Positions 1 to 64,000 of a DNA stretch of 64,000 nucleotides are shown one piece after another. This stretch comes from Pseudoflavonifractor sp. MSJ-37 (GTDB taxonomy: Bacteria > Bacillota > Clostridia > Oscillospirales > Oscillospiraceae): assembly GCF_018917965.1 (NCBI RefSeq), contig NZ_JAHLPP010000005.1, positions 124,001 to 188,000 on the forward strand, written 5' to 3'. How positions within the stretch are numbered: the stretch's first letter is position 1; each line of letters opens with the position of its first letter. The notes under the pieces are model-generated. The model was not told where the DNA came from. It ran no database searches and saw only the letters and a program-made list of their open reading frames with translations. A program made the translations under genes and the position numbers.

Positions 1-287
1 TCCAGGCCTCTATCGCCTCACCCGACGGGACTTACAGCGACCTGTGTGTCTATGATGTCCAAGCAGTCGAGTTGGACCCCTGGACGCCTTATGATCATTC
101 CCTTGATCTCCGCGGCTTCTCTCTGTCCACTGCGGACGGCACTCCCCTGACCGCTGACCCAGACTTTCCCGGCCATCTCAGGCTCCCCGCCCCCGGAGGC
201 CCCCAGACCGTTCTGGTCTCTTACCGCTGGGGCGAGGTCGCCTTCTCCTTCCTGCTCCAGTTGGATCCGGAGGTGGAATATGACTAG
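1..287 (+). CDS. C-terminal part of an unknown protein (5' end outside window)
   Basis: The frame is open from the left edge and ends at TAG 285-287, so only the last ~95 codons are visible. The fragment is acidic, rich in Pro, Leu and Asp, with alternating hydrophobic residues that suggest beta structure near its end (VLVSYRWGEVAFSFLLQL). A TTG lies inside at 72, but the reading frame continues upstream of it with sensible residues, so I do not take it as the start. The stop overlaps the ATG of the next gene by 8 nt, so the two are translationally coupled. No family recognised. Confidence 0.6.
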   Translation, partial: QASIASPDGTYSDLCVYDVQAVELDPWTPYDHSLDLRGFSLSTADGTPLTADPDFPGHLRLPAPGGPQTVLVSYRWGEVAFSFLLQLDPEVEYD

Positions 288-831
288 ACGTCTCTATCCC
301 GACCGCACCCGGTTCCTCCGCCGTCTGCTCCTCCTGCTCCTGCCGCTGGGCTTCTTCTGGCTGACGCTCCGTCCAGCCTTCACGCCAGAGCAGGCCTTTC
401 GGCAGACGATGGACCGCCTCTATTTCCGCTCCTATGTCATCCAGGCCGATGGCGATGCCAGCGACCTTCTGTACCAGACGTCCGGGTCTCGCTGGTTCGC
501 CGCCCGGGAGGGGGACTATCAGCTCTTCGCCGTCATCGCCCCCACCGGACGGTCCTACGCCCCCTACCGTGCGGTCTGCGACTGGGTCGTCCTGGATACG
601 GCGGCCCCGATCGACGTGGACTGGTTCGGCCACGGCCTCCTGGTCCATGTGGACGTCCCAGCCGCCGCGCTCCGGATGGACTGCTCTGGGGAGCCGGTCT
701 CCATCCGCGCCTGCCCGCTCACCGACTGTCTCTGGTATCTGGAGACGGAGCAGGCCCTCCTGGACGCCCACATCACCGCGCTCGACAGATCGGGCCGGGT
801 CCTTGCCTGTGTCGATGCGGCTCCCTCCTGA
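280..831 (+). CDS. Membrane-anchored protein of unknown function (183 aa)
   Basis: The ATG overlaps the previous stop by 8 nt, so this gene belongs to the same operon. Residues 1-14 are strongly basic and are followed by one hydrophobic helix (about residues 15-30, RLLLLLLPLGFFWLTL), giving an N-in signal anchor with the remaining ~150 residues outside the membrane. The extracytoplasmic part carries several Trp/Tyr and four Cys (about residues 101, 144, 150 and 155) that could form disulfides. I recognise no family. A converging terminator follows directly after the stop. Confidence 0.6.
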   Translation: MTRRLYPDRTRFLRRLLLLLLPLGFFWLTLRPAFTPEQAFRQTMDRLYFRSYVIQADGDASDLLYQTSGSRWFAAREGDYQLFAVIAPTGRSYAPYRAVCDWVVLDTAAPIDVDWFGHGLLVHVDVPAAALRMDCSGEPVSIRACPLTDCLWYLETEQALLDAHITALDRSGRVLACVDAAPS

Positions 832-841
832 TCGAAATGAC

Positions 842-888
842 GACGACCGTCCCGCCGGGCCTGATAGCCTTCGGTGGGACGGTCGTTC
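842..888. terminator. Bidirectional hairpin between converging genes
   Basis: An 11-bp perfect stem (843-853 with 876-886, ACGACCGTCCC/GGGACGGTCGT) sits between the + gene ending at 831 and the - gene ending at 894. The U-tracts are short, so it is a plausible shared terminator, not a textbook one. Confidence 0.55.
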
Positions 889-893
889 CTCGT

Positions 894-1478
894 TCACAAC
901 AGCTGATAGAACAGCCCGTGCTCCGTGCAGTAGTGCAGGAGCTTCCCATGGCCCCGCCGGGGGATCCGCACCTGCAGGTCCCACTCCGGGTAGGTCCGGG
1001 TCAAGATCAGCCGCTCGCCGGTGGCCCAGGCCACGAAGGCGATGGAGTGTCCCTTTTCCATGGGGTGCTCCGTGGTCAGGAGCCACTCGTCCTCCACCTC
1101 CTCCACGGCCAGCGTGTGGACGCCCTCCGCCTTCTGGGGCGTCAGGGCGGTCAGCTTCCGGCCGCAGCAGGCGATCGACGCCTTCTCCGCGGCGGCGATC
1201 GCATTACCGCAGACGGGGCAGACATAAAATTCGATCCACTTCATACTGTCTCCCTTCTCACGTTCAGGCTCCAGATCGCCGGACAGCATCCGCTCCAGAT
1301 CCACACCGAGGACGTTGGAGAGGGACGGGAGCAGGGAGATGTCGGGACAGCCCCGTTCCCGTTCCCACTTGCTCACGGCCCGGTCGCTCACATGGAGGAC
1401 CTCTCCCAGCTCCCGCTGGGTCATGCCCTTCTCCCGGCGTACCGCCCGGATCAGAGCGCCGATGCTCCTGCTGTCCAT
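894..1478 (-). CDS. HTH (XRE) - desulfoferrodoxin/superoxide reductase fusion regulator
   Basis: A 194-aa protein. Residues 1-68 form an XRE helix-turn-helix (MTQRELGEVLHVSDRAVSKW). Residues 79-194 look like desulfoferrodoxin. Cys87/Cys90 and Cys104/Cys105 match the CxxC...CC rubredoxin-like center I. His121, His138 and His144 (HPMEKGH), Cys184 and His187 (YCTEHG) match the four His and one Cys that hold the superoxide-reducing iron of center II. The Glu-Lys pair that normally precedes the first His is replaced by Gly-Val, so fast turnover is doubtful. Inference: a DNA-binding superoxide or iron-redox sensor. It reads away from the phage cassette, and its promoter overlaps the last phage stop codon. 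HTH-Dfx fusions are known as a minor superoxide reductase class; the target genes are unknown. Confidence 0.8.
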   Translation of the reverse strand: MDSRSIGALIRAVRREKGMTQRELGEVLHVSDRAVSKWERERGCPDISLLPSLSNVLGVDLERMLSGDLEPEREKGDSMKWIEFYVCPVCGNAIAAAEKASIACCGRKLTALTPQKAEGVHTLAVEEVEDEWLLTTEHPMEKGHSIAFVAWATGERLILTRTYPEWDLQVRIPRRGHGKLLHYCTEHGLFYQLL

Positions 1479-1506
1479 CGCCTCATCCCTCCCTTTCTTC
1501 CCTCTC

Positions 1507-1535
1507 AGTATAAGGCATGTCCGCCCGATCGTCTA
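1507..1535 (-). promoter_or_regulatory. Candidate sigma-A promoter of the HTH-desulfoferrodoxin gene
   Basis: Read on the minus strand: TAGACG, 17 nt, TATACT, about 30 nt upstream of the ATG at 1478. The -35 matches 4 of 6 consensus bases. It overlaps the stop codon of the last phage-cassette gene (1533-1535). Confidence 0.45.
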
Positions 1536-2009
1536 TCGACCCTCCGTAGAGTCCGCCTCCAACCGCCACAGGTCTCCGGTGCCGGGGGCCCACACGTTCC
1601 CATCCGCCTGAGACACATAGACCGCGCCCTCATAGCGCACCCGGTCTCCCTTCTGATAGGCGTCCTGCGCGCCGGTGGGCTGTCTCCACTCCGGTACCGC
1701 CTCCGGTCTGCCGCTGTCCACGCCCAGCGGCGTATAGAGGGCGGGCGTCCCGTCCACGGGCCAGTCCGGCTGGCTGACATGGTCCTGCTCCACCCGGTAG
1801 AGCCGGCCCGCCTCGTCCGCGATCCTCTGTCCCTTCTGATAGGCGGCGCCCGCCTTCCACCGGTCGAAGAGCACGCTCACGGCGCAGGCGTCCCCGTCCT
1901 CCAGCTCCGCCGCGCTCAGGCGGGCCAGACGTTCGATGGCTTCCTGTACCTTGTCCCGCTCCTCCCGCTCGTATACGATCAGGTTCTGTCCTCTCTGTTC
2001 CGCTCTCAT
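1533..2009 (-). CDS. Phage carbohydrate-binding / distal tail protein
   Basis: A 158-aa protein and the last gene of the cassette. The N-terminal ~45 residues look helical (REERDKVQEAIERLARL). After that come two copies of a W-x-A/Y-Q-K-G-x-R-V/I pattern, around residues 51-75 and 117-150 (AAYQKGQRIADEAGRLYRV and DAYQKGDRVRYEGAVYVSQ). This is the signature of the chitin/carbohydrate-binding module 5/12 fold common in tail-associated proteins of Firmicutes phages. It probably sits at the tail tip or fiber and touches the cell wall. It is the only candidate receptor-binding gene in the cassette, and is very small for that role. Confidence 0.6.
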   Translation of the reverse strand: MRAEQRGQNLIVYEREERDKVQEAIERLARLSAAELEDGDACAVSVLFDRWKAGAAYQKGQRIADEAGRLYRVEQDHVSQPDWPVDGTPALYTPLGVDSGRPEAVPEWRQPTGAQDAYQKGDRVRYEGAVYVSQADGNVWAPGTGDLWRLEADSTEGR

Positions 2010-2030
2010 CGCGATCTCCTCCTCGTCTCT

Positions 2031-2600
2031 TCACCGCACCAGCTTCTCCAGCGCTTCCCAGGTCAGGTCCAAACCCTCGATGTCCCCCCAGGTCTGGAAC
2101 CGTTCCTCCATCATGGCCCAGGTGATGTACCAGAACACATACGCGATCTCCACATGGCTGGGCAGGATGTCCTCGATGATCTCCCGCATCTCCTCATAGC
2201 CGTCTGGGATGCCCGGCACGTCTGGGAAACGGACCTCCACCTTCCCTGGCGTCCCCGTCTCACTGGCCACGGCGTTGAGGCCGCAGCCCTTCAGATCGTC
2301 GTTGACGGCCTCCAGGGTGAAGCTGTCCCCGCCGATCCTCAGCAGGGCGGCCAGGGCTCTCCGCCGGGCCTCCGGCGTGTGGGCCACTGGGCGGCGGACC
2401 AGCAGGGACTCGATCTTCTCCAGTCCCCAGCCCTCCGCTGTGGTCAGGAGCATCTCCCGCTCCAGTTCCTCCAGCCGGGCCGCCGCGCCGTCCAGCGCCG
2501 TCCCCAGCGCCTCCAGCTCCGCTCCGTTGAGGCTCCCCTCCTCCATGCGGTAGACCCCCAGCGGAGCCAGCATCTCTTTCAGATACGCGCCATAGCTCAT
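2031..2600 (-). CDS. XkdU/YmfQ-like baseplate protein (DUF2313)
   Basis: A 189-aa protein, typical of the YmfQ/XkdU family that caps the baseplate wedge next to the J protein. N-terminal residues 1-60 form an all-helical part with a LEELEREMLLTT segment. The middle contains the family's R-R-x-A-L-x-x-x-R-I-G-G region (RRRALAALLRIGGDSFTLE), followed by a beta-rich half with PGKVEVRFPDVPG and the conserved LPSHVEIAYVFWYITW segment. Its start overlaps the stop of the J gene (ATGA at 2600-2597). The order J then XkdU is the standard one. Confidence 0.8.
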   Translation of the reverse strand: MSYGAYLKEMLAPLGVYRMEEGSLNGAELEALGTALDGAAARLEELEREMLLTTAEGWGLEKIESLLVRRPVAHTPEARRRALAALLRIGGDSFTLEAVNDDLKGCGLNAVASETGTPGKVEVRFPDVPGIPDGYEEMREIIEDILPSHVEIAYVFWYITWAMMEERFQTWGDIEGLDLTWEALEKLVR

Positions 2601-3652
2601 GCCATCGCCTCCACGGTCACCGCCGTCAGCCGGGGAAGCTCATCCGCTGCCAGCACCACATCGGCGGTGGGGAGCTCCACGGCGCAGTTCCCCACCGCCG
2701 GGCAGGCGAACACCCGTCTGCTCAGCTCCGCCCGGAGGACGCTCTTCCCCAGCCGGGTACCGTCGAACCAGTTCTCCACAGCGGACCGGGCCGCTGCCTC
2801 CGCCTGGCTCTGGCGGTATCCCACCGCGGGCGCCGCCCGGACCTTGACGGCCACCTCACGCACGGAGGGGGCCCGAACCGCCACGTCCACCGCGATCTCC
2901 CGCCGGGCCTCGAAATAGTCCCTCAGCTCTGCCAGCAGGCTCTCGTCCGGCAGACCCGCGGCGGTGGAGACCACCACGTCCACGGTACCTCTGCCCCGGC
3001 TCCGGGGCAGGACCGACGCCGCCGCCACCCGCTCGAAGGACATGGCCCCCTGCTCATAGAAGGCGGTGTTGGCGCCGTTTGGCATCCGCCGGAAGGTCTC
3101 CAGCACCCGCTCCCGCAGATCCTCGTCCCCTTCCCGGTCCGCGCCTCCGGTGAAGGCATCCGGGTTCGTGCATCGGGCCACGCCCACCGGGGCCACCGAC
3201 ATGGCCGTGACGGCTCCGGCCACCGCGTTGCCTGCCGCGCCGGGCTCCACCGCCCGGGCCCGCACATCGGTGAAGGATGCTCCGGCCTCCAGGGCCGCTT
3301 TTTCTATCGTCTCGAACCGGATCTGTCCGGCGGTCATACAGACGGTCCCCGCCGGGATGGCCAGGTCGCTGACCGCCGTTCCATCCACGGAAAAGCGGAG
3401 GACGCCCTCCGCCCGGACCGCCTCTCTCCGGCTCAGCCCCCGGAGCTGTGCGTGCTGGTCCAGATAGTCCCCCTGGGCCGTCTGAGGGAAGCACTGCCGT
3501 GCCGTCCACTCTCCCTGCACATAGAGGGCGTGGATCTGGGCCGCCGCGGCATAGAGCCGCACCTCCAGCTCTCCCGCGCCGGAGAGCTCCTTCCCGGTCC
3601 GTTCCCGGAACTCCTCCAGCATCTCGCCATAGATCTCCTCGATCTCCTTCAT
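2597..3652 (-). CDS. Baseplate J / gp47-like protein (XkdT)
   Basis: A 351-aa protein of usual length for the gpJ/XkdT family that forms the baseplate wedge of contractile tails. Seen in the sequence: an N-terminal helical part with GDYLDQHAQLRGLSRREA, which matches the conserved 'yLd..a...G..R..a' region, then IPAGTVCMTAGQIRFET (the 'ipaGt.v......f.t' motif), then GAAGNAVAGAVTAM and TGGADREGDEDLRERVL ('GGad.EsDe.lr.R'), which are diagnostic for the family. The start lies 1 nt downstream of the XkdS-like stop, and the end overlaps the XkdU-like start. Confidence 0.9.
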   Translation of the reverse strand: MKEIEEIYGEMLEEFRERTGKELSGAGELEVRLYAAAAQIHALYVQGEWTARQCFPQTAQGDYLDQHAQLRGLSRREAVRAEGVLRFSVDGTAVSDLAIPAGTVCMTAGQIRFETIEKAALEAGASFTDVRARAVEPGAAGNAVAGAVTAMSVAPVGVARCTNPDAFTGGADREGDEDLRERVLETFRRMPNGANTAFYEQGAMSFERVAAASVLPRSRGRGTVDVVVSTAAGLPDESLLAELRDYFEARREIAVDVAVRAPSVREVAVKVRAAPAVGYRQSQAEAAARSAVENWFDGTRLGKSVLRAELSRRVFACPAVGNCAVELPTADVVLAADELPRLTAVTVEAMA

Positions 3653-3653
3653 G

Positions 3654-4016
3654 TCATCCTCCTCCCGCTCCGATCTCCAGCCCCACCGTCAACGGCTCGC
3701 CGTTCCATGTGAGCCGTACGGTCAGGCGTCCGTGTCCGTCCTCTTCCGTCAGAGAGACCTGCTCCACCTCCAGGTCTCTCTCCCCGGCCAAGGCCTCGGC
3801 CACATAGCCACGGGCCAGATCCTCCCGCCGGGAGGACCGGCTGGCCGTGAGCCGCCAGAGCTGACTGCCCACGTCCGGCAGGAGGGGGAAGGCCCCTCTT
3901 CGGGCGGTCAGCTGGAAGAGCACCCGCTCCAATCGCTCCTCCGCCCCCTCCGCCGTGCGGAGGCCCTGTCCCTCGGCCCATACATAGTCCCCGTCTCTCA
4001 GGATCAGCTCCATCAT
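3654..4016 (-). CDS. XkdS-like baseplate protein (DUF2634 / gp25-like)
   Basis: A 120-aa protein. The ATG at 4016 is chosen because it forms an ATGA overlap with the stop of the preceding gene. The motifs fit gp25/XkdS proteins, which join sheath and wedge: RVLFQLTARRGAFPLLPDVGSQL (residues 31-53, cut here at 20 as LFQLTARRGAFPLLPDVGSQ) corresponds to 'l...L.t..Ge...dp.yG..l', and a long C-terminal beta region follows. It lies directly upstream of baseplate J, as in PBSX (xkdS then xkdT). Larger frames running through this region in other registers are shadows. Confidence 0.75.
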   Translation of the reverse strand: MMELILRDGDYVWAEGQGLRTAEGAEERLERVLFQLTARRGAFPLLPDVGSQLWRLTASRSSRREDLARGYVAEALAGERDLEVEQVSLTEEDGHGRLTVRLTWNGEPLTVGLEIGAGGG

Positions 4017-4390
4017 CCCTCCGTCTCTCCGGCCGCGGCCAGAGGCACGCCGTTGATCATGACCTTTCCCTCCAGCCAGATGGTCCCGTTCCCCCGCAGG
4101 GTGATGGCTGCGCCGCCCCGGGCGCGGATGCACACCTCTCCGGGCTCCAGATCCGTGTCCGACCGGGCCCCGGCCACGCAGGGAGCCTCCCCCGCGCCTC
4201 CGGTCTTGAGCACCAGCACCTCCTGATCCACACAGGGCCTCCAGTGATAGCCTCCGGGTCCGAACACCGGGAGCTCCCGCCGCTCCCCGTCGGCCCAGAC
4301 GCCGATCTCCTTCTCCTCCAGCGTCACCCGGCCCACCTGGGGCGTCAGGCCGCTGTCCTTCGTCTTGCTCTTCCTCTGGGAGAGCCACAT
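4013..4390 (-). CDS. Baseplate spike / assembly protein, gpV or gp45-like
   Basis: A 125-aa protein. After a basic N-terminus, residues 30-75 are beta-rich with GPGGYHWRPCVDQEVLVLKT, resembling the OB-fold of gpV/gp45 baseplate spikes. The C-terminus alternates short beta strands and Gly (ARGGAAITLRGNGTIWLEG, then VMINGVPL), like the intertwined beta helix at a spike tip. Its place between the XkdQ-like and XkdS-like genes fits the tail spike/hub slot. I see no HxH iron-binding tip motif. An XkdR (DUF2577) identity is the alternative, since XkdR occupies this position in PBSX. Confidence 0.65.
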   Translation of the reverse strand: MWLSQRKSKTKDSGLTPQVGRVTLEEKEIGVWADGERRELPVFGPGGYHWRPCVDQEVLVLKTGGAGEAPCVAGARSDTDLEPGEVCIRARGGAAITLRGNGTIWLEGKVMINGVPLAAAGETEG

Positions 4391-4394
4391 CCTG

Positions 4395-5342
4395 TCATCC
4401 TCCTCTCTCCGTCAGCTCCAGGGCGGTATAGGCCCCTCCGCGGCCCACGCCCGTCTCACAGGACCGTACCCGCCAGCTCCCGCGGAGCCTGGGCCGCTCC
4501 AGCCGGAGCTCCACCCAGTCTCCCACCCGTGCGGCCCAGGTCTGCGCCAGCCGCAGGTTCAGCACCGTTTCCTCCTCAGAGGACCGCGCGATCTGATAGG
4601 CCCCGCTGTACCGCATGGCCTCGTATCCGGTCTTTTGGGGCAGGACCATCACCTTCCGCCGCTGTCCGCCTCTCTGGAGGAAGGCCCCGTTGGACACCAG
4701 GTGCCGCTCCGTGCCCGCCCGATCCCGGACCACCACCTGGGACAGGACTCCGTACCGCTTCTGGCTGAGGCCCGCGGACAGCACCGGGCTCTTCCCGTCC
4801 ACGATGTGCCGGGTCCCGTCCTGCCAGCCGTCCAGCCGCAGGCGGCCCCATTCGTCGCACCAGGGCTCCACCCCATGGCAGTACCGCGCGAAGCGATACA
4901 GCACCGCCCATTCGCTCTCGCCGCTGGACACGGAGAAGCCCGTCACCGGGGCCAGCCCCGCGCCGCCCACCGTTTGGATGCCATAGGGCTCCGCATGGTC
5001 CCGCAGGAGCTCTCCCACCGTGGCGGTCTGATACTCGGTCCCCTCGGCCTCATTGTCCAGCAGGAGGGCAGCCATGCCCCGGCCATGGATGGTCAGCCGG
5101 GCCCCGTTCCCATCCCAGACCGTCTCCGCCTCGTCCACCACGCCGGTGAAGCGCCGCTGTCCCCCCTCCTGAGCGGCGAAGCGGACCGCGTCCGCCAGCA
5201 CCGCCGCCGCGGCCTCGTTCCAGATACAGCCGACGGAGAAGCTGTCGCAGGGAGTCCCCATGCCATAGCGGAAGGTCCACTCCAGCGTCCGGGGCAGGGC
5301 CAGGCGTTTCCCGTCCCAGGTCTCCAGCCAGCACTCCATCAT
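4395..5342 (-). CDS. XkdQ/gpD-like tail hub protein
   Basis: A 315-aa protein. The ATG at 5342 overlaps the LysM gene stop (ATGA), so I prefer it to the longer frame upstream. XkdQ/YqbQ proteins form the baseplate hub that carries the spike (gpD/gp27 fold). Seen here: a beta-rich N-terminal domain (LALPRTLEWTFRYGMGTPCD), then RFTGVVDEAETVWDGNGARL and LTIHGRGMAALLLDNEAEGTEY, which match the 'f.G.v.......g..l.i.gr....L.dne' pattern of this family. The C-terminal half is beta-rich and ends in VELRLERPRLRGSWRVRSCE. Confidence 0.75.
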   Translation of the reverse strand: MMECWLETWDGKRLALPRTLEWTFRYGMGTPCDSFSVGCIWNEAAAAVLADAVRFAAQEGGQRRFTGVVDEAETVWDGNGARLTIHGRGMAALLLDNEAEGTEYQTATVGELLRDHAEPYGIQTVGGAGLAPVTGFSVSSGESEWAVLYRFARYCHGVEPWCDEWGRLRLDGWQDGTRHIVDGKSPVLSAGLSQKRYGVLSQVVVRDRAGTERHLVSNGAFLQRGGQRRKVMVLPQKTGYEAMRYSGAYQIARSSEEETVLNLRLAQTWAARVGDWVELRLERPRLRGSWRVRSCETGVGRGGAYTALELTERGG

Positions 5343-5926
5343 CCCACCCGCACCTTCTCTCCCGCCAGGATCAGATTGGGGTTCTTGATCTGAGGGTTGC
5401 GTCCGATCAGCTCCGTCAGGCTCATCCCATAGCTCCGGGCGATGCTCCACAGGCTCTCGCCCCGCCGGATGGTGTGCCATGTGCCGCTCCCGGCCGGGCC
5501 GGTGCCGGGACCGGAGCCTCCTCCGGTCCCACCGGTCCCGGTCCGCGCCGTCTCGGTCCGCAGGCTGTCCTCATAGCCGTCATAGCTCTCCCAGAAGGCG
5601 AAGGCATAGCGCACATAGTCCTTCCGGGGCTCCTGCCGCAGAGAGAGTTCGGCGAAGTAGGCGTTTGCGCACTGCCACACCGGGTGGATCAGGAGCCCTG
5701 GTCCCTCCCGGTAGAACACCGCCGCCAGCTGTTGGAACTGCCGGTAGGCCTCCGGCCCGATGAACTCCCCCTCGCCCCGCATGACCCGCCGGGTGGGGCC
5801 CAGGTCCTGGAGGTGATAGCGCCCGAAGGGCACCTTGTCCACCGCCAGCACCCGCTCGTACTCGATCGTATACCACCTTGGATTGTGCGGCCAGGTGAAA
5901 TCCTTATACCGCATAGGACTCAACAT
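5339..5926 (-). CDS. LysM-domain baseplate protein (XkdP-like)
   Basis: 195 aa from the ATG at 5926, which has a GGAG-rich ribosome site just upstream. ATG 5914 (MRYKDFTWPHNP) is an equally good alternative, and a TTG at 5956 is less likely. The N-terminal ~120 residues (YKDFTWPHNPRWYTIEYER) are the XkdP-type region. A Gly/Pro/Thr linker (about residues 136-158) leads to a C-terminal LysM (WHTIRRGESLWSIARSYGMS ... NPNLILAGEKVRV). LysM here probably links the tail hub to peptidoglycan. The gene overlaps the XkdQ-like start. In PBSX, xkdP lies right after the tape-measure gene xkdO, which is absent here. Confidence 0.8.
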   Translation of the reverse strand: MLSPMRYKDFTWPHNPRWYTIEYERVLAVDKVPFGRYHLQDLGPTRRVMRGEGEFIGPEAYRQFQQLAAVFYREGPGLLIHPVWQCANAYFAELSLRQEPRKDYVRYAFAFWESYDGYEDSLRTETARTGTGGTGGGSGPGTGPAGSGTWHTIRRGESLWSIARSYGMSLTELIGRNPQIKNPNLILAGEKVRVG

Positions 5927-5952
5927 CCTGCCTCTCCACTCCTCTCTGCCTC

Positions 5953-6600
5953 TCAATAGACCGGTCCGGTCCCGTCATACCGGCGGGCGTCCCGCTGGAA
6001 GGTCCGGTCCAGCTCCTCCGCCCCCAGCGCCGGATAGTCCGGTCCCCGGTCCGGCATTCCAGACGTGCGCATCGTCCCCCGGTCTCTCCGGGCATAGTCC
6101 GCCGCGGCCCGGGCCGCCCGAAGGGCCTGATAGATCTCCGCCGCGCTCCCGGCGGCGGTCCGGGACTGTCCCGTGACCGGCTCCTCCGATCCAGATACCT
6201 CTCTTGAGACCTCTGCTTTCCGGAGCCGCTCCGCCGTCCGGCGGGCCGTCTCTCCCGCCTCGTCCCACGCTCCGCGTACATCCCGGCCCGCCGCCACCGC
6301 CCGGACGATCCACCGGGCCCGATCTGGGGCCTCCAGCCCCTCGTCCACGGTATGTCCATCGGCTTCCGCCGCCTCTGACGCGCCGGGCGGGGCCGGAGAT
6401 CCCTCCTGTCCCGCTGTCTCCACCGTTTCCCGGCGCGCCGGTCGAAACACGGTCCCTGCCGCCGGGTCCGGCGGCTCCTCCCGGTCCTCTTCCAGGCCGG
6501 GGAACGTCCTCTTTTTCCACATCACGGCCGTCTCCGGTGGGATCTCCCACACATCCTCCTCCGGCTCTCCGGTCAGCAGAGCCTCCAGATAGTCTGTCAT
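5953..6600 (-). CDS. Unknown protein in the tape-measure position (215 aa)
   Basis: This gene fills the slot between the tail chaperone and the LysM hub protein, where a tape measure of several hundred to over a thousand residues is expected. It is hydrophilic and rich in Ala, Arg, Glu and Pro, with a disordered-looking middle (residues 35-85), then two helical stretches (about 100-125 and 150-172) and an aromatic/acidic tail (ELDRTFQRDARRYDG). It has no transmembrane segment, no coiled-coil repeat of tape-measure length and no lytic domain. It is coupled to the frameshifted chaperone product by an ATGA overlap at 6600-6597. It may be a very short tape measure, an initiator or an unrelated protein; I cannot decide. 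Confidence 0.65.
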   Translation of the reverse strand: MTDYLEALLTGEPEEDVWEIPPETAVMWKKRTFPGLEEDREEPPDPAAGTVFRPARRETVETAGQEGSPAPPGASEAAEADGHTVDEGLEAPDRARWIVRAVAAGRDVRGAWDEAGETARRTAERLRKAEVSREVSGSEEPVTGQSRTAAGSAAEIYQALRAARAAADYARRDRGTMRTSGMPDRGPDYPALGAEELDRTFQRDARRYDGTGPVY

Positions 6601-7180
6601 CCCTTCGCCCCCCGGCTCAGTGTTCGGAACCGCTCCTCATCGAAGGCGGCGTTCTGACCACAGTCTCCATGCACGGCCTGCCCGCCGCACACGGGGCAGC
6701 GTCCCTCCTCCGCCTCCGCCCGGCAGACGGGACAGAGCCGGTCCAGCTCTTCCTCCTCGTCCAGCGTCATATGCCGGGCGCACCAGAGCAGGTCCTTCCC
6801 GCTCAGGCTCCTGGCCCGCTCCTCGTTGGGCAGGGCCCCGAAGGTCCTCAGCACGCGCCAGCGGAGCCGGTCGTCCGGCCCGTGCCGATGGCTTTTTTTG
6901 CGGCATCCACCTCTCCCCGGTCGAAGTCCGCCCATCGGGCCGCCAGCGCCCCGATCTCCCGGGCCGTGAAGGCCGCCAGCACCGCCGTGCCATCCTGGAA
7001 TTCCGGCGCGCCGTCCCGCTCCAATGCCCGGGCCAGCAGGCAGGCGTTGGCGCACAGGGCGCGCTCTGCCTCGTCTGCCATCAGGCCCGCCGCCTCCCGG
7101 CGGGCCTCCAGCGTCTCCTTCGCGCTCAGGAGCCGGAGGGAACGCCCGCCCTCCAGCTCCAGCTGTCCCGCCCGGCTCAT
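6597..7180 (-). CDS. Tail assembly chaperone, -1 frameshift product (predicted 194 aa)
   Basis: If ribosomes slip back one base on A-AAA-AAA (6899-6893), the first 96 residues of the short chaperone join a 98-residue extension that starts SHRHGPDDRLRWRVLRTFG and ends at 6597. The extension has no good start codon or ribosome site of its own, yet ends in ATGA overlap with the next gene, so it needs the frameshift to be made. It carries a paired CxxC zinc knuckle (CPVCRAEAEEGRCPVCGGQ). The arrangement equals the G/GT chaperone pair of lambda and the analogous pair of many myophages, in which the long form recruits the tape measure. Confidence 0.7.
6848..7180 (-). CDS. Tail assembly chaperone, zero-frame product (XkdN-like)
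   Basis: 110 aa from ATG 7180, which overlaps the tail-tube stop as ATGA. Mostly helical and Ala/Glu/Arg rich (LRLLSAKETLEARREAAGLM, then AVLAAFTAREIGALAARWAD), as is usual for the XkdN/gpG chaperones that lie just after the tube gene. The zero-frame end after the slippery site is a short Gly/Thr-rich tail of 14 residues. Longer frames extending upstream across the tube gene are shadows. Confidence 0.7.
   Translation of the reverse strand: MSRAGQLELEGGRSLRLLSAKETLEARREAAGLMADEAERALCANACLLARALERDGAPEFQDGTAVLAAFTAREIGALAARWADFDRGEVDAAKKAIGTGRTTGSAGAC
6893..6899 (-). promoter_or_regulatory. Programmed -1 frameshift slippery heptamer A-AAA-AAA
   Basis: Seven A residues on the minus strand (gcA AAA AAA Gcc in the chaperone frame) lie 14 codons before the zero-frame stop. 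A -1 slip at this point enters the downstream frame that continues to 6597. A, AAA, AAA is a classical X-XXY-YYZ heptamer. Its position inside the tail chaperone is where phages keep this signal. A downstream stimulatory structure was not worked out, though the following bases are very GC-rich. Confidence 0.75.
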
Positions 7181-7566
7181 GCGGCGGTCTCGATGCGCTT
7201 GGCCGCCACGATGGTCACTTTCTCCACCACCATGGCGCTCAAAGCGCCGGTCTCGCTGATCGCGCTCCACTGACAGCCGGAATAGATGATCTTCCGGTCC
7301 GGCTTGCAGATCACCAGGCTGAAATCCTCCAGTTCATGGAAGTCGATGCCGTCCCGGATGGCCTCATCGGTGGCATAGAGCCTCGTCAGCTCCAGCACAT
7401 GGGTCCGCTGGCCAGGGATGGTGGCCACCGGCTCGTCCTCGCCGAAGGCTTCCACCGTCTGGCTGGTCTTGGTGCTCCGGGCGGAGTAGCTCTGCACCAC
7501 CGCCACCTTCCTGCCGTCCACCTCCAGATAGATGTCACTGCTGGTGGGGAACCGCTTCATCTCCAT
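7177..7566 (-). CDS. Tail tube protein (XkdM-like)
   Basis: A 129-aa protein immediately downstream of the sheath gene, the place of the inner tube protein of contractile tails. Motifs match the XkdM family: N-terminal SSDIYLEVDGRKVAVVQSYS (the 'G.....dG....i.....' strand pair), then ELTRLYATDEAIRDGIDFHE and LEDFSLVICKPDRKIIYSG, ending in a beta strand (SAMVVEKVTIVAAKRI). Length is close to the usual ~145 aa. It polymerises into the hexameric tube that is pushed through the cell envelope when the sheath contracts. Confidence 0.85.
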   Translation of the reverse strand: MEMKRFPTSSDIYLEVDGRKVAVVQSYSARSTKTSQTVEAFGEDEPVATIPGQRTHVLELTRLYATDEAIRDGIDFHELEDFSLVICKPDRKIIYSGCQWSAISETGALSAMVVEKVTIVAAKRIETAA

Positions 7567-7582
7567 CTCGTTTCCTCCTCTC

Positions 7583-8620
7583 TCACACCGTGATGTGGGC
7601 CTGGATCCAGATCTGACTCAGGCCGTGGGCCACTTGGAAGGCGAATCCCACCACGCAGACGGTGGGGTCCTCCTGGTCGGCCTGTGCGGTCACGCCGCTG
7701 TATCCGCTGATGATCTCCTTCTGGAGCTTGTTCTCCAGCTCCAGCACCACCTGCGAACGGACCGCGCCCCGGCTCTGCTCCGTGTTCTTGGCCCGGCGGA
7801 ACTTGGCCCGCAGGGCGTTCCGCACCGCTGGGACCACATCGTCCACCACCCGGATGGTGGTCAGCTCCCTCCAGGTGGTGTCCGACGCGCCGCCGGTCTT
7901 GGTCCGGGTGGTGACGCCCCGCACCACGGAGCACACACCTCCGCTCTCCTCCACCGGAGTGACGCCTGCCCGGACCAGCGTATCGATCTCGTTGTCGCCA
8001 TAGGCAGCCGTGAGGCTGTCCACACCTTTCAGCTCCGCGCCGCCCAGGGGCACCGCCGGATCGCTCTCCCCGGCGACCGCGCCCGCCACGGCGGCGGCCA
8101 GCTCGGCCCCGTCCCCGCCGGAGACGGCGGGGCCCACCAGCACCACCCGCTCGGAGTTCAGCGCCTGGGCCCGCTTGGCCAGGGCCTCCACGCTCTCCGC
8201 GCCGCCGCTGACGACACAGATCCGCTCCCGCCGTGCCTCGGAGGCCTCTGTCACGCTCTGGCGCAGGCTCTGCTGGACGCTCTGGTCCGTGCTGTCGCAC
8301 ACTACCACCGCCAGCCCCTCCTGGGCCGCCAGCAGGGCGAAGGCCGCCTCATAGCTCCCCTCCTCCGCCACCGGCACCGCGCAGACCTCCGCCGCGCCGT
8401 TCTGGAAGAGGAGCTTCACCAGCTTCGTGATGCCCTCCTGCTCACCAAAGGTGCTCACTGCCTCCTCATACCGGCTCAGCCGGCAGAGCTCGTCCGCTTT
8501 GCCGGTCCCGCATCTGGCCGCCAGGCCCACGGCCGCGCCGCTCCTCCCAGCGCTGACCACCGTAGACGCGTCATAGGAGGAGTACACCCCCGGACGCTCA
8601 TGCTCAGTCCCTCTGCTCAA
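7583..8620 (-). CDS. Contractile tail sheath protein (XkdK-like)
   Basis: 345 aa from a TTG start at 8620 that overlaps the upstream stop (TTGA). No ATG lies in frame near this point, and the usual N-terminal 'RPGvY' motif (HERPGVYSSYDAS) follows directly. Shared sheath-family features: DGAELAAAVAGAVAGES, VDSLTAAYGDNEIDTLVRAG ('lt..e.d.l..aGv'), the C-terminal TTIRVVDDVVPAVRNALRAK and SGYSGVTAQADQEDPTVCVV. It is shorter than PBSX XkdK (about 466 aa) but similar in size to the compact sheaths of phage-tail-like bacteriocins. It implies a contractile, myophage-type tail. Confidence 0.85.
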   Translation of the reverse strand: MSRGTEHERPGVYSSYDASTVVSAGRSGAAVGLAARCGTGKADELCRLSRYEEAVSTFGEQEGITKLVKLLFQNGAAEVCAVPVAEEGSYEAAFALLAAQEGLAVVVCDSTDQSVQQSLRQSVTEASEARRERICVVSGGAESVEALAKRAQALNSERVVLVGPAVSGGDGAELAAAVAGAVAGESDPAVPLGGAELKGVDSLTAAYGDNEIDTLVRAGVTPVEESGGVCSVVRGVTTRTKTGGASDTTWRELTTIRVVDDVVPAVRNALRAKFRRAKNTEQSRGAVRSQVVLELENKLQKEIISGYSGVTAQADQEDPTVCVVGFAFQVAHGLSQIWIQAHITV

Positions 8621-9123
8621 TGTTCCACCGCTCCTTTCACCCAAAAGTCCAGGAAGGCGCCGCCCTCCTCCGCCGCCGCGTACAGATAGGCGGAGCATAC
8701 CGCCTCCACGGGACAGCGCCAGCGTCCCGCCGTCCGGTCATAGTCCGTCTCTCCGCAGGCGAGCCGCTCGATCCGCAGACCGTCCGGCCCGCCGCTTTGG
8801 AGGGCTCCGGCCAGGCGGTCGAAGGCCCTCCGGATCTGTTCCTCGCCCCCCTGCTCTCCCGTCCCGGCCCACAGGTCCAGCCCGAAGGTCACGGTCACAT
8901 GCTTCCCGTAGAGCTCCTCCCACCGGCCGGACGTCTCGTTCCAGCGCTCGCCCAGATAGTCCCGGAAGCCGCCGCTCTCCCCCTCGCAGCTCCGGAGGGA
9001 GACCGCCGCCACCGCGCCCCTGGCCGCCGCTCTGGGCCGCTCCGGCCAGGCGGTGATGGCCGGGACGCCGTTCCCGTTCAGATAGTCCGCCATCCGCTCC
9101 CGGATGTCATCCAGTCCCGCCAT
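8617..9123 (-). CDS. Tail completion / head-tail connector protein
   Basis: 168 aa from ATG 9123, which has an AGGAGG site 7 nt upstream. It precedes the sheath, the slot of XkdJ/YqbJ-type tail terminator proteins. The sequence contains DYLNGNGVPAITAWPERP near the start and KHVTVTFGLDLWAGTGEQGG, then CPVEAVCSAYLYAAAEEGG near the end, consistent with an alpha/beta connector fold. Family assignment rests mainly on position and length. It overlaps the sheath start by 4 nt. Confidence 0.55.
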   Translation of the reverse strand: MAGLDDIRERMADYLNGNGVPAITAWPERPRAAARGAVAAVSLRSCEGESGGFRDYLGERWNETSGRWEELYGKHVTVTFGLDLWAGTGEQGGEEQIRRAFDRLAGALQSGGPDGLRIERLACGETDYDRTAGRWRCPVEAVCSAYLYAAAEEGGAFLDFWVKGAVEH

Positions 9124-9125
9124 GC

Positions 9126-9437
9126 TCACGCCTCCTCGTCCTCCGGCCGCAGGATGGCCCACCAGTGGGAGGTCCGTGCCCCCACCTGGATGGGCTGTCC
9201 GCCGCACACCCGGTACCGTTCTCCCCGGCTCTCCACCCGTTCGCCGCACCGGAGCGCCAGCTCCGGCCCGCTCAGGCACAAAAAGCGGTCGGTCCGCCGG
9301 CGGCCCAGCGGCGAGGGCATCTCCTGCTCCGTCCGCTCCAAAATGGGCTGGAGGAACACCAGTCCCTCCCCGCCGCTCTCCCGGGTCAGCGTCTGTCCAT
9401 ACCGCCGCAGGATGCCGTTCAGCACGTTCCCTGTCAT
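9126..9437 (-). CDS. Small head-tail joining protein
   Basis: 103 aa from ATG 9437 in ATGA overlap with the upstream connector gene. Beta-rich, with RRTDRFLCLSGPELALRCGE and ERYRVCGGQPIQVGARTSHW, resembling the small SH3-like stopper proteins (XkdH/gp16 type) that close the head after DNA packaging. The assignment rests on gene order (portal, capsid, connector 1, stopper, tail terminator, sheath) as much as on sequence. Confidence 0.55.
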   Translation of the reverse strand: MTGNVLNGILRRYGQTLTRESGGEGLVFLQPILERTEQEMPSPLGRRRTDRFLCLSGPELALRCGERVESRGERYRVCGGQPIQVGARTSHWWAILRPEDEEA

Positions 9438-9784
9438 CCCCTCACCCCCCGGAAGGAGAAGCCGTCGTCCCGGAGCCATCGCCCCAGGACCCGCTCCGCC
9501 TGTTCCCGATACCAGCCGCTCCGGTCCCCCTGCGCGCACTGGATCGTCAGGTCCCCGGCGGAGAAGCGCTCCACGCCGCCCCGGCTCCCCTCCAGACCGG
9601 CCAGGGCCAGCCAGGCCGCCGCCAGCGGGAAGGCCGTGCCGCACGTCTCCGGGGCCGCCCCCTCTCTCAGCCGGGCCGCCAGCTCCTCCTCTGCCGCCCG
9701 GCACAGGGTCCGCAGGAGAGGGATCTCACCCTCTCCCGCGTCGCCCAGCAGGCGGGCCAGCTCCAGGCTCTTCTCGTCCTCCAT
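9434..9784 (-). CDS. Head-tail connector (gp6/XkdG-type adaptor)
   Basis: A 116-aa all-helical protein directly after the capsid gene. The opening LARLLGDAGEGEIPLLRTLCRAAEEELAAR (about residues 9-38) has the pattern of the 'll....d..d..l..ll..A...i......' adaptors that ring the portal. The end contains REQAERVLGRWLRDDGFSFR ('Y...A..ll......fsf'), which is typical of the YqbG/XkdG group. It should link the portal to the stopper. Confidence 0.65.
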   Translation of the reverse strand: MEDEKSLELARLLGDAGEGEIPLLRTLCRAAEEELAARLREGAAPETCGTAFPLAAAWLALAGLEGSRGGVERFSAGDLTIQCAQGDRSGWYREQAERVLGRWLRDDGFSFRGVRG

Positions 9785-9800
9785 GCCCGCTCCTCTCTCC

Positions 9801-10829
9801 TTAGACCTTCAGCACCTTGGCCGCGTCGGGGAAGAGCTTGGCGAAGCCGCTGATGCTGGTGATGGCGGCCCGCTCCAGCTGTCGGTCGATCAGCTTGTCG
9901 TACTCCACCATCACGTCGCTGCCCTGGACCATCTCCAGGGCATAGTTCCGGTCCAGACCGATCATGCGTCCGGCACTCAGAGCGGAGGTCCGCAGGAGCT
10001 TGGCCCCCAGAGGGGTGGTCAGCCGGCCGGTGCCTTGGAAATTCAGGCCGGTCAGGGGATCCTGGAACTCTTTCATCTTCAGGAGCTGGCGCATCACGTC
10101 CCCGGACACCAGCAGGGTGTTCATCTCATAGGGGTCGAACTGGGACCAGAAGTCCACCAGCTCGTCATAGGTCAGGGTCCCCGCCTCTCCGCCGATGGGG
10201 CTGGTGCCCACGGAGAGGACCTGGGCGGCGTTCTCGTTGCCGTCGCCGTTCATGAGCACGTCGATCGCATCCTCCAGATGCATCCGGTTGATGTGGGCGC
10301 CGATCTGCCGCAGGGTCACGGAGAACAGGTCCAGCTTCTGGCAGCGCACGGCCTCGTAGGAGGCCACCAGCATCCGGCCCCGCTTGTGCAGGCGCACCAG
10401 GTCCTCTTTGGTCCGCACCACCGTCTGGGGGATGGCTGCGCCCTCGGCCACATGACGGAGGTCCTTGTCCTTCTTCTGGGGCACCGAGGTGATCGAGCGG
10501 TAGTCCATGCCCTCGAAGCGGGTCACGGCGGCGGTGATGTGGGGCAGCAGGTCGCTCTCCTCCATGCCCTGCCGCACCGCGCGGGCGATGTATTCGGGGA
10601 AGAGCACCGCCGACTGGGAGGTGGCGAAGAACTTCTCCACCACGTCGCTGCCGGCGCCCTTCACCTTGATGTCGAAGCGCTTGAGCTGGCGCTGATAGGC
10701 GTCCAGCCCCTCCAGTGCGGTGCCCTTGTACTGCTCGGAGGGGTCCTCCCGCTCCAGCACCTGGGTGAAGGAGCGGCCCGCCTCGTTGTACATCCCCTTC
10801 TCCAGCTTCAGATCCTTGTACTGACTCAT
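9801..10829 (-). CDS. Major capsid protein (HK97 fold)
   Basis: A 342-aa protein. It follows the decoration protein and has the features of HK97-like capsid subunits of this phage group: a helical N-arm (residues 10-60), LFPEYIARAVRQGMEESDLL (the 'fP.yi...i..g' region), RLHKRGRMLVASYEAVRCQK, LTYDELVDFWSQFDPYEMNT followed by LLVSGDVMRQLL in the A domain, and a C-terminal strand (LERAAITSISGFAKLFPDAA). There is no long N-terminal scaffold (delta) domain of the ~100-residue kind. It forms the shell around packaged DNA. Confidence 0.85.
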   Translation of the reverse strand: MSQYKDLKLEKGMYNEAGRSFTQVLEREDPSEQYKGTALEGLDAYQRQLKRFDIKVKGAGSDVVEKFFATSQSAVLFPEYIARAVRQGMEESDLLPHITAAVTRFEGMDYRSITSVPQKKDKDLRHVAEGAAIPQTVVRTKEDLVRLHKRGRMLVASYEAVRCQKLDLFSVTLRQIGAHINRMHLEDAIDVLMNGDGNENAAQVLSVGTSPIGGEAGTLTYDELVDFWSQFDPYEMNTLLVSGDVMRQLLKMKEFQDPLTGLNFQGTGRLTTPLGAKLLRTSALSAGRMIGLDRNYALEMVQGSDVMVEYDKLIDRQLERAAITSISGFAKLFPDAAKVLKV

Positions 10830-10854
10830 CCTGTCCCTTCCTTTCCCGTATGTC

Positions 10855-11196
10855 TTAGAGGAGCACCGTCACGGTGCCCGCGGCACTGTCCGTGTCCGCC
10901 GCCAGATAGTCCCGTCCGGCGGTGCTGTCCTCCTTCATGCCGCCCTTGCCGTCAGCGGAGAGCTTGGCCCAGCCCGCCGTCACACCGGAGGCCGCCACAG
11001 CGGCGAAGCCCCGCACCTGCACGGAGGCGAAGCCGTTCTTGACCACCAGTGCCACACCGGCGATGGGGTCGCCGGCGGCGCAGGGGCCCACCCTGCCGTC
11101 GCCGGTGAGCTTCACCACCTGGCCCTCCTTGACGCCCTCCTCCGTCTCGAAGGTGGCCAGCACCTGTCCGATGCCCTCGAATGAGACCTGTTTCAT
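10855..11196 (-). CDS. Capsid decoration / stabilisation protein (DUF2190-like)
   Basis: 113 aa from ATG 11196, with GAAAGGAG upstream. Small, beta-rich and Gly/Ala-rich: EGVKEGQVVKLTGDGRVGPC then GDPIAGVALVVKNGFASVQV and TAGWAKLSADGKGGMKED. This pattern of short strands with 'G.vv.l...g.v......d.i.Gv' is that of DUF2190-type head decoration proteins encoded beside the capsid gene. It probably trims or decorates the capsid surface. Longer upstream frame extensions run inside the protease gene and are rejected. Confidence 0.65.
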   Translation of the reverse strand: MKQVSFEGIGQVLATFETEEGVKEGQVVKLTGDGRVGPCAAGDPIAGVALVVKNGFASVQVRGFAAVAASGVTAGWAKLSADGKGGMKEDSTAGRDYLAADTDSAAGTVTVLL

Positions 11197-11219
11197 CTCT
11201 ACATCGCTCCTTTCTCGAT

Positions 11220-12155
11220 TCAAATGCGGAACATCTCGTCGTCCGCGCCGCCTGCGGCCCGCTCCGTCTCGTAGCTGAGCTGGGTCCCGGCGGGCCAGAG
11301 CTCCTCCACCCGCTGTCCATAGGCCCGCTTCAGCGCGGTCAGCTCCGGCTCCTCCAGCCCGTCCGCGATCTTCCGCAGGGTCTCGCTCCGCAGGGTGGGC
11401 TCCGCCATGGCGCCCAGCCGGACCACCTCCTGCCGCAGGGCCGCCAGATAGCGGCGGCCCAGACCGGCCTCCTGCTCCAGCGTCTCCAGCTCCGCCCGGC
11501 AGGCGGGCTCCTTCCGTGCCAGGGCCCGCAGGCCGTCTGCGCCGCCCATGCTCTTGATGACCCCCGCCTTCCTCTGGGCGGGCACCGCCACGAAGGACCA
11601 CTCATAGGCGTCCGAGGCCCCCTTCAGGTCGGCCCAGCACCGCTTGTCGCCATACAGGCGGCCCTTCACATGGACGCACCGCTCCCGGTCGTGGATGTCC
11701 TCGCCGCAGACCGAGCACACCGCCCGTTCCACCTGACAGCCCACGGACACCTCCCGCTTGATGCCGCCCTCGATCTCCCGGATCAGGTCCTTCGTGCGCT
11801 CCGTGCGGAGCATATAGGCCCAGCCCTTCAGATAGCAGTAGCCGTCTCCCGCACCGGTGCGCGCGTTCTCCTCCCGCACCAGCTCCGTCTTATAGATCCG
11901 GGCCACCTGCTCCCGGGCGCTCCACCGGTGGTCGAACACGCCGCACTTGCCCACGAAGAGCTTGGCCAGCTCCGCCAGCGTCTCCGCCGGGAAGCGCTCG
12001 CCGTCCCGGTCGATCTCGTTGTCGCACAGCCGCACCGCGAAGGTATATACCTCCTCCGCCGTCAGCTCCTTCCGGCTCTGGGCATGGATCAGGGCCAGGT
12101 CCTCTTCGCTCACTGTTCCCTGCTCGCCTACGGCCGCCGCCTTGCAGATCTCCAT
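11220..12155 (-). CDS. Prohead protease-like protein with C-terminal helical domain
   Basis: A 311-aa protein between portal and capsid, the slot of the maturation protease. EEVYTFAVRLCDNEIDRDGERF followed by VGKCGVFDHRWSAREQVARI is a good match to the 'DrdgE.f......l......G.p....H' region of phage head-maturation proteases, with His91 (HRW) a candidate catalytic residue; a Ser partner is probable in the EVSVGCQV region. A putative zinc knuckle (CSVCGEDIHDRERC) follows. The C-terminal ~100 residues are helical (LETLEQEAGLGRRYLAALRQ) and may act as an internal scaffold. Confidence 0.65.
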   Translation of the reverse strand: MEICKAAAVGEQGTVSEEDLALIHAQSRKELTAEEVYTFAVRLCDNEIDRDGERFPAETLAELAKLFVGKCGVFDHRWSAREQVARIYKTELVREENARTGAGDGYCYLKGWAYMLRTERTKDLIREIEGGIKREVSVGCQVERAVCSVCGEDIHDRERCVHVKGRLYGDKRCWADLKGASDAYEWSFVAVPAQRKAGVIKSMGGADGLRALARKEPACRAELETLEQEAGLGRRYLAALRQEVVRLGAMAEPTLRSETLRKIADGLEEPELTALKRAYGQRVEELWPAGTQLSYETERAAGGADDEMFRI

Positions 12156-12167
12156 CTCGTTCCTCCT

Positions 12168-13334
12168 TCACTGCCCCCGTTCCGGGGCCTCGTTCTCCTG
12201 CCGGACCTTCTCCGCCTGCTGGCGGTAGAGCTCGGCTCTGGCCTCTTCCACCAGGTCCTGCAGATCCACCTCGTCCCAGTCCACCGTCACCTCCGGGTCG
12301 AAGCCGTGGACCCTCAGCCAGAGGCCACAGATCCGCTCCACCACCGGCTCCAGGCTCCGCCGGATGGTGGCGATCTCGCTGGTCATCATGTCGGCCTGCT
12401 GGGTGCTCATCCGTTCGGTGGAGGACCAGCTCAGGCCCAGCAGGAAGGGCGGGATGCCGGTCCGGGCCACCAGCTGCTCCAGGATCTGCCGCACGGGCAC
12501 CTCGCTGTCCAGCACCTGGTTGTCCGCTCCGATCACCTTGATGTCCACGTCGCCCACGGCCACGAAGTCCCGGACGGTGCCGTTCTTTCCCGCCTGCATG
12601 GCGGCGGACCACTCTCGGGTGATCTGCTCGGACCGCTCCTGGGCCCAGGCCCGCTCCAGCCCGTCGCTCCCGGGCTTGTACACCACGGCGAAGCGCACGT
12701 TGCCCATCCTCTCCCAGTTCATGCCCATGGCCTGATAGATCTTCAGCAGGATCTCGGTCAGGAAGGGCATGGACCGCAGGAGGGACACCCCATAGGGGCT
12801 GTCGGTCTCCGGCTGGAAGGGCGTGAAGAGGAGCAGATCCTGATAGGGCAGCTCTACCACCTCTCCCGCCCGCCGGACGCACAGGGCGAACTCCAGAGGG
12901 CTGTCCCCCTCCCGGATCTCCACGTCCGCCGCGTTGCTGCACAACACGGCGGCCACCTCCCGCCGGTCCTGGCTCAGCACCATCTCCCCCACGGCCCGGC
13001 CACAGGTGAGCATGGAGTCCAGGTAGACGTCCAAAAAGGACTCGATTCCCCGCTGGCCCCGTCCGGTTGGCACCGTGCGGAGGAACCGCTGCAGGCCCGC
13101 CTCCGCCCGGGGATCTCCCGCCGTCACCTGCACGCCGCCCGCCAGCCGGATCAGCTTCAGGATGGCCGCGTCCACGATCGGGATGGCCTCCCGGATGCTC
13201 CGGTAGAGGGCGATCTCCCCGTTCCGCAGGGGCACATAGCCGCTCATGGCCCCGAAGGGGTGGCGGCTCTCCTCCCGGATCTGGATCTGGGGCGCCGGAG
13301 CGGTCTGCTTCCGGCGCCGTTCTGACCATATCAT
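12168..13334 (-). CDS. Portal protein
   Basis: 388 aa. ATG 13334 with GAGAGGAAG upstream is chosen over a start 13 codons earlier. It follows the large terminase. The sequence has the portal-family core: SIREAIPIVDAAILKLIRLA near the N-terminus, FLDVYLDSMLTCGRAVGEMV ('s....a...G.......'), SPYGVSLLRSMPFLTEILLK ('..G.S.l......') and FLLGLSWSSTERMSTQQADM. The C-terminal DLVEEARAELYRQQAEKVRQ forms a long helix, as in the crown of portal dodecamers. It is the gate through which terminase drives DNA. Confidence 0.85.
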   Translation of the reverse strand: MIWSERRRKQTAPAPQIQIREESRHPFGAMSGYVPLRNGEIALYRSIREAIPIVDAAILKLIRLAGGVQVTAGDPRAEAGLQRFLRTVPTGRGQRGIESFLDVYLDSMLTCGRAVGEMVLSQDRREVAAVLCSNAADVEIREGDSPLEFALCVRRAGEVVELPYQDLLLFTPFQPETDSPYGVSLLRSMPFLTEILLKIYQAMGMNWERMGNVRFAVVYKPGSDGLERAWAQERSEQITREWSAAMQAGKNGTVRDFVAVGDVDIKVIGADNQVLDSEVPVRQILEQLVARTGIPPFLLGLSWSSTERMSTQQADMMTSEIATIRRSLEPVVERICGLWLRVHGFDPEVTVDWDEVDLQDLVEEARAELYRQQAEKVRQENEAPERGQ

Positions 13335-13350
13335 CTTTCTTCCTCTCCTC

Positions 13351-14607
13351 TCAAAACGCCTGCCGCTCCACATAGCCGCCCCGGAGGCAGCTCTCCCGCT
13401 CCCGCCGCTCGATCAGCGCCGCGAAGTAGCGGATGTCGTCCATGGCGTGGTCGAACTCCTTGCGCGGCCGGTCTCCCGGCGCTTTGGGATCCCAGCAGTA
13501 CAGGGAGAACTCCCGGATGCTGTCCCGGCAGGACGGACCGATCACCAGCCGTCCGCGCCGCAGGAGCTCCGCCGTGATCCGGATGCCCCGGAGCACCTCG
13601 TTCTCCGCCTTGACCACCCGCCAGCCCTCCCGCCGCAGGGTCTCCAGGAAGCTGGCCGCCGAGGGGTCCACCACCACCCAGGCGATCTCCCGTCCCCCGG
13701 CCAGCCGGGCCAGATCGGCGGCGTATTCGCTGTCCGTCTTTTGCCTGCCCTCCCGCCGGGAGTCGTAGTAGTACTCCTCCACCCGGTACCACGCCCCGTC
13801 CCTCCGGCCCCACAGGCCGAAGGAGGCCGGGTTCACGGTCCCGTAGTCGCAGGAGATGCACCACTCCTCCATCTCCCCCTCCGGGGGCGAGCCGATCTGC
13901 TCCGGGCCGAAGAAGTCGTACACGGCGCCCTGGGCTCCCACCCATTCCCCCAGCACGAACCGCCGGTAGAAGGTCCCGCTGTACAGCCGCTGATACCGCT
14001 CCAGGATCTCCGGCCCCAGCGAGGGGTTGTCCTCCATGGTGAAGTGGAGGTACAGGGCCCGTCTCATCTCCCGCTTCCCGATCCACTCCCGGTAGAACCA
14101 GTGCTCCGGGCTGTCCGGGTTGCAGTTGAACCAGATCCGGCTGCCCTCCACGGAGCAACGGGCCAGGGCCTGCTCCACGAAGGACCGGGGCATCAGCGTC
14201 ACCTCGTCCAGGAGCACCCCCGCCAGGGTCACGCCCTGGATCAGGGCGGCGCTCCCCTCGTCCTTGCCGCCGAAGAGGGCGAACCGGTTCTCCCGTCCTC
14301 CGAACCACACGCGGATCTCGTTCCGGCTCACCTTCTCCTCACACCGGAAGCCCAGCTCCCGCAGGGCGGGCAGCAGGGTTCCGATCAGGTTCCGCCGCAG
14401 AGCGCCCACGGTCTTGCCGCACAGGCCGAACTGCTGGCCGTCGAAGCTCCGCATGGCCCAGCAGAAGAAGGAGATCCCACAGCACAGGGTCTTGCCGCTG
14501 CGCACGGCCCCGTCGCAGATGATGGCCTCCCGGTCCCGCCAGGGGGACCCGGGGCACCACCAGCCCAGCACCTCCCGCTGTTTGGGGGAGAACCTGCGGA
14601 ACCTCAT
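13351..14607 (-). CDS. Terminase large subunit
   Basis: A 418-aa DNA-packaging motor. The ATPase domain has Walker A GAVRSGKT at residues 33-40 and Walker B VLLDE ending at Asp133-Glu134. The RNase-H-like nuclease half begins near CDYGTVNPASFGLWG, and further acidic residues are present at VVVDPSA and FDHAMDDIRYF. Of usual length for PBSX/SPP1-type TerL. Its start overlaps the small subunit stop (ATGA at 14607-14604). Both motor and nuclease motifs appear intact, so DNA packaging ability may be retained. Confidence 0.9.
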   Translation of the reverse strand: MRFRRFSPKQREVLGWWCPGSPWRDREAIICDGAVRSGKTLCCGISFFCWAMRSFDGQQFGLCGKTVGALRRNLIGTLLPALRELGFRCEEKVSRNEIRVWFGGRENRFALFGGKDEGSAALIQGVTLAGVLLDEVTLMPRSFVEQALARCSVEGSRIWFNCNPDSPEHWFYREWIGKREMRRALYLHFTMEDNPSLGPEILERYQRLYSGTFYRRFVLGEWVGAQGAVYDFFGPEQIGSPPEGEMEEWCISCDYGTVNPASFGLWGRRDGAWYRVEEYYYDSRREGRQKTDSEYAADLARLAGGREIAWVVVDPSAASFLETLRREGWRVVKAENEVLRGIRITAELLRRGRLVIGPSCRDSIREFSLYCWDPKAPGDRPRKEFDHAMDDIRYFAALIERRERESCLRGGYVERQAF

Positions 14608-14909
14608 CCCTGCTCCGCGCTCCCCTCATAGGCCCGGAAGAACTCCGCCGCCTTCCCCCGCTCGTCCTGTTTTTCCTCCAGCAGGCCCAGCAGGCGCTCC
14701 ATGGTCTGGAGCGGGTCGTTGAGCTTCACCTCCACGCCGCCGTTGCCGCTCCGCTTCAGCTCCGAGAGCATCATCAGATCCATCTGGTCGATGGCCTCCA
14801 CCTGCTCCCGGTCCAAAAAGGCCAGCTTCACGGCGTCGTTGGGCCGGCTCTTCGCCATGCTCCGGATCTGGTCGAGGATCTCCTTCCGATCCCGTTCCCG
14901 CTTGTTCAT
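14604..14909 (-). CDS. Terminase small subunit-like protein
   Basis: A 101-aa charged helical protein, first gene of the cassette. It begins with a basic helix (NKRERDRKEILDQIRSMAKS) and has a central helix (LMMLSELKRSGNGGVEVKLN) ending in a Glu-rich tail. A terminase small subunit would recognise the packaging site and load TerL. I see no clear helix-turn-helix, and the protein is short for XtmA (about 265 aa), so this could be an adaptor unique to this element. The assignment is from position, and the ATGA coupling to TerL. Confidence 0.5.
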   Translation of the reverse strand: MNKRERDRKEILDQIRSMAKSRPNDAVKLAFLDREQVEAIDQMDLMMLSELKRSGNGGVEVKLNDPLQTMERLLGLLEEKQDERGKAAEFFRAYEGSAEQG

Positions 14910-15228
14910 CTCGCGTCCATCACCTCATTTCACCCGTCGTCTCCCAAGCCTGAAAAGTAGGACGAAAACGTACATCTTTCCGAAAAAAAGAGAAAAAATT
15001 TTTTTGCAGCGGCCCCAAGCATCCTCCACAAATCGAATATTCGCCTTTATCATTCGATCATTCTTTGCGGACAGCAGAACCCATATTTTGGAATATTCTT
15101 CTTTTTTCAAGCATAAAAACAGGAAAAAAGTCCATGTGCAACCGTTGATTGCGCCCCATGTAACCCAAATGTGGTTTACTTTTCCATCAATATCCCGTAT
15201 AGTCAGAGACACTAAAGAGGTGATATCG
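14910..15228. other. AT-rich intergenic region between phage cassette and HTH gene
   Basis: About 320 bp without a supported gene, clearly richer in A/T than its surroundings, with an A7/T7 block near 14990-15005. It must hold the promoter of the minus-strand cassette, but no convincing -35/-10 pair with 17-bp spacing was found for it. The + strand promoter for the HTH gene lies at 15175-15203. A minus-strand frame of 95 codons exists but lacks a ribosome site. Confidence 0.6.
15175..15203 (+). promoter_or_regulatory. Candidate sigma-A promoter of the membrane HTH gene
   Basis: TTTACT, 17 nt, TATAGT, ending 25 nt before the ATG at 15229. AAGAGGTG serves as ribosome site. Confidence 0.6.
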
Positions 15229-15999
15229 ATGGAATTGAAAGATCGATTGACTGCCCTCCGGAAAGAGCGAGAGCTGTCTCAACTGGATGTAGCCGATGCC
15301 TTGGGTGTGACCCGTCAGGCCATCTCCCGCTGGGAGGTCGGCTCCTCTTTCCCTACCGTAGATAACTTGATCGCATTGAGCAAATTGTATCGCATTCCGA
15401 TGGATATGCTCATCGGCAATATAGATGCTGTCCCTCCGCCTAATCCTCAAGAATCCTCTCCTTCTATAGAAGAGGAGGATGTACAAACGCCGCCCTCCAC
15501 TGCATCTCGCAGCCATATGTTGAGCCGTCTCCTCGTTCCAGCCCTTATCGCCGCTATTTTCCTTTGGCTCGGCGTGTTCTGGATGCACCATTCTCGCTCT
15601 GATGTTTTGAAGCTTGCACATATGGAACGAAATACCTTTTCCTCCTCCGATCTCGAGATCGGTGATACGATCTATTTTGCCGATGACCCGACTGGCACCT
15701 ACCCGGAGATCGATTCGATCGACTGGGATATCTCTTCTGACGGTGATGGGCTGAAACAAAATTCCAAACCGTTTTATCTGGAGTCCGATGGCACAGTCAC
15801 GATCGCGTGTGTATCCGCTCCACTGGATACCGAGCTTGAATTCGGGCTGGTCGGGCCAGATGGTCTGTTCTACCACACTACTGTATATGGTACCAGCTTC
15901 CAGAAAACGATCCAGGTCCCGGAAAGCAGGCCTTACTATTTGATGTTCCAGAATCGGTCCAGTGATGTCGTCCGTATCCGAGGGCTCGTCTATTTTTAA
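15229..15999 (+). CDS. Membrane-anchored XRE-family regulator with extracytoplasmic domain
   Basis: 256 aa from ATG 15229, with AAAGAGGTG upstream. Residues 1-65 form an XRE helix-turn-helix (RKERELSQLDVADALGVTRQ and AISRWEVGSSFPTVDNLIAL). A Pro/Ser/Glu linker follows. One transmembrane helix covers residues 100-119 (LLVPALIAAIFLWLGVFWM). The outer ~130 residues are beta-rich with several Asp and Tyr (YYLMFQNRSSDVVRIRGLVY). This layout suggests a one-component sensor that binds DNA inside and reads a signal outside, or simply holds the regulator at the membrane. Lower GC than its neighbours. It reads away from the phage cassette and could be its repressor, but no operator was identified. Confidence 0.7.
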   Translation: MELKDRLTALRKERELSQLDVADALGVTRQAISRWEVGSSFPTVDNLIALSKLYRIPMDMLIGNIDAVPPPNPQESSPSIEEEDVQTPPSTASRSHMLSRLLVPALIAAIFLWLGVFWMHHSRSDVLKLAHMERNTFSSSDLEIGDTIYFADDPTGTYPEIDSIDWDISSDGDGLKQNSKPFYLESDGTVTIACVSAPLDTELEFGLVGPDGLFYHTTVYGTSFQKTIQVPESRPYYLMFQNRSSDVVRIRGLVYF

Positions 16000-16079
16000 T
16001 ATCCTGCTGTCATGTCCTCTCTTGATAGAATGTCATAAAGCCAATCAAACTTTGGAGGAAGAAAGGAGCATTTATCCCA

Positions 16080-16703
16080 ATGAAAAAAAGAGCTATAAAG
16101 ATCGGTCTCACTTGGTTCATGCTGGTATGCTGTATGGCACTCGATCTGTCCGCTTTTGCCGCTTCTAGACATATCGGCGATGCAATGAAAGCCGAATATC
16201 ACGCTGAGTACATCCAAATCGCCCGGGAAGTCTCCAAGGAGACCGGGATCGACGTCTCCGTTCTCCCTATGGATGAGTTCAGTGATGAGGATTGGCGTAC
16301 CCCTGACGAGTTCCGTGCTTTCATCACTGAGATCGCAAATTCCAAGATCGTCTGTGATGGATCTTATGATGGACCTCAGCCTTATTCCAGAGACTATACT
16401 ACGAAAACGGCCTCTGTCGAAGCGGAGGGGCTCAAGTACACCATTTCCATCACGGGTTCTTTTGTGACTCAGCTCAACTCTTCTACCCACCGCCAGCACT
16501 TCGACAGCATCACTTCCATCACCTCCAGATCGACCAGCTCGACTGCCACTTGGACTCAGACCGGCTATACCGGCAAAATGATGGATGCGGCTCGCACCTA
16601 TGCGATCACCGTATCCGGCAGACTGAAGGTCGGCGGAGCATTGTTCAGCAACAAACTCGCTTACGTGGAGTTCTACTGCAACAGCACCGGCGAGATCAGC
16701 TGA
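16080..16703 (+). CDS. Secreted protein of unknown function (207 aa)
   Basis: A typical signal peptide at residues 1-28: basic KKRAIK, a hydrophobic core (IGLTWFMLVCCMALDLSAFA) and a probable AFA cut site. The mature ~180 residues begin helical and acidic (HAEYIQIAREVSKETGIDVS) and become Ser/Thr-rich and beta-like at the end (SITSITSRSTSSTATWTQTG). GGAGGAAGAAAGGAG precedes the start. It follows the membrane HTH gene by 80 bp and shares its lower GC, so the two may be co-acquired. No known family recognised. Confidence 0.6.
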   Translation: MKKRAIKIGLTWFMLVCCMALDLSAFAASRHIGDAMKAEYHAEYIQIAREVSKETGIDVSVLPMDEFSDEDWRTPDEFRAFITEIANSKIVCDGSYDGPQPYSRDYTTKTASVEAEGLKYTISITGSFVTQLNSSTHRQHFDSITSITSRSTSSTATWTQTGYTGKMMDAARTYAITVSGRLKVGGALFSNKLAYVEFYCNSTGEIS

Positions 16704-16724
16704 TCGTTCTCTCAATACGACGAT

Positions 16725-16770
16725 GACCCTTCTCTCTACAGAGCCTCTGTGGAGAGAAGGGTCATCTTTA
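16725..16770 (+). terminator. Intrinsic terminator after the secreted-protein gene
   Basis: A long near-perfect stem (16725-16743 with 16745-16763, arms GACCCTTCTCTC/GAGAGAAGGGTC plus an inner part) is followed by ATCTTTAT. It ends the islet transcript. Confidence 0.75.
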
Positions 16771-16885
16771 TAGCGGAAACACCGGCGTCTTCTACATCGA
16801 TGTCAACTCTACGGAGGATCACGCTCTGGACGGTCTCATCACCGTTCGCACCGGGACGAAAGCAGGAGTCGGATATCCCTGGTGA
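16769..16885 (+). pseudogene. Remnant of a lost gene (38 codons to a stop)
   Basis: After the terminator, one frame reads YSGNTGVFYIDVNSTEDHAL and then DGLITVRTGTKAGVGYPW before TGA at 16883-16885. It has protein-like composition and sense, but no start codon or ribosome site. I read it as the C-terminal end of a gene whose front was deleted, possibly a paralogue of the secreted protein upstream. This is inference from composition only. Confidence 0.35.
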
Positions 16886-17042
16886 TCATTTTCGAGCACT
16901 AAAATATCGGTCGGACAGCCGTGCGTTCCCCCATCCGGATATGTCTCTTCCGGGTGGGGATTTCTTTATCGGGGGACCAGATTTCTTCCAGTCCACATAC
17001 ACGACACCCCCGTTCTTGTTTTACGCAAAAGGTCCCACCCCC
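16886..17042. other. Intergenic stretch without a gene
   Basis: Between the remnant and the gntR promoter, nothing supported on either strand. It includes a short Gly/Pro-rich open frame in + that has no ribosome site. Confidence 0.5.
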
Positions 17043-17071
17043 TTGACTTCCCGCTTCATTCTGGATACAAT
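17043..17071 (+). promoter_or_regulatory. Sigma-A promoter of the gntR pair
   Basis: TTGACT, 17 nt, TACAAT, about 34 nt before the ATG at 17105; ribosome site AAGGAGGT. The -10 hexamer lies inside a GATA-N3-TATC dyad (17064-17074), which suggests repression of the promoter by a bound regulator. Confidence 0.8.
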
Positions 17072-17074
17072 ATC
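17064..17074. promoter_or_regulatory. Candidate GntR operator, copy 1 (GATACAATATC)
   Basis: An 11-bp dyad GATA-N3-TATC over the -10 of the gntR promoter. Three more copies lie at the tartrate operon promoter (18441, 18455, 18555). FadR-type regulators bind short dyads of this kind. The link is inference. Confidence 0.5.
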
Positions 17075-17104
17075 ACATATAGAATTTACACCAAGGAGGT
17101 CACC

Positions 17105-17680
17105 ATGGGCCCTGTCACCATTTTGCCCCTGAAGGATCAGGTCGCCGCCGCCCTCCGGGCCGAGATCGTCTCTGGCCGGCTGGCCGATGGGGAAAAGCTT
17201 CGGCAAGAGGAGATCGCCGCCCGTCTGGGGGTCAGCCGCATCCCCGTCCGGGAGGCCCTCCAGCAGCTCCAGGCCGAGGGGCTCGTCCTCCGTCTGCCCA
17301 ACCGCCACATCCGGGTGGTGGGGCTCGACACCCGCCGCCTGCGGCTCCACTGCTCCGCCCTGGCCGCACTGGAGGGGGAGCTGGTCGTCCAGGCCCTCCG
17401 GTCCGGACTGGAGCTCCCCGCCGACGCCGGCGGCAGTGCCCTCCACGCTGCCTTCGCCCAGGCGCTGGACGACCCCACCCTCTGTCAGCTCTTCCTCCAA
17501 CAGCGCCGCGCCCTGTTCGAGACCGCGCTGGAGGCCTGTCCCTCCGCCCCCGGTCCGGCCCCGGAGCTGGACCGGGCCATCGTCCAGGCCCTCCGCGGTG
17601 GGGAGGCCCCTCTGCGGCAAGCGGTGCGGGACTATTACGATACCATGGCCGACTACATCGGAAAGGAGCTCGCCCTATGA
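17105..17680 (+). CDS. GntR-family (FadR/FCD) transcription regulator
   Basis: A 191-aa protein. The winged HTH (residues 8-70) has the family signature LKDQVAAALRAEIVSGRLAD, IAARLGVSRIPVREALQQLQ and the AEGLVLRLPNRHIRVV wing. A shortened helical effector domain follows; the FCD metal-binding His set is not obvious, so this copy may be an incomplete sensor. It overlaps the next gntR gene by 4 nt (ATGA). Its promoter carries a putative operator over the -10. With the second regulator it probably controls the downstream tartrate genes. Confidence 0.8.
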   Translation: MGPVTILPLKDQVAAALRAEIVSGRLADGEKLRQEEIAARLGVSRIPVREALQQLQAEGLVLRLPNRHIRVVGLDTRRLRLHCSALAALEGELVVQALRSGLELPADAGGSALHAAFAQALDDPTLCQLFLQQRRALFETALEACPSAPGPAPELDRAIVQALRGGEAPLRQAVRDYYDTMADYIGKELAL

Positions 17681-18333
17681 ACGCCCTCAGCCCCATCCAT
17701 CTGCTCCCCGCCCGGGACCGGGTGGCCGCCGCTCTGCGGGAGGCCATCCTGAGCCATCAGCTCGCCCCCGGTCAGGAGCTGACTCTGAAGGACACCGCCG
17801 CCCTGCTGGGCGTCTCCGCCACCCCCATCCGGGAGGCTTTCCAGATCCTCTCCCGGGAGGGGCTGATCGAACTGCGCCCCAACCGGGGGGCCGTGGTCCT
17901 GGGCATGACGGAGAAGCGTCTCCGGGACCACTACGAGACCCGGGCCGCGCTGGAGCGGGCCGCCGCCATGGCGGTCTGCCGGAAAAACGCCGATCTGGCC
18001 CCGATCCGCCGGGCCTATGAGGAGGCCGCCGCCTCGCTGGCCCAGTCTGACAGCCGGCGCTACTCCGACCAGAACCAGGCCTTCCACATGGCCATCTGGA
18101 CCGCCGCCGACAACGATCCGCTCCGTGAGCTCCTCTCCGGTCTCTGGAACGGCCTCTCCATGGGCCACAAGGTCACGCAGGAGCACTACGCCAAGCTCAG
18201 CATGGCGGAGCACGCCCAGATCTTGGAGGCTCTGGAGGCCCGGGATGCCCAGTGCTCCGGGGATCTGATGGAGGCGCATATCCTCCGCAGTCTGGACAAC
18301 GTCCTGACCCATCTCCGGACAGACCGTCCCTGA
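17677..18333 (+). CDS. GntR-family (FadR/FCD) transcription regulator
   Basis: A 218-aa protein, full FadR-type. HTH at residues 9-75 (ALREAILSHQLAPGQELTLK, AALLGVSATPIREAFQILSR, EGLIELRPNRGAVVLGM). The FCD domain has the conserved YETRAALERAAAMAV start, NQAFHMAIWTAADN (Asp/His metal site) and EHAQILEALEARD near the end. Such regulators bind small carboxylates, consistent with control of tartrate/oxaloacetate genes. Translation is coupled to the first gntR by an ATGA overlap. Two tandem FadR paralogues may form heterodimers. Confidence 0.85.
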   Translation: MNALSPIHLLPARDRVAAALREAILSHQLAPGQELTLKDTAALLGVSATPIREAFQILSREGLIELRPNRGAVVLGMTEKRLRDHYETRAALERAAAMAVCRKNADLAPIRRAYEEAAASLAQSDSRRYSDQNQAFHMAIWTAADNDPLRELLSGLWNGLSMGHKVTQEHYAKLSMAEHAQILEALEARDAQCSGDLMEAHILRSLDNVLTHLRTDRP

Positions 18334-18397
18334 TCCGTCGATACCGCCAAAATGCCCCTCTGTTTTCCGGCAGGTCGCCGAAAGTGCGATCGGCCGC

Positions 18398-18426
18398 TTG
18401 ACAGCGGGGCTGGCTGGTGTTATATT
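18398..18426 (+). promoter_or_regulatory. Sigma-A promoter of the tartrate operon
   Basis: TTGACA, 17 nt, TATATT: full -35 consensus and optimal spacing. The start of transcription would be near 18433, just before the operator cluster. Confidence 0.85.
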
Positions 18427-18440
18427 TGCCCCGTCAAATG

Positions 18441-18465
18441 GATACATTATCTAAGATATGATATC
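18441..18465. promoter_or_regulatory. Tandem candidate GntR operators (copies 2 and 3)
   Basis: GATACATTATC at 18441-18451 and GATATGATATC at 18455-18465, both GATA-N3-TATC, 14 bp apart centre to centre and directly downstream of the predicted start site. Confidence 0.5.
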
Positions 18466-18554
18466 TGGCTCAGCAGCAGGATATCATTTCCCTTTCCCAC
18501 CCTGTTCCATTTGAGGCACCGGCGGGGCGGAAGGATTTCTTCCCTTTTATTTTG

Positions 18555-18565
18555 GATACATTATC
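18555..18565. promoter_or_regulatory. Candidate GntR operator (copy 4)
   Basis: GATACATTATC, part of a 13-bp perfect repeat (GGATACATTATCT) of the copy at 18440-18452, about 114 bp downstream of it in the leader. Distance suits DNA looping or a roadblock. Confidence 0.45.
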
Positions 18566-18647
18566 TGATATCAAAACAAAAAATCCTTCCGCCCTCTTCC
18601 AAAACCGTCAATTCTACTATATACTATATAGTCAGGAGGCCATTTTT

Positions 18648-19547
18648 ATGGTAAAAAAGCAAGGCGTGAAACAGATGACTGACAAGATGGCGCGATTCGT
18701 CGCCTATGTCGGCAAAAAGCTCCCGGACGATGTGGAACAGAAGCTCGCGGAACTGCGCGCCCAGGAGACCTCCCCTCTGGCCGCCGCCATCTATGACACC
18801 ATGGCCCACAATCAGAAGCTGGCCACGGAGCTGGACCGCCCCTGCTGTCAGGACACCGGCGTCCTACAGTTCTGGGTCAAGTGCGGCGTCCATTTCCCCC
18901 TGATCGGCGAGCTGGAGGCTCTGCTGAAGGAGGCCGTGGTCCGCGCCACCTTCGCCGCTCCTCTCCGCCACAACAGCGTGGAGACCTTCGATGAGGTCAA
19001 CACCAAGCGCAACGTGGGCAAGGGCACTCCCACCGTGTTCTGGGACATCGTGCCCGAGGATGACCACTGTGAGATCTACACCTATATGGCCGGCGGCGGA
19101 TGTACTCTCCCCGGCAAGGCCATGGTCCTCATGCCCGGCGCGGGCTATGAGGGCGTGACCAAGTTCGTCATGGACCAGATGACCAGCTACGGCATCAACG
19201 CCTGTCCTCCCCTGCTGGTGGGCGTGGGCGTGGCCACCAGCGTGGAGACCGCGGCCCTCCTCTCCAAGAAGGCCCTCATGCGTCCCCTGGGCTCCCACAA
19301 CGCCAACCCCCGGGCCGCGGAGATGGAGAAGCTCCTGGAGGACGGTATCAACTCCATCGGTCTCGGTCCCCAGGGCATGAGCGGCAGGAACTCGGTGATG
19401 GGCGTCCACATCGAGAACACGGCCCGCCATCCCTCCGCCATCGGCGTGGCCGTCAATGTGGGCTGCTGGAGCCATCGGCGGGGCCATGTGGTGTTCGACA
19501 AGGATCTCAACGCGACGGTAACGACTCATTCGGGGGTGCAGCTGTAA
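18648..19547 (+). CDS. ttdA: L(+)-tartrate dehydratase alpha subunit
   Basis: 299 aa from ATG 18648, with AGGAGG 8 nt upstream; a start further upstream in the same frame would lie in the leader and lacks a ribosome site. It dehydrates L-tartrate to oxaloacetate together with TtdB. Class-I fumarase-type Fe-S enzyme: Cys67 (CQDTG), Cys186 (NACPP) and Cys273 (VGCWSHRRG) fit the three [4Fe-4S] ligands, and GGGCTLPG and [15 protein letters not shown] are conserved. Length and motifs are close to E. coli TtdA (303 aa). Context decides tartrate over fumarate: it is followed by oxaloacetate decarboxylase, which consumes the product. A fumarase role remains the alternative. Confidence 0.85.
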
Positions 19548-20179
19548 TGGTAGAGCTCAGGAACGGCAAGAAAGTTTTGGTCACGCCGGTCACGGCGGAG
19601 GACCTGGCCGACATCAAGATCGGCGACATCGTATATCTGGACGGGGATCTGATGGCCTGTCGGGACGTGGCCCATCGCCGCGTGGTGGAGGAGGGCCGTC
19701 CCCTCCCCTATGACGTGCGGGACAAGGCCATCTTCCACGCCGGCCCCATCGTCCGCCCCATCCCCGGGCAGGAGGACGCCTATGAGATGGTCTCCGTGGG
19801 CCCCACCACCAGCATGCGCATGGAGAAGTTCGAATACGAGTTCGTGCGGGAGACCGGCGTCCGCGTCCTCGTGGGCAAGGGCGGCATGGGCCCCAACACC
19901 GAGCGGGCCTGCCGGGAGTTCGGCGCGGTCCACTGCGTGTTCCCCGCCGGATGTGCCGTGGTGGCCGCCACCGAGGTAGAGCGTATCGCCGAGCACCACT
20001 GGGACGAGTTGGGCATGCCCGAGACCCTCTGGTGCTGTAAGGTGAAGGAGTTCGGTCCCCTGATCGTCTCCATCGACGCCTCCGGCGCCAACCTCTTCGA
20101 ACAGAACAAGGTGGCCTTCAACGAGCGGAAGGACGCCGCCGCCGCTGAGATCTGCAAGCACGTCCGTTTCATCAAGTAG
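19547..20179 (+). CDS. ttdB: L(+)-tartrate dehydratase beta subunit
   Basis: A 210-aa protein; the ATG shares its A with the TAA of ttdA, so the subunits are made in a coupled way. It matches the beta (swivel) domain: [74 protein letters not shown] and [20 protein letters not shown]. These resemble TtdB of E. coli nearly block for block. The GPTTSMRME and KGGMG segments form part of the active site. Confidence 0.88.
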
Positions 20180-20216
20180 GACCCAAACATCCATTTATTG
20201 AGAGGAGCTGAGGCTC

Positions 20217-21599
20217 ATGAGCCCCTTCGCGATCACTGAGACCGTCCTGCGGGACGCCCAGCAGTCCCTGATGGCCACTCGGATGGCTACCTCCGACTTC
20301 AAAGACATCCTGGAGACCATGGACAAAGCCGGCTACCGTTCCGTGGAGTGCTGGGGCGGCGCCACCTTCGACGCCTGCCTGCGCTATCTCCACGAGGACC
20401 CCTGGGAGCGCCTGCGCGCCATCCGCGCCCATATGCCCCATACCAAGCTCCAGATGCTCCTGCGGGGCCAGAACCTGCTGGGCTACCACCACTACTCGGA
20501 CGACACGGTCCGCCGGTTCACGGCGGCCTCGGTGGAGAACGGCGTGGACATCGTCCGCATCTTCGACGCGCTCAACGACCTGCGCAACATCCGCACCGCC
20601 GTAGAGGCCTGCCTCTCCGCCGGCGGCGAGGCCCAGGGCACGGTCTGCTACACCCTCAGCCCCATCCACGACCAGGCCATGTATGTGGCGCTGGGCAAAG
20701 AGATCCAGGCCATGGGCTGCCAGTCCCTGTGCATCAAGGACATGGCCGGCATCATGAGCCCCAGGGAGTGCTATGATCTGGTCTCCGCCCTGAAGGACGC
20801 GGTGGATCTGCCCGTCTATGTCCACACCCACGCCACCACCGGCCTGGCCTATATGACCTATCTGAAGGCCGCCGAGGCCGGGGCGGCGGGCATCGACTGC
20901 GCCACCTCCTGCTTCTCCGGCGGCACCAGCCAGCCCTCCACCGCCTCCATGGTCTACGCCCTCGGCCAGATGGGCTTCGACTGCGGCGTGGACCCGGCGG
21001 TACTCAAGCAGGTGGACGACTTCTTCGTCCCCGTGCAGAAAAAATTCGCCGAGAACGGCGTGTTCGACCCCTATGTCCTCTCCACCAAGACCGACGCTCT
21101 GGTCTATCAGGTCCCCGGCGGGATGCTCTCCAATCTGGTCTCCCAGCTCAAGGCCCAGAACGCCATCGACAAGTTGGATCAGGTCCTGGCCGAGATCCCC
21201 AAGGTCCGCAAAGACCTGGGCTATCCCCCGCTGGTCACGCCGCTGAGCCAGATGGTGGGCGTCCAGGCCACCGTCAACGTCCTCCTGGGTGAGCGCTACA
21301 AGAGCATCGGCAAGGAGATCCAGGCCTATATCCGGGGCGAGTACGGCACCGCTCCCGGCCCCATCGACCCGAAGCTCCAGCGCCGGGTCCTGGGGGACCA
21401 GTCCCCGATCCGGGGCCGCTATGCCGAGGGGCTGGCCCCGGAGTTCCCGGAGGCCCAGGCCAAGCTGGGCGGCGACGCCAGGAGCGATCTGGATGTGCTG
21501 AGCTACATCGCCTTCCCCCAGCAGGCGGAGCAGTTCTTCACCGACCGCGCCATGAAGGAGGCCCTGGTGGCCAGCTATACCATCCGGGAGGTGGAGTGA
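20217..21599 (+). CDS. oadA: Oxaloacetate decarboxylase alpha subunit (carboxyltransferase, biotin domain separate)
   Basis: A 460-aa protein that moves CO2 from oxaloacetate to biotin, giving pyruvate. A TIM-barrel HMGL-type N-terminus has TVLRDAQQSLMATRMAT (catalytic Asp and metal site), the VEVWGGATF-like SVECWGGATFDA, IKDMAGIMSP and the metal-binding VYVHTHATTGLAYMT. The C-terminal PYC/OADA conserved domain includes VPGGMLSNLVSQLKAQN. It ends without the biotinyl domain of Klebsiella OadA (about 596 aa); that domain is encoded on its own at 21968. RBS GAGAGGAG. It works in the cytoplasm bound to the membrane complex. Confidence 0.9.
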   Translation: MSPFAITETVLRDAQQSLMATRMATSDFKDILETMDKAGYRSVECWGGATFDACLRYLHEDPWERLRAIRAHMPHTKLQMLLRGQNLLGYHHYSDDTVRRFTAASVENGVDIVRIFDALNDLRNIRTAVEACLSAGGEAQGTVCYTLSPIHDQAMYVALGKEIQAMGCQSLCIKDMAGIMSPRECYDLVSALKDAVDLPVYVHTHATTGLAYMTYLKAAEAGAAGIDCATSCFSGGTSQPSTASMVYALGQMGFDCGVDPAVLKQVDDFFVPVQKKFAENGVFDPYVLSTKTDALVYQVPGGMLSNLVSQLKAQNAIDKLDQVLAEIPKVRKDLGYPPLVTPLSQMVGVQATVNVLLGERYKSIGKEIQAYIRGEYGTAPGPIDPKLQRRVLGDQSPIRGRYAEGLAPEFPEAQAKLGGDARSDLDVLSYIAFPQQAEQFFTDRAMKEALVASYTIREVE

Positions 21600-21600
21600 G

Positions 21601-21945
21601 ATGGGCATCACGTCGCTCACCCCGCTGGAGGCGGTCCTGGTGGCCCTGTCCGGGCTGGTCATCGTGTTCCTGATGCTGGGCATCCTCTGTCTCATGATCC
21701 CGGTGGTCTCCCGGCTCACCACCGCCGTGGCGGGCCGGAGGACGCCCGCCACCCCGGCCGCGCCCACGCCGGCCCCGGCCCCCGCGCCGGTCCCTGAGAA
21801 AGCGGATCCGGGCGCGGCCTATACGGGCCAGGTGGCCCTGATCGGCTGTGACGAAAAGACCGCCGCCATGGTCATGGCCGTGGTCAGCTATGAGACCGGC
21901 ATCCCTCTGGACTCCCTGATCTTCCATCGGATCCGGGCACTGTAA
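21601..21945 (+). CDS. oadG: Oxaloacetate decarboxylase gamma subunit
   Basis: A 114-aa protein. A single N-terminal transmembrane helix (residues 13-38, VLVALSGLVIVFLMLGILCL) is followed by a Pro/Ala linker and a small cytoplasmic domain with EKTAAMVMAVVSYETGIPLD. This anchors the carboxyltransferase and the biotin carrier to the membrane beta subunit. It starts 1 nt after the oadA stop. Small subunits of this type vary greatly in sequence; identification rests on topology and place. Confidence 0.8.
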   Translation: MGITSLTPLEAVLVALSGLVIVFLMLGILCLMIPVVSRLTTAVAGRRTPATPAAPTPAPAPAPVPEKADPGAAYTGQVALIGCDEKTAAMVMAVVSYETGIPLDSLIFHRIRAL

Positions 21946-21967
21946 GACGGCAAGGAGGAAAACGACA

Positions 21968-22351
21968 ATGAGATATATCGTCACCCTGAACGGGAAGCAG
22001 TTCGAAGTGGACGTGGAGCGGGGCAAGGCCACCGCCGTCTACACCGGTCCCGCCCCGGAGCCGGCCGCCCAGCCCGCCCCTGCCGCGCCCGCGGCTCCCG
22101 CTCCGGCCGCTCCGGCCCCCGCCGCCTCTGCCGGGAATGAGAAGCCGATCCAAAGCCCCATGCCCGGCACGATCCTGGAGGTCCGCTGTGTCCCCGGCCA
22201 GGCCGTGAAGTCCGGCGACATCCTCTTCATCCTGGAGGCCATGAAGATGGAGAACGAGATCTGCGCCCCCATGGACGGCACCATCACCGCCGTCCCGGCC
22301 GCGAAGGGCGCGGTGGTCGATACCGGCACCCTTCTGGCCACCCTGGCATAA
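21968..22351 (+). CDS. Biotin carrier protein of the decarboxylase pump
   Basis: A 127-aa protein. Residues 1-25 form a short beta region, residues 27-55 an Ala/Pro hinge, and residues 58-127 a biotinyl domain: [20 protein letters not shown] then the EAMKMENE box with Lys93 as biotin attachment site. The biotin arm carries CO2 from the alpha to the beta subunit. Separate biotin carriers, in place of a domain fused to the alpha subunit, are common in clostridial sodium-pumping decarboxylases. RBS GGCAAGGAGGAAA. Confidence 0.9.
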
Positions 22352-22365
22352 AGGGGGGGAGCGTC

Positions 22366-23505
22366 ATGCAATTCTCGTTCACCCAAGTGCTGGCCCGCAT
22401 CCTGGGGGAGTCCGGCTTCGCCGCCTTTCTGGAGGACCCCAGGAGCCTGATCATGATCCTGATCTCCTTCGTCCTCCTGTACATGGGCATCGGGAAGAAG
22501 TTCGAGCCCCTCCTGCTGGTGCCGATCGCCTTCGGCATCCTGATGGCCAACTTCCCCCTCACCGGCATCCTGGAGGAGGGCGGTCTGTTCCGCTACTTCT
22601 ATTTCGGCGTGGAGCACGCGATCTACCCCTCCATCATCTTCCTGGGCATCGGCGCCATGACGGACTTCGGCCCGCTGATCGCCCGGCCCTCCTCCATGCT
22701 CATGGGCGCGGCGGCCCAGTTCGGCATCTTCTCCGCCTTCCTGCTGGCGCTGGCCCTTGGCTTCGCCCCGGCGGCGGCCGCCGCCATCGCCGTCATCGGC
22801 GGCGCGGACGGCCCTACCGCGATCCTCACCGCCTCCAAGCTGGCGCCGGAGCTCCTGCCCCCGATCGCGATCGCGGCCTACTCCTACATGGCCCTGATCC
22901 CCATGATCCAGCCGCCGCTGATGCGCCTCCTCACCACGGAGAAGGAGCGCAAGGTCAAGATGGAACAGCTCCGCACCGTCTCCAAGGCGGAGAAGATCGT
23001 GTTCCCCATCGCCGTGGCCACGCTGGTGATCCTCCTGATCCCCGACACGGCCCCGCTGATCGGCATGCTCATGCTGGGCAACCTGCTCCGGGAGTGTGGC
23101 GTCACCGACCGCCTCAGCGACACCGCTCAGAACGCCCTGTGCAACATCGTCACGATCTTCCTGGGCCTCTCCGTGGGCTGTAAGGCCGTGGCTGACACCT
23201 TCCTGACCTGGGACACGATCAAGATCATCGTGCTGGGTCTGCTGGCCTTCCTGCTGTCCACCACCGGCGGGATCCTGCTGGGCAAGCTCATGTGCGTCCT
23301 CACCCACGGGAAGGTCAATCCCCTCATCGGCTCCGCCGGCGTATCCGCAGTGCCCATGGCCGCCCGGGTCTCCCAGGTGGAGGGCCAGAAGGCCGACCCC
23401 GGCAACTTCCTGCTCATGCACGCCATGGGCCCCAATGTGGCAGGCGTCATCGGCTCCGCCGTGGCCGCCGGCTTCATGATCAAGGTCTTTGGCGGGATCC
23501 TGTGA
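22366..23505 (+). CDS. oadB: Oxaloacetate decarboxylase beta subunit (Na+ pump)
   Basis: A 379-aa integral membrane protein with about nine to eleven hydrophobic segments. It decarboxylates carboxybiotin and drives Na+ out of the cell. Recognisable blocks: [20 protein letters not shown]-like N-terminus, [40 protein letters not shown] (holding the essential Asp), [20 protein letters not shown] and the C-terminal [20 protein letters not shown]. The gene closes the operon, with a strong terminator right behind. Together with TtdAB it lets the cell gain a sodium gradient from tartrate. Glutaconyl- or methylmalonyl-CoA decarboxylase beta are close relatives; context favours oxaloacetate. Confidence 0.9.
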
Positions 23506-23520
23506 CTCTCTTGGATGCGA

Positions 23521-23563
23521 AAAGCGCCGCGGCGGCCCGAAATACGGGCCGCCGCGGCGCTTT
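23521..23563. terminator. Bidirectional terminator between oadB and fakA
   Basis: A 19-bp perfect GC-rich stem with a 5-nt loop (AAAGCGCCGCGGCGGCCCG paired to its complement) flanked by A-run and T-run, so it works for both converging transcripts. Confidence 0.9.
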
Positions 23564-23574
23564 CATCCATCGGA

Positions 23575-25266
23575 TCATTCCGCGGAGATCATGTAGTAGT
23601 ACACGGGCTGGCCGCCAGGGAGGAGGTTGACCTCCGCCTGAGGGCAGTCCTTCCGGAAGAGCTCCAGCGTCTTTTCCGCGTCGGCCTCGGACACGTCCGC
23701 GCCGTAGAAGATGCTGATGAACTCGGCCTTCTGCTGAGGCTCGGCCTTGGCCAGCCGCTCCAGCAGGGCGTCCAGATCCCGGTCGGTACCGAAGAGCTGG
23801 TGTTCGGCCAGAGCCAGATAGTCCCCCTGCTTGATGGCGAAGCCGTCGAAGTCGGAGTCCCGGGCCGCATAGGTGATCTCGCTGGTGGACACCCGGCCGA
23901 TGGCCTCCTCCATGGCGGAGAGGTTGTCGGCCTCCTCCGCGTCGGGATCCATGGCCAGCAGGGCGGAGATGCCCTGGGGCACTGTCTTGGTGGGCAGGAC
24001 CACCACCTTCTTGCCCTCGGCCAGCGGCACGCACTGCTGGGCGGCCATGATGATGTTGCTGTTGTTGGGCAGGACGAAGACGATCTCGGCGGGAGTCTTG
24101 TCGATCTCCCGCATGATGTCATCGGTGGAGGGGTTCATGGTCTGGCCGCCGGAGATGATCCCGTCGGCGCCCAGATCGCGGAACACGGCGGCGAGGCCGG
24201 CGCCGGCGCAGACCGTCACCACGCCGTACTTCTTTTCCGGGGCGGCGGGAGCGGCGGGCTGGGCGGCGGCGCCCTTCTCCAGCTCCTCCTCCACGGCCTC
24301 CAGATCGTCGGTGCTCTGGACGTGCTTGCCGGCCGCCAGATCCTCGGCCTGGGTGCGCATGTTCTCGATCTTGGCCAGCTCCAGGATGCCGTACTTCTGG
24401 CCCTCGTTCAGGGCGTCGCCGGGGGTGTTGGTGTGGACATGGACCTTGAAGGCCTCGTCGTCCTCGCCGATCACCAGGCTGTCTCCGATGCTGTTCAGAT
24501 AGGCCCGGTAGGGATCCAGGTCCACATCGGGGTCGTTCTTTCGGATGATGAACACCGTGTCGAAGGCAAAGGTGATCTCATCCTCGCTCAGGGCGGCGAA
24601 ATCGGCCTTCTCCTTGGGCTCGGCCCCGTCGGAGCCGTCCTCGGGCATGGCTACGCCCCGCAGTTCGTCCAGCATGCCCTGGAGGATCACCAGGAAGCCC
24701 TTGCCGCCGGCGTCCACCACGCCCGCCTTTTTCAGGACGGGGTTCTGCTCGATCGTGTTTTCCAGCGCCACATGGCCCTCTTTGATGGCGGCCTCCAGCA
24801 CGGTCTCAGGGGTGGGATCCTCCCGGGCGGCGGCGGCGGCCCGCGCGGCGGCCAGACGGGACACGGTGAGGATGGTGCCCTCGGCGGGCTTCATGACGGC
24901 CTTATAGGCGGCGGCCACGCCGAAGTCCAGAGCGATCGCCAGATCCCGGCCGTCGATGGTCTCCTTGTCCTTCACCGCCTTGCCGAAGCCCCGGAAGAGC
25001 AGGGACAGGATAACGCCGGAGTTGCCCCGGGCGCCCCGCAGGAGGGCAGAGGCGTTGGCGGAGGCCACCTCGCCCACGGTGCGGAGGGACTTCTTCTTCA
25101 GCTCGGCGGCGGCGGTGCCGATGGTGAGGCTCATATTGGTGCCGGTGTCACCGTCCGGCACTGGGAAGACGTTGAGCTCGTTGATGCTCTGCTTCTGGCT
25201 GTTGATAGAGGCCGAGGCATGGACGATCATCCGTGTCAGCAGCGCCCCGTCGATGGTATCTCTCAT
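23575..25266 (-). CDS. fakA: Fatty acid kinase catalytic subunit (YloV/FakA, DAK2 domain)
   Basis: 563 aa from ATG 25266. Residues 8-200 form a DhaL/DAK2-type kinase fold with the nucleotide-Mg loop NVFPVPDGDTGTNMSLT (Asp38, Asp40) and LRGARGNSGVILSLLFRGF. The C-terminal ~300 residues carry the DegV-like part, with HVHTNTPGDAL (contact for the fatty-acid carrier), GAGLAAVFRDLGADGIISGG, VLPNNSNIIMAAQQ and DFDGFAIKQGDYLAL. An Ala/Pro linker (about residues 345-358) separates them. FakA phosphorylates exogenous fatty acids presented by FakB proteins. Pairing with asp23/yloU just upstream is standard in Bacillota. Confidence 0.88.
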   Translation of the reverse strand: MRDTIDGALLTRMIVHASASINSQKQSINELNVFPVPDGDTGTNMSLTIGTAAAELKKKSLRTVGEVASANASALLRGARGNSGVILSLLFRGFGKAVKDKETIDGRDLAIALDFGVAAAYKAVMKPAEGTILTVSRLAAARAAAAAREDPTPETVLEAAIKEGHVALENTIEQNPVLKKAGVVDAGGKGFLVILQGMLDELRGVAMPEDGSDGAEPKEKADFAALSEDEITFAFDTVFIIRKNDPDVDLDPYRAYLNSIGDSLVIGEDDEAFKVHVHTNTPGDALNEGQKYGILELAKIENMRTQAEDLAAGKHVQSTDDLEAVEEELEKGAAAQPAAPAAPEKKYGVVTVCAGAGLAAVFRDLGADGIISGGQTMNPSTDDIMREIDKTPAEIVFVLPNNSNIIMAAQQCVPLAEGKKVVVLPTKTVPQGISALLAMDPDAEEADNLSAMEEAIGRVSTSEITYAARDSDFDGFAIKQGDYLALAEHQLFGTDRDLDALLERLAKAEPQQKAEFISIFYGADVSEADAEKTLELFRKDCPQAEVNLLPGGQPVYYYMISAE

Positions 25267-25300
25267 GTTCTGTGTTCCTTTCTGTCGATGGATGGGCTGC

Positions 25301-25651
25301 TCAGCCGATGACCATGGAGTCGATGAAGACATCCACGTTCTTGACCGCCACGCCGGTGGTCTTGCTGACCACATAGCGGACCTCGCTCATGATGGAGCGG
25401 CTCACGGCCATCAGGTTGACGCCGTTGTCCACGATGATGTGGAGCTCGATGGAGACGGTGGAATCGTCGTTATAGATGACCTTCACGCCCTTGGACATGG
25501 ACTCCTTCCGCAGGAGATGGACCAGGCCGTCGGTGGTGGAGCGGATCGCCATGCCCTTCACGCCGTAGCAGTTGGTGGCGGCCGCGCCGGTGATGTTGGT
25601 GAAGACCTCGCTGCTGATGCGGATCTCGCCCTTTTCAGTCTGCAGCTTCAT
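25301..25651 (-). CDS. Asp23/Gls24 family protein (YloU)
   Basis: 116 aa from ATG 25651 with GGAAGGTCC upstream; the longer frame beginning at 25687 lacks a ribosome site. The sequence fits the Asp23 fold: RISSEVFTNITGAAATNCYG, GVKGMA, the VKVIYNDDSTVSIELHIIVD strand set and the C-terminal YVVSKTTGVAVKNVDVFIDS. YloU-type members accompany fakA and are thought to aid envelope or lipid homeostasis, though the biochemical role is not settled. Confidence 0.88.
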   Translation of the reverse strand: MKLQTEKGEIRISSEVFTNITGAAATNCYGVKGMAIRSTTDGLVHLLRKESMSKGVKVIYNDDSTVSIELHIIVDNGVNLMAVSRSIMSEVRYVVSKTTGVAVKNVDVFIDSMVIG

Positions 25652-25721
25652 AAAGGACCTTCCTTTCTGTATGGGGATAAGGCGCACCGGGTGCGCTTCG
25701 CAGGCATATGATAGTCACTTT

Positions 25722-25750
25722 ATTATATTCTATTTCCGCCCTGACTACAA
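25722..25750 (-). promoter_or_regulatory. Sigma-A promoter of the asp23-fakA unit
   Basis: On the minus strand: TTGTAG, 17 nt, TATAAT. About 65 nt leader with a GGCGCACC/GGTGCGCC-type hairpin at 25681-25697 before the ribosome site. Confidence 0.8.
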
Positions 25751-25833
25751 GGGAAAAACTTTGAGATAGACATTGTAATTTGCCCGGAAAGCGTGTAAAC
25801 TACACTTATACTAGCTTATAAGGAGGCACGGAT

Positions 25834-26019
25834 ATGAAGGTCGCCCGTTTTGTGCTGAAGATCGTCGCGCTGGCCCTCGCCACCGCCGCCAGCGTTTGCT
25901 GCGTCATCGCCTATTGGGACAAGATCTCCGCCTTTTTCGCCGGCATCGGAGCCCGGCTGGAGTCCAAGAAGGGCTGCTGCGGCCACTCCGAGTTCGACGA
26001 CTACGCGGACTGGGAATAA
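25834..26019 (+). CDS. Small single-span membrane protein (61 aa)
   Basis: ATG 25834 with AAGGAGGC upstream. Residues 4-27 form one transmembrane helix (ARFVLKIVALALATAASVCC), followed by a short amphipathic stretch and a Cys-Cys-Gly-His acidic tail (KKGCCGHSEFDDYADWE). A weak promoter candidate TTGTAA-N17-TAAACT lies at 25773-25801 and a terminator follows. Similar tiny membrane proteins with a C-terminal acidic tail occur beside fakA in related clostridia; function unknown. Confidence 0.65.
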   Translation: MKVARFVLKIVALALATAASVCCVIAYWDKISAFFAGIGARLESKKGCCGHSEFDDYADWE

Positions 26020-26042
26020 CGCGCCCCATCGGCACATACTGA

Positions 26043-26071
26043 GGCCGCCCGTCATCCGCGGGCGGTCTTTT
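26043..26071 (+). terminator. Terminator after the 61-aa membrane protein
   Basis: Stem GGCCGCCCG/CGGGCGGTC (one G-U pair) followed by TTTT. It ends close to the greA ribosome site, so some read-through may feed greA. Confidence 0.7.
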
Positions 26072-26102
26072 CATGCTTCGATCTTGAAGGGAGGACCGCG
26101 TC

Positions 26103-26606
26103 ATGCACAATGAATTGACGCCCAAGGACATCCAGATGATGAAGGACGAGCTGGACGAGCGCCGGATCCGTCTCCGTCCCAAGCTGTTGGAGGCAGTGAA
26201 GGAGGCCCGGGCCTTCGGCGACCTGAGCGAGAACTTCGAGTACAAGGCCGCCAAGCAGGAGAAGAACCGGAACGAGAGCCGGATCCGCTTCCTGGAGAAC
26301 ATGATCCGCACCGCCGTGGTGATCGATGACCGCTCCTCCGCCGATACGGTGGGCCTCTATGACAAGGTGACGGTCTATGTGGAGGAGGACGATGAGACCG
26401 AGTCCTATCAGATCGTCACCACCATGCGGCAGGACGCCCTCCACGGCCTCATCAGCCGGGAATCCCCCGTGGGACGGGCGGTCCTGGGCAAAAAGGTGGG
26501 CGACCGGATCACCATCCACGTCAACGATGACTACAGCTACGACGTGATCGTCCAGACGATCGAGAAGGCCAAAGACGACGGCTCCGTCCCCCTCAGCTCC
26601 TTTTGA
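26103..26606 (+). CDS. greA: Transcription elongation factor GreA/GreB family
   Basis: A 167-aa protein. The N-terminal antiparallel coiled coil (residues 1-75) has the tip GDLSENFEYKAAKQEKNR, with Asp40 and Glu43 as the acidic pair that reaches the polymerase active site and triggers cleavage of backtracked RNA; Phe replaces the Ala of most GreA proteins after SEN. The C-terminal FKBP-like domain contains YQIVTTMRQDALHGLISRES and SPVGRAVLGKKVGDRI. Slightly longer than the usual 158 aa. RBS GAAGGGAGG. A strong terminator follows. Confidence 0.85.
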   Translation: MHNELTPKDIQMMKDELDERRIRLRPKLLEAVKEARAFGDLSENFEYKAAKQEKNRNESRIRFLENMIRTAVVIDDRSSADTVGLYDKVTVYVEEDDETESYQIVTTMRQDALHGLISRESPVGRAVLGKKVGDRITIHVNDDYSYDVIVQTIEKAKDDGSVPLSSF

Positions 26607-26616
26607 CCCGCTCCAT

Positions 26617-26665
26617 CCACAGAAAACGGCGGTCCCTCGCTATGAGGGACCGCCGTCTTCTGTGG
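26617..26665. terminator. Bidirectional terminator between greA and aspartate racemase
   Basis: A 22-bp stem with one mismatch (26617-26638 with 26644-26665, core ACGGCGGTCCCTC/GAGGGACCGCCGT) between converging genes. Confidence 0.85.
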
Positions 26666-26667
26666 AT

Positions 26668-27399
26668 TCAGTCCACCCGTTCTTCCCGCATAGGATAGCC
26701 GCAGGCGGTGACGCACTGGCGGGCCAGTACGTCCAGGGCGTCCAGATAGTAGCCGCTCAGTCCGTGTTCCGTACGGAACACGGACAGCTCGGTACAGCCC
26801 AGGATCGCGCCGTCACAGCCCAGCTCCCGCCGGACCGCCCGGTCGATGGGGAGGAACTCCTCCAGCGTGCCGGGGAGGCCCCGCTTGATCTCGTCGTAGA
26901 TGATGGACATGACCTGGGCCTGGATCTCCGGGGGCAGGGCGGGGCACTCCATGCCCAGCGCCTCGCACTCCCGCTGGTAGACGCCGGTGCGGACGGTGCC
27001 GTCGGTGGCCAGGATGCCCACCCGGCGGCAGCCCCGCCGGGCCATGGCCTCCGCCGTGGCCCGGACCATGTGGAGGAGCTCCATGCCCTCCAGCTCCCGC
27101 TGGAGCCGGTCCGCGAAGTAGTGGGAGGTGTTGCAGGGCACCGCCAGCACGGTACAGCCCGCGTCCCGCAGGAGCCGCGCCCCCCGCAGGAGGGACTGAC
27201 AGCAGGCCTCCCGCTCCTCCTCGGTCCCCAAAATGGAGGCCGTCCGGTCGGGGACCCAGGTGTCGTTGTAGATCAGGGTCGGGATATGGTCCTGATCCCG
27301 GTCGGCGGCGGTGTAGTCCACGATCCGCTGGCAGAGCTCCAGCGTCGCCTGGGGGCCCATCCCGCCCAGGATGCCCAGCTTCGGCCGCTCGCTCCTCAT
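26668..27399 (-). CDS. Aspartate racemase (Asp/Glu racemase superfamily)
   Basis: A 243-aa PLP-independent racemase. The two catalytic cysteines are in VPCNTSHYF (Cys89) and LGCTELSV (Cys202), one for each direction of proton transfer. The N-terminus LGILGGMGPQATLELCQRIV is typical of the aspartate branch (RacD/YgeA). Its ATG overlaps the stop of the ATP-grasp ligase (ATGA at 27399-27396), so ligase and racemase are made together. Such a pair is known from Enterococcus faecium, where the racemase supplies D-aspartate for the peptidoglycan cross-bridge. A free D-Asp or D-Glu role is possible. Confidence 0.88.
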   Translation of the reverse strand: MRSERPKLGILGGMGPQATLELCQRIVDYTAADRDQDHIPTLIYNDTWVPDRTASILGTEEEREACCQSLLRGARLLRDAGCTVLAVPCNTSHYFADRLQRELEGMELLHMVRATAEAMARRGCRRVGILATDGTVRTGVYQRECEALGMECPALPPEIQAQVMSIIYDEIKRGLPGTLEEFLPIDRAVRRELGCDGAILGCTELSVFRTEHGLSGYYLDALDVLARQCVTACGYPMREERVD

Positions 27400-28607
27400 C
27401 CGTTGGCCTTCTCCATCGAGCTGGCGTAGCGCTGCTTATAGCGCTGCTGGTCCCGGAGGATGCGGAGCTTGTGGATCAAATTCTTGTCCGCCTTGTAGAA
27501 CAGGGGGTTGACCCACTGGCCCTGGTCCATCAGGGCCTGCATATCGCCGTGGTACTTCTTGGGGATATAGTCGAAGGCCACCTGCTTGGGGATGACCATC
27601 CACAGATGGCGGTTTTCGGTGACGGTGAGGGGGCAGGGCTTGTGTTCGATCCGGTCCTCCACCAGATAACGGGCCAGGTTGTAGCCCGCGCCGGTCACAT
27701 AGTAGTTGCTCCGGCCCTGGCGGGTGTTGATCTCAAAGACCTTGAACTTCCCGTCCCGCTGGTCGAACTTCACGTCGAAGTTGGAGAAGCCGGTGTAGCC
27801 GATGGACTCCAGCAGATGGCGGAGCTTGGCGCACAGCTCGGGCTCGGACTCGGTGATGATCACGGCGTGGTTGCCGATGCCGTGGCGGGTGTGCTCCTCC
27901 AGGAGCACATGGCCCACGCACATGAGGCGGACCTTCTTGTCCTCGCCGGAGTAGTTGGTGACCACCCGCATATAGCTGTCGTCGCCGGGGATGAAGTCCT
28001 GGATGATCAGGGAGTCCTCATAGCCATGCTCGTAGATCTCGTCCAGGGTCTTGTCCACCTCTTCCCGGGTCTGGAGGATATAGGCCTTCTTCTGGGTGTC
28101 GAAGGGGTGGTCCCAGTAGGTGGCGGACTCGGCGGGCTTGACCACGAAGGGGCCGGAGAAGGGCAGCTCGAAATCGTGTCCCATCCCCTTCTTGTAGACG
28201 AAGGTGGCGGGGTGGTCGATGCCGTACTGGTCGCACAGCTCGTAGAACTTCTCCTTGTGGATCAGCACCTCCATGGTGGCCAGGTCGATATAAGGGGCGA
28301 TCACGTTCTCCGGGAAGTTGGGCAGGTTGCAGGCGATCGAGGTCAGATAGTTGTCGCCGCAGCCCAGCACGATCACCTTCCGGTCGGGGAACTCCTCCGC
28401 TACCTTCTTCACGTTGGCCAGGACCACCTCGGGCTCGTCGTTCTTCTCGCACACCCGATAGTCGATGATGTCACTGCCCATGCAGGGGCCGGACCGGAAC
28501 ATGCCGTAGGCCACGGTCTTGACGCCGTAGGCCTCGTGGAAGGCCCGGGCCATGCTGTATACATTGATGTCCGCCCCCAGGAGCAGGGGCACGAAGCGAT
28601 TTTCCAT
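27396..28607 (-). CDS. D-aspartate ligase (ATP-grasp), peptidoglycan cross-bridge
   Basis: 403 aa from ATG 28607. The N-terminus (NRFVPLLLGADINVYSMARA then FHEAYGVKTVAYGM) resembles the E. faecium D-aspartate ligase Asl-fm, and length is about the same. The ATP-grasp region has PFVVKPAESATYWDHPF, EDSLIIQDFIPGDDSYMRVV, RHGIGNHAVIITESEP, GFSNFDVKFDQRDGKFKVFE and INTRQGRSNYYVTGAGYNL, with the Mg-binding Glu/Asn at the last block. Asl-fm activates the beta-carboxyl of D-Asp and adds it to the Lys of UDP-MurNAc-pentapeptide. With the coupled racemase this points to D-Asp or D-Asn cross-bridges. Confidence 0.82.
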   Translation of the reverse strand: MENRFVPLLLGADINVYSMARAFHEAYGVKTVAYGMFRSGPCMGSDIIDYRVCEKNDEPEVVLANVKKVAEEFPDRKVIVLGCGDNYLTSIACNLPNFPENVIAPYIDLATMEVLIHKEKFYELCDQYGIDHPATFVYKKGMGHDFELPFSGPFVVKPAESATYWDHPFDTQKKAYILQTREEVDKTLDEIYEHGYEDSLIIQDFIPGDDSYMRVVTNYSGEDKKVRLMCVGHVLLEEHTRHGIGNHAVIITESEPELCAKLRHLLESIGYTGFSNFDVKFDQRDGKFKVFEINTRQGRSNYYVTGAGYNLARYLVEDRIEHKPCPLTVTENRHLWMVIPKQVAFDYIPKKYHGDMQALMDQGQWVNPLFYKADKNLIHKLRILRDQQRYKQRYASSMEKANG

Positions 28608-28690
28608 GATCGAGTTACCTCCAGATCCATCGCTCTGGATGGATGATATTTGTGGAAAAGACAGGGATAGGCATCTCTTCGAAGCGGCGC

Positions 28691-30943
28691 TCATCCCGTG
28701 GTCCGCTTCACCTGATAGACGCCCTGGAGCTGGCTGAGCTTATTGATGACGCTGGTGAGCTCCGCCTGGTCCCGGACCTCCAGCAGGATGGAGGCCAGCG
28801 CGTACCCGTCGGGGGCCGCGTGGACGTTGAGGCCGTTCACCTTCACCTTGGCGGAGGAGAGTGCCATGGCGATGTCCAGCGTCAGGCCGTCCCGATCCTT
28901 GGCGGACAGGTCCAGCGCGGTCTGATAGGCGGTCTGCCCGCTGTCCACCCAGGAGACCTTGACCCACCGCCCGGCCTCCTCCGGCCGGCGCTTGGAGGGG
29001 GCGCAGTTGGGGCAGTCGGCCCGGTGGACCGACACGCCGAAGCCCCGGGTGATGAAGCCCACCACCGGGTCGCCGGGCACGGGACTACAGCACTTGGCGA
29101 ACTTCACCAGACAGTTGTCCAGCCCCTCCACCATGATGCCGTTGGAGGAGTGGCGGGGCGTCTTGTCCGGCACGGGGGCCGGCGTCTGCTTCGCGGCCGC
29201 GCCCCGGTTGGGCATGATGGTCTCGTTCTGCTGATCCTGGGCCAGCTTTTCGGCGGCGGCCCGCTCGGCCTGGACCCGGTCCAGCCGGGCCAGCTCGTCC
29301 TTGATGCGGACCACGGCCTTCTGGGCGGTCATGCCGCCGTAGCCGATGGCGGCGTACAGCTCGTCCAGCGTGCCAAAACGCACCTTTTTCAGCACATGGG
29401 GCAGGATCTCCTCCCCTGTGATGGCGGACAGGCTCAGCCCGGAGTGGCGGAGCTCCGATTCGAAGGCGGCGCGGCCGGTGGCGATGTTCTCCTCCCGGCG
29501 CTCCTTCTTGAACCACTGGCGGATCTTGTTCCGGGCCTCGTTGGACTTGCAGAGCTTCATCCAGTCCCGGCTGGGTCCCTTGGCGGTCTTGGAGGTGATG
29601 ACTTCCACGATCTGGCCGTTCTGGAGCTGGGTGTCGAAGGGCACCATGCGGCCGTTGACCTTGGCGCCGGTCATATGGTTGCCCACCGCCGAGTGGATGG
29701 AGTAGGCGAAGTCGATCGGCGTCGAGCCGGAGGGCAGATTGATGATGTCGCCGTTGGGGGTGAACACGAACACCTCGTCGGAGAAGAGGTCCACCTTCAT
29801 GGACCGCAGGAACTCCTCCGCGTCGGTGGTCTGCTGGGCCTCCAGCAGCTTGCGCACCCACTCGAAGGTGCTCTCGCTGCCCAGGTCCTTGTTGGCCATG
29901 CCCTGCTTGTACTTCCAGTGGGCGGCGATGCCGTATTCCGCCGTGTGGTGCATCTCCCAGGTGCGGATCTGCACCTCGAAGGGCAGGCCCTCCTGCCCGA
30001 TGACGGTGGTGTGGAGGGACTGGTACATATTGGGCTTCGGGGTGCCGATGTAGTCCTTGAAGCGGCCCAGCACCGGCTTGAACATATCGTGGATACAGCC
30101 CAGCACGTTGTAGCAGGACGGGATGTCGTCCACGATCACCCGGAAGGCGTACAGGTCGAAGATCTCGTCCATGGTCTTGTTCTGGCCGTACATCTTGCGG
30201 TAGATGGAGTAGGCGTGCTTGATCCGGCCGTAGACCGTGGCCTTGATGCCCTCCTCGGCCAGCCGTTCCTCGATCTTCTTCTGGATCGTGGCCATGAACT
30301 CCTCATGGGCGGCGGCCCGGGCGGCCAGCTCTTTGGAGATCTCCTCATAGCCCACCGGATCCAGGTACTGGAGGGAGGTGTCCTCCAGCTCCCACTTGAC
30401 CCTCTGCATACCGAGGCGGTGGGCGATGGGGGCATAGATCTCCATGGTCTCCAGCGCCTTCTCCCGCTGTTTCTTGGGCGACTGGTACTGCATGGTGCGC
30501 ATATTGTGGAGCCGGTCGCAGATCTTGATCAGGATCACCCGGATGTCCTTGGCCATGGCCATGAGCATCTTGCGCAGGTTCTCCATCTGCTCCTCTTCCT
30601 TGGAGACATACTTCACCTTGGTCAGCTTGGTGACGCCGTCCACCAGGTCGGCCACGCTCTTGCCGAAGCGCTTGGACACCTCGTCATAGGTGGCGCTGGT
30701 GTCCTCCACGGTGTCGTGGAGGAGAGCGGCGATGATGGAGTCCTCGTCCAGCTCCAGGTCCGCCGCGATCTCCGCCACTGCCAGAGGATGGGTGATGAAG
30801 GGCGAGCCGTCCTTCCGGAGCTGCCCGTTGTGGGCGTTGTCCGCGTAGAAGAAGGCATCGTCCAGCCGCTTGGCATCCAGGCCGGGATCGTATTCTTTTA
30901 TCTTGTCCTTCAGCGCCTCATAGCGCTCCCAGATCGGGTCCAT
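28691..30943 (-). CDS. relA: Bifunctional (p)ppGpp synthetase/hydrolase
   Basis: 750 aa from ATG 30943, favoured over 30952 by spacing to the GAGGTGG site. Order of domains: HD hydrolase (residues 25-180; His76-Asp77 in ALLHDTVEDTSATYDEV), synthetase (about 235-350; GRFKDYIGTPKPNMYQSLHT with the RxKD form found in two-way enzymes), TGS (about 395-455; VFVFTPNGDIINLPSGSTPI), a zinc-finger/helical part with KCCSPVPGDPVVGFITRGFG, and a C-terminal ACT domain. It makes and degrades the alarmone under amino-acid starvation. It lies between recJ and the D-Asp ligase, 73 nt and 83 nt from them. Confidence 0.93.
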   Translation of the reverse strand: MDPIWERYEALKDKIKEYDPGLDAKRLDDAFFYADNAHNGQLRKDGSPFITHPLAVAEIAADLELDEDSIIAALLHDTVEDTSATYDEVSKRFGKSVADLVDGVTKLTKVKYVSKEEEQMENLRKMLMAMAKDIRVILIKICDRLHNMRTMQYQSPKKQREKALETMEIYAPIAHRLGMQRVKWELEDTSLQYLDPVGYEEISKELAARAAAHEEFMATIQKKIEERLAEEGIKATVYGRIKHAYSIYRKMYGQNKTMDEIFDLYAFRVIVDDIPSCYNVLGCIHDMFKPVLGRFKDYIGTPKPNMYQSLHTTVIGQEGLPFEVQIRTWEMHHTAEYGIAAHWKYKQGMANKDLGSESTFEWVRKLLEAQQTTDAEEFLRSMKVDLFSDEVFVFTPNGDIINLPSGSTPIDFAYSIHSAVGNHMTGAKVNGRMVPFDTQLQNGQIVEVITSKTAKGPSRDWMKLCKSNEARNKIRQWFKKERREENIATGRAAFESELRHSGLSLSAITGEEILPHVLKKVRFGTLDELYAAIGYGGMTAQKAVVRIKDELARLDRVQAERAAAEKLAQDQQNETIMPNRGAAAKQTPAPVPDKTPRHSSNGIMVEGLDNCLVKFAKCCSPVPGDPVVGFITRGFGVSVHRADCPNCAPSKRRPEEAGRWVKVSWVDSGQTAYQTALDLSAKDRDGLTLDIAMALSSAKVKVNGLNVHAAPDGYALASILLEVRDQAELTSVINKLSQLQGVYQVKRTTG

Positions 30944-31016
30944 CCCATCCACCTCGTTTTCGTGTGGACGGCCCTTGGGCCGCCTCTCTCTGTCTGTGTC
31001 TCCGCAGGCCGTCCGG

Positions 31017-33086
31017 TCACTGCTCCATGAGCCGCCGGAGCCGGCGCACGATCGCGGACTGCTCCAGATCCACCTTGCCCTCCACCGGGCGGAAGGCGAT
31101 GTGGAAGCAGTCCCGCTTCTGCTCCAGGGAGATGAGCCCCCGCTCGTCGAACACCTCCAGACACACCATGGTCCGGGGCAAGGGGGCGTGGCGGCCCGTG
31201 TCCCGGGACAAGTTCCGGGACATCCTGCGGCCGTTCTCCTCCAGGTCGTTCCCGCCGGAGCGGCCCTTCAGGTAGCGCCACAGGGCCACGAACTCCTCCC
31301 GGCTGGGCAGGAGGAAGGCCGCCTCCTGCGGGGTCAGCTCCTCCCCCCGGGAGAAGCGCTCATAGAGCTCCTGCTCGCTCTGGGCCCTGGTACGGGCGGG
31401 CTTCAGGTCGGTGATCTGGAGCTGGACGGAGCGCCAGCCCTTGAACTCGTTGATCTGGGGGCAGAAGGCCACGTCCACCCGGTCTCCGGCACGGACGCCC
31501 GCGGCGGCGGCAGTGGCGGCAAAGAAGATCGCGTCGAACACCTTGTTCCCCGCGTTGAGGCGGAGCTTCAGATGCCGGCCGCCCCCCACCTCTGCCAGAG
31601 AACCGATGGTACAGCCCGCCATGGAGAACACCGGCTTCTCGTTGCCGGAGCCATAGGGCTCCAGCAGATCCAGCGCCCCCACCTGCTCCTGGGTGAGCAC
31701 GGCGGGATCTGGGACCTCAGCGTCGATGTCCAGCACCGACACCATCTCCGCTCCTCCGGTCTGGCGGCGGACCAGCTCGTTCATCCGCTGGCGGAAGGCG
31801 TCGATGCATCCCTCCGAGATGGTGAAGCCGGCGGCCAGCTCATGGCCGCCGAAGCCCTCCAGCAGATCAGCGCACTGTTCCAGCGCCGCGAAGAGGTTGA
31901 AGCCCCCGAAGGACCGGCAGGAGCCCTTCCCGCGGCCGTCCTGGAGGCAGATCATGAAGGCAGGGCAGGAGTACCGCTCCGCCAGACGGGAGGCCACGAT
32001 GCCCACCACGCCCTGATGCCAGCCCTCTCCGGCCAGGACCAGGGCGCTCCGCTCCCCGGCGGGGACCGCGTCGGCCAGCGCGGTACACTGGGCGAAGATG
32101 TCGGCCTCGATGGCCTGCCGCTCCCGGTTGAGGCTGCACAGCTCCTTGGCCAGCTCCGAAGCCCGGAGCGGATCTTCGGTCAGCAGGAGCTCCGCCGCCA
32201 CCTTGGCCTTCCCCATCCGGCCGGAGGCGTTGATCCGGGGGGCCAGAGTGTAGCCGATGGACATGGAGGTCACGGGCTTCTCCGCTAGACCGGCCTCCCG
32301 CAGGAGGGCGGCCAGGCCGGGCCGCCGGGTCCGCCGCAGGACGGACAGGCCCATGGTCACGATGGCCCGGTTCTCCCCGGTCAGGAGCATCACATCGGCC
32401 ACAGTGCCGATGGCGGCCAGGTCCGCGTAGCTCTTCAGGACGGCGGGCCGCCCCTCCGGGACGGTCAGGGCCAGAGCCAGCTTCAGAGCCACGCCCACGC
32501 CGGCCAGAGACTTGAAGGGATAGGGGCAGTCGGGCCGCCGGGGGTCCACCACCGCCGCGGCCTGGGGGATGGACTCCTTGCACTCATGGTGGTCGGTGAT
32601 CACCAGGTCCACACCGATCTCCGCCGCGTGCCGGGCCTCCTCTACGGCGGTGATGCCGCAGTCCACCGTCACGATCAGGGAGACGCCCTGGCCCTTCAGC
32701 AGGTCGATGGCGGCACAGCTCAGGCCGTAGCCCTCCTCCATCCGGTCTGGGATATAGGAGAGCACCGTCCCGCCCCGGTCCCGCAGGAAGCTGGTGAGGA
32801 GACAGGTCGAGGTGATGCCGTCCACATCATAGTCTCCGTAGACGGCGATGGTCTCTCCGGCCTCCAGGGCCTGCCGGATCCGGGCCGCCGCCCGGTCCAT
32901 GTCCGCCATGGCCATGGGGTCCTGGAGCAGATCCGGGCCGCTGGAGAGGAACGCCTTGGCCTCCTGGGGCGTGGAGATCCCTCTCGCCGCCAGCACCAGG
33001 GCCGGCAGAGCGGGGATGCCCCCGGCCTCCAGCGCGGCCACAGCCTCCGACCGGTCCGCCGGACGCCGCCACTGCTGATATTTCAT
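31017..33086 (-). CDS. recJ: Single-stranded-DNA-specific exonuclease RecJ
   Basis: 689 aa from ATG 33086 with GGGAGGACAG upstream. The DHH phosphoesterase core has DYDVDG (residues 85-90), VTVDCGITAVEEA, ITDHHECKES (DHH at 165-167) and VDPRRPDCPYPFKSLAGVGV. The DHHA1 half contains GYTLAPRINASGRMGKA and the RSFGGFNLFAALEQCADLLE and GFGGHELAAGFTISEG blocks. An OB-fold and a C-terminal extension of ~120 residues follow. RecJ degrades 5'-ended single strands in repair and recombination. First gene of the unit recJ-relA-ligase-racemase. Confidence 0.93.
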   Translation of the reverse strand: MKYQQWRRPADRSEAVAALEAGGIPALPALVLAARGISTPQEAKAFLSSGPDLLQDPMAMADMDRAAARIRQALEAGETIAVYGDYDVDGITSTCLLTSFLRDRGGTVLSYIPDRMEEGYGLSCAAIDLLKGQGVSLIVTVDCGITAVEEARHAAEIGVDLVITDHHECKESIPQAAAVVDPRRPDCPYPFKSLAGVGVALKLALALTVPEGRPAVLKSYADLAAIGTVADVMLLTGENRAIVTMGLSVLRRTRRPGLAALLREAGLAEKPVTSMSIGYTLAPRINASGRMGKAKVAAELLLTEDPLRASELAKELCSLNRERQAIEADIFAQCTALADAVPAGERSALVLAGEGWHQGVVGIVASRLAERYSCPAFMICLQDGRGKGSCRSFGGFNLFAALEQCADLLEGFGGHELAAGFTISEGCIDAFRQRMNELVRRQTGGAEMVSVLDIDAEVPDPAVLTQEQVGALDLLEPYGSGNEKPVFSMAGCTIGSLAEVGGGRHLKLRLNAGNKVFDAIFFAATAAAAGVRAGDRVDVAFCPQINEFKGWRSVQLQITDLKPARTRAQSEQELYERFSRGEELTPQEAAFLLPSREEFVALWRYLKGRSGGNDLEENGRRMSRNLSRDTGRHAPLPRTMVCLEVFDERGLISLEQKRDCFHIAFRPVEGKVDLEQSAIVRRLRRLMEQ

Positions 33087-33124
33087 CCTGTCCTCCCCCC
33101 TTTTCCGCAAGAAAATCACCTTTG

Positions 33125-33153
33125 ATTATACCAGATCTGGACACATAATACAA
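33125..33153 (-). promoter_or_regulatory. Sigma-A promoter of the recJ-relA unit
   Basis: On the minus strand: TTGTAT, 17 nt, TATAAT, about 35 nt before the recJ start. The -10 is full consensus. Confidence 0.85.
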
Positions 33154-33420
33154 GCCCATGCCCGCCGGACGCCGTCTGTTCGATCGTTCTCCGGTCTAAG
33201 ACAGATCTTTGCGTTCGTTTCAAGTTTCGGGGGCATGATAGCACCGGCGAGGAGCGGACGACATCCGTCTCCGCCATCCAGCGAACGTGATCCATCGGAT
33301 CGATATCAAAAGGAGGTGCTCCCATCATGGAACGTACCGCGCCGGTCGCTTCCACGCCCCTCTCTACCGCCTGTGCCGCTCAGGCCTCCGGAGACACTCG
33401 GTACCTCCCACGCAGACGTG
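33154..33420. other. Intergenic region with one unexplained strong ribosome-site-like motif
   Basis: About 270 bp between the recJ promoter and the terminator of the amino-acid transporter. On + an AAAAGGAGGTG lies 8 nt before ATG 33327 and opens a Ser/Thr/Ala/Arg-rich frame that soon runs through the terminator and antisense into the ATPase gene. I see no promoter for it and treat it as non-coding. Confidence 0.45.
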
Positions 33421-33458
33421 AAACGCCCGCCCCGCTGTGGAAACAGCGGGGCGGGCGT
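33421..33458 (-). terminator. Terminator of the amino-acid ABC operon
   Basis: A 16-bp perfect stem (33423-33438 with 33443-33458, ACGCCCGCCCCGCTGT) with a 4-nt loop, 17 nt after the ATPase stop. The U-tract on the minus strand is only TTT. Confidence 0.75.
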
Positions 33459-33474
33459 CGGTCTGGGTCTGCGC

Positions 33475-34183
<709 letters not shown>

Positions 34184-34197
<14 letters not shown>

Positions 34198-34879
34198 TGC
34201 TCTGGAGCCTCCTTTCCATGTGCGCGAAGAGGATCGCGAGGACCTTGGTGATGCAGAAATACATCACCGCGATGATGAACAGGGGCCCCGCGGCGTCATA
34301 GGTCTTGCTCTGGATGGAAGAGTAGACCTTGGTCAGGTCCACCATGGCGATGTAGCCCACCACGGCGGTCTCCTTCACCAGCACGATGAATTCGCTGGTA
34401 TAGGTGGGCAGGCAGTTCTTCAGCGCCTGGGGGAAGATGATGTGCCACATGGTCTGGGCCTGGTTCAGGCCCAAGCTCCGGCCGGCCTCGGTCTGGCCCT
34501 TGTCCACGGCGTTGATGCCAGAGCGGTAGATCTCCGCCATATAGGCCGAGGAGTTCAGACCGAAGGCCAGGATCGCCACGATCATCTTGTTGTCCGTCAC
34601 ATGGAGCAGGATCACGTTGTACATGATCAGGAGCTGGACCACCATGGGGATGCCCCGGATGATGTCGATGTAGACCGCCGCGGGGACGTGCAGGATCTTC
34701 CGCTTGGACAGCTTCATCAGGCAGAGCACCATGCCGAACACAGTGCTGATGATGATGGCGCCCAGAGTGATGCTGATCGTGACGCCCAGGCCGTCCAGAT
34801 AGAACTTCCAGCGGTCCTCGTACAGGAACGCCTTGAAGAGCTTGTCCCCGAACGACGCGAACCAGTTCAGGATATCCAT
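34184..34879 (-). CDS. Polar amino-acid ABC transporter, permease
   Basis: A 231-aa membrane protein of the HisM/GlnP family with about five transmembrane helices (first: [20 protein letters not shown]). The EAA loop that docks to the ATPase is [20 protein letters not shown] followed by [37 protein letters not shown] is the usual second block. It lies 112 nt after the binding-protein gene, with a hairpin between them. One permease gene only, so it should work as a homodimer. Confidence 0.92.
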
Positions 34880-34931
34880 GGGGATACCGCCTCCTTTTCT
34901 TCTCCAGTCGATGTAGTGATAAGCGCAGGAG

Positions 34932-34961
34932 AGCCTGCGCCGTTCTGATACGGCGCAGGCT
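34932..34961. repeat. Intergenic hairpin between binding protein and permease genes
   Basis: A 12-bp perfect stem (AGCCTGCGCCGT/ACGGCGCAGGCT) with a 6-nt loop. On the minus transcript it is not followed by U residues, so it more likely protects the upstream binding-protein mRNA or attenuates than terminates. Such hairpins often raise the binding protein level above its membrane partners. Confidence 0.55.
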
Positions 34962-34991
34962 TTCCCTTATAGATGTGATGATGCGGGATGT

Positions 34992-35849
34992 TTACTGCTT
35001 GGCCACGATGATGGACTGGACCGCCTCATAGTAGCCGTCCGTGAAGTTGGCGTTCTCCTCGCGCTCCTCGGTGCGGGTCATGCCGGCGGCGATGAAGTCG
35101 ATGCGGCCGGACTGCAGGGCGGGGATCAGGGCGTCGAAGTCCATGTTCTCGATGGTGACCTCATAGCCCAGCTCGGCGCACAGATACTTCACGAAGTCCA
35201 CGTCGAAGCCGGTGGGCTCGCCGTTCTCGTCCAGATACTCGAAGGGCTCGAACTCGCAGTTGGTGCCCATGGTCAGGGTGCCCTTGGGATCGGTGACGGC
35301 GGGCAGCTCGGGCAGCTCCACGTCCTCTTCCTTGGAGATGTACTTGGACACCAGCGCGTCGAAGGTGCCGTTCTCCTTCAGGGTCGCCATGGCGGAGTCG
35401 AACTCCTTGGCCAGAGCGGCGCCGGCGTCGTTCTTCTGGGTGGCGATGGCGTAGGTCTCGCTCTCCTCGCTGGCGGGGAAGTCCAGCAGCTCCAGCTTGT
35501 CCGGGTTGGCGGCCACCAGAGCCTTGGCGGGATTGGTGTCGATGATGATGCAGTCCACGCGGCCGTTCATCAGCTCCATGCCGCACTGGGTGGCGGCCTT
35601 GAAGGCGCTGACCTCGGCGCCGGAGATGGTGTCGGCCACGTCGTTGCCGGTGGTACCCTCCTGGACGGCGATCTTCTTGCCCTCCAGGTCGGCTACGGAG
35701 GTCCAGGCGCCGGCGGCGGTGGTCTCCGCAGGGGCGGAGGCGGCGGGCGCGGAGGCGGCGGGGGTGGAAGAGCTGCTGCTGGAGCCGCAGCCGGCCAGCA
35801 GGCTCACAGAGAGCGCGGCGGCCATGCCAAGAGCGATGAACTTCTTCAT
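34992..35849 (-). CDS. Amino-acid ABC transporter binding lipoprotein with circularly permuted domain
   Basis: 285 aa from ATG 35849. Signal peptide and lipobox LLAGC (Cys21), then a Ser/Ala/Pro/Thr linker to ~48. The rest contains all parts of a SBP_bac_3 amino-acid binding protein, in swapped order. Residues 51-171 correspond to the normal second half (SVADLEGKKIAVQEGTTGND ... IIIDTNPAKALVA ... ATLKENGTFDALVSKYI). After a linker (172-189), residues 190-284 correspond to the normal first half (TLTMGTNCEFEPFEYLDENG, PTGFDVDFVKYLCAELGYEV, MDFDALIPALQSGRIDFIAA, GMTRTEEREENANFTDGYYE). Ligand residues Arg263 (alpha-carboxylate) and Asp104 (alpha-amino) are present. First gene of its operon. Confidence 0.9.
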   Translation of the reverse strand: MKKFIALGMAAALSVSLLAGCGSSSSSSTPAASAPAASAPAETTAAGAWTSVADLEGKKIAVQEGTTGNDVADTISGAEVSAFKAATQCGMELMNGRVDCIIIDTNPAKALVAANPDKLELLDFPASEESETYAIATQKNDAGAALAKEFDSAMATLKENGTFDALVSKYISKEEDVELPELPAVTDPKGTLTMGTNCEFEPFEYLDENGEPTGFDVDFVKYLCAELGYEVTIENMDFDALIPALQSGRIDFIAAGMTRTEEREENANFTDGYYEAVQSIIVAKQ

Positions 35850-35930
35850 GATAGATCTCCTCATTCCATTGCAAGATGTCCGGGACTGACGTGCTTTCCT
35901 CTCACGTCCCCGGCCCAAGTGTGTATCCTG

Positions 35931-35972
35931 ACTATACGCCATTATCCATGAAAATGCAAGCATGATTTGCAT
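35931..35972 (-). promoter_or_regulatory. Promoter of the amino-acid ABC operon with an inverted repeat over the -35
   Basis: On the minus strand: TTGCAT, 17 nt, TATAGT (35931-35959). The -35 is one arm of the dyad ATGCAA-N7-TTGCAT (35954-35972), a likely operator. Leader about 75 nt. Confidence 0.7.
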
Positions 35973-36044
35973 ATTTATGGATCTGCACCACCGTCCGGCT
36001 CAAAACCGCCCGCCTTTGTGCATGTTTCCTTCTGACAGACAAAT

Positions 36045-36076
36045 GAAAAAACGGCGGAGCCGAAGCTCCGCCGTTT
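36045..36076 (-). terminator. Terminator of the oligopeptide-binding protein gene
   Basis: Stem AAACGGCGGAGC/GCTCCGCCGTTT with CGAA loop (36049-36076), and six U on the minus transcript (36045-36050). Also near the 5' side of the transporter promoter region. Confidence 0.88.
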
Positions 36077-36101
36077 CCGCGTCGGGACGGTGGTCCCGCA
36101 T

Positions 36102-37820
36102 TTAGCCCTTGGTCACGTTGGTGAACAGGAAGAAGCCCAGAGGGGTGTAGTACATCCCGCTGAGGCCCTCGGCCATCATGTAGGGCTGGGTGTAGTAGTA
36201 CAGGGGCGCGATGGCGCTGTCCTGGCTCAGGAGCAGATCCTCGCACTTATGCATCAGCTCCATGCGGTCCTCGGCATCGGAGTCGTTCAGGACCTTCGTC
36301 ATCATGGCGTCATACTCACTGTTGGAGTACTGGGCATTGTTGTTGCCGTTGCCGGTCATGAACATATCCATGAAGGACACGGGATCGTTGTAGTCGCAGA
36401 TCCAGCCGTCCCGGGCCATGTCATAGTTGCCGTCGGTACGGGTGCTCAGGAACACGTTCCAGTCCTGGTTGTTCAGGGTCACATCCACGTTCAGGACATC
36501 CTTCCACATGGACTGGAGGGCCTCCGCGATAGCGCTGTGCTTGTCATCGGTATTGTAGAGGTAGATCACCGCGGGGAAGCCGGCGCCGTCGGGATAGCCG
36601 GCCTCAGCCAGGAGCTGGCGGGCCTTCTCGCAGTTGGCCTCATACTGGTCGGGATCCACGCTCCAGTAGTCACCGCCGGTGGTGCGGAAATCGTCGCCGT
36701 CGGCGCCCGCCGCGTCATACACGCCGTCGGGCACCCAGCCGCTGGCGGGCACTTCGCCCAGCTGAGTCACCTGCTCGGTGATGTAGTTGCGGTCGATGGC
36801 CAGGTTGAAGGCCTCGCGGACCTTCTCGTTGTCGAAGGGCGCCTTGGCGTTGTTGAAGTCCACATAGTAGGTGCCCAGGTACTCGCCGGCGATCAGGGTG
36901 CCGTTGGCCAGAAGGGCGGCCATCTCGTCCACCGGCGCGTTGTTGATGAAGTCCAGCTCGCCGTTGTTGAAGGCGGTCAGCATGGCGCGGGTGTCGTCCA
37001 TCAGCTTGAAGGTCAGCTTGCTGAGGGTCACGGAGCCGGCGTCATAGTACTGGTCGTTGGGGACCATCACGATCTCGGCGTTGTGGGTCCAGGACTCCAG
37101 CTTCATGGGGCCGTTGCAGAGGTAAGAGGCGGGGTCCTGCGCCCAGTTGCTGTTGGCGCTGACCACGTCCTCCCGGAGGGGCATGGTGCAGGGGAACGCG
37201 CAGATCTCCTTGAAGTAGGGGCAGTTGTAGGTCAGGTCCACCACAAAGGTATGCTCATCGGGGGCGGAGACGCCCAGCTCAGACGCGTCCTTATTGCCCT
37301 CGCGCACGTCCACGGCGTTGACCACCATGTCGATGATGTAGTTGTAGGGCGCGGCCAGGTCGGGAGAGACCAGGCGCTGCCAGGCGTACACGAAGTCGTT
37401 GGCGGTGACGCTCTCACCGTCGGACCACTTGGCGTCGTCCCGCAGGGTGAAGGTCCAGGTGTAGGTGCCGTCGGCGTTCTCGGTGATCTCGGGCTCCTCC
37501 TTGGCCATGCCCAGGCCCAGGACGGCGGTGGGACCGCCCTCGCCGTCGCCGGCGCCGTCGGAGCTGTCCACCCACTTGTACAGGTTCTCGAACAGGTGGT
37601 GGGCCATGATGCCGCCGTCCACGGTGCGGTTCAGCGCGGGGTCCATGGTCTCGGGCTCGCTGGCCACGCTGACGCTCAGGGCCAGGCCCTCTGCAGAAAC
37701 GCTGCCGCTGGCCGCGGGAGCGGGGTCCTTGGAGCCGGTGTTCCCGCCGCAGCCGGCCAGCAGGCCGGCGGTCATGGCGGCAGTCATGCCCAGCGCCAGA
37801 AGTCTCGTCGTCTGTTTCAT
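36102..37820 (-). CDS. Oligopeptide-binding lipoprotein (OppA/SBP_bac_5)
   Basis: A 572-aa extracellular binding protein for an oligopeptide ABC transporter. Signal peptide with lipobox LLAGC at about residues 20-24. Family motifs: SVASEPETMDPALNRTVDGG, TYTWTFTLRDDAKWSDGESV then TANDFVYAWQRLVSPDLAAP, CNGPMKLESWTHNAEIVMVP, KAPFDNEKVREAFNLAIDRN and DGWICDYNDPVSFMDMFMTG. Of usual length. It has its own promoter and terminator and lies just after oppF, so it can be made in excess over the permease. Confidence 0.92.
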   Translation of the reverse strand: MKQTTRLLALGMTAAMTAGLLAGCGGNTGSKDPAPAASGSVSAEGLALSVSVASEPETMDPALNRTVDGGIMAHHLFENLYKWVDSSDGAGDGEGGPTAVLGLGMAKEEPEITENADGTYTWTFTLRDDAKWSDGESVTANDFVYAWQRLVSPDLAAPYNYIIDMVVNAVDVREGNKDASELGVSAPDEHTFVVDLTYNCPYFKEICAFPCTMPLREDVVSANSNWAQDPASYLCNGPMKLESWTHNAEIVMVPNDQYYDAGSVTLSKLTFKLMDDTRAMLTAFNNGELDFINNAPVDEMAALLANGTLIAGEYLGTYYVDFNNAKAPFDNEKVREAFNLAIDRNYITEQVTQLGEVPASGWVPDGVYDAAGADGDDFRTTGGDYWSVDPDQYEANCEKARQLLAEAGYPDGAGFPAVIYLYNTDDKHSAIAEALQSMWKDVLNVDVTLNNQDWNVFLSTRTDGNYDMARDGWICDYNDPVSFMDMFMTGNGNNNAQYSNSEYDAMMTKVLNDSDAEDRMELMHKCEDLLLSQDSAIAPLYYYTQPYMMAEGLSGMYYTPLGFFLFTNVTKG

Positions 37821-37850
37821 TTACGAAAGCCTCCTAGGTAAATCTTGTCA

Positions 37851-37891
37851 TTTTTCCTGTGGAGCAGGAAAAAGAACGGCGGCCGCCGTTC
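37851..37891 (-). promoter_or_regulatory. Two hairpins in the leader of the peptide-binding protein gene
   Basis: TTTTTCCTG/CAGGAAAAA (37851-37873) and the palindrome GAACGGCGGCCGCCGTTC (37874-37891) lie between the promoter and the ribosome site. They may stabilise the mRNA. Confidence 0.45.
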
Positions 37892-37905
37892 ACGCTTGCC
37901 GGACT

Positions 37906-37934
37906 ATCATACCATTTTGACGGATACTTGTAAA
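37906..37934 (-). promoter_or_regulatory. Sigma-A promoter of the peptide-binding protein gene
   Basis: On the minus strand: TTTACA, 17 nt, TATGAT, starting about 85 nt before the ATG at 37820. Confidence 0.78.
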
Positions 37935-37968
37935 GTGAATATTACGATCCTGTTAAGTGCAGTCCGTA

Positions 37969-38004
37969 GAAAAAAGCGCAGAAATCACCGATTTCTGCGC
38001 TTTT
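37969..38004 (-). terminator. Terminator of the oppBCDF operon
   Basis: A 15-bp stem AAAAGCGCAGAAATC/GATTTCTGCGCTTTT with ACC loop and further U residues on the minus transcript. It follows oppF by ~145 nt; the stretch 38005-38148 has no gene I can support. Confidence 0.85.
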
Positions 38005-38148
38005 ATCCTTTTATGCGATGATAAGTAGAAGCAGTCTGTCTTTTGGACCCGTTCTGGTCCACATCCGTGCACAGCGTCCATGTCTATTTCACGGGGACGT
38101 CCTACATCCAAAAGAACGGGGCATCGAGGCCGCCGTCCGTTCCCACCA

Positions 38149-39183
38149 TCACTTGTTCAGCAGATGGCACGCCGCCCAATGGCCCGGCTCCACCTCTCGG
38201 AACGCGGGGGCCTCCCGGCCGCAGAGCTCAGTGGCATAGGGACAGCGGGTATGGAACCGGCACCCGTGGGGGGGATCCATGGGGGAGGGGATGTCGCCCT
38301 CCAGCACGATCCGCTGACGGCGGCGGCTCACCTCCGGGTCGGGGACCGGCACGGCGGAGAGCAGTGTCTTGGTATAGGGATGCAGAGGGTGCCGGTTCAG
38401 CTCATAGCTCTCGGCCAGCTCCACCAGCGAGCCCAGATACATGACGCCGATCCGGTCGGAGATATGCCGCACCACGGACAGGTCGTGGGCGATGAAGAGA
38501 TAGGTCAGGCCCAGCTCCTCCTGCATATCCTCCAGCATGTTCACCACCTGGGACTGGATGGACACGTCCAGAGCGGAGATCGGCTCGTCGCAGACGATGA
38601 ACTCCGGCTTCACGGCCAGAGCGCGGGCGATGCCCACCCGCTGCTGCTGTCCGCCGGAGAACTCGTGGGGATAGCGGTTGGCGTGCTCGGTGTTCAGGCC
38701 CACCATGGCCAGCAGTTCCCGGATGCGGTCGGCCCGCTCGGCCTTGGAGCCGTACAGCTTATGGATGTCCAGCGCCTCGCCGATGATCTCGCCCACGGTC
38801 ATGCGGGGATCCAGAGAGGCGGAGGGATCCTGGAAGATGATCTGCATCTTCCGGCGGTAGGGGAGCATATCCACGCTCTTGGGCTTGGGGACCCGGCGCT
38901 TGGTCATATGGCCGTCCCCGTCCCTCTGCCAGGGGTCCTCGCCCTCGAAGATGGTGGTCCCGTCATAGACGATCTTGCCGGAGGTGGGCTCGTGGAGCCG
39001 CAGGATGGTGCGTCCCAAGGTGGTCTTGCCGCAGCCGGACTCGCCCACCAAGCCCAGGGTCTCTCCCTTGCGGATGAAGAGAGAGACGCCCTCCACCGCC
39101 TGCACGCCGGGGCCCTTGACGCCCTTGACGGGGAAATATTTCTTCAGGTCCTTGACCTCCAGAAGGATCTTGTCCTCAGCCAT
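38149..39183 (-). CDS. oppF: Oligopeptide ABC transporter ATP-binding protein OppF
   Basis: 344 aa from ATG 39183, overlapping oppD by 8 nt. Walker [30 protein letters not shown] (typical of the OppF/DppF branch), signature [17 protein letters not shown], Walker [21 protein letters not shown] and H-loop [10 protein letters not shown]. The C-terminus has a [15 protein letters not shown] cluster with four cysteines, which in Opp/Dpp ATPases binds an Fe-S cluster. An insert between residues ~75 and 95 ([18 protein letters not shown]) is longer than in most OppF. Confidence 0.92.
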
Positions 39184-40231
39184 GGATGCCGTCCTCCTCT
39201 CGCTTCTGTCCGATCTGGTCCTCCACCCGGAGCCAGCAGGCAGCCCGGTGGCCGTCGCCCAGCTCCACATAGGGCGGCATCCTCTTCAGGCAGATCTTCA
39301 TGCACTTCTCGCACCGGGGGGCGAAGGGACAGCCCTCCGGGGGATCCAGCATATCCACCGGCGTGCCCTCGATGGGGATGAGCCGCTCGTAGCTCTCGGC
39401 ATCCACACGGGGCATGGAGCGCAGGAGGCCCATGGTGTAGGGGTGGCCGGGGCGGTAGAAGATATCGTCCACAGGGCCCTGCTCCACGATCCGCCCCGCG
39501 TACATGACCGACACCTTGTCGCAGATCTCGGCCACCACGCCCAGATTGTGGGTGATGAAGATGATGCCCATGCGGGTCTTTTTCTGCAGATCCTTCATGA
39601 GCTCCAGGATCTGGGCCTGGATGGTCACGTCCAGAGCGGTGGTGGGCTCATCGGCGATCAGCAGCTTGGGATGGCAGATGAGGCCCATGGCGATCATCAC
39701 CCGCTGGCGCATACCGCCGGAGAACTCATGGGGATACTGCTTCATGCGCTTGCGCACGTTGTTGATGCCCACCAGCTCCAGCATCTCCATGGCCCGCTTG
39801 GCGGCGGCCTCCCGGGAGATGGACTTGTCGTGGGCCTTCAGGGCCTCGATGAGCTGGTCGCCCACGGTGTACACCGGGTTGAGGCAGGTCATGGGGTTCT
39901 GGAAGATCATGGCCACCTCACTGCCTCGGAACTGGGTCATCTCCTCCTCGGAGAAGGCGAGCACGTCCCGGCCCTCGAAGGTGATGGAGCCGCCCACCAC
40001 CTTTCCGGGGGACTGGAGCAGGCCCATGATGGAGTAGGCCTCCTGGCTCTTGCCGGAGCCGGACTCGCCCACGATGCCCATGACCTCGCCGTGGTCCAGG
40101 TCGTAGCTGATGCCGCCCACGGCCTTGACCTCGCCGGCGGGCGTGAAGAAGGAGACCCGCAGGTCCTTCACCTCCAGCAGCTTGCCCCCGGGCGCGCTCT
40201 GGACGGTCTTTCCTGTCATATTCCGATCCAT
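39176..40231 (-). CDS. oppD: Oligopeptide ABC transporter ATP-binding protein OppD
   Basis: A 351-aa ATPase partner of OppF. Walker [30 protein letters not shown] (OppD branch), signature [20 protein letters not shown], Walker [21 protein letters not shown] and H-loop [13 protein letters not shown]-terminal cysteine cluster ([14 protein letters not shown]) matches the Fe-S-binding tail of Dpp/Opp ATPases. RBS GGGAGGAGGAACG. Confidence 0.92.
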
Positions 40232-40246
40232 TTCGTTCCTCCTCCC

Positions 40247-41569
40247 TTACTTCTTCAGGCGGGGATCCAGCGCGTCGCGCAGGCCGTCGCCGAACAGGTT
40301 GAAGGCCAGGATCATCACGCTGATGATGGCCGCCGGGATGACCAGGCGGTAGGTATAGCTGGTGAAGCCGCTCAGAGCGTCGCGGCACATGGAGCCCAGG
40401 CTGGTCAGCGGGGCGGAGACGCCCACGCCCAGATAGGACATGAAGGACTCCAGGAAGATCGCGGAGGGGATCTGGAGGCAGGTGGTCACCACGATCTGGC
40501 CGATGCAGTTGGGCAGCAGATGCCGGCGGATGATCCGCCCGCCGGAGGCGCCCAGGGCCCGGGCGGCGGTGACATACTCCTGCTGCTTGAGCTGGAGGAT
40601 CTGGCCGCGGATGATGCGGCTCATGCTCACCCAGTACAGCAGACCGAAGGAGATGAACATGGCGATCAGATTGGGGCCCAGGGTCCGCATGGACTCAGCC
40701 AGGCCGTTGCCCTGATGGTCGGTGATGAACTGGGTGATGTGGGGTTGGAGACTGGTGGAGATCAGCAGGATGACCAGCACCTCAGGCACGGAGTAGATCA
40801 CGTCCACGATGCGCTGCATCACCGCGTCCACCTTGCCGCCGCAGTAGCCGGAGATGGAGCCGTACAGAGCGCCGATCACCAGCACGATGAAGGCGGCGGC
40901 CAGGCCGATGATCATGGACACCCGGGTGCCGTACATGGTGCGGACCATGATGTCGCGGCCCAGCTTGTCGGTGCCGAACATATGGGGGAACACCTTCTCC
41001 CCGTCGGCCATCCGCTGGAGCTCCTTGTTGGAGTAGCCGAAGGCGTGCTTGTGGATGCCCAGGGCGGCGTAGACCTCCGCCTCGCTCATGCCGGCGTACT
41101 CGCCGCCGCTCTTGGCCTTGGCCCGGATGAGGGCCTCCTCCTTGCGGGTGAGGGTCTCGCCTTTGGCCTCGGCCTCCGCCCGGGCGTTGGCCACGGCGGT
41201 CTCCGGGTCGGCGGCGCTGGCGGCCTCCTGATACTGGGCCTGCTCCTCCAGCGTGTAGTGGTAGGGGAAGAGGTTCTCCGCGCCGATGTTCCGCTCGTCA
41301 TAGCCGTAGGGCACCAGCATGGGGCCCACGAAGGCGAAGAGCACCAGCAGGACGATCACGCCCAGGGCCACCATGGCCACCCCGTTCTTCCGCAGGCGCC
41401 GCCAGGCGTCGGACCAGTAGGAGACGCTCCTGCGGGCCTGGATGAAGTTCTCCTTCTCCTCCGGCTCCGCGGGGGCGAAGTCGTCCGGCGTCAGGCGGTC
41501 CCAGTCCAGCATGGCGTCCACGTCCGGCTGGAGAGAGCCGATGACCGGCTTTTTCTGCTTGTCCGCCAT
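40247..41569 (-). CDS. oppC: Oligopeptide ABC transporter permease OppC with enlarged outer loop
   Basis: A 440-aa permease, longer than the usual ~300. Residues 1-60 form a cytoplasmic extension, the first helix spans ~63-85 ([20 protein letters not shown]), then comes an insert of about 90 charged helical residues (104-192, rich in Ala/Glu/Lys, for example [20 protein letters not shown]) before the usual [20 protein letters not shown]. The permease core follows, with the EAA loop [20 protein letters not shown]. The insert faces outside, where it might touch OppA. It starts 3 nt after the oppB stop. Confidence 0.9.
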
Positions 41570-41572
41570 AGG

Positions 41573-42529
41573 TCACTCTCCTTTCGTGATGTCGATCCGG
41601 GGATCCACCAGCTTATAGACCACGTCCACCACCAGGTTCATGATCACCACGAAGGCGGCCAGGAAGATGGTCACGCCCATGATGATGAAGTAGTCCCGGT
41701 TGGTGATGGACTGGACCAGGTAGCGGCCCAGTCCAGGGATGGAGAACACGCTCTCCACCACGAAGCCGCCGCACAGGGTGAAGGCCACCAGAGGCCCCAG
41801 ATAGGTGATGACGGGGATGAGGGCGTTGCGCAGGGCATGCTTGAAGATGATCTTGCCGCTCTTGAGGCCCTTGGCCCGGGCGGTCTTGATGTACTCCTGA
41901 CCGATCGCGTCCAGCATGGAGGACCGGGTCAGCCGTGCGGTATAGCACATGGGATAGAGGCCCAGGGCAAAGCAGGGCATGAAGTAGGCCTTGAGGCCCA
42001 GTCCGGCGTCGAAGATCGCGGTGAGCTGGGCGCTCTTCAGCAGCTGGGGCGCGATGGGCGAACAGAAGAGGATCAGCAGGAACGATGCCACCACGAAGCT
42101 GGGCATGGAGATGCCCAAGGTACAGACCACCCGCAGGAGGCTGTCGATCCATTTCCCCCGGTGATAGGCCGCCAGACAGCCCAGCAGGATGCCCACCGCC
42201 ACGGCCCAGACCAGCGCCATAGCGCCGATCTTGGCGGAGACAGGGAACATCTCCTTGATGATGTCCGTGACGGCGCGGCCCTTCTGCATCTTCAGAGACT
42301 CGCCCAGATCACCGTGGAGGGCTTTGTTCAGATAATTCACCATCTGCACCGGCAGAGGCTGGTCCAGGCCGTATTTCGCGTTCAGTGTGGCCTCCTGCTG
42401 AGGCGTCAGGGCTCTTTCCGAGGCAAACGGACTGCCGGGCACCGACATCATCAGCAGGAAGGTGACACAGGATACGACCAGGACCGTCACGATCGCCATG
42501 ACGATCCGCTTCAGGATATACTTTGCCAT
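41573..42529 (-). CDS. oppB: Oligopeptide ABC transporter permease OppB
   Basis: A 318-aa permease with six helices, first at residues 9-29 ([20 protein letters not shown]). EAA loop [20 protein letters not shown] then [20 protein letters not shown] and the C-terminal [20 protein letters not shown] are typical for OppB/DppB. First gene of oppBCDF. The amino-terminal [20 protein letters not shown] segment, outside the membrane, is also usual. Confidence 0.92.
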
Positions 42530-42601
42530 TCCTTCACTTCCTTACAATACAATGTACTTTTCTCCGAGCGCCCGCGGCGAAAACGACCGCAGACAGGACA
42601 C

Positions 42602-42640
42602 GGAGGGACAGACCATTCGCTTCCGTGGGTCTGCCCCTCC
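42602..42640 (-). promoter_or_regulatory. Hairpin in the leader of oppBCDF
   Basis: GGAGGG-a-CAGACC pairs with GGTCTG-c-CCCTCC around a 13-nt loop, ~75 nt before the oppB start and within the ~180-nt leader. Confidence 0.45.
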
Positions 42641-42717
42641 GTTCTCATCGCTTCGTTTTTCGTTCTTTTTTAGTGATCGCGGCCGCTTCTTGCCGAACGC
42701 TATTATGCGGTCTGTCT

Positions 42718-42746
42718 ATTTTAACGTAGATCATGTCCACAGTCAA
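42718..42746 (-). promoter_or_regulatory. Sigma-A promoter of oppBCDF
   Basis: On the minus strand: TTGACT, 17 nt, TAAAAT. The region 42530-42803 holds only this promoter, the leader and no gene. Confidence 0.82.
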
Positions 42747-42803
42747 GAGACATTTGTTAGACGCAAGACCAGATATTCCCAGCCACTTCATTGCTTTTTT
42801 GTG

Positions 42804-43742
42804 TCACTTCGTTAAAGTTTCACCGGCTTCCGGCAGGACTGCGCTATATTTCTCCACCATCAGGTCCGGATAGTAAGACTCCTTGGCCTTCCGCAGGCCA
42901 GGGACACCCATGTCGTCCTCCCGGTTCAGCCAGCGGACCTCCGGGTGCTTCTCCCGGACATAGCGTGCGAACTCCTGGTTGATGATCGGGTAGGCCCCCC
43001 GCATATCGCCATAGGCCTTCTCGAAATGGACGTCATAGCAGTCCTTCCCCAGCGGGTCGCCCATGGTGAAGGCCACGACCTTCCCCTCGACCCGGATGAG
43101 GCCGCCCTCCATGCCCAGCTCCTCGAAGTGGTCCACCGCGTCCCGGATGGCGCCGTTCTCATAGCTCAGGTCCTGAGCCTCCTCGTCGCCCTCCCGCTCC
43201 CGGCTCTGGAGATACCAGTCCCGGTCCATAGCCAGGCACTCGTCCAGGTTGTCCCGGCACAGGGGCTCGAAGCGCCAGTCCTCCCAGGTCTTGGTGAAGT
43301 AGCTGATGTGGTTGCGCTTGTTGTGGAGCTTCTTGCCGGGCAAATCGGCCAGCCGGTCGATATCGTAGAGGTAGTCATAGCTGTCCCGCTCCGCGGTGAT
43401 GACGAAGCGGCCGGGATAGCGCCGCTCCAGCTCCGCGGCCTGATCCGCGTCCATGCCGGTCAGTCGGAAGCGCTCCCCCCGCTCTGCCGCATCCAGGCTC
43501 AGGTCCCGGAGGAGGACCGTCCGGTCCGTGCCGCCGGTGGGGTACAGATAGGCGTGGCCCAGCGGTCCCCGGAGGCGGACCACCAGGAAGCCGTCGGCCT
43601 CCCCCACCTCGTGCTGATAGGCCTTCCGCCACAGATAGAGGCTGGAGAAGCCGTACTCACAGCCCCGATGGTCCTCGCCCCGCGTCAGGGCGGCATCCAT
43701 CCAGGGCTTGTCCCGCAAGCCGATCGTGTGAAATTCGATCAT
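42804..43742 (-). CDS. DUF2156 protein (lysyl-phosphatidylglycerol synthase C-terminal-like)
   Basis: 312 aa from ATG 43742; the upstream extension of the frame has no ribosome site. It matches the stand-alone DUF2156/LPG_synthase_C fold, a double GNAT-like domain that transfers aminoacyl groups from tRNA to lipids or other acceptors. Seen: EYGFSSLYLWRKAY near the start, DYLYDIDRLADLPGKKLHNK then RNHISYFTKTW, and SYENGAIRDAVDHFEELGME, VVAFTMGDPLGKDCYDVHFE, KAYGDMRGAYPIINQEFARY and LNREDDMGVPGLRKAKESYY. No flippase domain, so it acts in the cytoplasm. Substrate unknown. Confidence 0.82.
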   Translation of the reverse strand: MIEFHTIGLRDKPWMDAALTRGEDHRGCEYGFSSLYLWRKAYQHEVGEADGFLVVRLRGPLGHAYLYPTGGTDRTVLLRDLSLDAAERGERFRLTGMDADQAAELERRYPGRFVITAERDSYDYLYDIDRLADLPGKKLHNKRNHISYFTKTWEDWRFEPLCRDNLDECLAMDRDWYLQSREREGDEEAQDLSYENGAIRDAVDHFEELGMEGGLIRVEGKVVAFTMGDPLGKDCYDVHFEKAYGDMRGAYPIINQEFARYVREKHPEVRWLNREDDMGVPGLRKAKESYYPDLMVEKYSAVLPEAGETLTK

Positions 43743-43967
43743 AATATCAAGATCCCTTTCTTTGATCTCGGCGGTGGGCCCGGACAGGCCCTGTCCCGCG
43801 TTTTCTTCTATTTTACGAGCGAAAACGGTGCTTTTTCTCCCGTATCGCTGGAATGCAGATGCCAAAATATCCTACCACAGAGCCGGGAGATACGCAAGAG
43901 GGAAAACACGGTGCCGGGCGTGTCCGCAGAACGGCCGCGGGCGGGCACGATGGCCCGCCCTTCAGTG

Positions 43968-44555
43968 TCAGTGTCTCACGCTCAGCACCGGCTGGAGCTG
44001 TTCTCCCCGGAGGGCCGCCTCGATCGTCTCGGGGACCCGGCTCAGGTCGGCCACCAGGGAGGTGGGCTTCCCCACCGGGTCATCCTGGCCGAAGGGCACG
44101 AAATAGATGTGCTTCTTGTCCAGCAGGGCCCCGATGTTCTTGGCCGCGCCCGCCAGGCCGTCGTTGGTGGAGACCGCCAGCACCACCGGGCGGCCATTGC
44201 GCAGGTGGGACTTGGCCGCCATGGTCACGGACGAGTCCGCGATCCCCGCCGCCAGCTTGGCCAGGGTGTTCCCCGTGCAGGGGCAGATCACCAGCACGTC
44301 CAGCAGCTTCTTGGGGCCGATCGGCTCGGCGCCCGCCACCGTGTCGACCGCAGGCCGGCCGCAGATCGACTCGATCTTGGCCCGGAACCCGGCGGCGGCG
44401 CCGAAGCGGGAGTCGGTGGAGGCGCTCCGCTCCGACAGGATCGGCGTCACCTCCCGGTACCGCCCTGCCACCTGCTCCAGTGCCTCCAGTGCCCGGGCGA
44501 AGGTGCAGAAGGACCCGGTGAGGGCGAAGCCCACGCGCTTGTCTTCCATGCTCAT
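43968..44555 (-). CDS. dpaB: Dipicolinate synthase subunit B
   Basis: 195 aa from ATG 44555, in ATGA overlap with the dpaA stop. It has the flavoprotein (HFCD/Dfp) fold of SpoVFB: RVGFALTGSFCTFARALEAL at the start, PVLVICPCTGNTLAKLAAG-like VLVICPCTGNTLAKLAAGIA in the middle, then SHLRNGRPVVLAVSTNDGLA and HIYFVPFGQDD. With DpaA it makes dipicolinic acid, stored with Ca2+ in the spore core; the genes act in the mother cell. Marks the host as a spore former. Confidence 0.9.
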   Translation of the reverse strand: MSMEDKRVGFALTGSFCTFARALEALEQVAGRYREVTPILSERSASTDSRFGAAAGFRAKIESICGRPAVDTVAGAEPIGPKKLLDVLVICPCTGNTLAKLAAGIADSSVTMAAKSHLRNGRPVVLAVSTNDGLAGAAKNIGALLDKKHIYFVPFGQDDPVGKPTSLVADLSRVPETIEAALRGEQLQPVLSVRH

Positions 44556-45427
44556 ACCCCCAATTCCTCCAGCATATGGCATACGGTGTCCTTGATGGCC
44601 CGCCCCGCCGTCACCGGGGCTACCTTCCCCGGCAGGGACAGGGCCCAGATGACCCGGACCCCCAGCCGGCGGGCCGCCTCCAGATCCACCCCGCCGGGAC
44701 GCGAGGCCAGGTCGATCACCAGACAGTCTTCTTTCAGATCCCCCAGCGCCTCCTCGTCCAGCACCCGGGCCGGCACCGTATTGATCACCAGGTCATAGCC
44801 GCACAGCCAGCCATGGAGCTCCCCGCTGTGTTCCACGCCGAAGCCCCTGGCCTGGATCCAGGCCAGGTCAGACCAGCGGCGGGCGGCCACGCTCACCCGG
44901 GCCCCCAGGGCCGCCAGCCGGGGCGCGAGGGCCTTCCCCAGCCGTCCGTAGCCGATCACCAGCACACGGCTCCCATGGAGGGTGATCGGCATCTCCTCCA
45001 TGGCCAGCTGGATGGCCCCCTCCGCCGTGGGCACCGCGTTGGCCACCGCCAGCTCCTCCCGGGCCAGATAGTCCCGTAGGACCAGTCCCCGGGCTTCCGC
45101 CAGCGCGGCAGCCGCCGGATCCACCCGGCCGGCGCACACCACCTGTCCCGGCCGCAGGCAGTCCAGCACGGCCCCCAGCGGGAAGCGCTCCCCGGAGAGG
45201 GGCGCGTTGAGCTCCGTCCCCTCCCCCAGCACCGGCAGGGGCAGGACCACGCAGTCCGCCCGCTCGATGCCGTCCAGCTCTTCGCTGGGCACGGCGCCTC
45301 CGCCGGGCTCTCCCGCCCGCTCCAGGGCGAAGGTATGCACATGGTGGCCCTCCTCGGCCAGCTGCCGGGCCAGGGCCGCCTGGCGCTGATCGCCGCCCAC
45401 CACCCATATGTTCCATTCATGTCTCAT
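44552..45427 (-). CDS. dpaA: Dipicolinate synthase subunit A
   Basis: A 291-aa protein of usual length. The N-terminal domain (WNIWVVGGDQRQAALARQLA) is the SpoVFA start; the C-terminal Rossmann domain has SRVLVIGYGRLGKALAPRLA and VSVAARRWSDLAWIQARGF with a GxGxxG-type NAD(P) loop. It opens the dpaAB pair, RBS GGGAGGAGCC. A mother-cell sigma-K-type promoter is expected in 45428-45515, but I could not identify one with confidence. Confidence 0.9.
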   Translation of the reverse strand: MRHEWNIWVVGGDQRQAALARQLAEEGHHVHTFALERAGEPGGGAVPSEELDGIERADCVVLPLPVLGEGTELNAPLSGERFPLGAVLDCLRPGQVVCAGRVDPAAAALAEARGLVLRDYLAREELAVANAVPTAEGAIQLAMEEMPITLHGSRVLVIGYGRLGKALAPRLAALGARVSVAARRWSDLAWIQARGFGVEHSGELHGWLCGYDLVINTVPARVLDEEALGDLKEDCLVIDLASRPGGVDLEAARRLGVRVIWALSLPGKVAPVTAGRAIKDTVCHMLEELGV

Positions 45428-45515
45428 GACAGGGCTCCTCCCTTTCCCGCTGACTGTGCCCCATCCTATTCCGCCCGTCGGCCGTACGTGAGCCGAAAAA
45501 AGATGCGTCCGGCAC

Positions 45516-45544
45516 TTGTGGCAGGGGCTTTTGGGTATTATAAT
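45516..45544 (+). promoter_or_regulatory. Sigma-A promoter of the TIGR04255 gene
   Basis: TTGTGG, 17 nt, TATAAT, with an ~115-nt leader before the ATG at 45667. Confidence 0.78.
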
Positions 45545-45666
45545 GGAACAGTATCCAGTTTTCCCTTGCGGCTTTGGTCCATGAGCATTATAATGTAGAA
45601 GAATATATCCAGTACAGGCGGGCCTCTGTGCGCCGCCCGAAGAAAATACAGGAGGAACACGATCCC

Positions 45667-46458
45667 ATGTTGTTTGCCAAATTCGAGCGCTGTGTCTACC
45701 AGAAGAGCCCGCTGATCGAGGTCATCTGCCAGCTCCGCTTCCCCACCATCCTCTCCATCGGCACCGAGGAGCCCGCCGCCTTCCAGGAGGCGATCCGCCA
45801 TGAGTTCCCCCAGTTCGTGGCCCGGCAGGAGCGCCCCGCTCCCAAGATCACCGGTCTGGGCACCCCCGACGCCAAGGTGGAGCAGCAGCCTCCCATCACC
45901 AACTATAACTTCATCACCCAGGACGGCTTCTGGAAGCTGAACCTGACCCAGAACTTCCTGGCCCTGTCCACCCTGCGCTACACCCGCTGGGAGGACTTCG
46001 CCCAGAAGCTGGACAAGGCCGTGGCCGCCTTCCTGGAGATCTACAAGCCCGACTTCTTCGAGCGGGTCGGCCTGCGCTATGTGAACGCCGTGTCCAAGGA
46101 GCGTTTGGGCCTGACCGAGCTCCTGTGGGACGATCTGATCCAGTCCCCCTATCTCGGCGTGCTGGGCGAGCCCGACGTGGACGAGAAGGCCGTCACCAAG
46201 TGTACGGTGGACGTGGAGACCCATCTGGCGGAGAACTGCCGCCTGAAGCTCCACGCCGGCCCCGGCCTGATCAACGGCGGCAAGCAGGACCCCAAGCCCC
46301 GCTTCATCCTGGATCAGGATCTGTCCACCTCCGGCCAGATCAAGCCCGACCAGCTGACCCACTCTCTGGAACTGCTCCACAACTACGCCGGCGGCCTGTT
46401 CCACGGCGCCATCACCGACGAGCTCCATGAGGCCATGGGCCCTGTGGCCGTGAAGTGA
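45667..46458 (+). CDS. TIGR04255 family protein
   Basis: 263 aa from ATG 45667, with AGGAGGAACACG upstream; a start 31 codons earlier lacks a ribosome site. The start FERCVYQKSPLIEVICQLRF corresponds to the conserved 'y.k.pi.ev...lrF' of this family, and NYNFITQDGFWKLNLTQNFL then LALSTLRYTRWEDFAQKL and FFERVGLRYVNAV are further conserved blocks. The family is scattered across bacteria and archaea, often near mobile or defence genes. Function is unknown. Single-gene unit here. Confidence 0.8.
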   Translation: MLFAKFERCVYQKSPLIEVICQLRFPTILSIGTEEPAAFQEAIRHEFPQFVARQERPAPKITGLGTPDAKVEQQPPITNYNFITQDGFWKLNLTQNFLALSTLRYTRWEDFAQKLDKAVAAFLEIYKPDFFERVGLRYVNAVSKERLGLTELLWDDLIQSPYLGVLGEPDVDEKAVTKCTVDVETHLAENCRLKLHAGPGLINGGKQDPKPRFILDQDLSTSGQIKPDQLTHSLELLHNYAGGLFHGAITDELHEAMGPVAVK

Positions 46459-46480
46459 GCCATCCCCCGGCCTGATGTCT

Positions 46481-46515
46481 TCCGCCCGCCCGCCGTGCCC
46501 GGCGCGGCGGGCGGA
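46481..46515 (+). terminator. GC-rich hairpin after the TIGR04255 gene
   Basis: Perfect 10-bp stem TCCGCCCGCC/GGCGGGCGGA, without a U-tract; a weak terminator at best. Confidence 0.4.
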
Positions 46516-46581
46516 CCAGTATCCATGACTCTCCCGCGGCCTCCGGCATCCCCGGAGGGACCGCCGAAAGTGTGATATGAG

Positions 46582-47109
46582 ATGAAAAAATTACTGATCG
46601 TAGTGGACTATCAGAAGGATTTCGTGGACGGCGCTCTGGGCTTCCCCGGCGCGGAGCGGCTGGACTCTCTGATCGCCCAGCGGATCGCGGACTACCGCGC
46701 CGCCGGAGATGACGTGGCGTTCACCTATGACACCCACGGCTCCGATTATGCCCACACCCAGGAGGGCCGGAAGCTCCCGCCCGCCCACTGCCTCTTCGGC
46801 ACCCCCGGCTGGGAGCTGTACGGCGAGACCGGCGCGGCCCATCTCCCCGGCGACCCGGTGTTCCGCAAGCCCACCTTCCCCTCCCTGGAGCTGGCCGAGT
46901 GGCTCAAGGGCCGCAGCTATGCCCAGGTGGAGCTGTGCGGGCTGGTGTCCCATATCTGCGTCCTCACCAACGCGGTGATGGTGAAGGCCGCCCTCCCCGA
47001 GACCGAGATCCTGGTTGACGCCCGGCTCACCGCCTCCTATGACCCAGCCCTCCATGAGAAGGCCCTGGACGTGCTGGAGGGCATCCAGATCACCGTCACC
47101 CACCGATGA
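46582..47109 (+). CDS. Nicotinamidase-like isochorismatase-family hydrolase
   Basis: A 175-aa cysteine hydrolase. Triad Asp9 (VVDYQKDF), Lys96 (FRKPTF) and Cys126 (SHICVLTN). Asp50 and His52 (YDTHGSDY) and His69 (PAHCLFG) fit the metal site of nicotinamidases (PncA), which deamidate nicotinamide to nicotinate. The next gene, nicotinate phosphoribosyltransferase, uses this product, so a nicotinamide salvage role is likely. Overall family certain, substrate inferred. Confidence 0.85.
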   Translation: MKKLLIVVDYQKDFVDGALGFPGAERLDSLIAQRIADYRAAGDDVAFTYDTHGSDYAHTQEGRKLPPAHCLFGTPGWELYGETGAAHLPGDPVFRKPTFPSLELAEWLKGRSYAQVELCGLVSHICVLTNAVMVKAALPETEILVDARLTASYDPALHEKALDVLEGIQITVTHR

Positions 47110-47129
47110 GAGGAAAGAGGAAACCTTTT

Positions 47130-48578
47130 ATGAAAGAACATATGAACCACACGATGCTCTTCGACTTCTACGAGCTCACCATGGGCAACGGCTATTTCCA
47201 GAGCGGCATGGCCGACCAGATCTGCTATTTCGACGTGTTCTTCCGCTCCGTGCCTGACGGGGGCGGCTTCGCCATCGCCGCCGGTCTGGAGCAGATCATC
47301 CACTATATCCAGGAGCTCCGCTTCGACGAGGAGGACATCGCCTATCTGCGGGGCAAGGGCTGCTTCTGCGAGGAGTTCCTGGACTATCTGCGGACCTTCC
47401 GCTTCTCCGGCGACATCTGGTCCGTGCCCGAGGGCACCCCCGTGTTCCCCCGGGAGCCGATCCTCACCGTCCGGGCCCCCGCCATCGAGGCCCAGTTCAT
47501 CGAGACCTTCCTGCTCCTGACCCTGAACCACCAGTCTCTGATCGCCACCAAGTCCAACCGGATCGTCCGGGCCGCCCAGGGCCGTCCCGTGTCCGAGTTC
47601 GGCTCCCGGCGGGCGCAGGGCCCCGACGCGGCCATCCTGGGCGCCCGGGCCTCCTATATCGCCGGGTGCGCCGGCACCGCCTGCACCCAGGCCGATGAGC
47701 TGTATGGCTCCCCTGCCGGCGGCACCATGGCCCACTCCTGGGTCCAGATGTTCCCCGACGAGTACACCGCCTTCAAGACCTACTGCGAGCTCTATCCCGA
47801 GTCCGCCACCCTGCTGGTGGACACCTATAATGTGCTCAAGTCCGGCGTGCCCAACGCGATCCGGGCCTTCAAGGAGGTCCTGCTCCCCAAGGGCATCACC
47901 AAGTGCGCCATCCGCCTGGACTCCGGCGACCTGACCTACCTCTCCCGAAAGGCCCGGCAGATGCTGGATGAGGCCGGCCTCACCGACTGTAAGATCGTGG
48001 CCTCCAACGCGCTGGACGAGTACCTGATCCGGGACCTGCTCCTCCAGGGGGCGGCCATCGACTCCTTCGGCGTGGGTGAGCGGCTGATCACCTCCAAGTC
48101 CGAGCCCGTGTTCGGCTGCGTCTACAAGCTGGCCGCCGTGGAGGACGCGGAGGGGAACATCATCCCCAAGATCAAGATCAGCGAGAACCCCTCCAAGATC
48201 ACCACCCCCCACTTCAAGAAGGTCTGCCGGATCTTCTCCAGGGACTCCGGCAAGGCCCTGGCCGACCTGGTCTGCCTCCGGGACGAGACCGTGGACGACT
48301 CCCAGCCGCTGGAGCTCTTCGATCCCGATGCAACCTGGAAGCGTAAGATCTTCACCAATGTGGAGGCCCGGGAGCTGATGGTCCCCATCTTCCAGCATGG
48401 TGAGCTGGTCTACAAGATCCCCTCAATCATCGAGAGCCGGGTGTACTGCGCGGCCCAGATCGATCTGCTGTGGGACGAAGTCAAGCGCTTCGAGAACCCC
48501 CACACCTACTATGTGGACCTGTCTCAGAAGCTCTGGAACACCAAGCAGGCCCTCCTCAAGGAACAGGGGAAGGACTGA
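47130..48578 (+). CDS. pncB: Nicotinate phosphoribosyltransferase
   Basis: 482 aa from ATG 47130, which has GAGGAAAGAGGAAAC upstream; an earlier in-frame ATG at 47106 overlaps the hydrolase stop. It converts nicotinate and PRPP (with ATP) to NaMN for NAD synthesis. Family blocks: MLFDFYELTMGNGYFQSGMA, FDVFFRSVPDGGGFAIAAGL, VSEFGSRRAQGPDAAILGAR then ASYIAGCAGTACTQADELYG, AHSWVQMFPDE and the phosphate-binding IRLDSGDLTYLS. Length fits the long bacterial form. Confidence 0.93.
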   Translation: MKEHMNHTMLFDFYELTMGNGYFQSGMADQICYFDVFFRSVPDGGGFAIAAGLEQIIHYIQELRFDEEDIAYLRGKGCFCEEFLDYLRTFRFSGDIWSVPEGTPVFPREPILTVRAPAIEAQFIETFLLLTLNHQSLIATKSNRIVRAAQGRPVSEFGSRRAQGPDAAILGARASYIAGCAGTACTQADELYGSPAGGTMAHSWVQMFPDEYTAFKTYCELYPESATLLVDTYNVLKSGVPNAIRAFKEVLLPKGITKCAIRLDSGDLTYLSRKARQMLDEAGLTDCKIVASNALDEYLIRDLLLQGAAIDSFGVGERLITSKSEPVFGCVYKLAAVEDAEGNIIPKIKISENPSKITTPHFKKVCRIFSRDSGKALADLVCLRDETVDDSQPLELFDPDATWKRKIFTNVEARELMVPIFQHGELVYKIPSIIESRVYCAAQIDLLWDEVKRFENPHTYYVDLSQKLWNTKQALLKEQGKD

Positions 48579-48597
48579 GGTCCTGGGCCCATATGGA

Positions 48598-48633
48598 AAA
48601 ACGCCCGGAGAGCGGCCGCTCTCCGGGCGTTTC
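48598..48633. terminator. Bidirectional terminator between pncB and dnaI
   Basis: An almost loop-free palindromic stem AACGCCCGGAGAGCGG and its complement, with AAAA before and TTTC after. Confidence 0.85.
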
Positions 48634-48640
48634 GTATTCG

Positions 48641-49651
48641 TTACCCCATGGGCCTCTGCTTGCGCAGGAGGCGGATGTCCTTCCCGTAGAAGGGCAGGAC
48701 CTGGTATTCGCCCTCCAAGCGGGAGGCGGTCTGGCCGGAGTAGCGGCGGCGGATCTCGTCCATGGACAGGTTGGTGGAGATCACCGTCTGCCGTCCGCCG
48801 GTCAGTCGGGTGTTGATCAGGGTATAGAGGGCGGTCTGGACGAAGGGGGTGGTCATCTCACTGCCCAAATCATCCAGGATCAGCAGGTCGCACTGGAGAT
48901 AGCGCCGGGTATCGTCCCGGGCGTCCCGGACGTCCAGCTCGTCTCTGGAGAACTTCTGCTCTTCAAAGCGGGCGAAGATGTTCACCGCCGTGTCGTAGAC
49001 CACAGACCAGCCCCGTTCGGCCACCAGCCGGGCGATGCAGGCGGACAGGAAGGTCTTGCCCAGCCCTGGCGCGCCGGTGAGGAGCAGGTTCTTATAGGCG
49101 AACTTGGGGAAGCGGCTGGCGTAGCTGTAACATACGTCCCGGATGAACTCCATCCGGGAGTGGGGGGACTCCGTCTCCCCGGGCCAAGGCTCGTCGCTGT
49201 AATAGTCCAGCGAGAAGGTATCGAAGGACTGCTCCCCCAAGTCCAGCAGCTTGGACAGCTCCCGGATCTGCTCCTGGGCACAGAGTTTCTTCAGACAGCC
49301 GCACATCTGGGCGCCCACCCAGCCCGTGTCCCCGCATTTGGGACAGGCGGGCTGGTCGTCCAGCGCGTCGGCGGGATAGCCGTGCTCCGTCAGCAGCTCG
49401 GTCCGGCGCTCCTGGAGGGCCTGGTTCTTCCGGCGGATGTCCTGGATGGCCGGGGCCGGGTCTTTCCCGTCCTTCAGCGAGGCCGCGATGATCTCCGTGA
49501 TGGTGCGCCTGAGCTGACGGTCGATCCGGGCCGTCTCCGGCAGGCGGCGGTAGATCTCCGCCCGGCGCTGTTCCTGAGCCTCTTGCCGGCGGCGGCGGTC
49601 CTCCGCCAGACGCTGGGAGGCCCGGCGGACCACATTGCCATCGTATCCCAT
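48641..49651 (-). CDS. dnaI: Replicative helicase loader (DnaI/DnaC-type AAA+ ATPase)
   Basis: 336 aa from ATG 49651. Residues 1-95 are helical, then a zinc site (CPKCGDTGWVGAQMCGC, Cys103-Cys119) as in DnaI, and a C-terminal AAA+ domain with Walker A GAPGLGKT (193-200), Walker B LLILDDLGSEMTTPF, sensor-1 VISTNLS and an arginine-finger-like SRLEGEYQVL. It loads the DnaB/DnaC helicase onto DNA. It follows dnaD by 4 nt. IstB-type transposition proteins are related, but no transposase is near. Confidence 0.88.
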   Translation of the reverse strand: MGYDGNVVRRASQRLAEDRRRRQEAQEQRRAEIYRRLPETARIDRQLRRTITEIIAASLKDGKDPAPAIQDIRRKNQALQERRTELLTEHGYPADALDDQPACPKCGDTGWVGAQMCGCLKKLCAQEQIRELSKLLDLGEQSFDTFSLDYYSDEPWPGETESPHSRMEFIRDVCYSYASRFPKFAYKNLLLTGAPGLGKTFLSACIARLVAERGWSVVYDTAVNIFARFEEQKFSRDELDVRDARDDTRRYLQCDLLILDDLGSEMTTPFVQTALYTLINTRLTGGRQTVISTNLSMDEIRRRYSGQTASRLEGEYQVLPFYGKDIRLLRKQRPMG

Positions 49652-49655
49652 CTCG

Positions 49656-50642
49656 TCAGCCTCCCTTTCGGCCGCCGGCATCCTGCCGGCTCAGATATTC
49701 CCGCATCCGCTCCAGATCCTCCCGGACCCGGCGGTCGGCCTCGCCCGGACGGGCGGGCATGGGCTGGGGCGCGTTGGCTGCCGCTCTGGGGCGACCGGAG
49801 TCCCTGGCCTGGATCTCCGCCACAGTGTGCAGGCCCTTCTGGTGCCAGCTCTTCAGGATGGAGTTCAGGTAGGGCCAGTTCATGCTCCCCTTCTGGAGCA
49901 CCGTGCGCTCATAGGCCAGCCGGATGGCCCCGTCCTCGAAGCCCATGTCCAGCCAGCCGCCGATGTACTTCTGCTCGGCCTCCACCGGGGCCCGGCCCCG
50001 GATGTCCAGCAGGGGCAGGACGGCGGCGCTCCGCTCCCGGAGGACGGCCTGCTTGTGGAGGTGGGCCTCGGCGGCCTCCACGGTGTCGATGCCCTTCCTC
50101 TGCCACACGAAGCCCTCCTTGCGGATCTGGGAGAGCTTGGGCCGGCGGCCCGGGCCGTACTTCCGCTCCATCTCCTCGATGCAGTAGTTCACCAGCAGGA
50201 GGATCACCTCCGCCGGGAGCCCCAAAAAGTCGTAGAGGGTATAGAGCATCTTCAGATCGCTGGTGGACAGGAGCTTGCCCAGCAGGCGCTGGACCTCCCC
50301 CACCAGTCCGGGGAAGGGCGAGCCCTCCTGCTTCATCTCCAGGTTCAGATCGGCGGCGCTGTACTCCGGAGGCTCCGGCGGCTCCAGCGGGGCCGGGGGC
50401 TGGGGAGCGGTCTCCCGCCGGTCGGCCAGCCGGAGCTCCACCAGCGCGGAGAAGGCCGCCTCCACCCGGTCAGGCGGCCACTTGAGCACATGGGCGGCGG
50501 CCCGTGGGTCGAACGTACCGCCCTTCCGCAGGAGGAAGAGGTACAGCAGAGCCGCGTCTCCGTTCCCGGCGGCGCAGAGCCGGTCCGCCGTGTCCGCCGA
50601 CAGGGACAGGATCGCCCCCGGATACAACAGGCTCCCGGCCAT
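49656..50642 (-). CDS. DnaD-domain replication initiation protein
   Basis: A 328-aa protein. The N-terminal winged-helix part (residues 1-75; RLCAAGNGDAALLYLFLLRK and RVEAAFSALVELRLADRRE) is followed by a Pro-rich linker and two DnaD/DnaB2 regions: LLSTSDLKMLYTLYDFLGLP then ILLLVNYCIEEME (about 125-160) and WLDMGFEDGAIRLAYERTVL then GSMNWPYLNSILKSWHQKGL (about 230-270). The YxxxIxxxW motif (YLNSILKSW) is present. Primosome component, in operon with the helicase loader. Confidence 0.9.
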   Translation of the reverse strand: MAGSLLYPGAILSLSADTADRLCAAGNGDAALLYLFLLRKGGTFDPRAAAHVLKWPPDRVEAAFSALVELRLADRRETAPQPPAPLEPPEPPEYSAADLNLEMKQEGSPFPGLVGEVQRLLGKLLSTSDLKMLYTLYDFLGLPAEVILLLVNYCIEEMERKYGPGRRPKLSQIRKEGFVWQRKGIDTVEAAEAHLHKQAVLRERSAAVLPLLDIRGRAPVEAEQKYIGGWLDMGFEDGAIRLAYERTVLQKGSMNWPYLNSILKSWHQKGLHTVAEIQARDSGRPRAAANAPQPMPARPGEADRRVREDLERMREYLSRQDAGGRKGG

Positions 50643-50680
50643 GGCGCTCCCCTCCTTTCATTTCCTTCGTTCGTTCCATC

Positions 50681-50709
50681 ATTCTACCACGATCCCGGGC
50701 GGAACGCAA
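50681..50709 (-). promoter_or_regulatory. Sigma-A promoter of dnaD-dnaI
   Basis: On the minus strand: TTGCGT, 17 nt, TAGAAT, about 30 nt before the dnaD ribosome site (GAAAGGAGGGG). Confidence 0.75.
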
Positions 50710-50728
50710 AGGGGCAGGGGGTGTTTGT

Positions 50729-50816
50729 GTCCGCCCACGGGCGGGGGGATGTGTCCTCGCCGGACGGGCCGCCTGCTCGGCGAGCGCATCCCACGTCCCC
50801 GCCCCGTGGGCGGAAC
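50729..50816. repeat. Large imperfect inverted repeat upstream of dnaD
   Basis: Outer arms CCGCCCACGGG (50731-50741) and CCCGTGGGCGG (50803-50813) are perfect, followed inward by GCGGGG-type pairing and by CTCGCCG/CGGCGAG (50756-50762 with 50778-50784). A competing pairing exists with ACATCCCCCGCC (50815-50826). No gene in this ~130-bp stretch; it may encode a structured RNA or be a mobile remnant. Confidence 0.45.
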
Positions 50817-50833
50817 ATCCCCCGCCTGTGGTG

Positions 50834-50871
50834 AAAAACACGCCGCCCCCGGCCGAACTGGCCGGGGGCGG
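50834..50871 (-). terminator. Terminator downstream of the zinc-ribbon gene / SLH remnant
   Basis: A 12-bp perfect stem (CCGCCCCCGGCC, 50843-50854 with 50860-50871), loop GAACT, then GCGTG and five U on the minus transcript. Confidence 0.8.
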
Positions 50872-50889
50872 ATCGTCCCTTTGCGGGTC

Positions 50890-50967
50890 TTATCTCAGGA
50901 TCTCCGTACAGAAGCGCATGAGCGCCGACGCCATCTGGGCGCGGCTGGCGCTGTCTCTGGGGGCCTC
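50890..50967 (-). pseudogene. Remnant of an SLH-domain protein C-terminus
   Basis: On the minus strand the frame ending in TAA at 50892-50890 reads TEAPRDSASRAQMASALMRF and then CTEILR. The pattern 'P.....sRAqMA.aLmRf.e' is the end of an S-layer homology repeat. It has no start and overlaps the end of the zinc-ribbon gene in another frame, so it is probably the tail of a deleted SLH protein that still has its terminator. Confidence 0.6.
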
Positions 50968-51202
50968 AGTCCAGCTTCCCGCCGCACTCGGGGCAATGCT
51001 CCGGGCGCTTCATGCGGAAGTTCATCCGCTTTTTGCAGTGGGGGCACCGGTAGAACAGGTCCCCCTGGGTCAGAGCCACCGCCATGATCACGATGCCCGC
51101 CCAGAGGGGCGGGTCGATCTTCGCCAAGAATCCGATCGCCGCCAGGATACCGCCGATCCACAGGCCGCCCACCAGGATGGCCCAGCTCTTTTTATAGTCC
51201 AT
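50966..51202 (-). CDS. Small membrane protein with C-terminal zinc ribbon (78 aa)
   Basis: ATG 51202 with GGGAGGGATC upstream; a start 19 codons earlier has no ribosome site. Two transmembrane helices (about residues 6-24, WAILVGGLWIGGILAAIGFL, and 29-46, PPLWAGIVIMAVALTQGDLF), then a zinc ribbon CPHCKKRMNFRMKRPEHCPECG near the end (Cys50/53, Cys67/70 roughly). Function unknown; such proteins are common in Clostridia. The stop region overlaps an SLH remnant. Confidence 0.75.
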   Translation of the reverse strand: MDYKKSWAILVGGLWIGGILAAIGFLAKIDPPLWAGIVIMAVALTQGDLFYRCPHCKKRMNFRMKRPEHCPECGGKLD

Positions 51203-51410
51203 GTATGATCCCTCCCTGTGTACTCCGATAGGATACCACAGTCCGGCGGGAAAATCCATTCCTTCCCGTCCATTCCCGCCCGGTCCTTCCGAGAAAATTC
51301 ATCATTTCGCTCTTTTTCATTTCCCGCCCGTGTGCTATACTATCAGGGAGTATGATCGATACCCATCCCCGCGGGCTTTTTCAAGACAGAAACAGGCAGG
51401 AGGACTTGCC

Positions 51411-51719
51411 ATGAAGAATCGCATCAACGTCACCATCGCCGGTCAGGAGTACGCTCTGGTCGCCGCCGAGGACGAGCAGTACGTCCACAAGGTCGCCCAG
51501 CACGTGGACAGCAAGATCCAGGAGGTGCTCTCCGAGGGCCGGGCCTCTCTGGTGGAGAGCGCCGTCCTGGCCGCCATGAACATCGCCGACGAGTATTATA
51601 AGGAGCAGGAGTCCGCCGAGAACCTGCGCCGCCAGATCAAGGAGACTCTGGAGGAGAGCGCCAAGCTCAAGATGGAGCTCTCCGAGGCCAAGCGGGAGAT
51701 CTTCAAGCTCCAGAAGTAA
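51411..51719 (+). CDS. zapA: Cell division protein ZapA
   Basis: 102 aa from ATG 51411 with GCAGGAGGAC upstream. The N-terminal half matches the ZapA fold (NRINVTIAGQEYALVAAEDE, then YVHKVAQHVDSKIQEVL); the C-terminal half is a long coiled coil (YYKEQESAENLRRQIKETLE, ESAKLKMELSEAKREIFKLQ). ZapA bundles FtsZ filaments. A -10-like TATACT lies at 51337-51342 with a poor -35. Confidence 0.9.
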   Translation: MKNRINVTIAGQEYALVAAEDEQYVHKVAQHVDSKIQEVLSEGRASLVESAVLAAMNIADEYYKEQESAENLRRQIKETLEESAKLKMELSEAKREIFKLQK

Positions 51720-51737
51720 GGGGCCCGCTGTTTTTCG

Positions 51738-51770
51738 CGGCGCGGAGCACGTTCCCCGTGCTCCGCGCCG
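51738..51770 (+). terminator. Strong hairpin between zapA and the U32 gene
   Basis: A 14-bp perfect stem CGGCGCGGAGCACG with a 5-nt loop. No U-tract on +, so partial termination or a processing site. Confidence 0.45.
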
Positions 51771-51801
51771 ACTCCATCATCACGAACGATCAGGAGGGAC
51801 T

Positions 51802-53883
51802 ATGCTGGAACTGCTCTCCCCCGCCGGCTCCATGGAGGCGGTGAAGGCCGCCGTCCAGAACGGCGCCGACGCCATCTATATGGGATACGGTGATTTCAAT
51901 GCCCGCCGCAACGCGAAGAACTTCACCCGTGAGGAGTTTGCGGCGGCGGTTTCTTACTGCCATCTCCGGGGCTGCAAGGTCTATCTGACCCTCAACACCC
52001 TGTTGGGCGACCGGGAGCTGGCCGCGGCCGCGGACTGCGCCGCCGACGCCAGCGACATCGGCGTGGACGCTATCCTGGTGCAGGACATCGGCGTCCTCCG
52101 GGCCGTGCGGCAGACCGCCCCCGACGTGCCGCTCCACGCCTCCACCCAGATGACCGTCCACGATCTGGACGGCGTGAAGCGTGTGGCGGACTTCGGCATG
52201 ACCCGGGCCGTCCTGTCCCGGGAGCTGTCCCGGGACGCGATCGCCTACATCTGCGAGCGCTCCCCCATCGAGATCGAGGTGTTCGGCCACGGGGCCCTGT
52301 GCATGTGCTACTCCGGTCAGTGCTTCTTCTCCTCCGTGATCGGCGGGCGGAGCGGCAACCGGGGCCTGTGCGCCCAGCCCTGCCGCCTCCGCTACGGCTG
52401 GAACGGCCGGGCCGACCGCTATCCCCTGTCCCTGAAGGATATGTCCCTGGCGGGGCACCTGCGGGAGCTGAGGAAGATGGGCGTGGCCTGCCTCAAGATC
52501 GAGGGGCGGATGAAGCGGCCCGAGTATGTGGCGGTGGTCACCCGCATCTACGCCGACGCCATCCGGGAGGGCCGGGAGCCCACCCCCGAGGAGGTCCGCC
52601 AGCTCTCCGACGCCTTCTCCCGGCAGGGGTTCACCGACGGGTTCTATCAGGACGCCGTGGGCCCCGCCATGTTCGGCGTCCGGGAGGATCAGAAGGAGCC
52701 GAAGGAGCTCTTCGCTCTGGCCCGCCAGACCTACGAGGACCGGGAGGCCCAGCAGGTCCCCATCACCTTCTACTCTCTGATCCGCCGGGGCGAGCCCGCC
52801 CAGGTGGGCGTCAAGGACGATCAGGAGAACGTGGTCACGGTGGAGGGCCCCATCCCGGAGGCCGCCCGCACCAAGCCCCTCACCCCAGAGGGCGTGGAGA
52901 AGCAGCTCTCCCGCACCGGCGGCACCCCCTATCTCTGCACCGGCGTCCGCTCCAAGATCGACGACGGGCTCTCCCTGCCCGCCGCCGCCCTGAACGCCCT
53001 GCGCCGGGAGGCGCTGGAGGGCCTCTCCGCCAGGCGGCAGGTCCCGCCGGTCCGCCGCCGTGGGGAGTTCCGTCCCGGTGTGCGCTATGAAGATCGCCGG
53101 GAGGCCCCGGTCCTCACGGTCTCCGTGAGCCGGGCCGCCCAGATCACGCCGGAGCTCCTGGCTCTGTCCCCTGCTCTGGTCTATGTGCCGCTGGAGGAGC
53201 TGTCCGCCCACCCGGAGCTGGCCGGAAAAGGGCCCTTCGCCGTAGCCCTCCCCCGGATCGTCTGGGACCGGGAGCGGGACCGGATGATGGACCAGCTCCG
53301 CCGGGTGAAGGACATGGGCGTCACCGACGCCCTGATCGACAACTGGGGCATGATCGCCCCCGCCCAGGAGCTGGGCTTCGCCCTGCGGGGCGGCTTCGGT
53401 CTGGAGATCTTCAACTCCCAGGCCATGAAGGAGCTTCGGCACATGGGCTTCCGGTCCGCCACCGCCTCCTTCGAGCTCAAGCTGGCCCAGATCCGGGACC
53501 TGTCCAAGGCGGTGGATACCGAGCTGATCGCCTACGGCCGCCTGCCACTGATGATCACGGAGAACTGCCTGATCCGCAACCGCACCGACGGCCTCTGCCG
53601 CCACGCCTGCGAACGGGAGGCCCAGCTCCTCACCGACCGGAAGGGGGCCCGCTTCCCGGTGGTCCGGGCCTACGGCTGCCGCAATGAGATCCTGAACTCC
53701 AAGACTCTCTTCCTGGGCGACAAGCAGAACGACATCCGCCGCTCCGGCGTGTGGGCCCAGCAGCTCCGGTTCACCACTGAGTCCCCGGCGGAGTGCGTCC
53801 GCGCCGCCGAGCGCTATCTGGGCCTCAGCGACTGGGAGCCCAGAGAATACACCCGCGGCCTCTATTACCGGGACGTGGAGTGA
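51802..53883 (+). CDS. Peptidase U32 family protein with DUF3656 (RlhA/YhbU-like)
   Basis: A 693-aa protein. N-terminus LELLSPAGSMEAVKAAVQNG then ADAIYMGYGDFNARRNAKNF is the U32 start; the family block GHGALCMCYSGQCFFSSVIG then GGRSGNRGLCAQPCRLRY (about residues 165-200) carries the cysteines thought to hold an Fe-S cluster. The C-terminal part (CRHACEREAQLLTDRKGARF, YGCRNEILNSKTLFLGDKQN) contains more conserved Cys. Related proteins hydroxylate 23S rRNA (RlhA) or ubiquinone intermediates; true protease activity is doubtful. rRNA or tRNA modification is the likely role. RBS AGGAGGGAC. Confidence 0.88.
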   Translation: MLELLSPAGSMEAVKAAVQNGADAIYMGYGDFNARRNAKNFTREEFAAAVSYCHLRGCKVYLTLNTLLGDRELAAAADCAADASDIGVDAILVQDIGVLRAVRQTAPDVPLHASTQMTVHDLDGVKRVADFGMTRAVLSRELSRDAIAYICERSPIEIEVFGHGALCMCYSGQCFFSSVIGGRSGNRGLCAQPCRLRYGWNGRADRYPLSLKDMSLAGHLRELRKMGVACLKIEGRMKRPEYVAVVTRIYADAIREGREPTPEEVRQLSDAFSRQGFTDGFYQDAVGPAMFGVREDQKEPKELFALARQTYEDREAQQVPITFYSLIRRGEPAQVGVKDDQENVVTVEGPIPEAARTKPLTPEGVEKQLSRTGGTPYLCTGVRSKIDDGLSLPAAALNALRREALEGLSARRQVPPVRRRGEFRPGVRYEDRREAPVLTVSVSRAAQITPELLALSPALVYVPLEELSAHPELAGKGPFAVALPRIVWDRERDRMMDQLRRVKDMGVTDALIDNWGMIAPAQELGFALRGGFGLEIFNSQAMKELRHMGFRSATASFELKLAQIRDLSKAVDTELIAYGRLPLMITENCLIRNRTDGLCRHACEREAQLLTDRKGARFPVVRAYGCRNEILNSKTLFLGDKQNDIRRSGVWAQQLRFTTESPAECVRAAERYLGLSDWEPREYTRGLYYRDVE

Positions 53884-53932
53884 CCGGGAGGCGGGCCGCC
53901 CATCCTCAAACTCGACCGTTAGGAGATCACAT

Positions 53933-54382
53933 ATGGAACTGAAGATCAAAGCCATGTCCCCCAAGATCGGGACGGACATCCCCTTCCCCTTCTATGCCAG
54001 CGCCGGCGCGGCGGGCATGGATCTGTGCGCCTGCGTGGACGAGGCCGTGACCATCGCCCCCCGGCAGATCGTGTCCCTGCCCACTGGCATCGCCATCGCC
54101 CTGCCCTCCGCGGACTATGTGGCGCTGGTGTTCGCCCGGTCCGGACTGGGCATCAAGCACGGCATCGCCCTGGCCAACGGCGTGGGCGTCATCGACAGCG
54201 ATTACCGGGGCGAGATCCGGGTGGGGCTGGTGAACCAGTCCGACGTCCCCTACACCATCCAGCCCGGAGACCGGGTGGCCCAGCTGGCCGTGGTCCCCGT
54301 GGTCCAGGCCCAGCTCATCCCCTGTGCCGATCTGGATGAGACCGAGCGGGGAGCCGGCGGCTTCGGCTCCACTGGAAAATAA
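53933..54382 (+). CDS. dut: dUTP diphosphatase
   Basis: A 149-aa trimeric dUTPase that hydrolyses dUTP to dUMP and PPi, keeping uracil out of DNA. All five motifs are present in order: 1 AGAAGMDLCA, 2 FARSGLGIKHG, 3 NGVGVIDSDYRGEI (catalytic Asp), 4 GDRVAQLAVVPV, and 5 ERGAGGFGSTGK. RBS TTAGGAGATC. Confidence 0.95.
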   Translation: MELKIKAMSPKIGTDIPFPFYASAGAAGMDLCACVDEAVTIAPRQIVSLPTGIAIALPSADYVALVFARSGLGIKHGIALANGVGVIDSDYRGEIRVGLVNQSDVPYTIQPGDRVAQLAVVPVVQAQLIPCADLDETERGAGGFGSTGK

Positions 54383-54400
54383 GGAAGGAGGACGACACAC

Positions 54401-54994
54401 ATGGAGATCGTTTTGGCCTCCCAGTCGCCCCGGCGGCGGGAGCTTTTGGAACGCATGGGCCTGAAGGGCTTCCAGACCATCTCGCCCGACATCGACGAGC
54501 GCGTCCCCGGCGCTCCGCCTCCGGCGGAGCTGGTCAGCCGCCTGTCCGCCATGAAGGCCCAGGCCGTCCGGGAAAAGGTGGGGGACGACGCTCTCATCAT
54601 CGCCGCCGACACGGTGGTGGCCGTGGACGGCGCTGTGCTGGGCAAGCCCGCCGACCAGCTGGAGGCCTTTAAGATGCTCTCCACCCTCTCCGGTGGGCGG
54701 CATGAGGTCTGCACCGGCGTCACCGTCCTCCGGGGCGCCGAATGCTGTACCGAGCACGAGGAGACCGTCGTCTCCTTCCGGGAGCTGACCGAGGAGGAGA
54801 TCGAAGACTATATCCGCACCGGTGAGCCCATGGACAAGGCCGGGGCCTACGGCATCCAGGGCTATGGCGCCCTCTTCATCGAGGGGATCCGGGGCGACTT
54901 CTACAACGTGATGGGCCTGCCCGTCTGCCGGCTGGGCCGGATGCTGGACCGGATGGGCATCCGCTGTATGCATCTGGCCGCCGGCCGGGACTGA
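54401..54994 (+). CDS. Maf-family nucleoside triphosphate pyrophosphatase
   Basis: A 197-aa house-cleaning enzyme that removes non-canonical nucleotides such as dTTP/UTP or modified forms. Motifs: LASQSPRRRELLERMG at the start, SPDIDERVPG, ADTVVAVDGAVLGKP (catalytic Asp), LSGGRHEVCTGVTVL and DKAGAYGIQGYGALFIEGI. Length is normal. It is 18 nt after dut and directly before mreC; maf-mreC order is common in Bacillota. Confidence 0.93.
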   Translation: MEIVLASQSPRRRELLERMGLKGFQTISPDIDERVPGAPPPAELVSRLSAMKAQAVREKVGDDALIIAADTVVAVDGAVLGKPADQLEAFKMLSTLSGGRHEVCTGVTVLRGAECCTEHEETVVSFRELTEEEIEDYIRTGEPMDKAGAYGIQGYGALFIEGIRGDFYNVMGLPVCRLGRMLDRMGIRCMHLAAGRD

Positions 54995-55025
54995 CCATGA
55001 CGGACGACTGGAAGGAGGCTGCCCC

Positions 55026-55868
55026 TTGAAGGATTTCCTGCGCGACAACGGTCTGCTGATCCTGATCGCCGCTGTCCTGCTCACCCTGATCGTGGCAGTG
55101 GCCTCCGCCATCACCGGCGGGACTGCGGACCCGCTGACCGATCTGGCGGGCATCATCACCACCCCCATCCGCAACGGCGTCAACGCCGTCACCAACTGGA
55201 GCCAGGAGCGCTATGACGCCGCCTTCCGGCAGGATCAACTCCAGGCCGACTACGAGGATCTGAAGCTCAAGTACGCCGACCTGGAGAAACAGCTCCGGGA
55301 GGCGGAACGGGACTCCGAGGAGAACGAGCGTCTCCGGGCGCTTCTGGGCCTGGCCCAGAAGCGCCGGGATCTGGAGCTGGAGTCCGCCACCGTCACCGCC
55401 CACGGCTCCTCCAACTGGGACTCCACCCTGACCATCAGCAAGGGCAGCGCCGCCGGCATCGAGGCCGGGGACTGCGTGGTGGACCAGTACGGGAACCTGG
55501 TGGGCATCATCGACGAGGTGGGCGTCAACTGGTCCGAGATCATGACCGTGGTGGACTCCGACCTGGAGATGGGCGGCCTGATCGCCCGCACGGATGACGC
55601 CGCCATCCTGGAGGGCCAGTTCGACCTGATGGGCCAGGGGAAGCTGAAGCTCTCCTATCTGCCTGAGAACAGCGAGCTCATGGCCGGGGATCAGATCCTC
55701 ACCTCCGGGCTCAGCGGCGTCTACCCCTCCGGGCTGGTGGTGGGCCATGTGGAGGAGGTCCTCACAGAGGCCTCCGGCATGACCCGCTATGCCGTGGTGG
55801 TCCCCGAGACCGCTCTGGCCGACCTGAAGCAGGTCTTCGTGATCAAGAGCTTCGACATCGTAGAATGA
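55026..55868 (+). CDS. mreC: Rod-shape protein MreC
   Basis: 280 aa. One N-terminal transmembrane helix (residues 8-28, GLLILIAAVLLTLIVAVASA), a coiled coil (about 62-115; YEDLKLKYADLEKQLREAER), then the two beta-barrel domains with NWDSTLTISKGSAAGIEAGD, CVVDQYGNLVGIIDEVGVNW and GDQILTSGLSGVYPSGLVVG. It links MreB, MreD and PBP2 outside the membrane. The TTG-initiated mreD follows. No mreB in the window. Confidence 0.93.
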   Translation: MKDFLRDNGLLILIAAVLLTLIVAVASAITGGTADPLTDLAGIITTPIRNGVNAVTNWSQERYDAAFRQDQLQADYEDLKLKYADLEKQLREAERDSEENERLRALLGLAQKRRDLELESATVTAHGSSNWDSTLTISKGSAAGIEAGDCVVDQYGNLVGIIDEVGVNWSEIMTVVDSDLEMGGLIARTDDAAILEGQFDLMGQGKLKLSYLPENSELMAGDQILTSGLSGVYPSGLVVGHVEEVLTEASGMTRYAVVVPETALADLKQVFVIKSFDIVE

Positions 55869-55881
55869 GGAGGGAACGAGC

Positions 55882-56394
55882 TTGACCCGCCATGACTTTC
55901 TGGTCAAATGGGGCGTTTACGCCCTGATCCTCCTCCCCGTTTGGATCCTGGAGTCCTACATCCTGCCCCGGATCGGTGCCCTGCCGGTCCGGCCCGTCCT
56001 GCTGCCCCTGGCCGTGATCGTGCTGGCGGTGCTGGAGGGGGCTGTGGGGGGCGCAGGCTACGGTCTGGGCGTGGGGCTGTTCAGTGCCTGCGTCCTCTCC
56101 GCCGGGGAGCACTGGCTGGTGCTGGGGCTGACCCTGGCCGGTCTGGGGGCCGGCCTGCTGGCCCAGTATGTCCTCCGCCGGGACTTTCTGGGCTGTCTGG
56201 TCTGCGCCGCGCTGGTGCTGGCCGGGCTGGACGGGGCCCGGATCCTGTTCCGCCTCTTCGCAGGGCGGGCCGGACTGGAGGCCATGCTCCGCCTGTCCGG
56301 ACTGGAGATCCTCTGGTCCCTGCCCTTCCTGATCCCTGTCTACGCGCTGTTCCTGTGGGCCTTCCAGCGGGTGCCCAAGGGCACCCATTTTTAA
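55882..56394 (+). CDS. mreD: Rod-shape protein MreD-like
   Basis: 170 aa, initiated at TTG 55882 with GAGGAGGGAACGA upstream, 13 nt after mreC. A very hydrophobic protein with five or six helices (WGVYALILLPVWILESYILP, LLPLAVIVLAVLEGAVGGAG, LGVGLFSACVLSAGEHWLVL and others). MreD sequences are poorly conserved; size, topology and place between mreC and PBP2 make the call. Confidence 0.85.
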   Translation: MTRHDFLVKWGVYALILLPVWILESYILPRIGALPVRPVLLPLAVIVLAVLEGAVGGAGYGLGVGLFSACVLSAGEHWLVLGLTLAGLGAGLLAQYVLRRDFLGCLVCAALVLAGLDGARILFRLFAGRAGLEAMLRLSGLEILWSLPFLIPVYALFLWAFQRVPKGTHF

Positions 56395-56406
56395 GCGAGG
56401 TCATCC

Positions 56407-58635
56407 ATGGACAGTAAACGTTTCCAACGGCGGCTCTCCTGCGTGGCGGGGATCATGGCCGCCCTCTTCCTGCTCTTCCTGGGGGTACTCTATGACCTCC
56501 AGATCGTCCACGGCGCGGACTACCGAGCCCGCTCGGCCAAGCGCAACGCCCAGACGGAGACCGTGGAGGCCGTCCGGGGCGAGATCCTGGACAGCAGCGG
56601 CCGGGTGCTGGTCTCCAACCAGGCCTCCTATCAGGTGACGCTGGACACCAGCCTCATGGGGACCTCCGAGGAGCGCAACGCTACGCTGTGCCGGCTCCTG
56701 ACGATCTGCCGGGAGCGGGGCATGACGTGGACCGACACCCTGCCCGTCAGCAGGAGCGCCCCCTATGTCTACACCATGGGCTCCGCCACCGGGCCTCAGC
56801 GGCGGGCCTTCCGTTCCCTCATGAAGATCCTGGGGGAGAACAGCACCAACTGGAGCCGGGCCGCCGCCTCCGGTGTGGATCTGGCCAAGGCGTGGGGCGA
56901 CTATGCCGACGCCCTCTCCAAGGCCCAGGAGACCACCGAGACCGGCTCCGCCTCCGCCGCCCTGCCGGAGCAGCCCTCCGACGGCCTCACCGCCGCCGCC
57001 CTCATGAACCAGATGAAGTCCTACTTCGACGTGGACCCGGACCTCTCCGAGCGCGAGGCCCGGGACCTGCTCGGCGTGCTCTATGAGCTGGCCCTGCGGA
57101 GCAAGGGGGCCTCCACCAGCGCCTATATCCTGGCGGAGGACGTGGACATCGACTTCATCACCGCCGTGAAGGAGGCGGGGCTCAAGGGCGTGTCCATCGA
57201 CGCCACTACCTCCCGTGTGTATAACACCACCTATGCCGCTCATATCCTGGGCCGGGTGGGCTCGATCTCCGCCGAGGCCTGGAACGCGGAGGACTCCTAC
57301 TACAAGACCAACGGCTATAACATGAACGACCTGGTGGGCATCGACGGCATGGAGTCCGCCTTCGAGCGGTACCTGCGGGGCGTGGCCGGCACCAAGATCG
57401 TAGAGCGCAACAGCGACGGCAAGGTGGTCAGCGAGTCCTGGGCCGAGGATCCGGACACCGGGGCGTCTCTGGCCCCCCAGCCCGGCAGCAACGTGGTGAC
57501 CACCATCGACCTGCGGCTCCAGGAGGCTCTGGAACAGTCCCTAGCCGCCCGGGTGCCCGGTCTGAGCAGCTCCGTGGAAGGCGCCGCCGGCGTCATCGTC
57601 GATATGAAGGGCGGCGTGAAGGCCATGGCCTCCTACCCCACCTTCGACCTGGCCCATGTGTACAAGGACTCGGCGCTCTACTCCGAGGCCTACAACGATC
57701 CCTTGAAACCCTTCCTGAACCGGGCCACCATGGGTCTCTACTCCCCCGGCTCCACCTTCAAGATGATCACCGGCGTGGCGGCCCTCCAGGAGGGGGTCAC
57801 CACCCCCAGCGAGAAGATCCGGGACACCGGCCGCTTCCAGTACCCCGCCGGGAAGAAGTACCCCTACGGCGACTATCACCCCGCCTGCTGGGCATTGGGC
57901 CACGGCTATACCCACGGGCTGGAGGACCTGGCCCACGCCCTTGAGGACTCCTGCAACATCTACTTCTATACCATGGCCGACCGGATGGACATCGACACGA
58001 TCGACCGGTACGCCGCCATGTTCGGTCTGGGCAAAAAGACCGGCATCGAGCTGTCGGAGCGGTCCGGCTATGTGGCCGGTCCCGCCACCAGCGAGGCGCT
58101 TGGCCAGGATTGGTACGGCGGCCTGCTCCTCTCCGCCGCGATCGGTCAGGGCACCACCCTGTCCACCCCCCTCCAGCTGGCCAACTACATCGCCACGCTG
58201 GTCAACGGCGGCGACCACTACCCCGCCCACCTGCTCCAGAGCGTCAAGTCCAACGACTGGTCCCGCGTGATCATAGAGAACGACCCGGAGCCTCTGGACC
58301 AGATCAGCATCAGCGAGACCAACGTGGAGGCCGTCAAGCGCGGCATGTACCTGATGGCCAACGAGGGCAGCGTGGCCAAATACTTCAAGGACCTGCCCGT
58401 AAAGGTGGGCTCCAAGACCGGCACCGCCCAGGTGGGCCGCTCCGACACGGAGGCCAACGCCGTGTTCGTGTGCTTCGCCCCCTATGACGACCCGGAGATC
58501 GCCATCGCCCTGGTAGCGGAGCACGGCGGCTCCGGCACAGAGCTGGCCTCGGTGGCCGCCGACGTGCTGTCCGTCTATTTCAGTCAGGAGAGCAGCGGCC
58601 AGACCGTCACCGGCGAGGGCGTGCTCCTCCGCTGA
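56407..58635 (+). CDS. mrdA: Penicillin-binding protein 2 (elongation transpeptidase)
   Basis: 742 aa. N-terminal anchor helix (residues 13-33, VAGIMAALFLLFLGVLYDLQ), PBP dimerisation domain with VEAVRGEILDSSGRVLVSNQ, and a transpeptidase domain with SxxK at Ser449-Lys452 (YSPGSTFK), SxN at Ser515-Asn517 (LEDSCN) and KTG at 670-672 (GSKTGTAQ). Cross-links peptidoglycan along the rod. Residues ~85-245 form a larger than usual, partly Ser/Ala-rich region in the pedestal domain. Last of the maf-mreC-mreD-mrdA group, RBS GCGAGGTC. Confidence 0.93.
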   Translation: MDSKRFQRRLSCVAGIMAALFLLFLGVLYDLQIVHGADYRARSAKRNAQTETVEAVRGEILDSSGRVLVSNQASYQVTLDTSLMGTSEERNATLCRLLTICRERGMTWTDTLPVSRSAPYVYTMGSATGPQRRAFRSLMKILGENSTNWSRAAASGVDLAKAWGDYADALSKAQETTETGSASAALPEQPSDGLTAAALMNQMKSYFDVDPDLSEREARDLLGVLYELALRSKGASTSAYILAEDVDIDFITAVKEAGLKGVSIDATTSRVYNTTYAAHILGRVGSISAEAWNAEDSYYKTNGYNMNDLVGIDGMESAFERYLRGVAGTKIVERNSDGKVVSESWAEDPDTGASLAPQPGSNVVTTIDLRLQEALEQSLAARVPGLSSSVEGAAGVIVDMKGGVKAMASYPTFDLAHVYKDSALYSEAYNDPLKPFLNRATMGLYSPGSTFKMITGVAALQEGVTTPSEKIRDTGRFQYPAGKKYPYGDYHPACWALGHGYTHGLEDLAHALEDSCNIYFYTMADRMDIDTIDRYAAMFGLGKKTGIELSERSGYVAGPATSEALGQDWYGGLLLSAAIGQGTTLSTPLQLANYIATLVNGGDHYPAHLLQSVKSNDWSRVIIENDPEPLDQISISETNVEAVKRGMYLMANEGSVAKYFKDLPVKVGSKTGTAQVGRSDTEANAVFVCFAPYDDPEIAIALVAEHGGSGTELASVAADVLSVYFSQESSGQTVTGEGVLLR

Positions 58636-58679
58636 CGGGTCTCCCCACCACTACTCCGATCATGACAGGAAGGATCTCT

Positions 58680-60545
58680 ATGACCGACCCTCTGGCCTTC
58701 GACCCCCGGGACGGCGTGTCCCAGTGTCCCTATGGCGCGGTCCCCTCCGGGACCCGCGTCCGCTTCACCGTCCGGCCCCGCCGGGCGGAGGGCTTCTCCC
58801 GGCTGATCCTCTCCGCCCGCTTCGAGGGCAGAGGGGACGCCGTGGTGGAGCGTTCCTTCCCCTGGACCGGCGTGGACGGGGCCTGGGACCGGTTCCAGGC
58901 GGAGCTGGACACCGGGGACTATGTGGGGCTGGTCTGGTATGCCTTCCGGCTGGAGGGCATCGACGGCCGGAGCCGGACGCTGGGCGACTATCAGCTCACC
59001 GTCTACGACGATCAGGAGGCCGTCCCCGGCTGGTTCGGGGACGGCCTGACCTATCAGATCTTCCCGGACCGGTTCCGCCGACTGTCCGTGCCCGATCCCG
59101 CCGGCATGGTCGGGGGCCGTCAGGTCCACCAGAGCTGGGACGAGGAGCCGGTCTACCGGCCCGACGCGCACGGGGAGATCCGCAACCGGGACTTCTTCGG
59201 CGGCAGTCTGGCCGGCGTCCGGGAGAAGCTCCCCTACCTCCACGCCCTGGGGGTGGAGACGATCTACTTCTGTCCCATCTTCGAGGGGGCGGAGAACCAC
59301 CGCTACGGCACTGGAGACTATGAGCAGATCGACCCCATGCTGGGGGACGAGGCGGAGTTCCGCGCCCTCTGCCGGGAGGCCCACGGGCTGGGGATGCGGG
59401 TGATGCTGGACGGGGTGTTCAACCACTCCGGCTATGTGAGCCGCTATTTCAACGGGGACAGGAGCTATCCCAGCGCCGTCCCCGGGGCGGCCCAGTCCAC
59501 CGACAGCCCCTTTTATCCCTGGTACCATTTCCAGCACTGGCCGGACCGATATGATTCCTGGTGGGGGATCTACTCCCTCCCCGCCGTCAACGAGAGCGAG
59601 CCCTCCTATCTGGACTACATCATCCGGGGGGAGAACAGCATCGTGAAGCGGTGGCTCCGGGCGGGGGCCGACGGCTGGCGGCTGGACGTGGCCGACGAGC
59701 TGCCCGACTCCTTCGTCCACGCCCTCCACACCGCCGCCCGCTCGGCCAAGGCCGACGCCGTGGTGATCGGCGAGGTATGGGAGGACGGCTCCAATAAGAT
59801 CGCGTACGGCGTGCGGCGGAAGCACCTCCTGGGTGGACACTGCGACGGGCTCATGAACTACCCCTTCCGTGGGGCGGCTCTGGACTACCTGCTGGGCGGG
59901 GACGCCGCCGCTTTCCGGGACGCCATGGAGGCCCTGCGGGCCAACTATCCCCCCTTCGCCTGGCATTCCGCCATGAACGCCCTTGGCACCCACGACACCC
60001 CCCGGATCCTGACCCTGCTGGGCATGGGCTCCCCCTGCCTGGACCAGAGCCGGGACTGGCGGGCCGCCGCCCGGCTGGCCCCGGATCGGTACGCCCCGGC
60101 CCGGGAGCGGCTCATGGCGGGTCTCCTGCTCCTGTACGCCTTCCCCGGCTCCCCCACCCTGTACTACGGGGACGAGGCGGGCATGGAGGGGTTCGAGGAC
60201 CCCTTCAACCGCCGGACCTACCCGTGGGGGCGGGAGGACCCGGTCCTCCGGCGCTGGACGGCCCGTCTGGGTCGGCTCCGCCGGACCTGCGCTCCCCTCC
60301 GCCGGGGCGATATCGTCTATGAGAAGGCAGAGGGTCCTCTGCTGGCCTTCTGGCGGACACTGGGGAATCGGCGGGTGCTGGCCGCGGTCAACGCCGGAGA
60401 CGCCCCGGTGGACCTGCCCATCCCCGGCCCCATGACCGACCGGATGACCGGGGAACTCTTCCCCATCTCCGGGAGCCGCCGGATGTCTGTCCCTCTGCCC
60501 CCCCGCACCGGCCGTCTGTTGCTCCCGCTCCCCCTCCGCATCTGA
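58680..60545 (+). CDS. GH13 alpha-amylase family enzyme (neopullulanase/cyclomaltodextrinase-like)
   Basis: 621 aa from ATG 58680 with GGAAGG upstream; an ATG at 58662 in the same frame is less well placed. Residues 1-110 form an N-terminal beta domain like that of cyclomaltodextrinases. The GH13 barrel has the catalytic triad Asp336 (DGWRLDVADEL), Glu365 (VVIGEVWED) and Asp439 (LGTHDTPR), with VMLDGVFNHSG as region I and YGDEAGMEGFEDPFNRRTYP near the end. No signal peptide, so it acts on maltodextrins inside the cell. A terminator is not obvious. Confidence 0.9.
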   Translation: MTDPLAFDPRDGVSQCPYGAVPSGTRVRFTVRPRRAEGFSRLILSARFEGRGDAVVERSFPWTGVDGAWDRFQAELDTGDYVGLVWYAFRLEGIDGRSRTLGDYQLTVYDDQEAVPGWFGDGLTYQIFPDRFRRLSVPDPAGMVGGRQVHQSWDEEPVYRPDAHGEIRNRDFFGGSLAGVREKLPYLHALGVETIYFCPIFEGAENHRYGTGDYEQIDPMLGDEAEFRALCREAHGLGMRVMLDGVFNHSGYVSRYFNGDRSYPSAVPGAAQSTDSPFYPWYHFQHWPDRYDSWWGIYSLPAVNESEPSYLDYIIRGENSIVKRWLRAGADGWRLDVADELPDSFVHALHTAARSAKADAVVIGEVWEDGSNKIAYGVRRKHLLGGHCDGLMNYPFRGAALDYLLGGDAAAFRDAMEALRANYPPFAWHSAMNALGTHDTPRILTLLGMGSPCLDQSRDWRAAARLAPDRYAPARERLMAGLLLLYAFPGSPTLYYGDEAGMEGFEDPFNRRTYPWGREDPVLRRWTARLGRLRRTCAPLRRGDIVYEKAEGPLLAFWRTLGNRRVLAAVNAGDAPVDLPIPGPMTDRMTGELFPISGSRRMSVPLPPRTGRLLLPLPLRI

Positions 60546-60580
60546 GGGGAGCGGGACGGCAAAATTTTTCTGATCGGTGC

Positions 60581-60609
60581 TTGACGATCGCGCCGCGCGC
60601 TGGTATAAT
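60581..60609 (+). promoter_or_regulatory. Sigma-A promoter of tRNA-Gly
   Basis: TTGACG, 17 nt, TATAAT, ending 13 nt before the tRNA. Confidence 0.88.
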
Positions 60610-60622
60610 ATCATTTGTTCTC

Positions 60623-60698
60623 GCAGGTGTAGCTCATCTGGTAGAGCGCCACCTTGCCAAGGTGGAGGTAGCGAGTTCGAGCCTCGTCACCTGCTCCA
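60623..60698 (+). tRNA. tRNA-Gly (anticodon GCC), CCA encoded
   Basis: Acceptor GCAGGTG pairs with CACCTGC; D-arm GCTC/GAGC; anticodon stem CCACC/GGTGG around the loop TTGCCAA with GCC at positions 34-36; T-arm GCGAG-TTCGAGC-CTCGT with TTCGA; discriminator T, then encoded CCA at 60696-60698. GCC reads GGC and GGU glycine codons. Confidence 0.95.
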
Positions 60699-60699
60699 T

Positions 60700-60733
60700 A
60701 AAAAGACCGACTGTGAAAACAGCCGGTCTTTTT
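60700..60733 (+). terminator. Terminator after tRNA-Gly
   Basis: AAAAAGACCG-a-CTGT / ACAG-c-CGGTCTTTTT with GAAA loop and a U-tract. Confidence 0.88.
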
Positions 60734-60783
60734 CCTTATCTATCCAAAATACAGAGAGGCCAAAATAGAAGGAGGTCTTTTTC

Positions 60784-61221
60784 ATGGTGACTATGGCACA
60801 GCGCATCGAGTCCCTGCGCAATGAAGAGAACGTGAGCCGTCCCGCGCTGACGACGGCTCTGGGCTTCCCCAAGGGGACCATCGAGAAGTTCGAGACCGGT
60901 CGGGCCACCCCCACCAAGGAACAGCAGGAGAAGCTGGCCGCCCACTTCGGCGTCTCGCTCTTCTATCTCCGGGGCGAGAGCGGCGACCGCACCCGTCAGG
61001 AGGACTGGATGGCCGGCGGCGGAGCCGCCGCCGAGGACGAGCCCGGCTTCGTCCCCACCCCCGCCGCCAAGCCCAAAAAGGCCAAGCAGGCGGAGCCTCA
61101 GGGCGCCATGCTGGACGCCCTCCTGGCCAGCAAGAGCGTGCAGGAGCTCCTGCGGAACGTGGTGCTGGACACCCTCCGCTCCCCTGAGGGACAGGCCCTG
61201 ATCCGCAAGGCGCTCAAGTAA
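60784..61221 (+). CDS. XRE-family helix-turn-helix protein
   Basis: 145 aa from ATG 60784 with AGAAGGAGGTC upstream. Residues 4-63 form an XRE HTH (RPALTTALGFPKGTIEKFET then GRATPTKEQQEKLAAHFGVS). An Ala/Pro/Lys-rich linker leads to a C-terminal helical segment (MLDALLASKSVQELLRNVVL, DTLRSPEGQALIRKAL), possibly for oligomerisation. Small regulators with this layout are frequent beside mobile or restriction genes, but no target is evident here. Confidence 0.78.
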   Translation: MVTMAQRIESLRNEENVSRPALTTALGFPKGTIEKFETGRATPTKEQQEKLAAHFGVSLFYLRGESGDRTRQEDWMAGGGAAAEDEPGFVPTPAAKPKKAKQAEPQGAMLDALLASKSVQELLRNVVLDTLRSPEGQALIRKALK

Positions 61222-61229
61222 GAAACTCC

Positions 61230-61277
61230 AAAGAGCCGGTGAACGGCCGCCAGTTGGCGGCCGTTCGCCGGCTCTTT
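61230..61277. terminator. Bidirectional terminator between HTH gene and cytosine methyltransferase
   Basis: Stem AAAGAGCCGG-t-GAACGGCCGCCA with TGGCGGCCGTTC-g-CCGGCTCTTT, GT loop; A and T runs on both sides. Confidence 0.9.
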
Positions 61278-61284
61278 CTCTGTC

Positions 61285-62526
61285 TCACTGTCCGTCCCGA
61301 ATCTCCAGCAGGCGGCGGCCCATCCGCTCCACCAGGGGGACCACCAGAGCGTTGCCCATGATGAAATAGCGCTGGCGCTCCGGCATCTCCGTAGCGGTCC
61401 AGCCCTCCGGGAAGCCGTTGATCCGCTCGCACTCCTCCGGCATGAGCCGGCGGAGCTTCCCGGTCTTGGGGTCCTGGATCACATGTGAGCTCCGGTTGGG
61501 GGTGCCCTCGCTGGTCAGCATGGTCCGGGCGGGCCGGTCCAGCGGGTCCGGGAAGGCGATCGCGCCCTCGGAGAACTGGTACTGGAAGCCGGTACGGGAG
61601 GTCCGCATGACCTTCTTGGCCCCCTTCATGGTCTCCCACTTGGGAAGCTTGTCGGCGGAGAGGAAGTACCGCTCCGGCACGTCCCCATGCTCCACCGCCT
61701 CGTCCAGCGTGCGGAAGGGACCGTCATAGGCCGGGGCGGACTCGGCGGACCAGATCTGGCCGTCCACCATTATGCCGCAGTTGTAGAAGGCGGCCTGGAA
61801 CCCGTCGGTGACGGCCACCAGATCCTCATAGCCGTTCAAATCGGTCTGAGTGACCTTCTTCCGCTCCACCGGCAGCTCCGGCCGGATGGGGAAGGCTCCG
61901 GCGAAAAAGCTCTCTCCGGTGAGCCAGCCGGCCGGACCGGACGCCATGCCCGCCGCCATCTTCCGCCCAAAGGGCAGATCCTTCCGGCAGGCGAACAGGA
62001 AGGTCCGGCGGCGGCGCTGGATGTTCCCGTACTCGGCGGCGTTGATGACCCGCCACTCCACGGCATAGCCGTTGTCCTGGAGGCATTTCAGGATGATGCC
62101 GAAGTCCCGGCCCCGCTGGCGGGCGGGGGACTTCAGGAGCCGGTCCACGTTCTCCAGCAGGACATAGTCCGGCCGCCGGAGGTCGATGATCTTGTGGATG
62201 GACCACCAGAGGACGCCCTTCTTCCCCTCGATGCCCTTGGCGCCGGTACTGGCCACGGAGTAGTCCTGACAGGGGAAGCCCCCCACCAGCAGATCATGCT
62301 CCGGCACCTCCTCCACCACCGTGGAGATATCGGCGTTGACGCACCGGGCCTCCGCGCCGAAGCGCTGGCGGTAACACTGGAAGGCCCACTGACCCCGCTG
62401 GCCGGGCTCCCACTGGTCCGCCCACACAGTCTGGAACCGCTCCCCAGCGCAGGACTCCAGCCCCACGCGGAAGCCGCCCACGCCGGCAAAGAGCTCCACC
62501 ACTCGGATCTTTTCGCGCTCTGCCAC
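61285..62526 (-). CDS. DNA (cytosine-5) methyltransferase
   Basis: 413 aa. Motif I VVELFAGVGGFRVGLE (9-24), IV GGFPCQDYSVAST with catalytic Cys86, VI LENVDRLL (124-131), VIII NIQRRRRTF (168-176), and X GNALVVPLVERMGRRL near the C-terminus; the target-recognition region lies between ~190 and 370. It methylates the C5 of cytosine in a short site not predictable here. A Vsr endonuclease is divergent to it, so the methylated base probably lies in a context where deamination would give T-G mismatches. No restriction endonuclease is next to it. Confidence 0.93.
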   Translation of the reverse strand: MAEREKIRVVELFAGVGGFRVGLESCAGERFQTVWADQWEPGQRGQWAFQCYRQRFGAEARCVNADISTVVEEVPEHDLLVGGFPCQDYSVASTGAKGIEGKKGVLWWSIHKIIDLRRPDYVLLENVDRLLKSPARQRGRDFGIILKCLQDNGYAVEWRVINAAEYGNIQRRRRTFLFACRKDLPFGRKMAAGMASGPAGWLTGESFFAGAFPIRPELPVERKKVTQTDLNGYEDLVAVTDGFQAAFYNCGIMVDGQIWSAESAPAYDGPFRTLDEAVEHGDVPERYFLSADKLPKWETMKGAKKVMRTSRTGFQYQFSEGAIAFPDPLDRPARTMLTSEGTPNRSSHVIQDPKTGKLRRLMPEECERINGFPEGWTATEMPERQRYFIMGNALVVPLVERMGRRLLEIRDGQ

Positions 62527-62651
62527 TTTCGCTCCCCCTCATCCTCTGGTATACTGACAAGACATATATCCGTATCATTTTATCATATCCGCCGGGAAAG
62601 ATCAAGCCTTTCCCCCTTGTCCGATCTGCCGAAAAAAGGAGGCGCCATCCC
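62527..62651. promoter_or_regulatory. Divergent promoter region between methyltransferase and vsr
   Basis: About 125 bp with an AT-rich centre (62550-62590) and several TAT-type -10-like boxes, such as TATACT at 62552. No pair with good -35 and 17-bp spacing can be fixed. Confidence 0.4.
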
Positions 62652-63116
62652 ATGAAGCATCCCGAATTCCACACCACCCCGGAGATCTCCCGGCGGATGT
62701 CCCGGGTCCATCTGAAGCGGGGGAAGGCCGAGACCATGCTGGCCAAGGCCCTCTGGCACGCGGGCTTCCGCTACCGGCTCAACGACAAGCGTCTCCCCGG
62801 CTCGCCGGACATCGTGCTGGGGCGGTACCGGATCGCCGTGTTCGTGGACGGGGAGTTCTGGCATGGCTTCGACTGGGAGCGCCGGAAGGAGCGTCTCAAG
62901 AGCAACCGGGCCTACTGGCTGGAGAAGATCCAGGAGAACATCGACCGGGACCGGCGGAACGACCAGCTCCTCCGGGAGAAAGAATGGCTCCCCCTCCACT
63001 TCTGGGAGAAGGAGGTCCTGAAGGACCTGGAGGGCTGTGTCCAGACCGTCACCGACGCGGCGCTGGAGCAGGAGACTGCCGCCCGGGAGGGCGCCGCCGC
63101 CGCGGAGGAGCTGTGA
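62652..63116 (+). CDS. vsr: Very-short-patch mismatch repair endonuclease
   Basis: 154 aa from ATG 62652 with AAAGGAGGCG upstream. Typical Vsr start (PEISRRMSRVHLKRGKAETM with Glu26), then HAGFRYRLNDKRLPGSPDIV (catalytic Asp53) and AVFVDGEFWHGFDWERRKER. The usual Cys and the extra His of the FWHxHxC zinc region are replaced (FWHGFDW), as in several clostridial Vsr. It nicks next to the T of T-G mismatches that come from deaminated 5-methylcytosine. Divergent to its methyltransferase partner. Confidence 0.92.
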   Translation: MKHPEFHTTPEISRRMSRVHLKRGKAETMLAKALWHAGFRYRLNDKRLPGSPDIVLGRYRIAVFVDGEFWHGFDWERRKERLKSNRAYWLEKIQENIDRDRRNDQLLREKEWLPLHFWEKEVLKDLEGCVQTVTDAALEQETAAREGAAAAEEL

Positions 63117-63155
63117 GCGGATGGCGGCTGGGGCCCCTCCTAACGCTCCACTCGA

Positions 63156-64000
63156 TCACAGGGCCAGATTGAAGGTCCCGGCGGTCTGGAGGAGCTGCCG
63201 ATAGAGGGCGTCCTGCCCAGCGGGGACAGACAGGGTCAGCTCCACATAGGTGCCGCTGTTCTCTACGGTGAAGCGGGTATAGACCATCCCGTCCGCCTGC
63301 CAGCGATAGGACACGGCGGGCAGGCCCCGGAAGAGGCAGGCCCCCGGCTGTTCCAACAGCTCTACGCCGCCCAGCGCGTCCCGCAGAGCCCGCAGGCGGA
63401 CCGCAGAGAAAGCGGGCAGATCGGCAGCGGCGCTCTTGGGGAAGGACAGGGCCTCCAAACGGCCGGACTTGTCGGTGAAGACCAGGCCGGTACCGCCGTC
63501 CGCCGTCTGCTCCCGCCAGTCTCCCGTGCCGAAGGTCAGGCGGAAGCTCTTGTCCGGACTCTCCACGGTGGTCCCGGCGGAAGGAGTTGTCAGAGAGGGC
63601 TCCACCCGGCGCTCCGGCAAGGCCAGACGGTCCAGGATCGCGGCGGCACTGGCCCGGTCGATCGGCGTATCCGGAGCGAAGGAGCCGTCTCCGGTGCCCG
63701 CCAGCACCCCGGCTCCGTACAGGAGCCAGATCGGACTGGCCTGCTCCGTGGCATAGCTCACGTCCGGCACGGCGGGGATCCGGCCCTTCCGGGCCAGCTC
63801 CTCCACCGGCAGGGCATAGGCGAAGAGCCCTGCCATCTCCGCCCGGGTCACCGGGGCGGTATAGTCGGAGAACTCTCCCCGGAGCAGGAAGCCGTTCTCC
63901 GTGGCGTACTTCACCGCATTCCGGTACCAGGGGGAACCGCCGGGGGTGAAGGTCTGGCCGGTATAGGCCGCGTGGACCTGGGCCGCCATGGTGACGGCCT
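63156..64000 (-). CDS. S-layer homology (SLH) domain protein, C-terminal part (5' end outside window)
   Basis: The frame stays open to the right edge (AVTMAAQVHAAYTG spans the ATG at 63989), so the true start lies beyond. Two SLH repeats are visible: NAVKYATENGFLLRGEFSDY then TAPVTRAEMAGLFAYALPVE, and LLYGAGVLAGTGDGSFAPDT then PIDRASAAAILDRLALPERR. The last ~140 residues form a beta-rich domain of unknown type (KSFRLTFGTGDWREQTADGG ... SGTYVELTLSVPAGQD). SLH repeats bind secondary cell-wall polymers. The gene ends 40 nt from vsr, converging. Confidence 0.85.
   Translation of the reverse strand, partial: AVTMAAQVHAAYTGQTFTPGGSPWYRNAVKYATENGFLLRGEFSDYTAPVTRAEMAGLFAYALPVEELARKGRIPAVPDVSYATEQASPIWLLYGAGVLAGTGDGSFAPDTPIDRASAAAILDRLALPERRVEPSLTTPSAGTTVESPDKSFRLTFGTGDWREQTADGGTGLVFTDKSGRLEALSFPKSAAADLPAFSAVRLRALRDALGGVELLEQPGACLFRGLPAVSYRWQADGMVYTRFTVENSGTYVELTLSVPAGQDALYRQLLQTAGTFNLAL

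Follow-up and report, generated by a model that had tools for sequence, protein, structure and literature searches.

Circular permutation of whole binding proteins has mostly been examined in engineered molecules, or has been viewed as an ancient, one-off event between distant families. A 2008 report described the glycine-betaine-binding proteins of the OpuAC type as circularly permuted relative to other type II binding proteins (PMC2395249). TpMglB-2 of Treponema pallidum, designated 'Type Ic', is a tethered binding lipoprotein that, though naturally permuted, has kept the ability to bind its ligand, and its authors posed the question of whether anchoring drove the permutation (PMC4990184). 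Permuted versions of the family-3 protein GltI with linkers of 3–24 residues bind glutamate with equal or higher affinity (PMC11162441).

We identified a gene for a permuted amino-acid-binding lipoprotein at positions 34992..35849 (minus strand) of the window, the whole 64,000-nucleotide stretch of DNA that was analysed; the host is a gut bacterium. The protein is homologous over the whole domain to SBP_bac_3 or PAAT-type proteins such as GlnBP, TmArgBP, AncQR and ArtJ, has the same ligand residues, and is likewise encoded with a permease and a GlnQ-like ATPase. It differs from them in its block order, B-C-A instead of A-B-C, and in a predicted lipid anchor on lobe 2. TpMglB-2 has a type I sugar-binding fold in which the permutation creates a fourth lobe crossing, whereas the window protein keeps its two crossings. 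The engineered iGluSnFR/GltI permutants (PMC11162441) also belong to family 3 and also have their old termini joined by a linker; unlike the window protein they are man-made and carry a fluorescent protein. Tandem domains of the GlnPQ type (6h30) contain the same C-to-A junction, but between two complete domains where the window protein has one. The preliminary description, made from the sequence, knew of no described family with this topology. That statement was too broad, as OpuAC-type proteins (PMC2395249) and TpMglB-2 (PMC4990184) are permuted binding proteins; permuted binding proteins are thus already known, and it is for permutation inside family 3 that we found no report in open-licence papers.

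Gene layout and block order

For this analysis we defined three blocks, such that canonical family-3 proteins read A-B-C. The 285-residue product, assigned from profiles, alignments and a structural model, begins with a lipoprotein signal peptide (residues 1–20) and the lipobox cysteine Cys21 in the motif LLAGC (35787..35849, by sequence reading and motif position); all features given here lie on the minus strand. A Ser/Ala/Pro-rich linker (35706..35786), modelled with low confidence, leads from the lipid anchor to block B (residues 49–117; 35499..35705), which forms the first half of what remains of lobe 2 beyond its first strand and includes the codon for Asp104 (35538–35540). Block C (residues 118–172; 35334..35498) completes lobe 2 with its second half and then takes the chain through hinge crossing 2 back into lobe 1. 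There a new internal linker (residues 173–188; 35286..35333) connects what were ancestrally the C terminus and the N terminus. Block A (residues 189–284; 34998..35285) follows; it opens with the N-terminal portion of lobe 1, runs on through hinge strand 1 and ends with the strand that comes first in lobe 2, and it includes the codon for Arg263 at 35061–35063. Hinge strand 1 (YYEAV, residues 273–277; 35019..35033) corresponds to GlnBP 85–89 according to the alignment, the published domain limits (PMC7400645) and the strands of the model.

Profile searches identify the next two genes as an amino-acid ABC permease (34184..34879; PF00528, HEQRo_perm_3TM) and an ABC ATPase (33475..34197), for which GlnQ is the best profile. 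Between the binding-protein and permease genes is a perfect 10-bp inverted repeat (34933–34960; GCCTGCGCCG ... CGGCGCAGGC) that is not accompanied by a T run and may determine how much of each product is made relative to the other. An RNA regulator beside the operon was sought in an Rfam scan of the whole window, which returned one tRNA and nothing else. Judged by reading, the upstream genes at 36102–40231 on the minus strand resemble a peptide importer, with two putative Opp/Dpp-like ATPases and a lipoprotein that resembles an oligopeptide-binding protein.

The product scores 122.3 bits against PF00497 (SBP_bac_3; E = 1.5e-35), above the curated cut-off of 26.4. Domain order is no part of that cut-off, and here the usual succession of lobe 1, lobe 2 and lobe 1 is replaced by B-C-A; we therefore call the protein a permuted variant of PF00497. 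HMMER divides it into two pieces whose profile order is reversed. Residues 190–285 of the searched frame match positions 23–118 of the TIGR01096 profile, and in a phmmer comparison with TmArgBP (6svf), where the residue numbering includes one extra residue ahead of Met1, residues 190–285 correspond to chain positions 9–104 and residues 54–173 to 114–228. When the protein is re-ordered in silico, it gives a single collinear match to AncQR (9–231) and to E. coli GlnBP (5–221), and the AncQR score rises from 142.8 bits in native order to 157.5 bits. Because the re-ordered protein matches as one stretch, each block must be present once, with none missing or doubled. A pair of half-domains drawn from separate full-length copies was rejected on these same grounds. 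The exchange of halves and the retention of every SBP_bac_3 part, both proposed in the preliminary description, are borne out by these matches.

The scores against the lysine/arginine/ornithine profile TIGR01096 (159.8 bits native, 172.7 bits re-ordered) lie below its cut-off of 256.35 bits. A polar amino acid is the probable substrate, and family profiles do not single one out. The profiles and structures matched are those of family 3 (type II), not of the type I fold of TpMglB-2, and the OpuAC Pfam profile PF04069 is absent among the families matching the protein at E up to 1. No solved permuted family-3 protein occurs among the 60 best PDB sequence matches, in which the only chain spanning most of the C-to-A junction is the tandem protein 6h30.

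Predicted fold, ligand residues and position of the cut

The AlphaFold2 input consisted of the window protein together with its permuted relatives and with fragments of canonical relatives left unaltered. The model has a pLDDT of about 91–98 from residue 51 to the end. Residues 46–174 superpose on positions 98–224 of an engineered GlnBP at 1.9 Å, residues 187–279 on domain 1 of TmArgBP (6–98), and residues 188–277 on domain A of LAO (2–92) at 1.3 Å. The two-lobed PF00497 fold is thus predicted for the window protein, with a confidently modelled mature part and each half superposing where expected on a canonical protein, which is the outcome of the prediction and superposition proposed earlier as a check. 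The best full-length structural match in order is OpuAC (2b4l), with 209 residues, Z 12.3 and an rmsd of 5.0, a result to be read with the knowledge that pseudo-symmetric lobe matches also reach 155–180 residues. OpuAC shares 13% identity with the window protein, falls in another Pfam family and binds a different ligand class; its permutation looks separate from the one described here and far older.

In GlnBP, Arg75 and Asp157 contact the amino-acid backbone of the ligand (PMC7400645). The corresponding residues are present as Arg263 (TEER, 260–263) and Asp104 (IIIDT, 101–105), at the positions first assigned to them. Asp104 is found in all 32 B-C-A rows of the alignment and Arg263 in 18 of the 32, the losses falling in the L018-type and orphan lineages and none in the window's own. 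The window protein would be expected to bind its ligand.

The small domain of GlnBP spans residues 90–180 and its hinge residues 85–89 and 181–185 (PMC7400645). Its segment GYYKSG aligns with GYYEAV (272–277) of the window protein, in which YYEAV is followed by eight lobe 2 residues, with a model strand at 278–283, before the protein ends. The preliminary description had the cut where the hinge strand begins. By this alignment it falls within lobe 2, directly behind hinge strand 1, and both lobe-to-lobe crossings therefore stay covalent. With the cut in this position, a linker of about 27 residues would lead from the lipid anchor into lobe 2. From the known domain limits, the anchor would hold lobe 2 and not lobe 1.

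The ancestral termini, both on lobe 1, would have been tied by the linker of about 16 residues, and new termini opened in lobe 2 just past its first strand. With the hinge crossings and ligand site retained, the Venus-flytrap cycle should equal that of GlnBP or TmArgBP: the ligand would be held between the lobes, the lobes would close and the ligand would be delivered to the permease, as with an ordinary amino-acid-binding protein. The one clear mechanical change would be in the tethered lobe, from lobe 1 to lobe 2. That joined termini are tolerated by this fold is indicated by the permuted GltI sensors, which keep or raise their affinity (PMC11162441).

Distribution and number of origins

Orthologues of the window protein with the B-C-A order were found in Pseudoflavonifractor (80, 77 and 75% identity) and Galloscillospira (57%). 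In all four (L013–L016) the operon is kept, with permease and ATPase genes behind the binding-protein gene. Between the window gene and the three closest orthologues (L013–L015), dN is approximately 0.09–0.13 and dS approximately 0.2–0.6 in blocks A, B and C, and the signal peptide and linkers change faster than the blocks; the low dS probably reflects strongly biased codon use. These comparisons support purifying selection on the blocks. The earlier view of a live operon free of decay is strengthened by the intact permease and ATPase genes, by this selection and by the orthologues of the same block order, for which a search had been advised.

Block HMMs were applied to loci from genome searches, with duplicates removed before counting. 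Single-domain permuted proteins comprise 48 with the order B-C-A, 32 with C-A-B (and one more with an insert) and three cut inside B. A further five permuted domains are parts of long frames, in at least four cases joined to a permease, and tandem arrays also occur. At least 50 of the 295 sampled genomes of the host's order yield a single-domain match across the C-to-A junction (E up to 1e-34). Forty of these were read and all 40 were permuted; by this count, a single-domain family-3 protein of permuted order appears to be present in at least 50 of the 295 genomes. The span of a match was not taken by itself as a sign of permutation because three cases (G662, locus L173; G514, L082; G762, L169) were misleading: permuted-looking by span, they proved canonical or tandem on reading. 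A permease gene or domain follows the permuted gene in each of the 29 best loci, and permuted genes mostly have permease and ATPase genes next downstream. The survey, conducted within the phylum, also found permuted members at lower frequency in its other classes. On plasmids there was no sign of permuted members, each of the 15 best tblastn places matching in two pieces, a weak test. What had seemed a lone case accordingly recurs, and with no fewer than three cut points.

Several other arrangements also occur. L166:333–3770 (1146 amino acids), L167 and L168 encode one-frame importers in which two permuted domains (B-C-A-B-C-A) are joined to permease and ATPase domains, L167 and L168 extending past the analysed sequence. 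In L069, L144 and L147 (B-C-A) and L178 (C-A-B) the permuted binding domain is directly fused to a permease. At L174:1988–3770 two adjoining permuted genes, C-A-B and then B-C-A, precede one permease and ATPase.

A tree was made from 81 proteins with their blocks set in canonical order, and four block-order states were mapped on it. The four states need 12 changes, counted regardless of direction, a count of events that is not a rate because the sample was drawn with permuted queries. Eight of these changes involve B-C-A, at least four of them forced by well-supported branches; three involve C-A-B, all three forced; and one is the cut inside B. B-C-A never forms a single clade in the bootstrap trees. 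The AU test rejected a tree in which the window and L018-type groups share a single origin (p = 2e-48) and did not reject one in which the window group shares its origin with L042–L045 (p = 0.095). On this phylogeny, permutation arose several separate times, with different cut points, in Clostridia.

Routes of origin and competing explanations

We consider it very probable that the window gene encodes a circularly permuted, working binding lipoprotein of a polar amino-acid ABC importer, of a kind that has arisen through repeated duplication and trimming in Clostridia. Block order, completeness, conservation, operon, several origins and a scar in one sister lineage are established at the level of sequence. 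In the proposed route, a family-3 gene would double in tandem and in frame, after which the outer A and the outer B-C would be lost to leave a permuted single domain. The L018-type lineage carries a C-to-A linker, for example YGVQEALVEQ-AASEFTAAE-SDSDVAYIQDKG, whose start resembles the C-terminal tail (YGVQAAIIEQ) of the canonical sisters L029, L030 and L032 and whose end resembles their pre-A leader (DSDLTYVQDKG). Both the A and the B+C halves of this lineage point to the same sisters. By these alignments the linker is a duplication scar, as expected of tandem in-frame duplication with trimming. The clear scar is confined to the L018-type lineage, the linker of the window lineage being too diverged for any scar, and we infer the same route for the window lineage. 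A canonical tandem A-B-C-A-B-C lipoprotein at L136:3596–5179 is a living example of the proposed intermediate.

A chimera, in which halves from two different family-3 genes were fused in permuted order, could account for one feature of the window lineage: its best canonical match by block A (L083, L084) is not its best by B+C (L080, L082, L017). Yet identities in A and B+C correlate over the canonical rows (rho 0.52 for the window protein and 0.66 for L041), either half leads to the same sisters in the L018, L044 and L066 lineages, and the L018-lineage scar fits duplication of one gene, all of which make a chimera unlikely. Slightly more improbable is a protein that works solely through domain swapping, as a dimer in which lobe 1 of a chain is completed by block A of its partner. 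TmArgBP, a close solved relative, is reported to dimerize through loose domain swapping; however, the C-to-A linker of 16–20 residues is long against the 3–24 residues that work in permuted GltI (PMC11162441), and AlphaFold2 predicts the single chain with high confidence. An assembly error, or a decaying gene of two half-domains, has a negligible probability and was rejected: the B-C-A order is common to isolates and metagenome-assembled genomes of several genera, with intact reading frames and operons and purifying selection.

Within the preferred reading of a working permuted lipoprotein, the permutation might itself have been selected, not neutral, if the moved tether alters opening, closing or permease docking. 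We hold this only tentatively and think it rather doubtful. Selection on the tether would explain why the three recurrent cut points (B-C-A, C-A-B and inside B) are all located in lobe 2 and leave the two hinge strands uncut, but this preference is suggestive only, because the search model would give low scores to cuts inside block A.

Canonical proteins, three cut points, a canonical tandem, a scar and permease fusions occur side by side in one family and one order, so that the route by duplication and trimming can be traced almost stepwise. Natural experiments of this kind could show whether the choice of tethered lobe affects lipid-anchored importers, and the proteins themselves are natural scaffolds on which amino-acid sensors could be built. 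They also illustrate how annotation from profile names conceals domain order. One fast-evolving B-C-A lineage (L048, L106–L110, L129 and L133) mostly occurs away from adjoining permease or ATPase genes and lacks the Arg263 equivalent; its members are perhaps sensors or partners of distant transporters.
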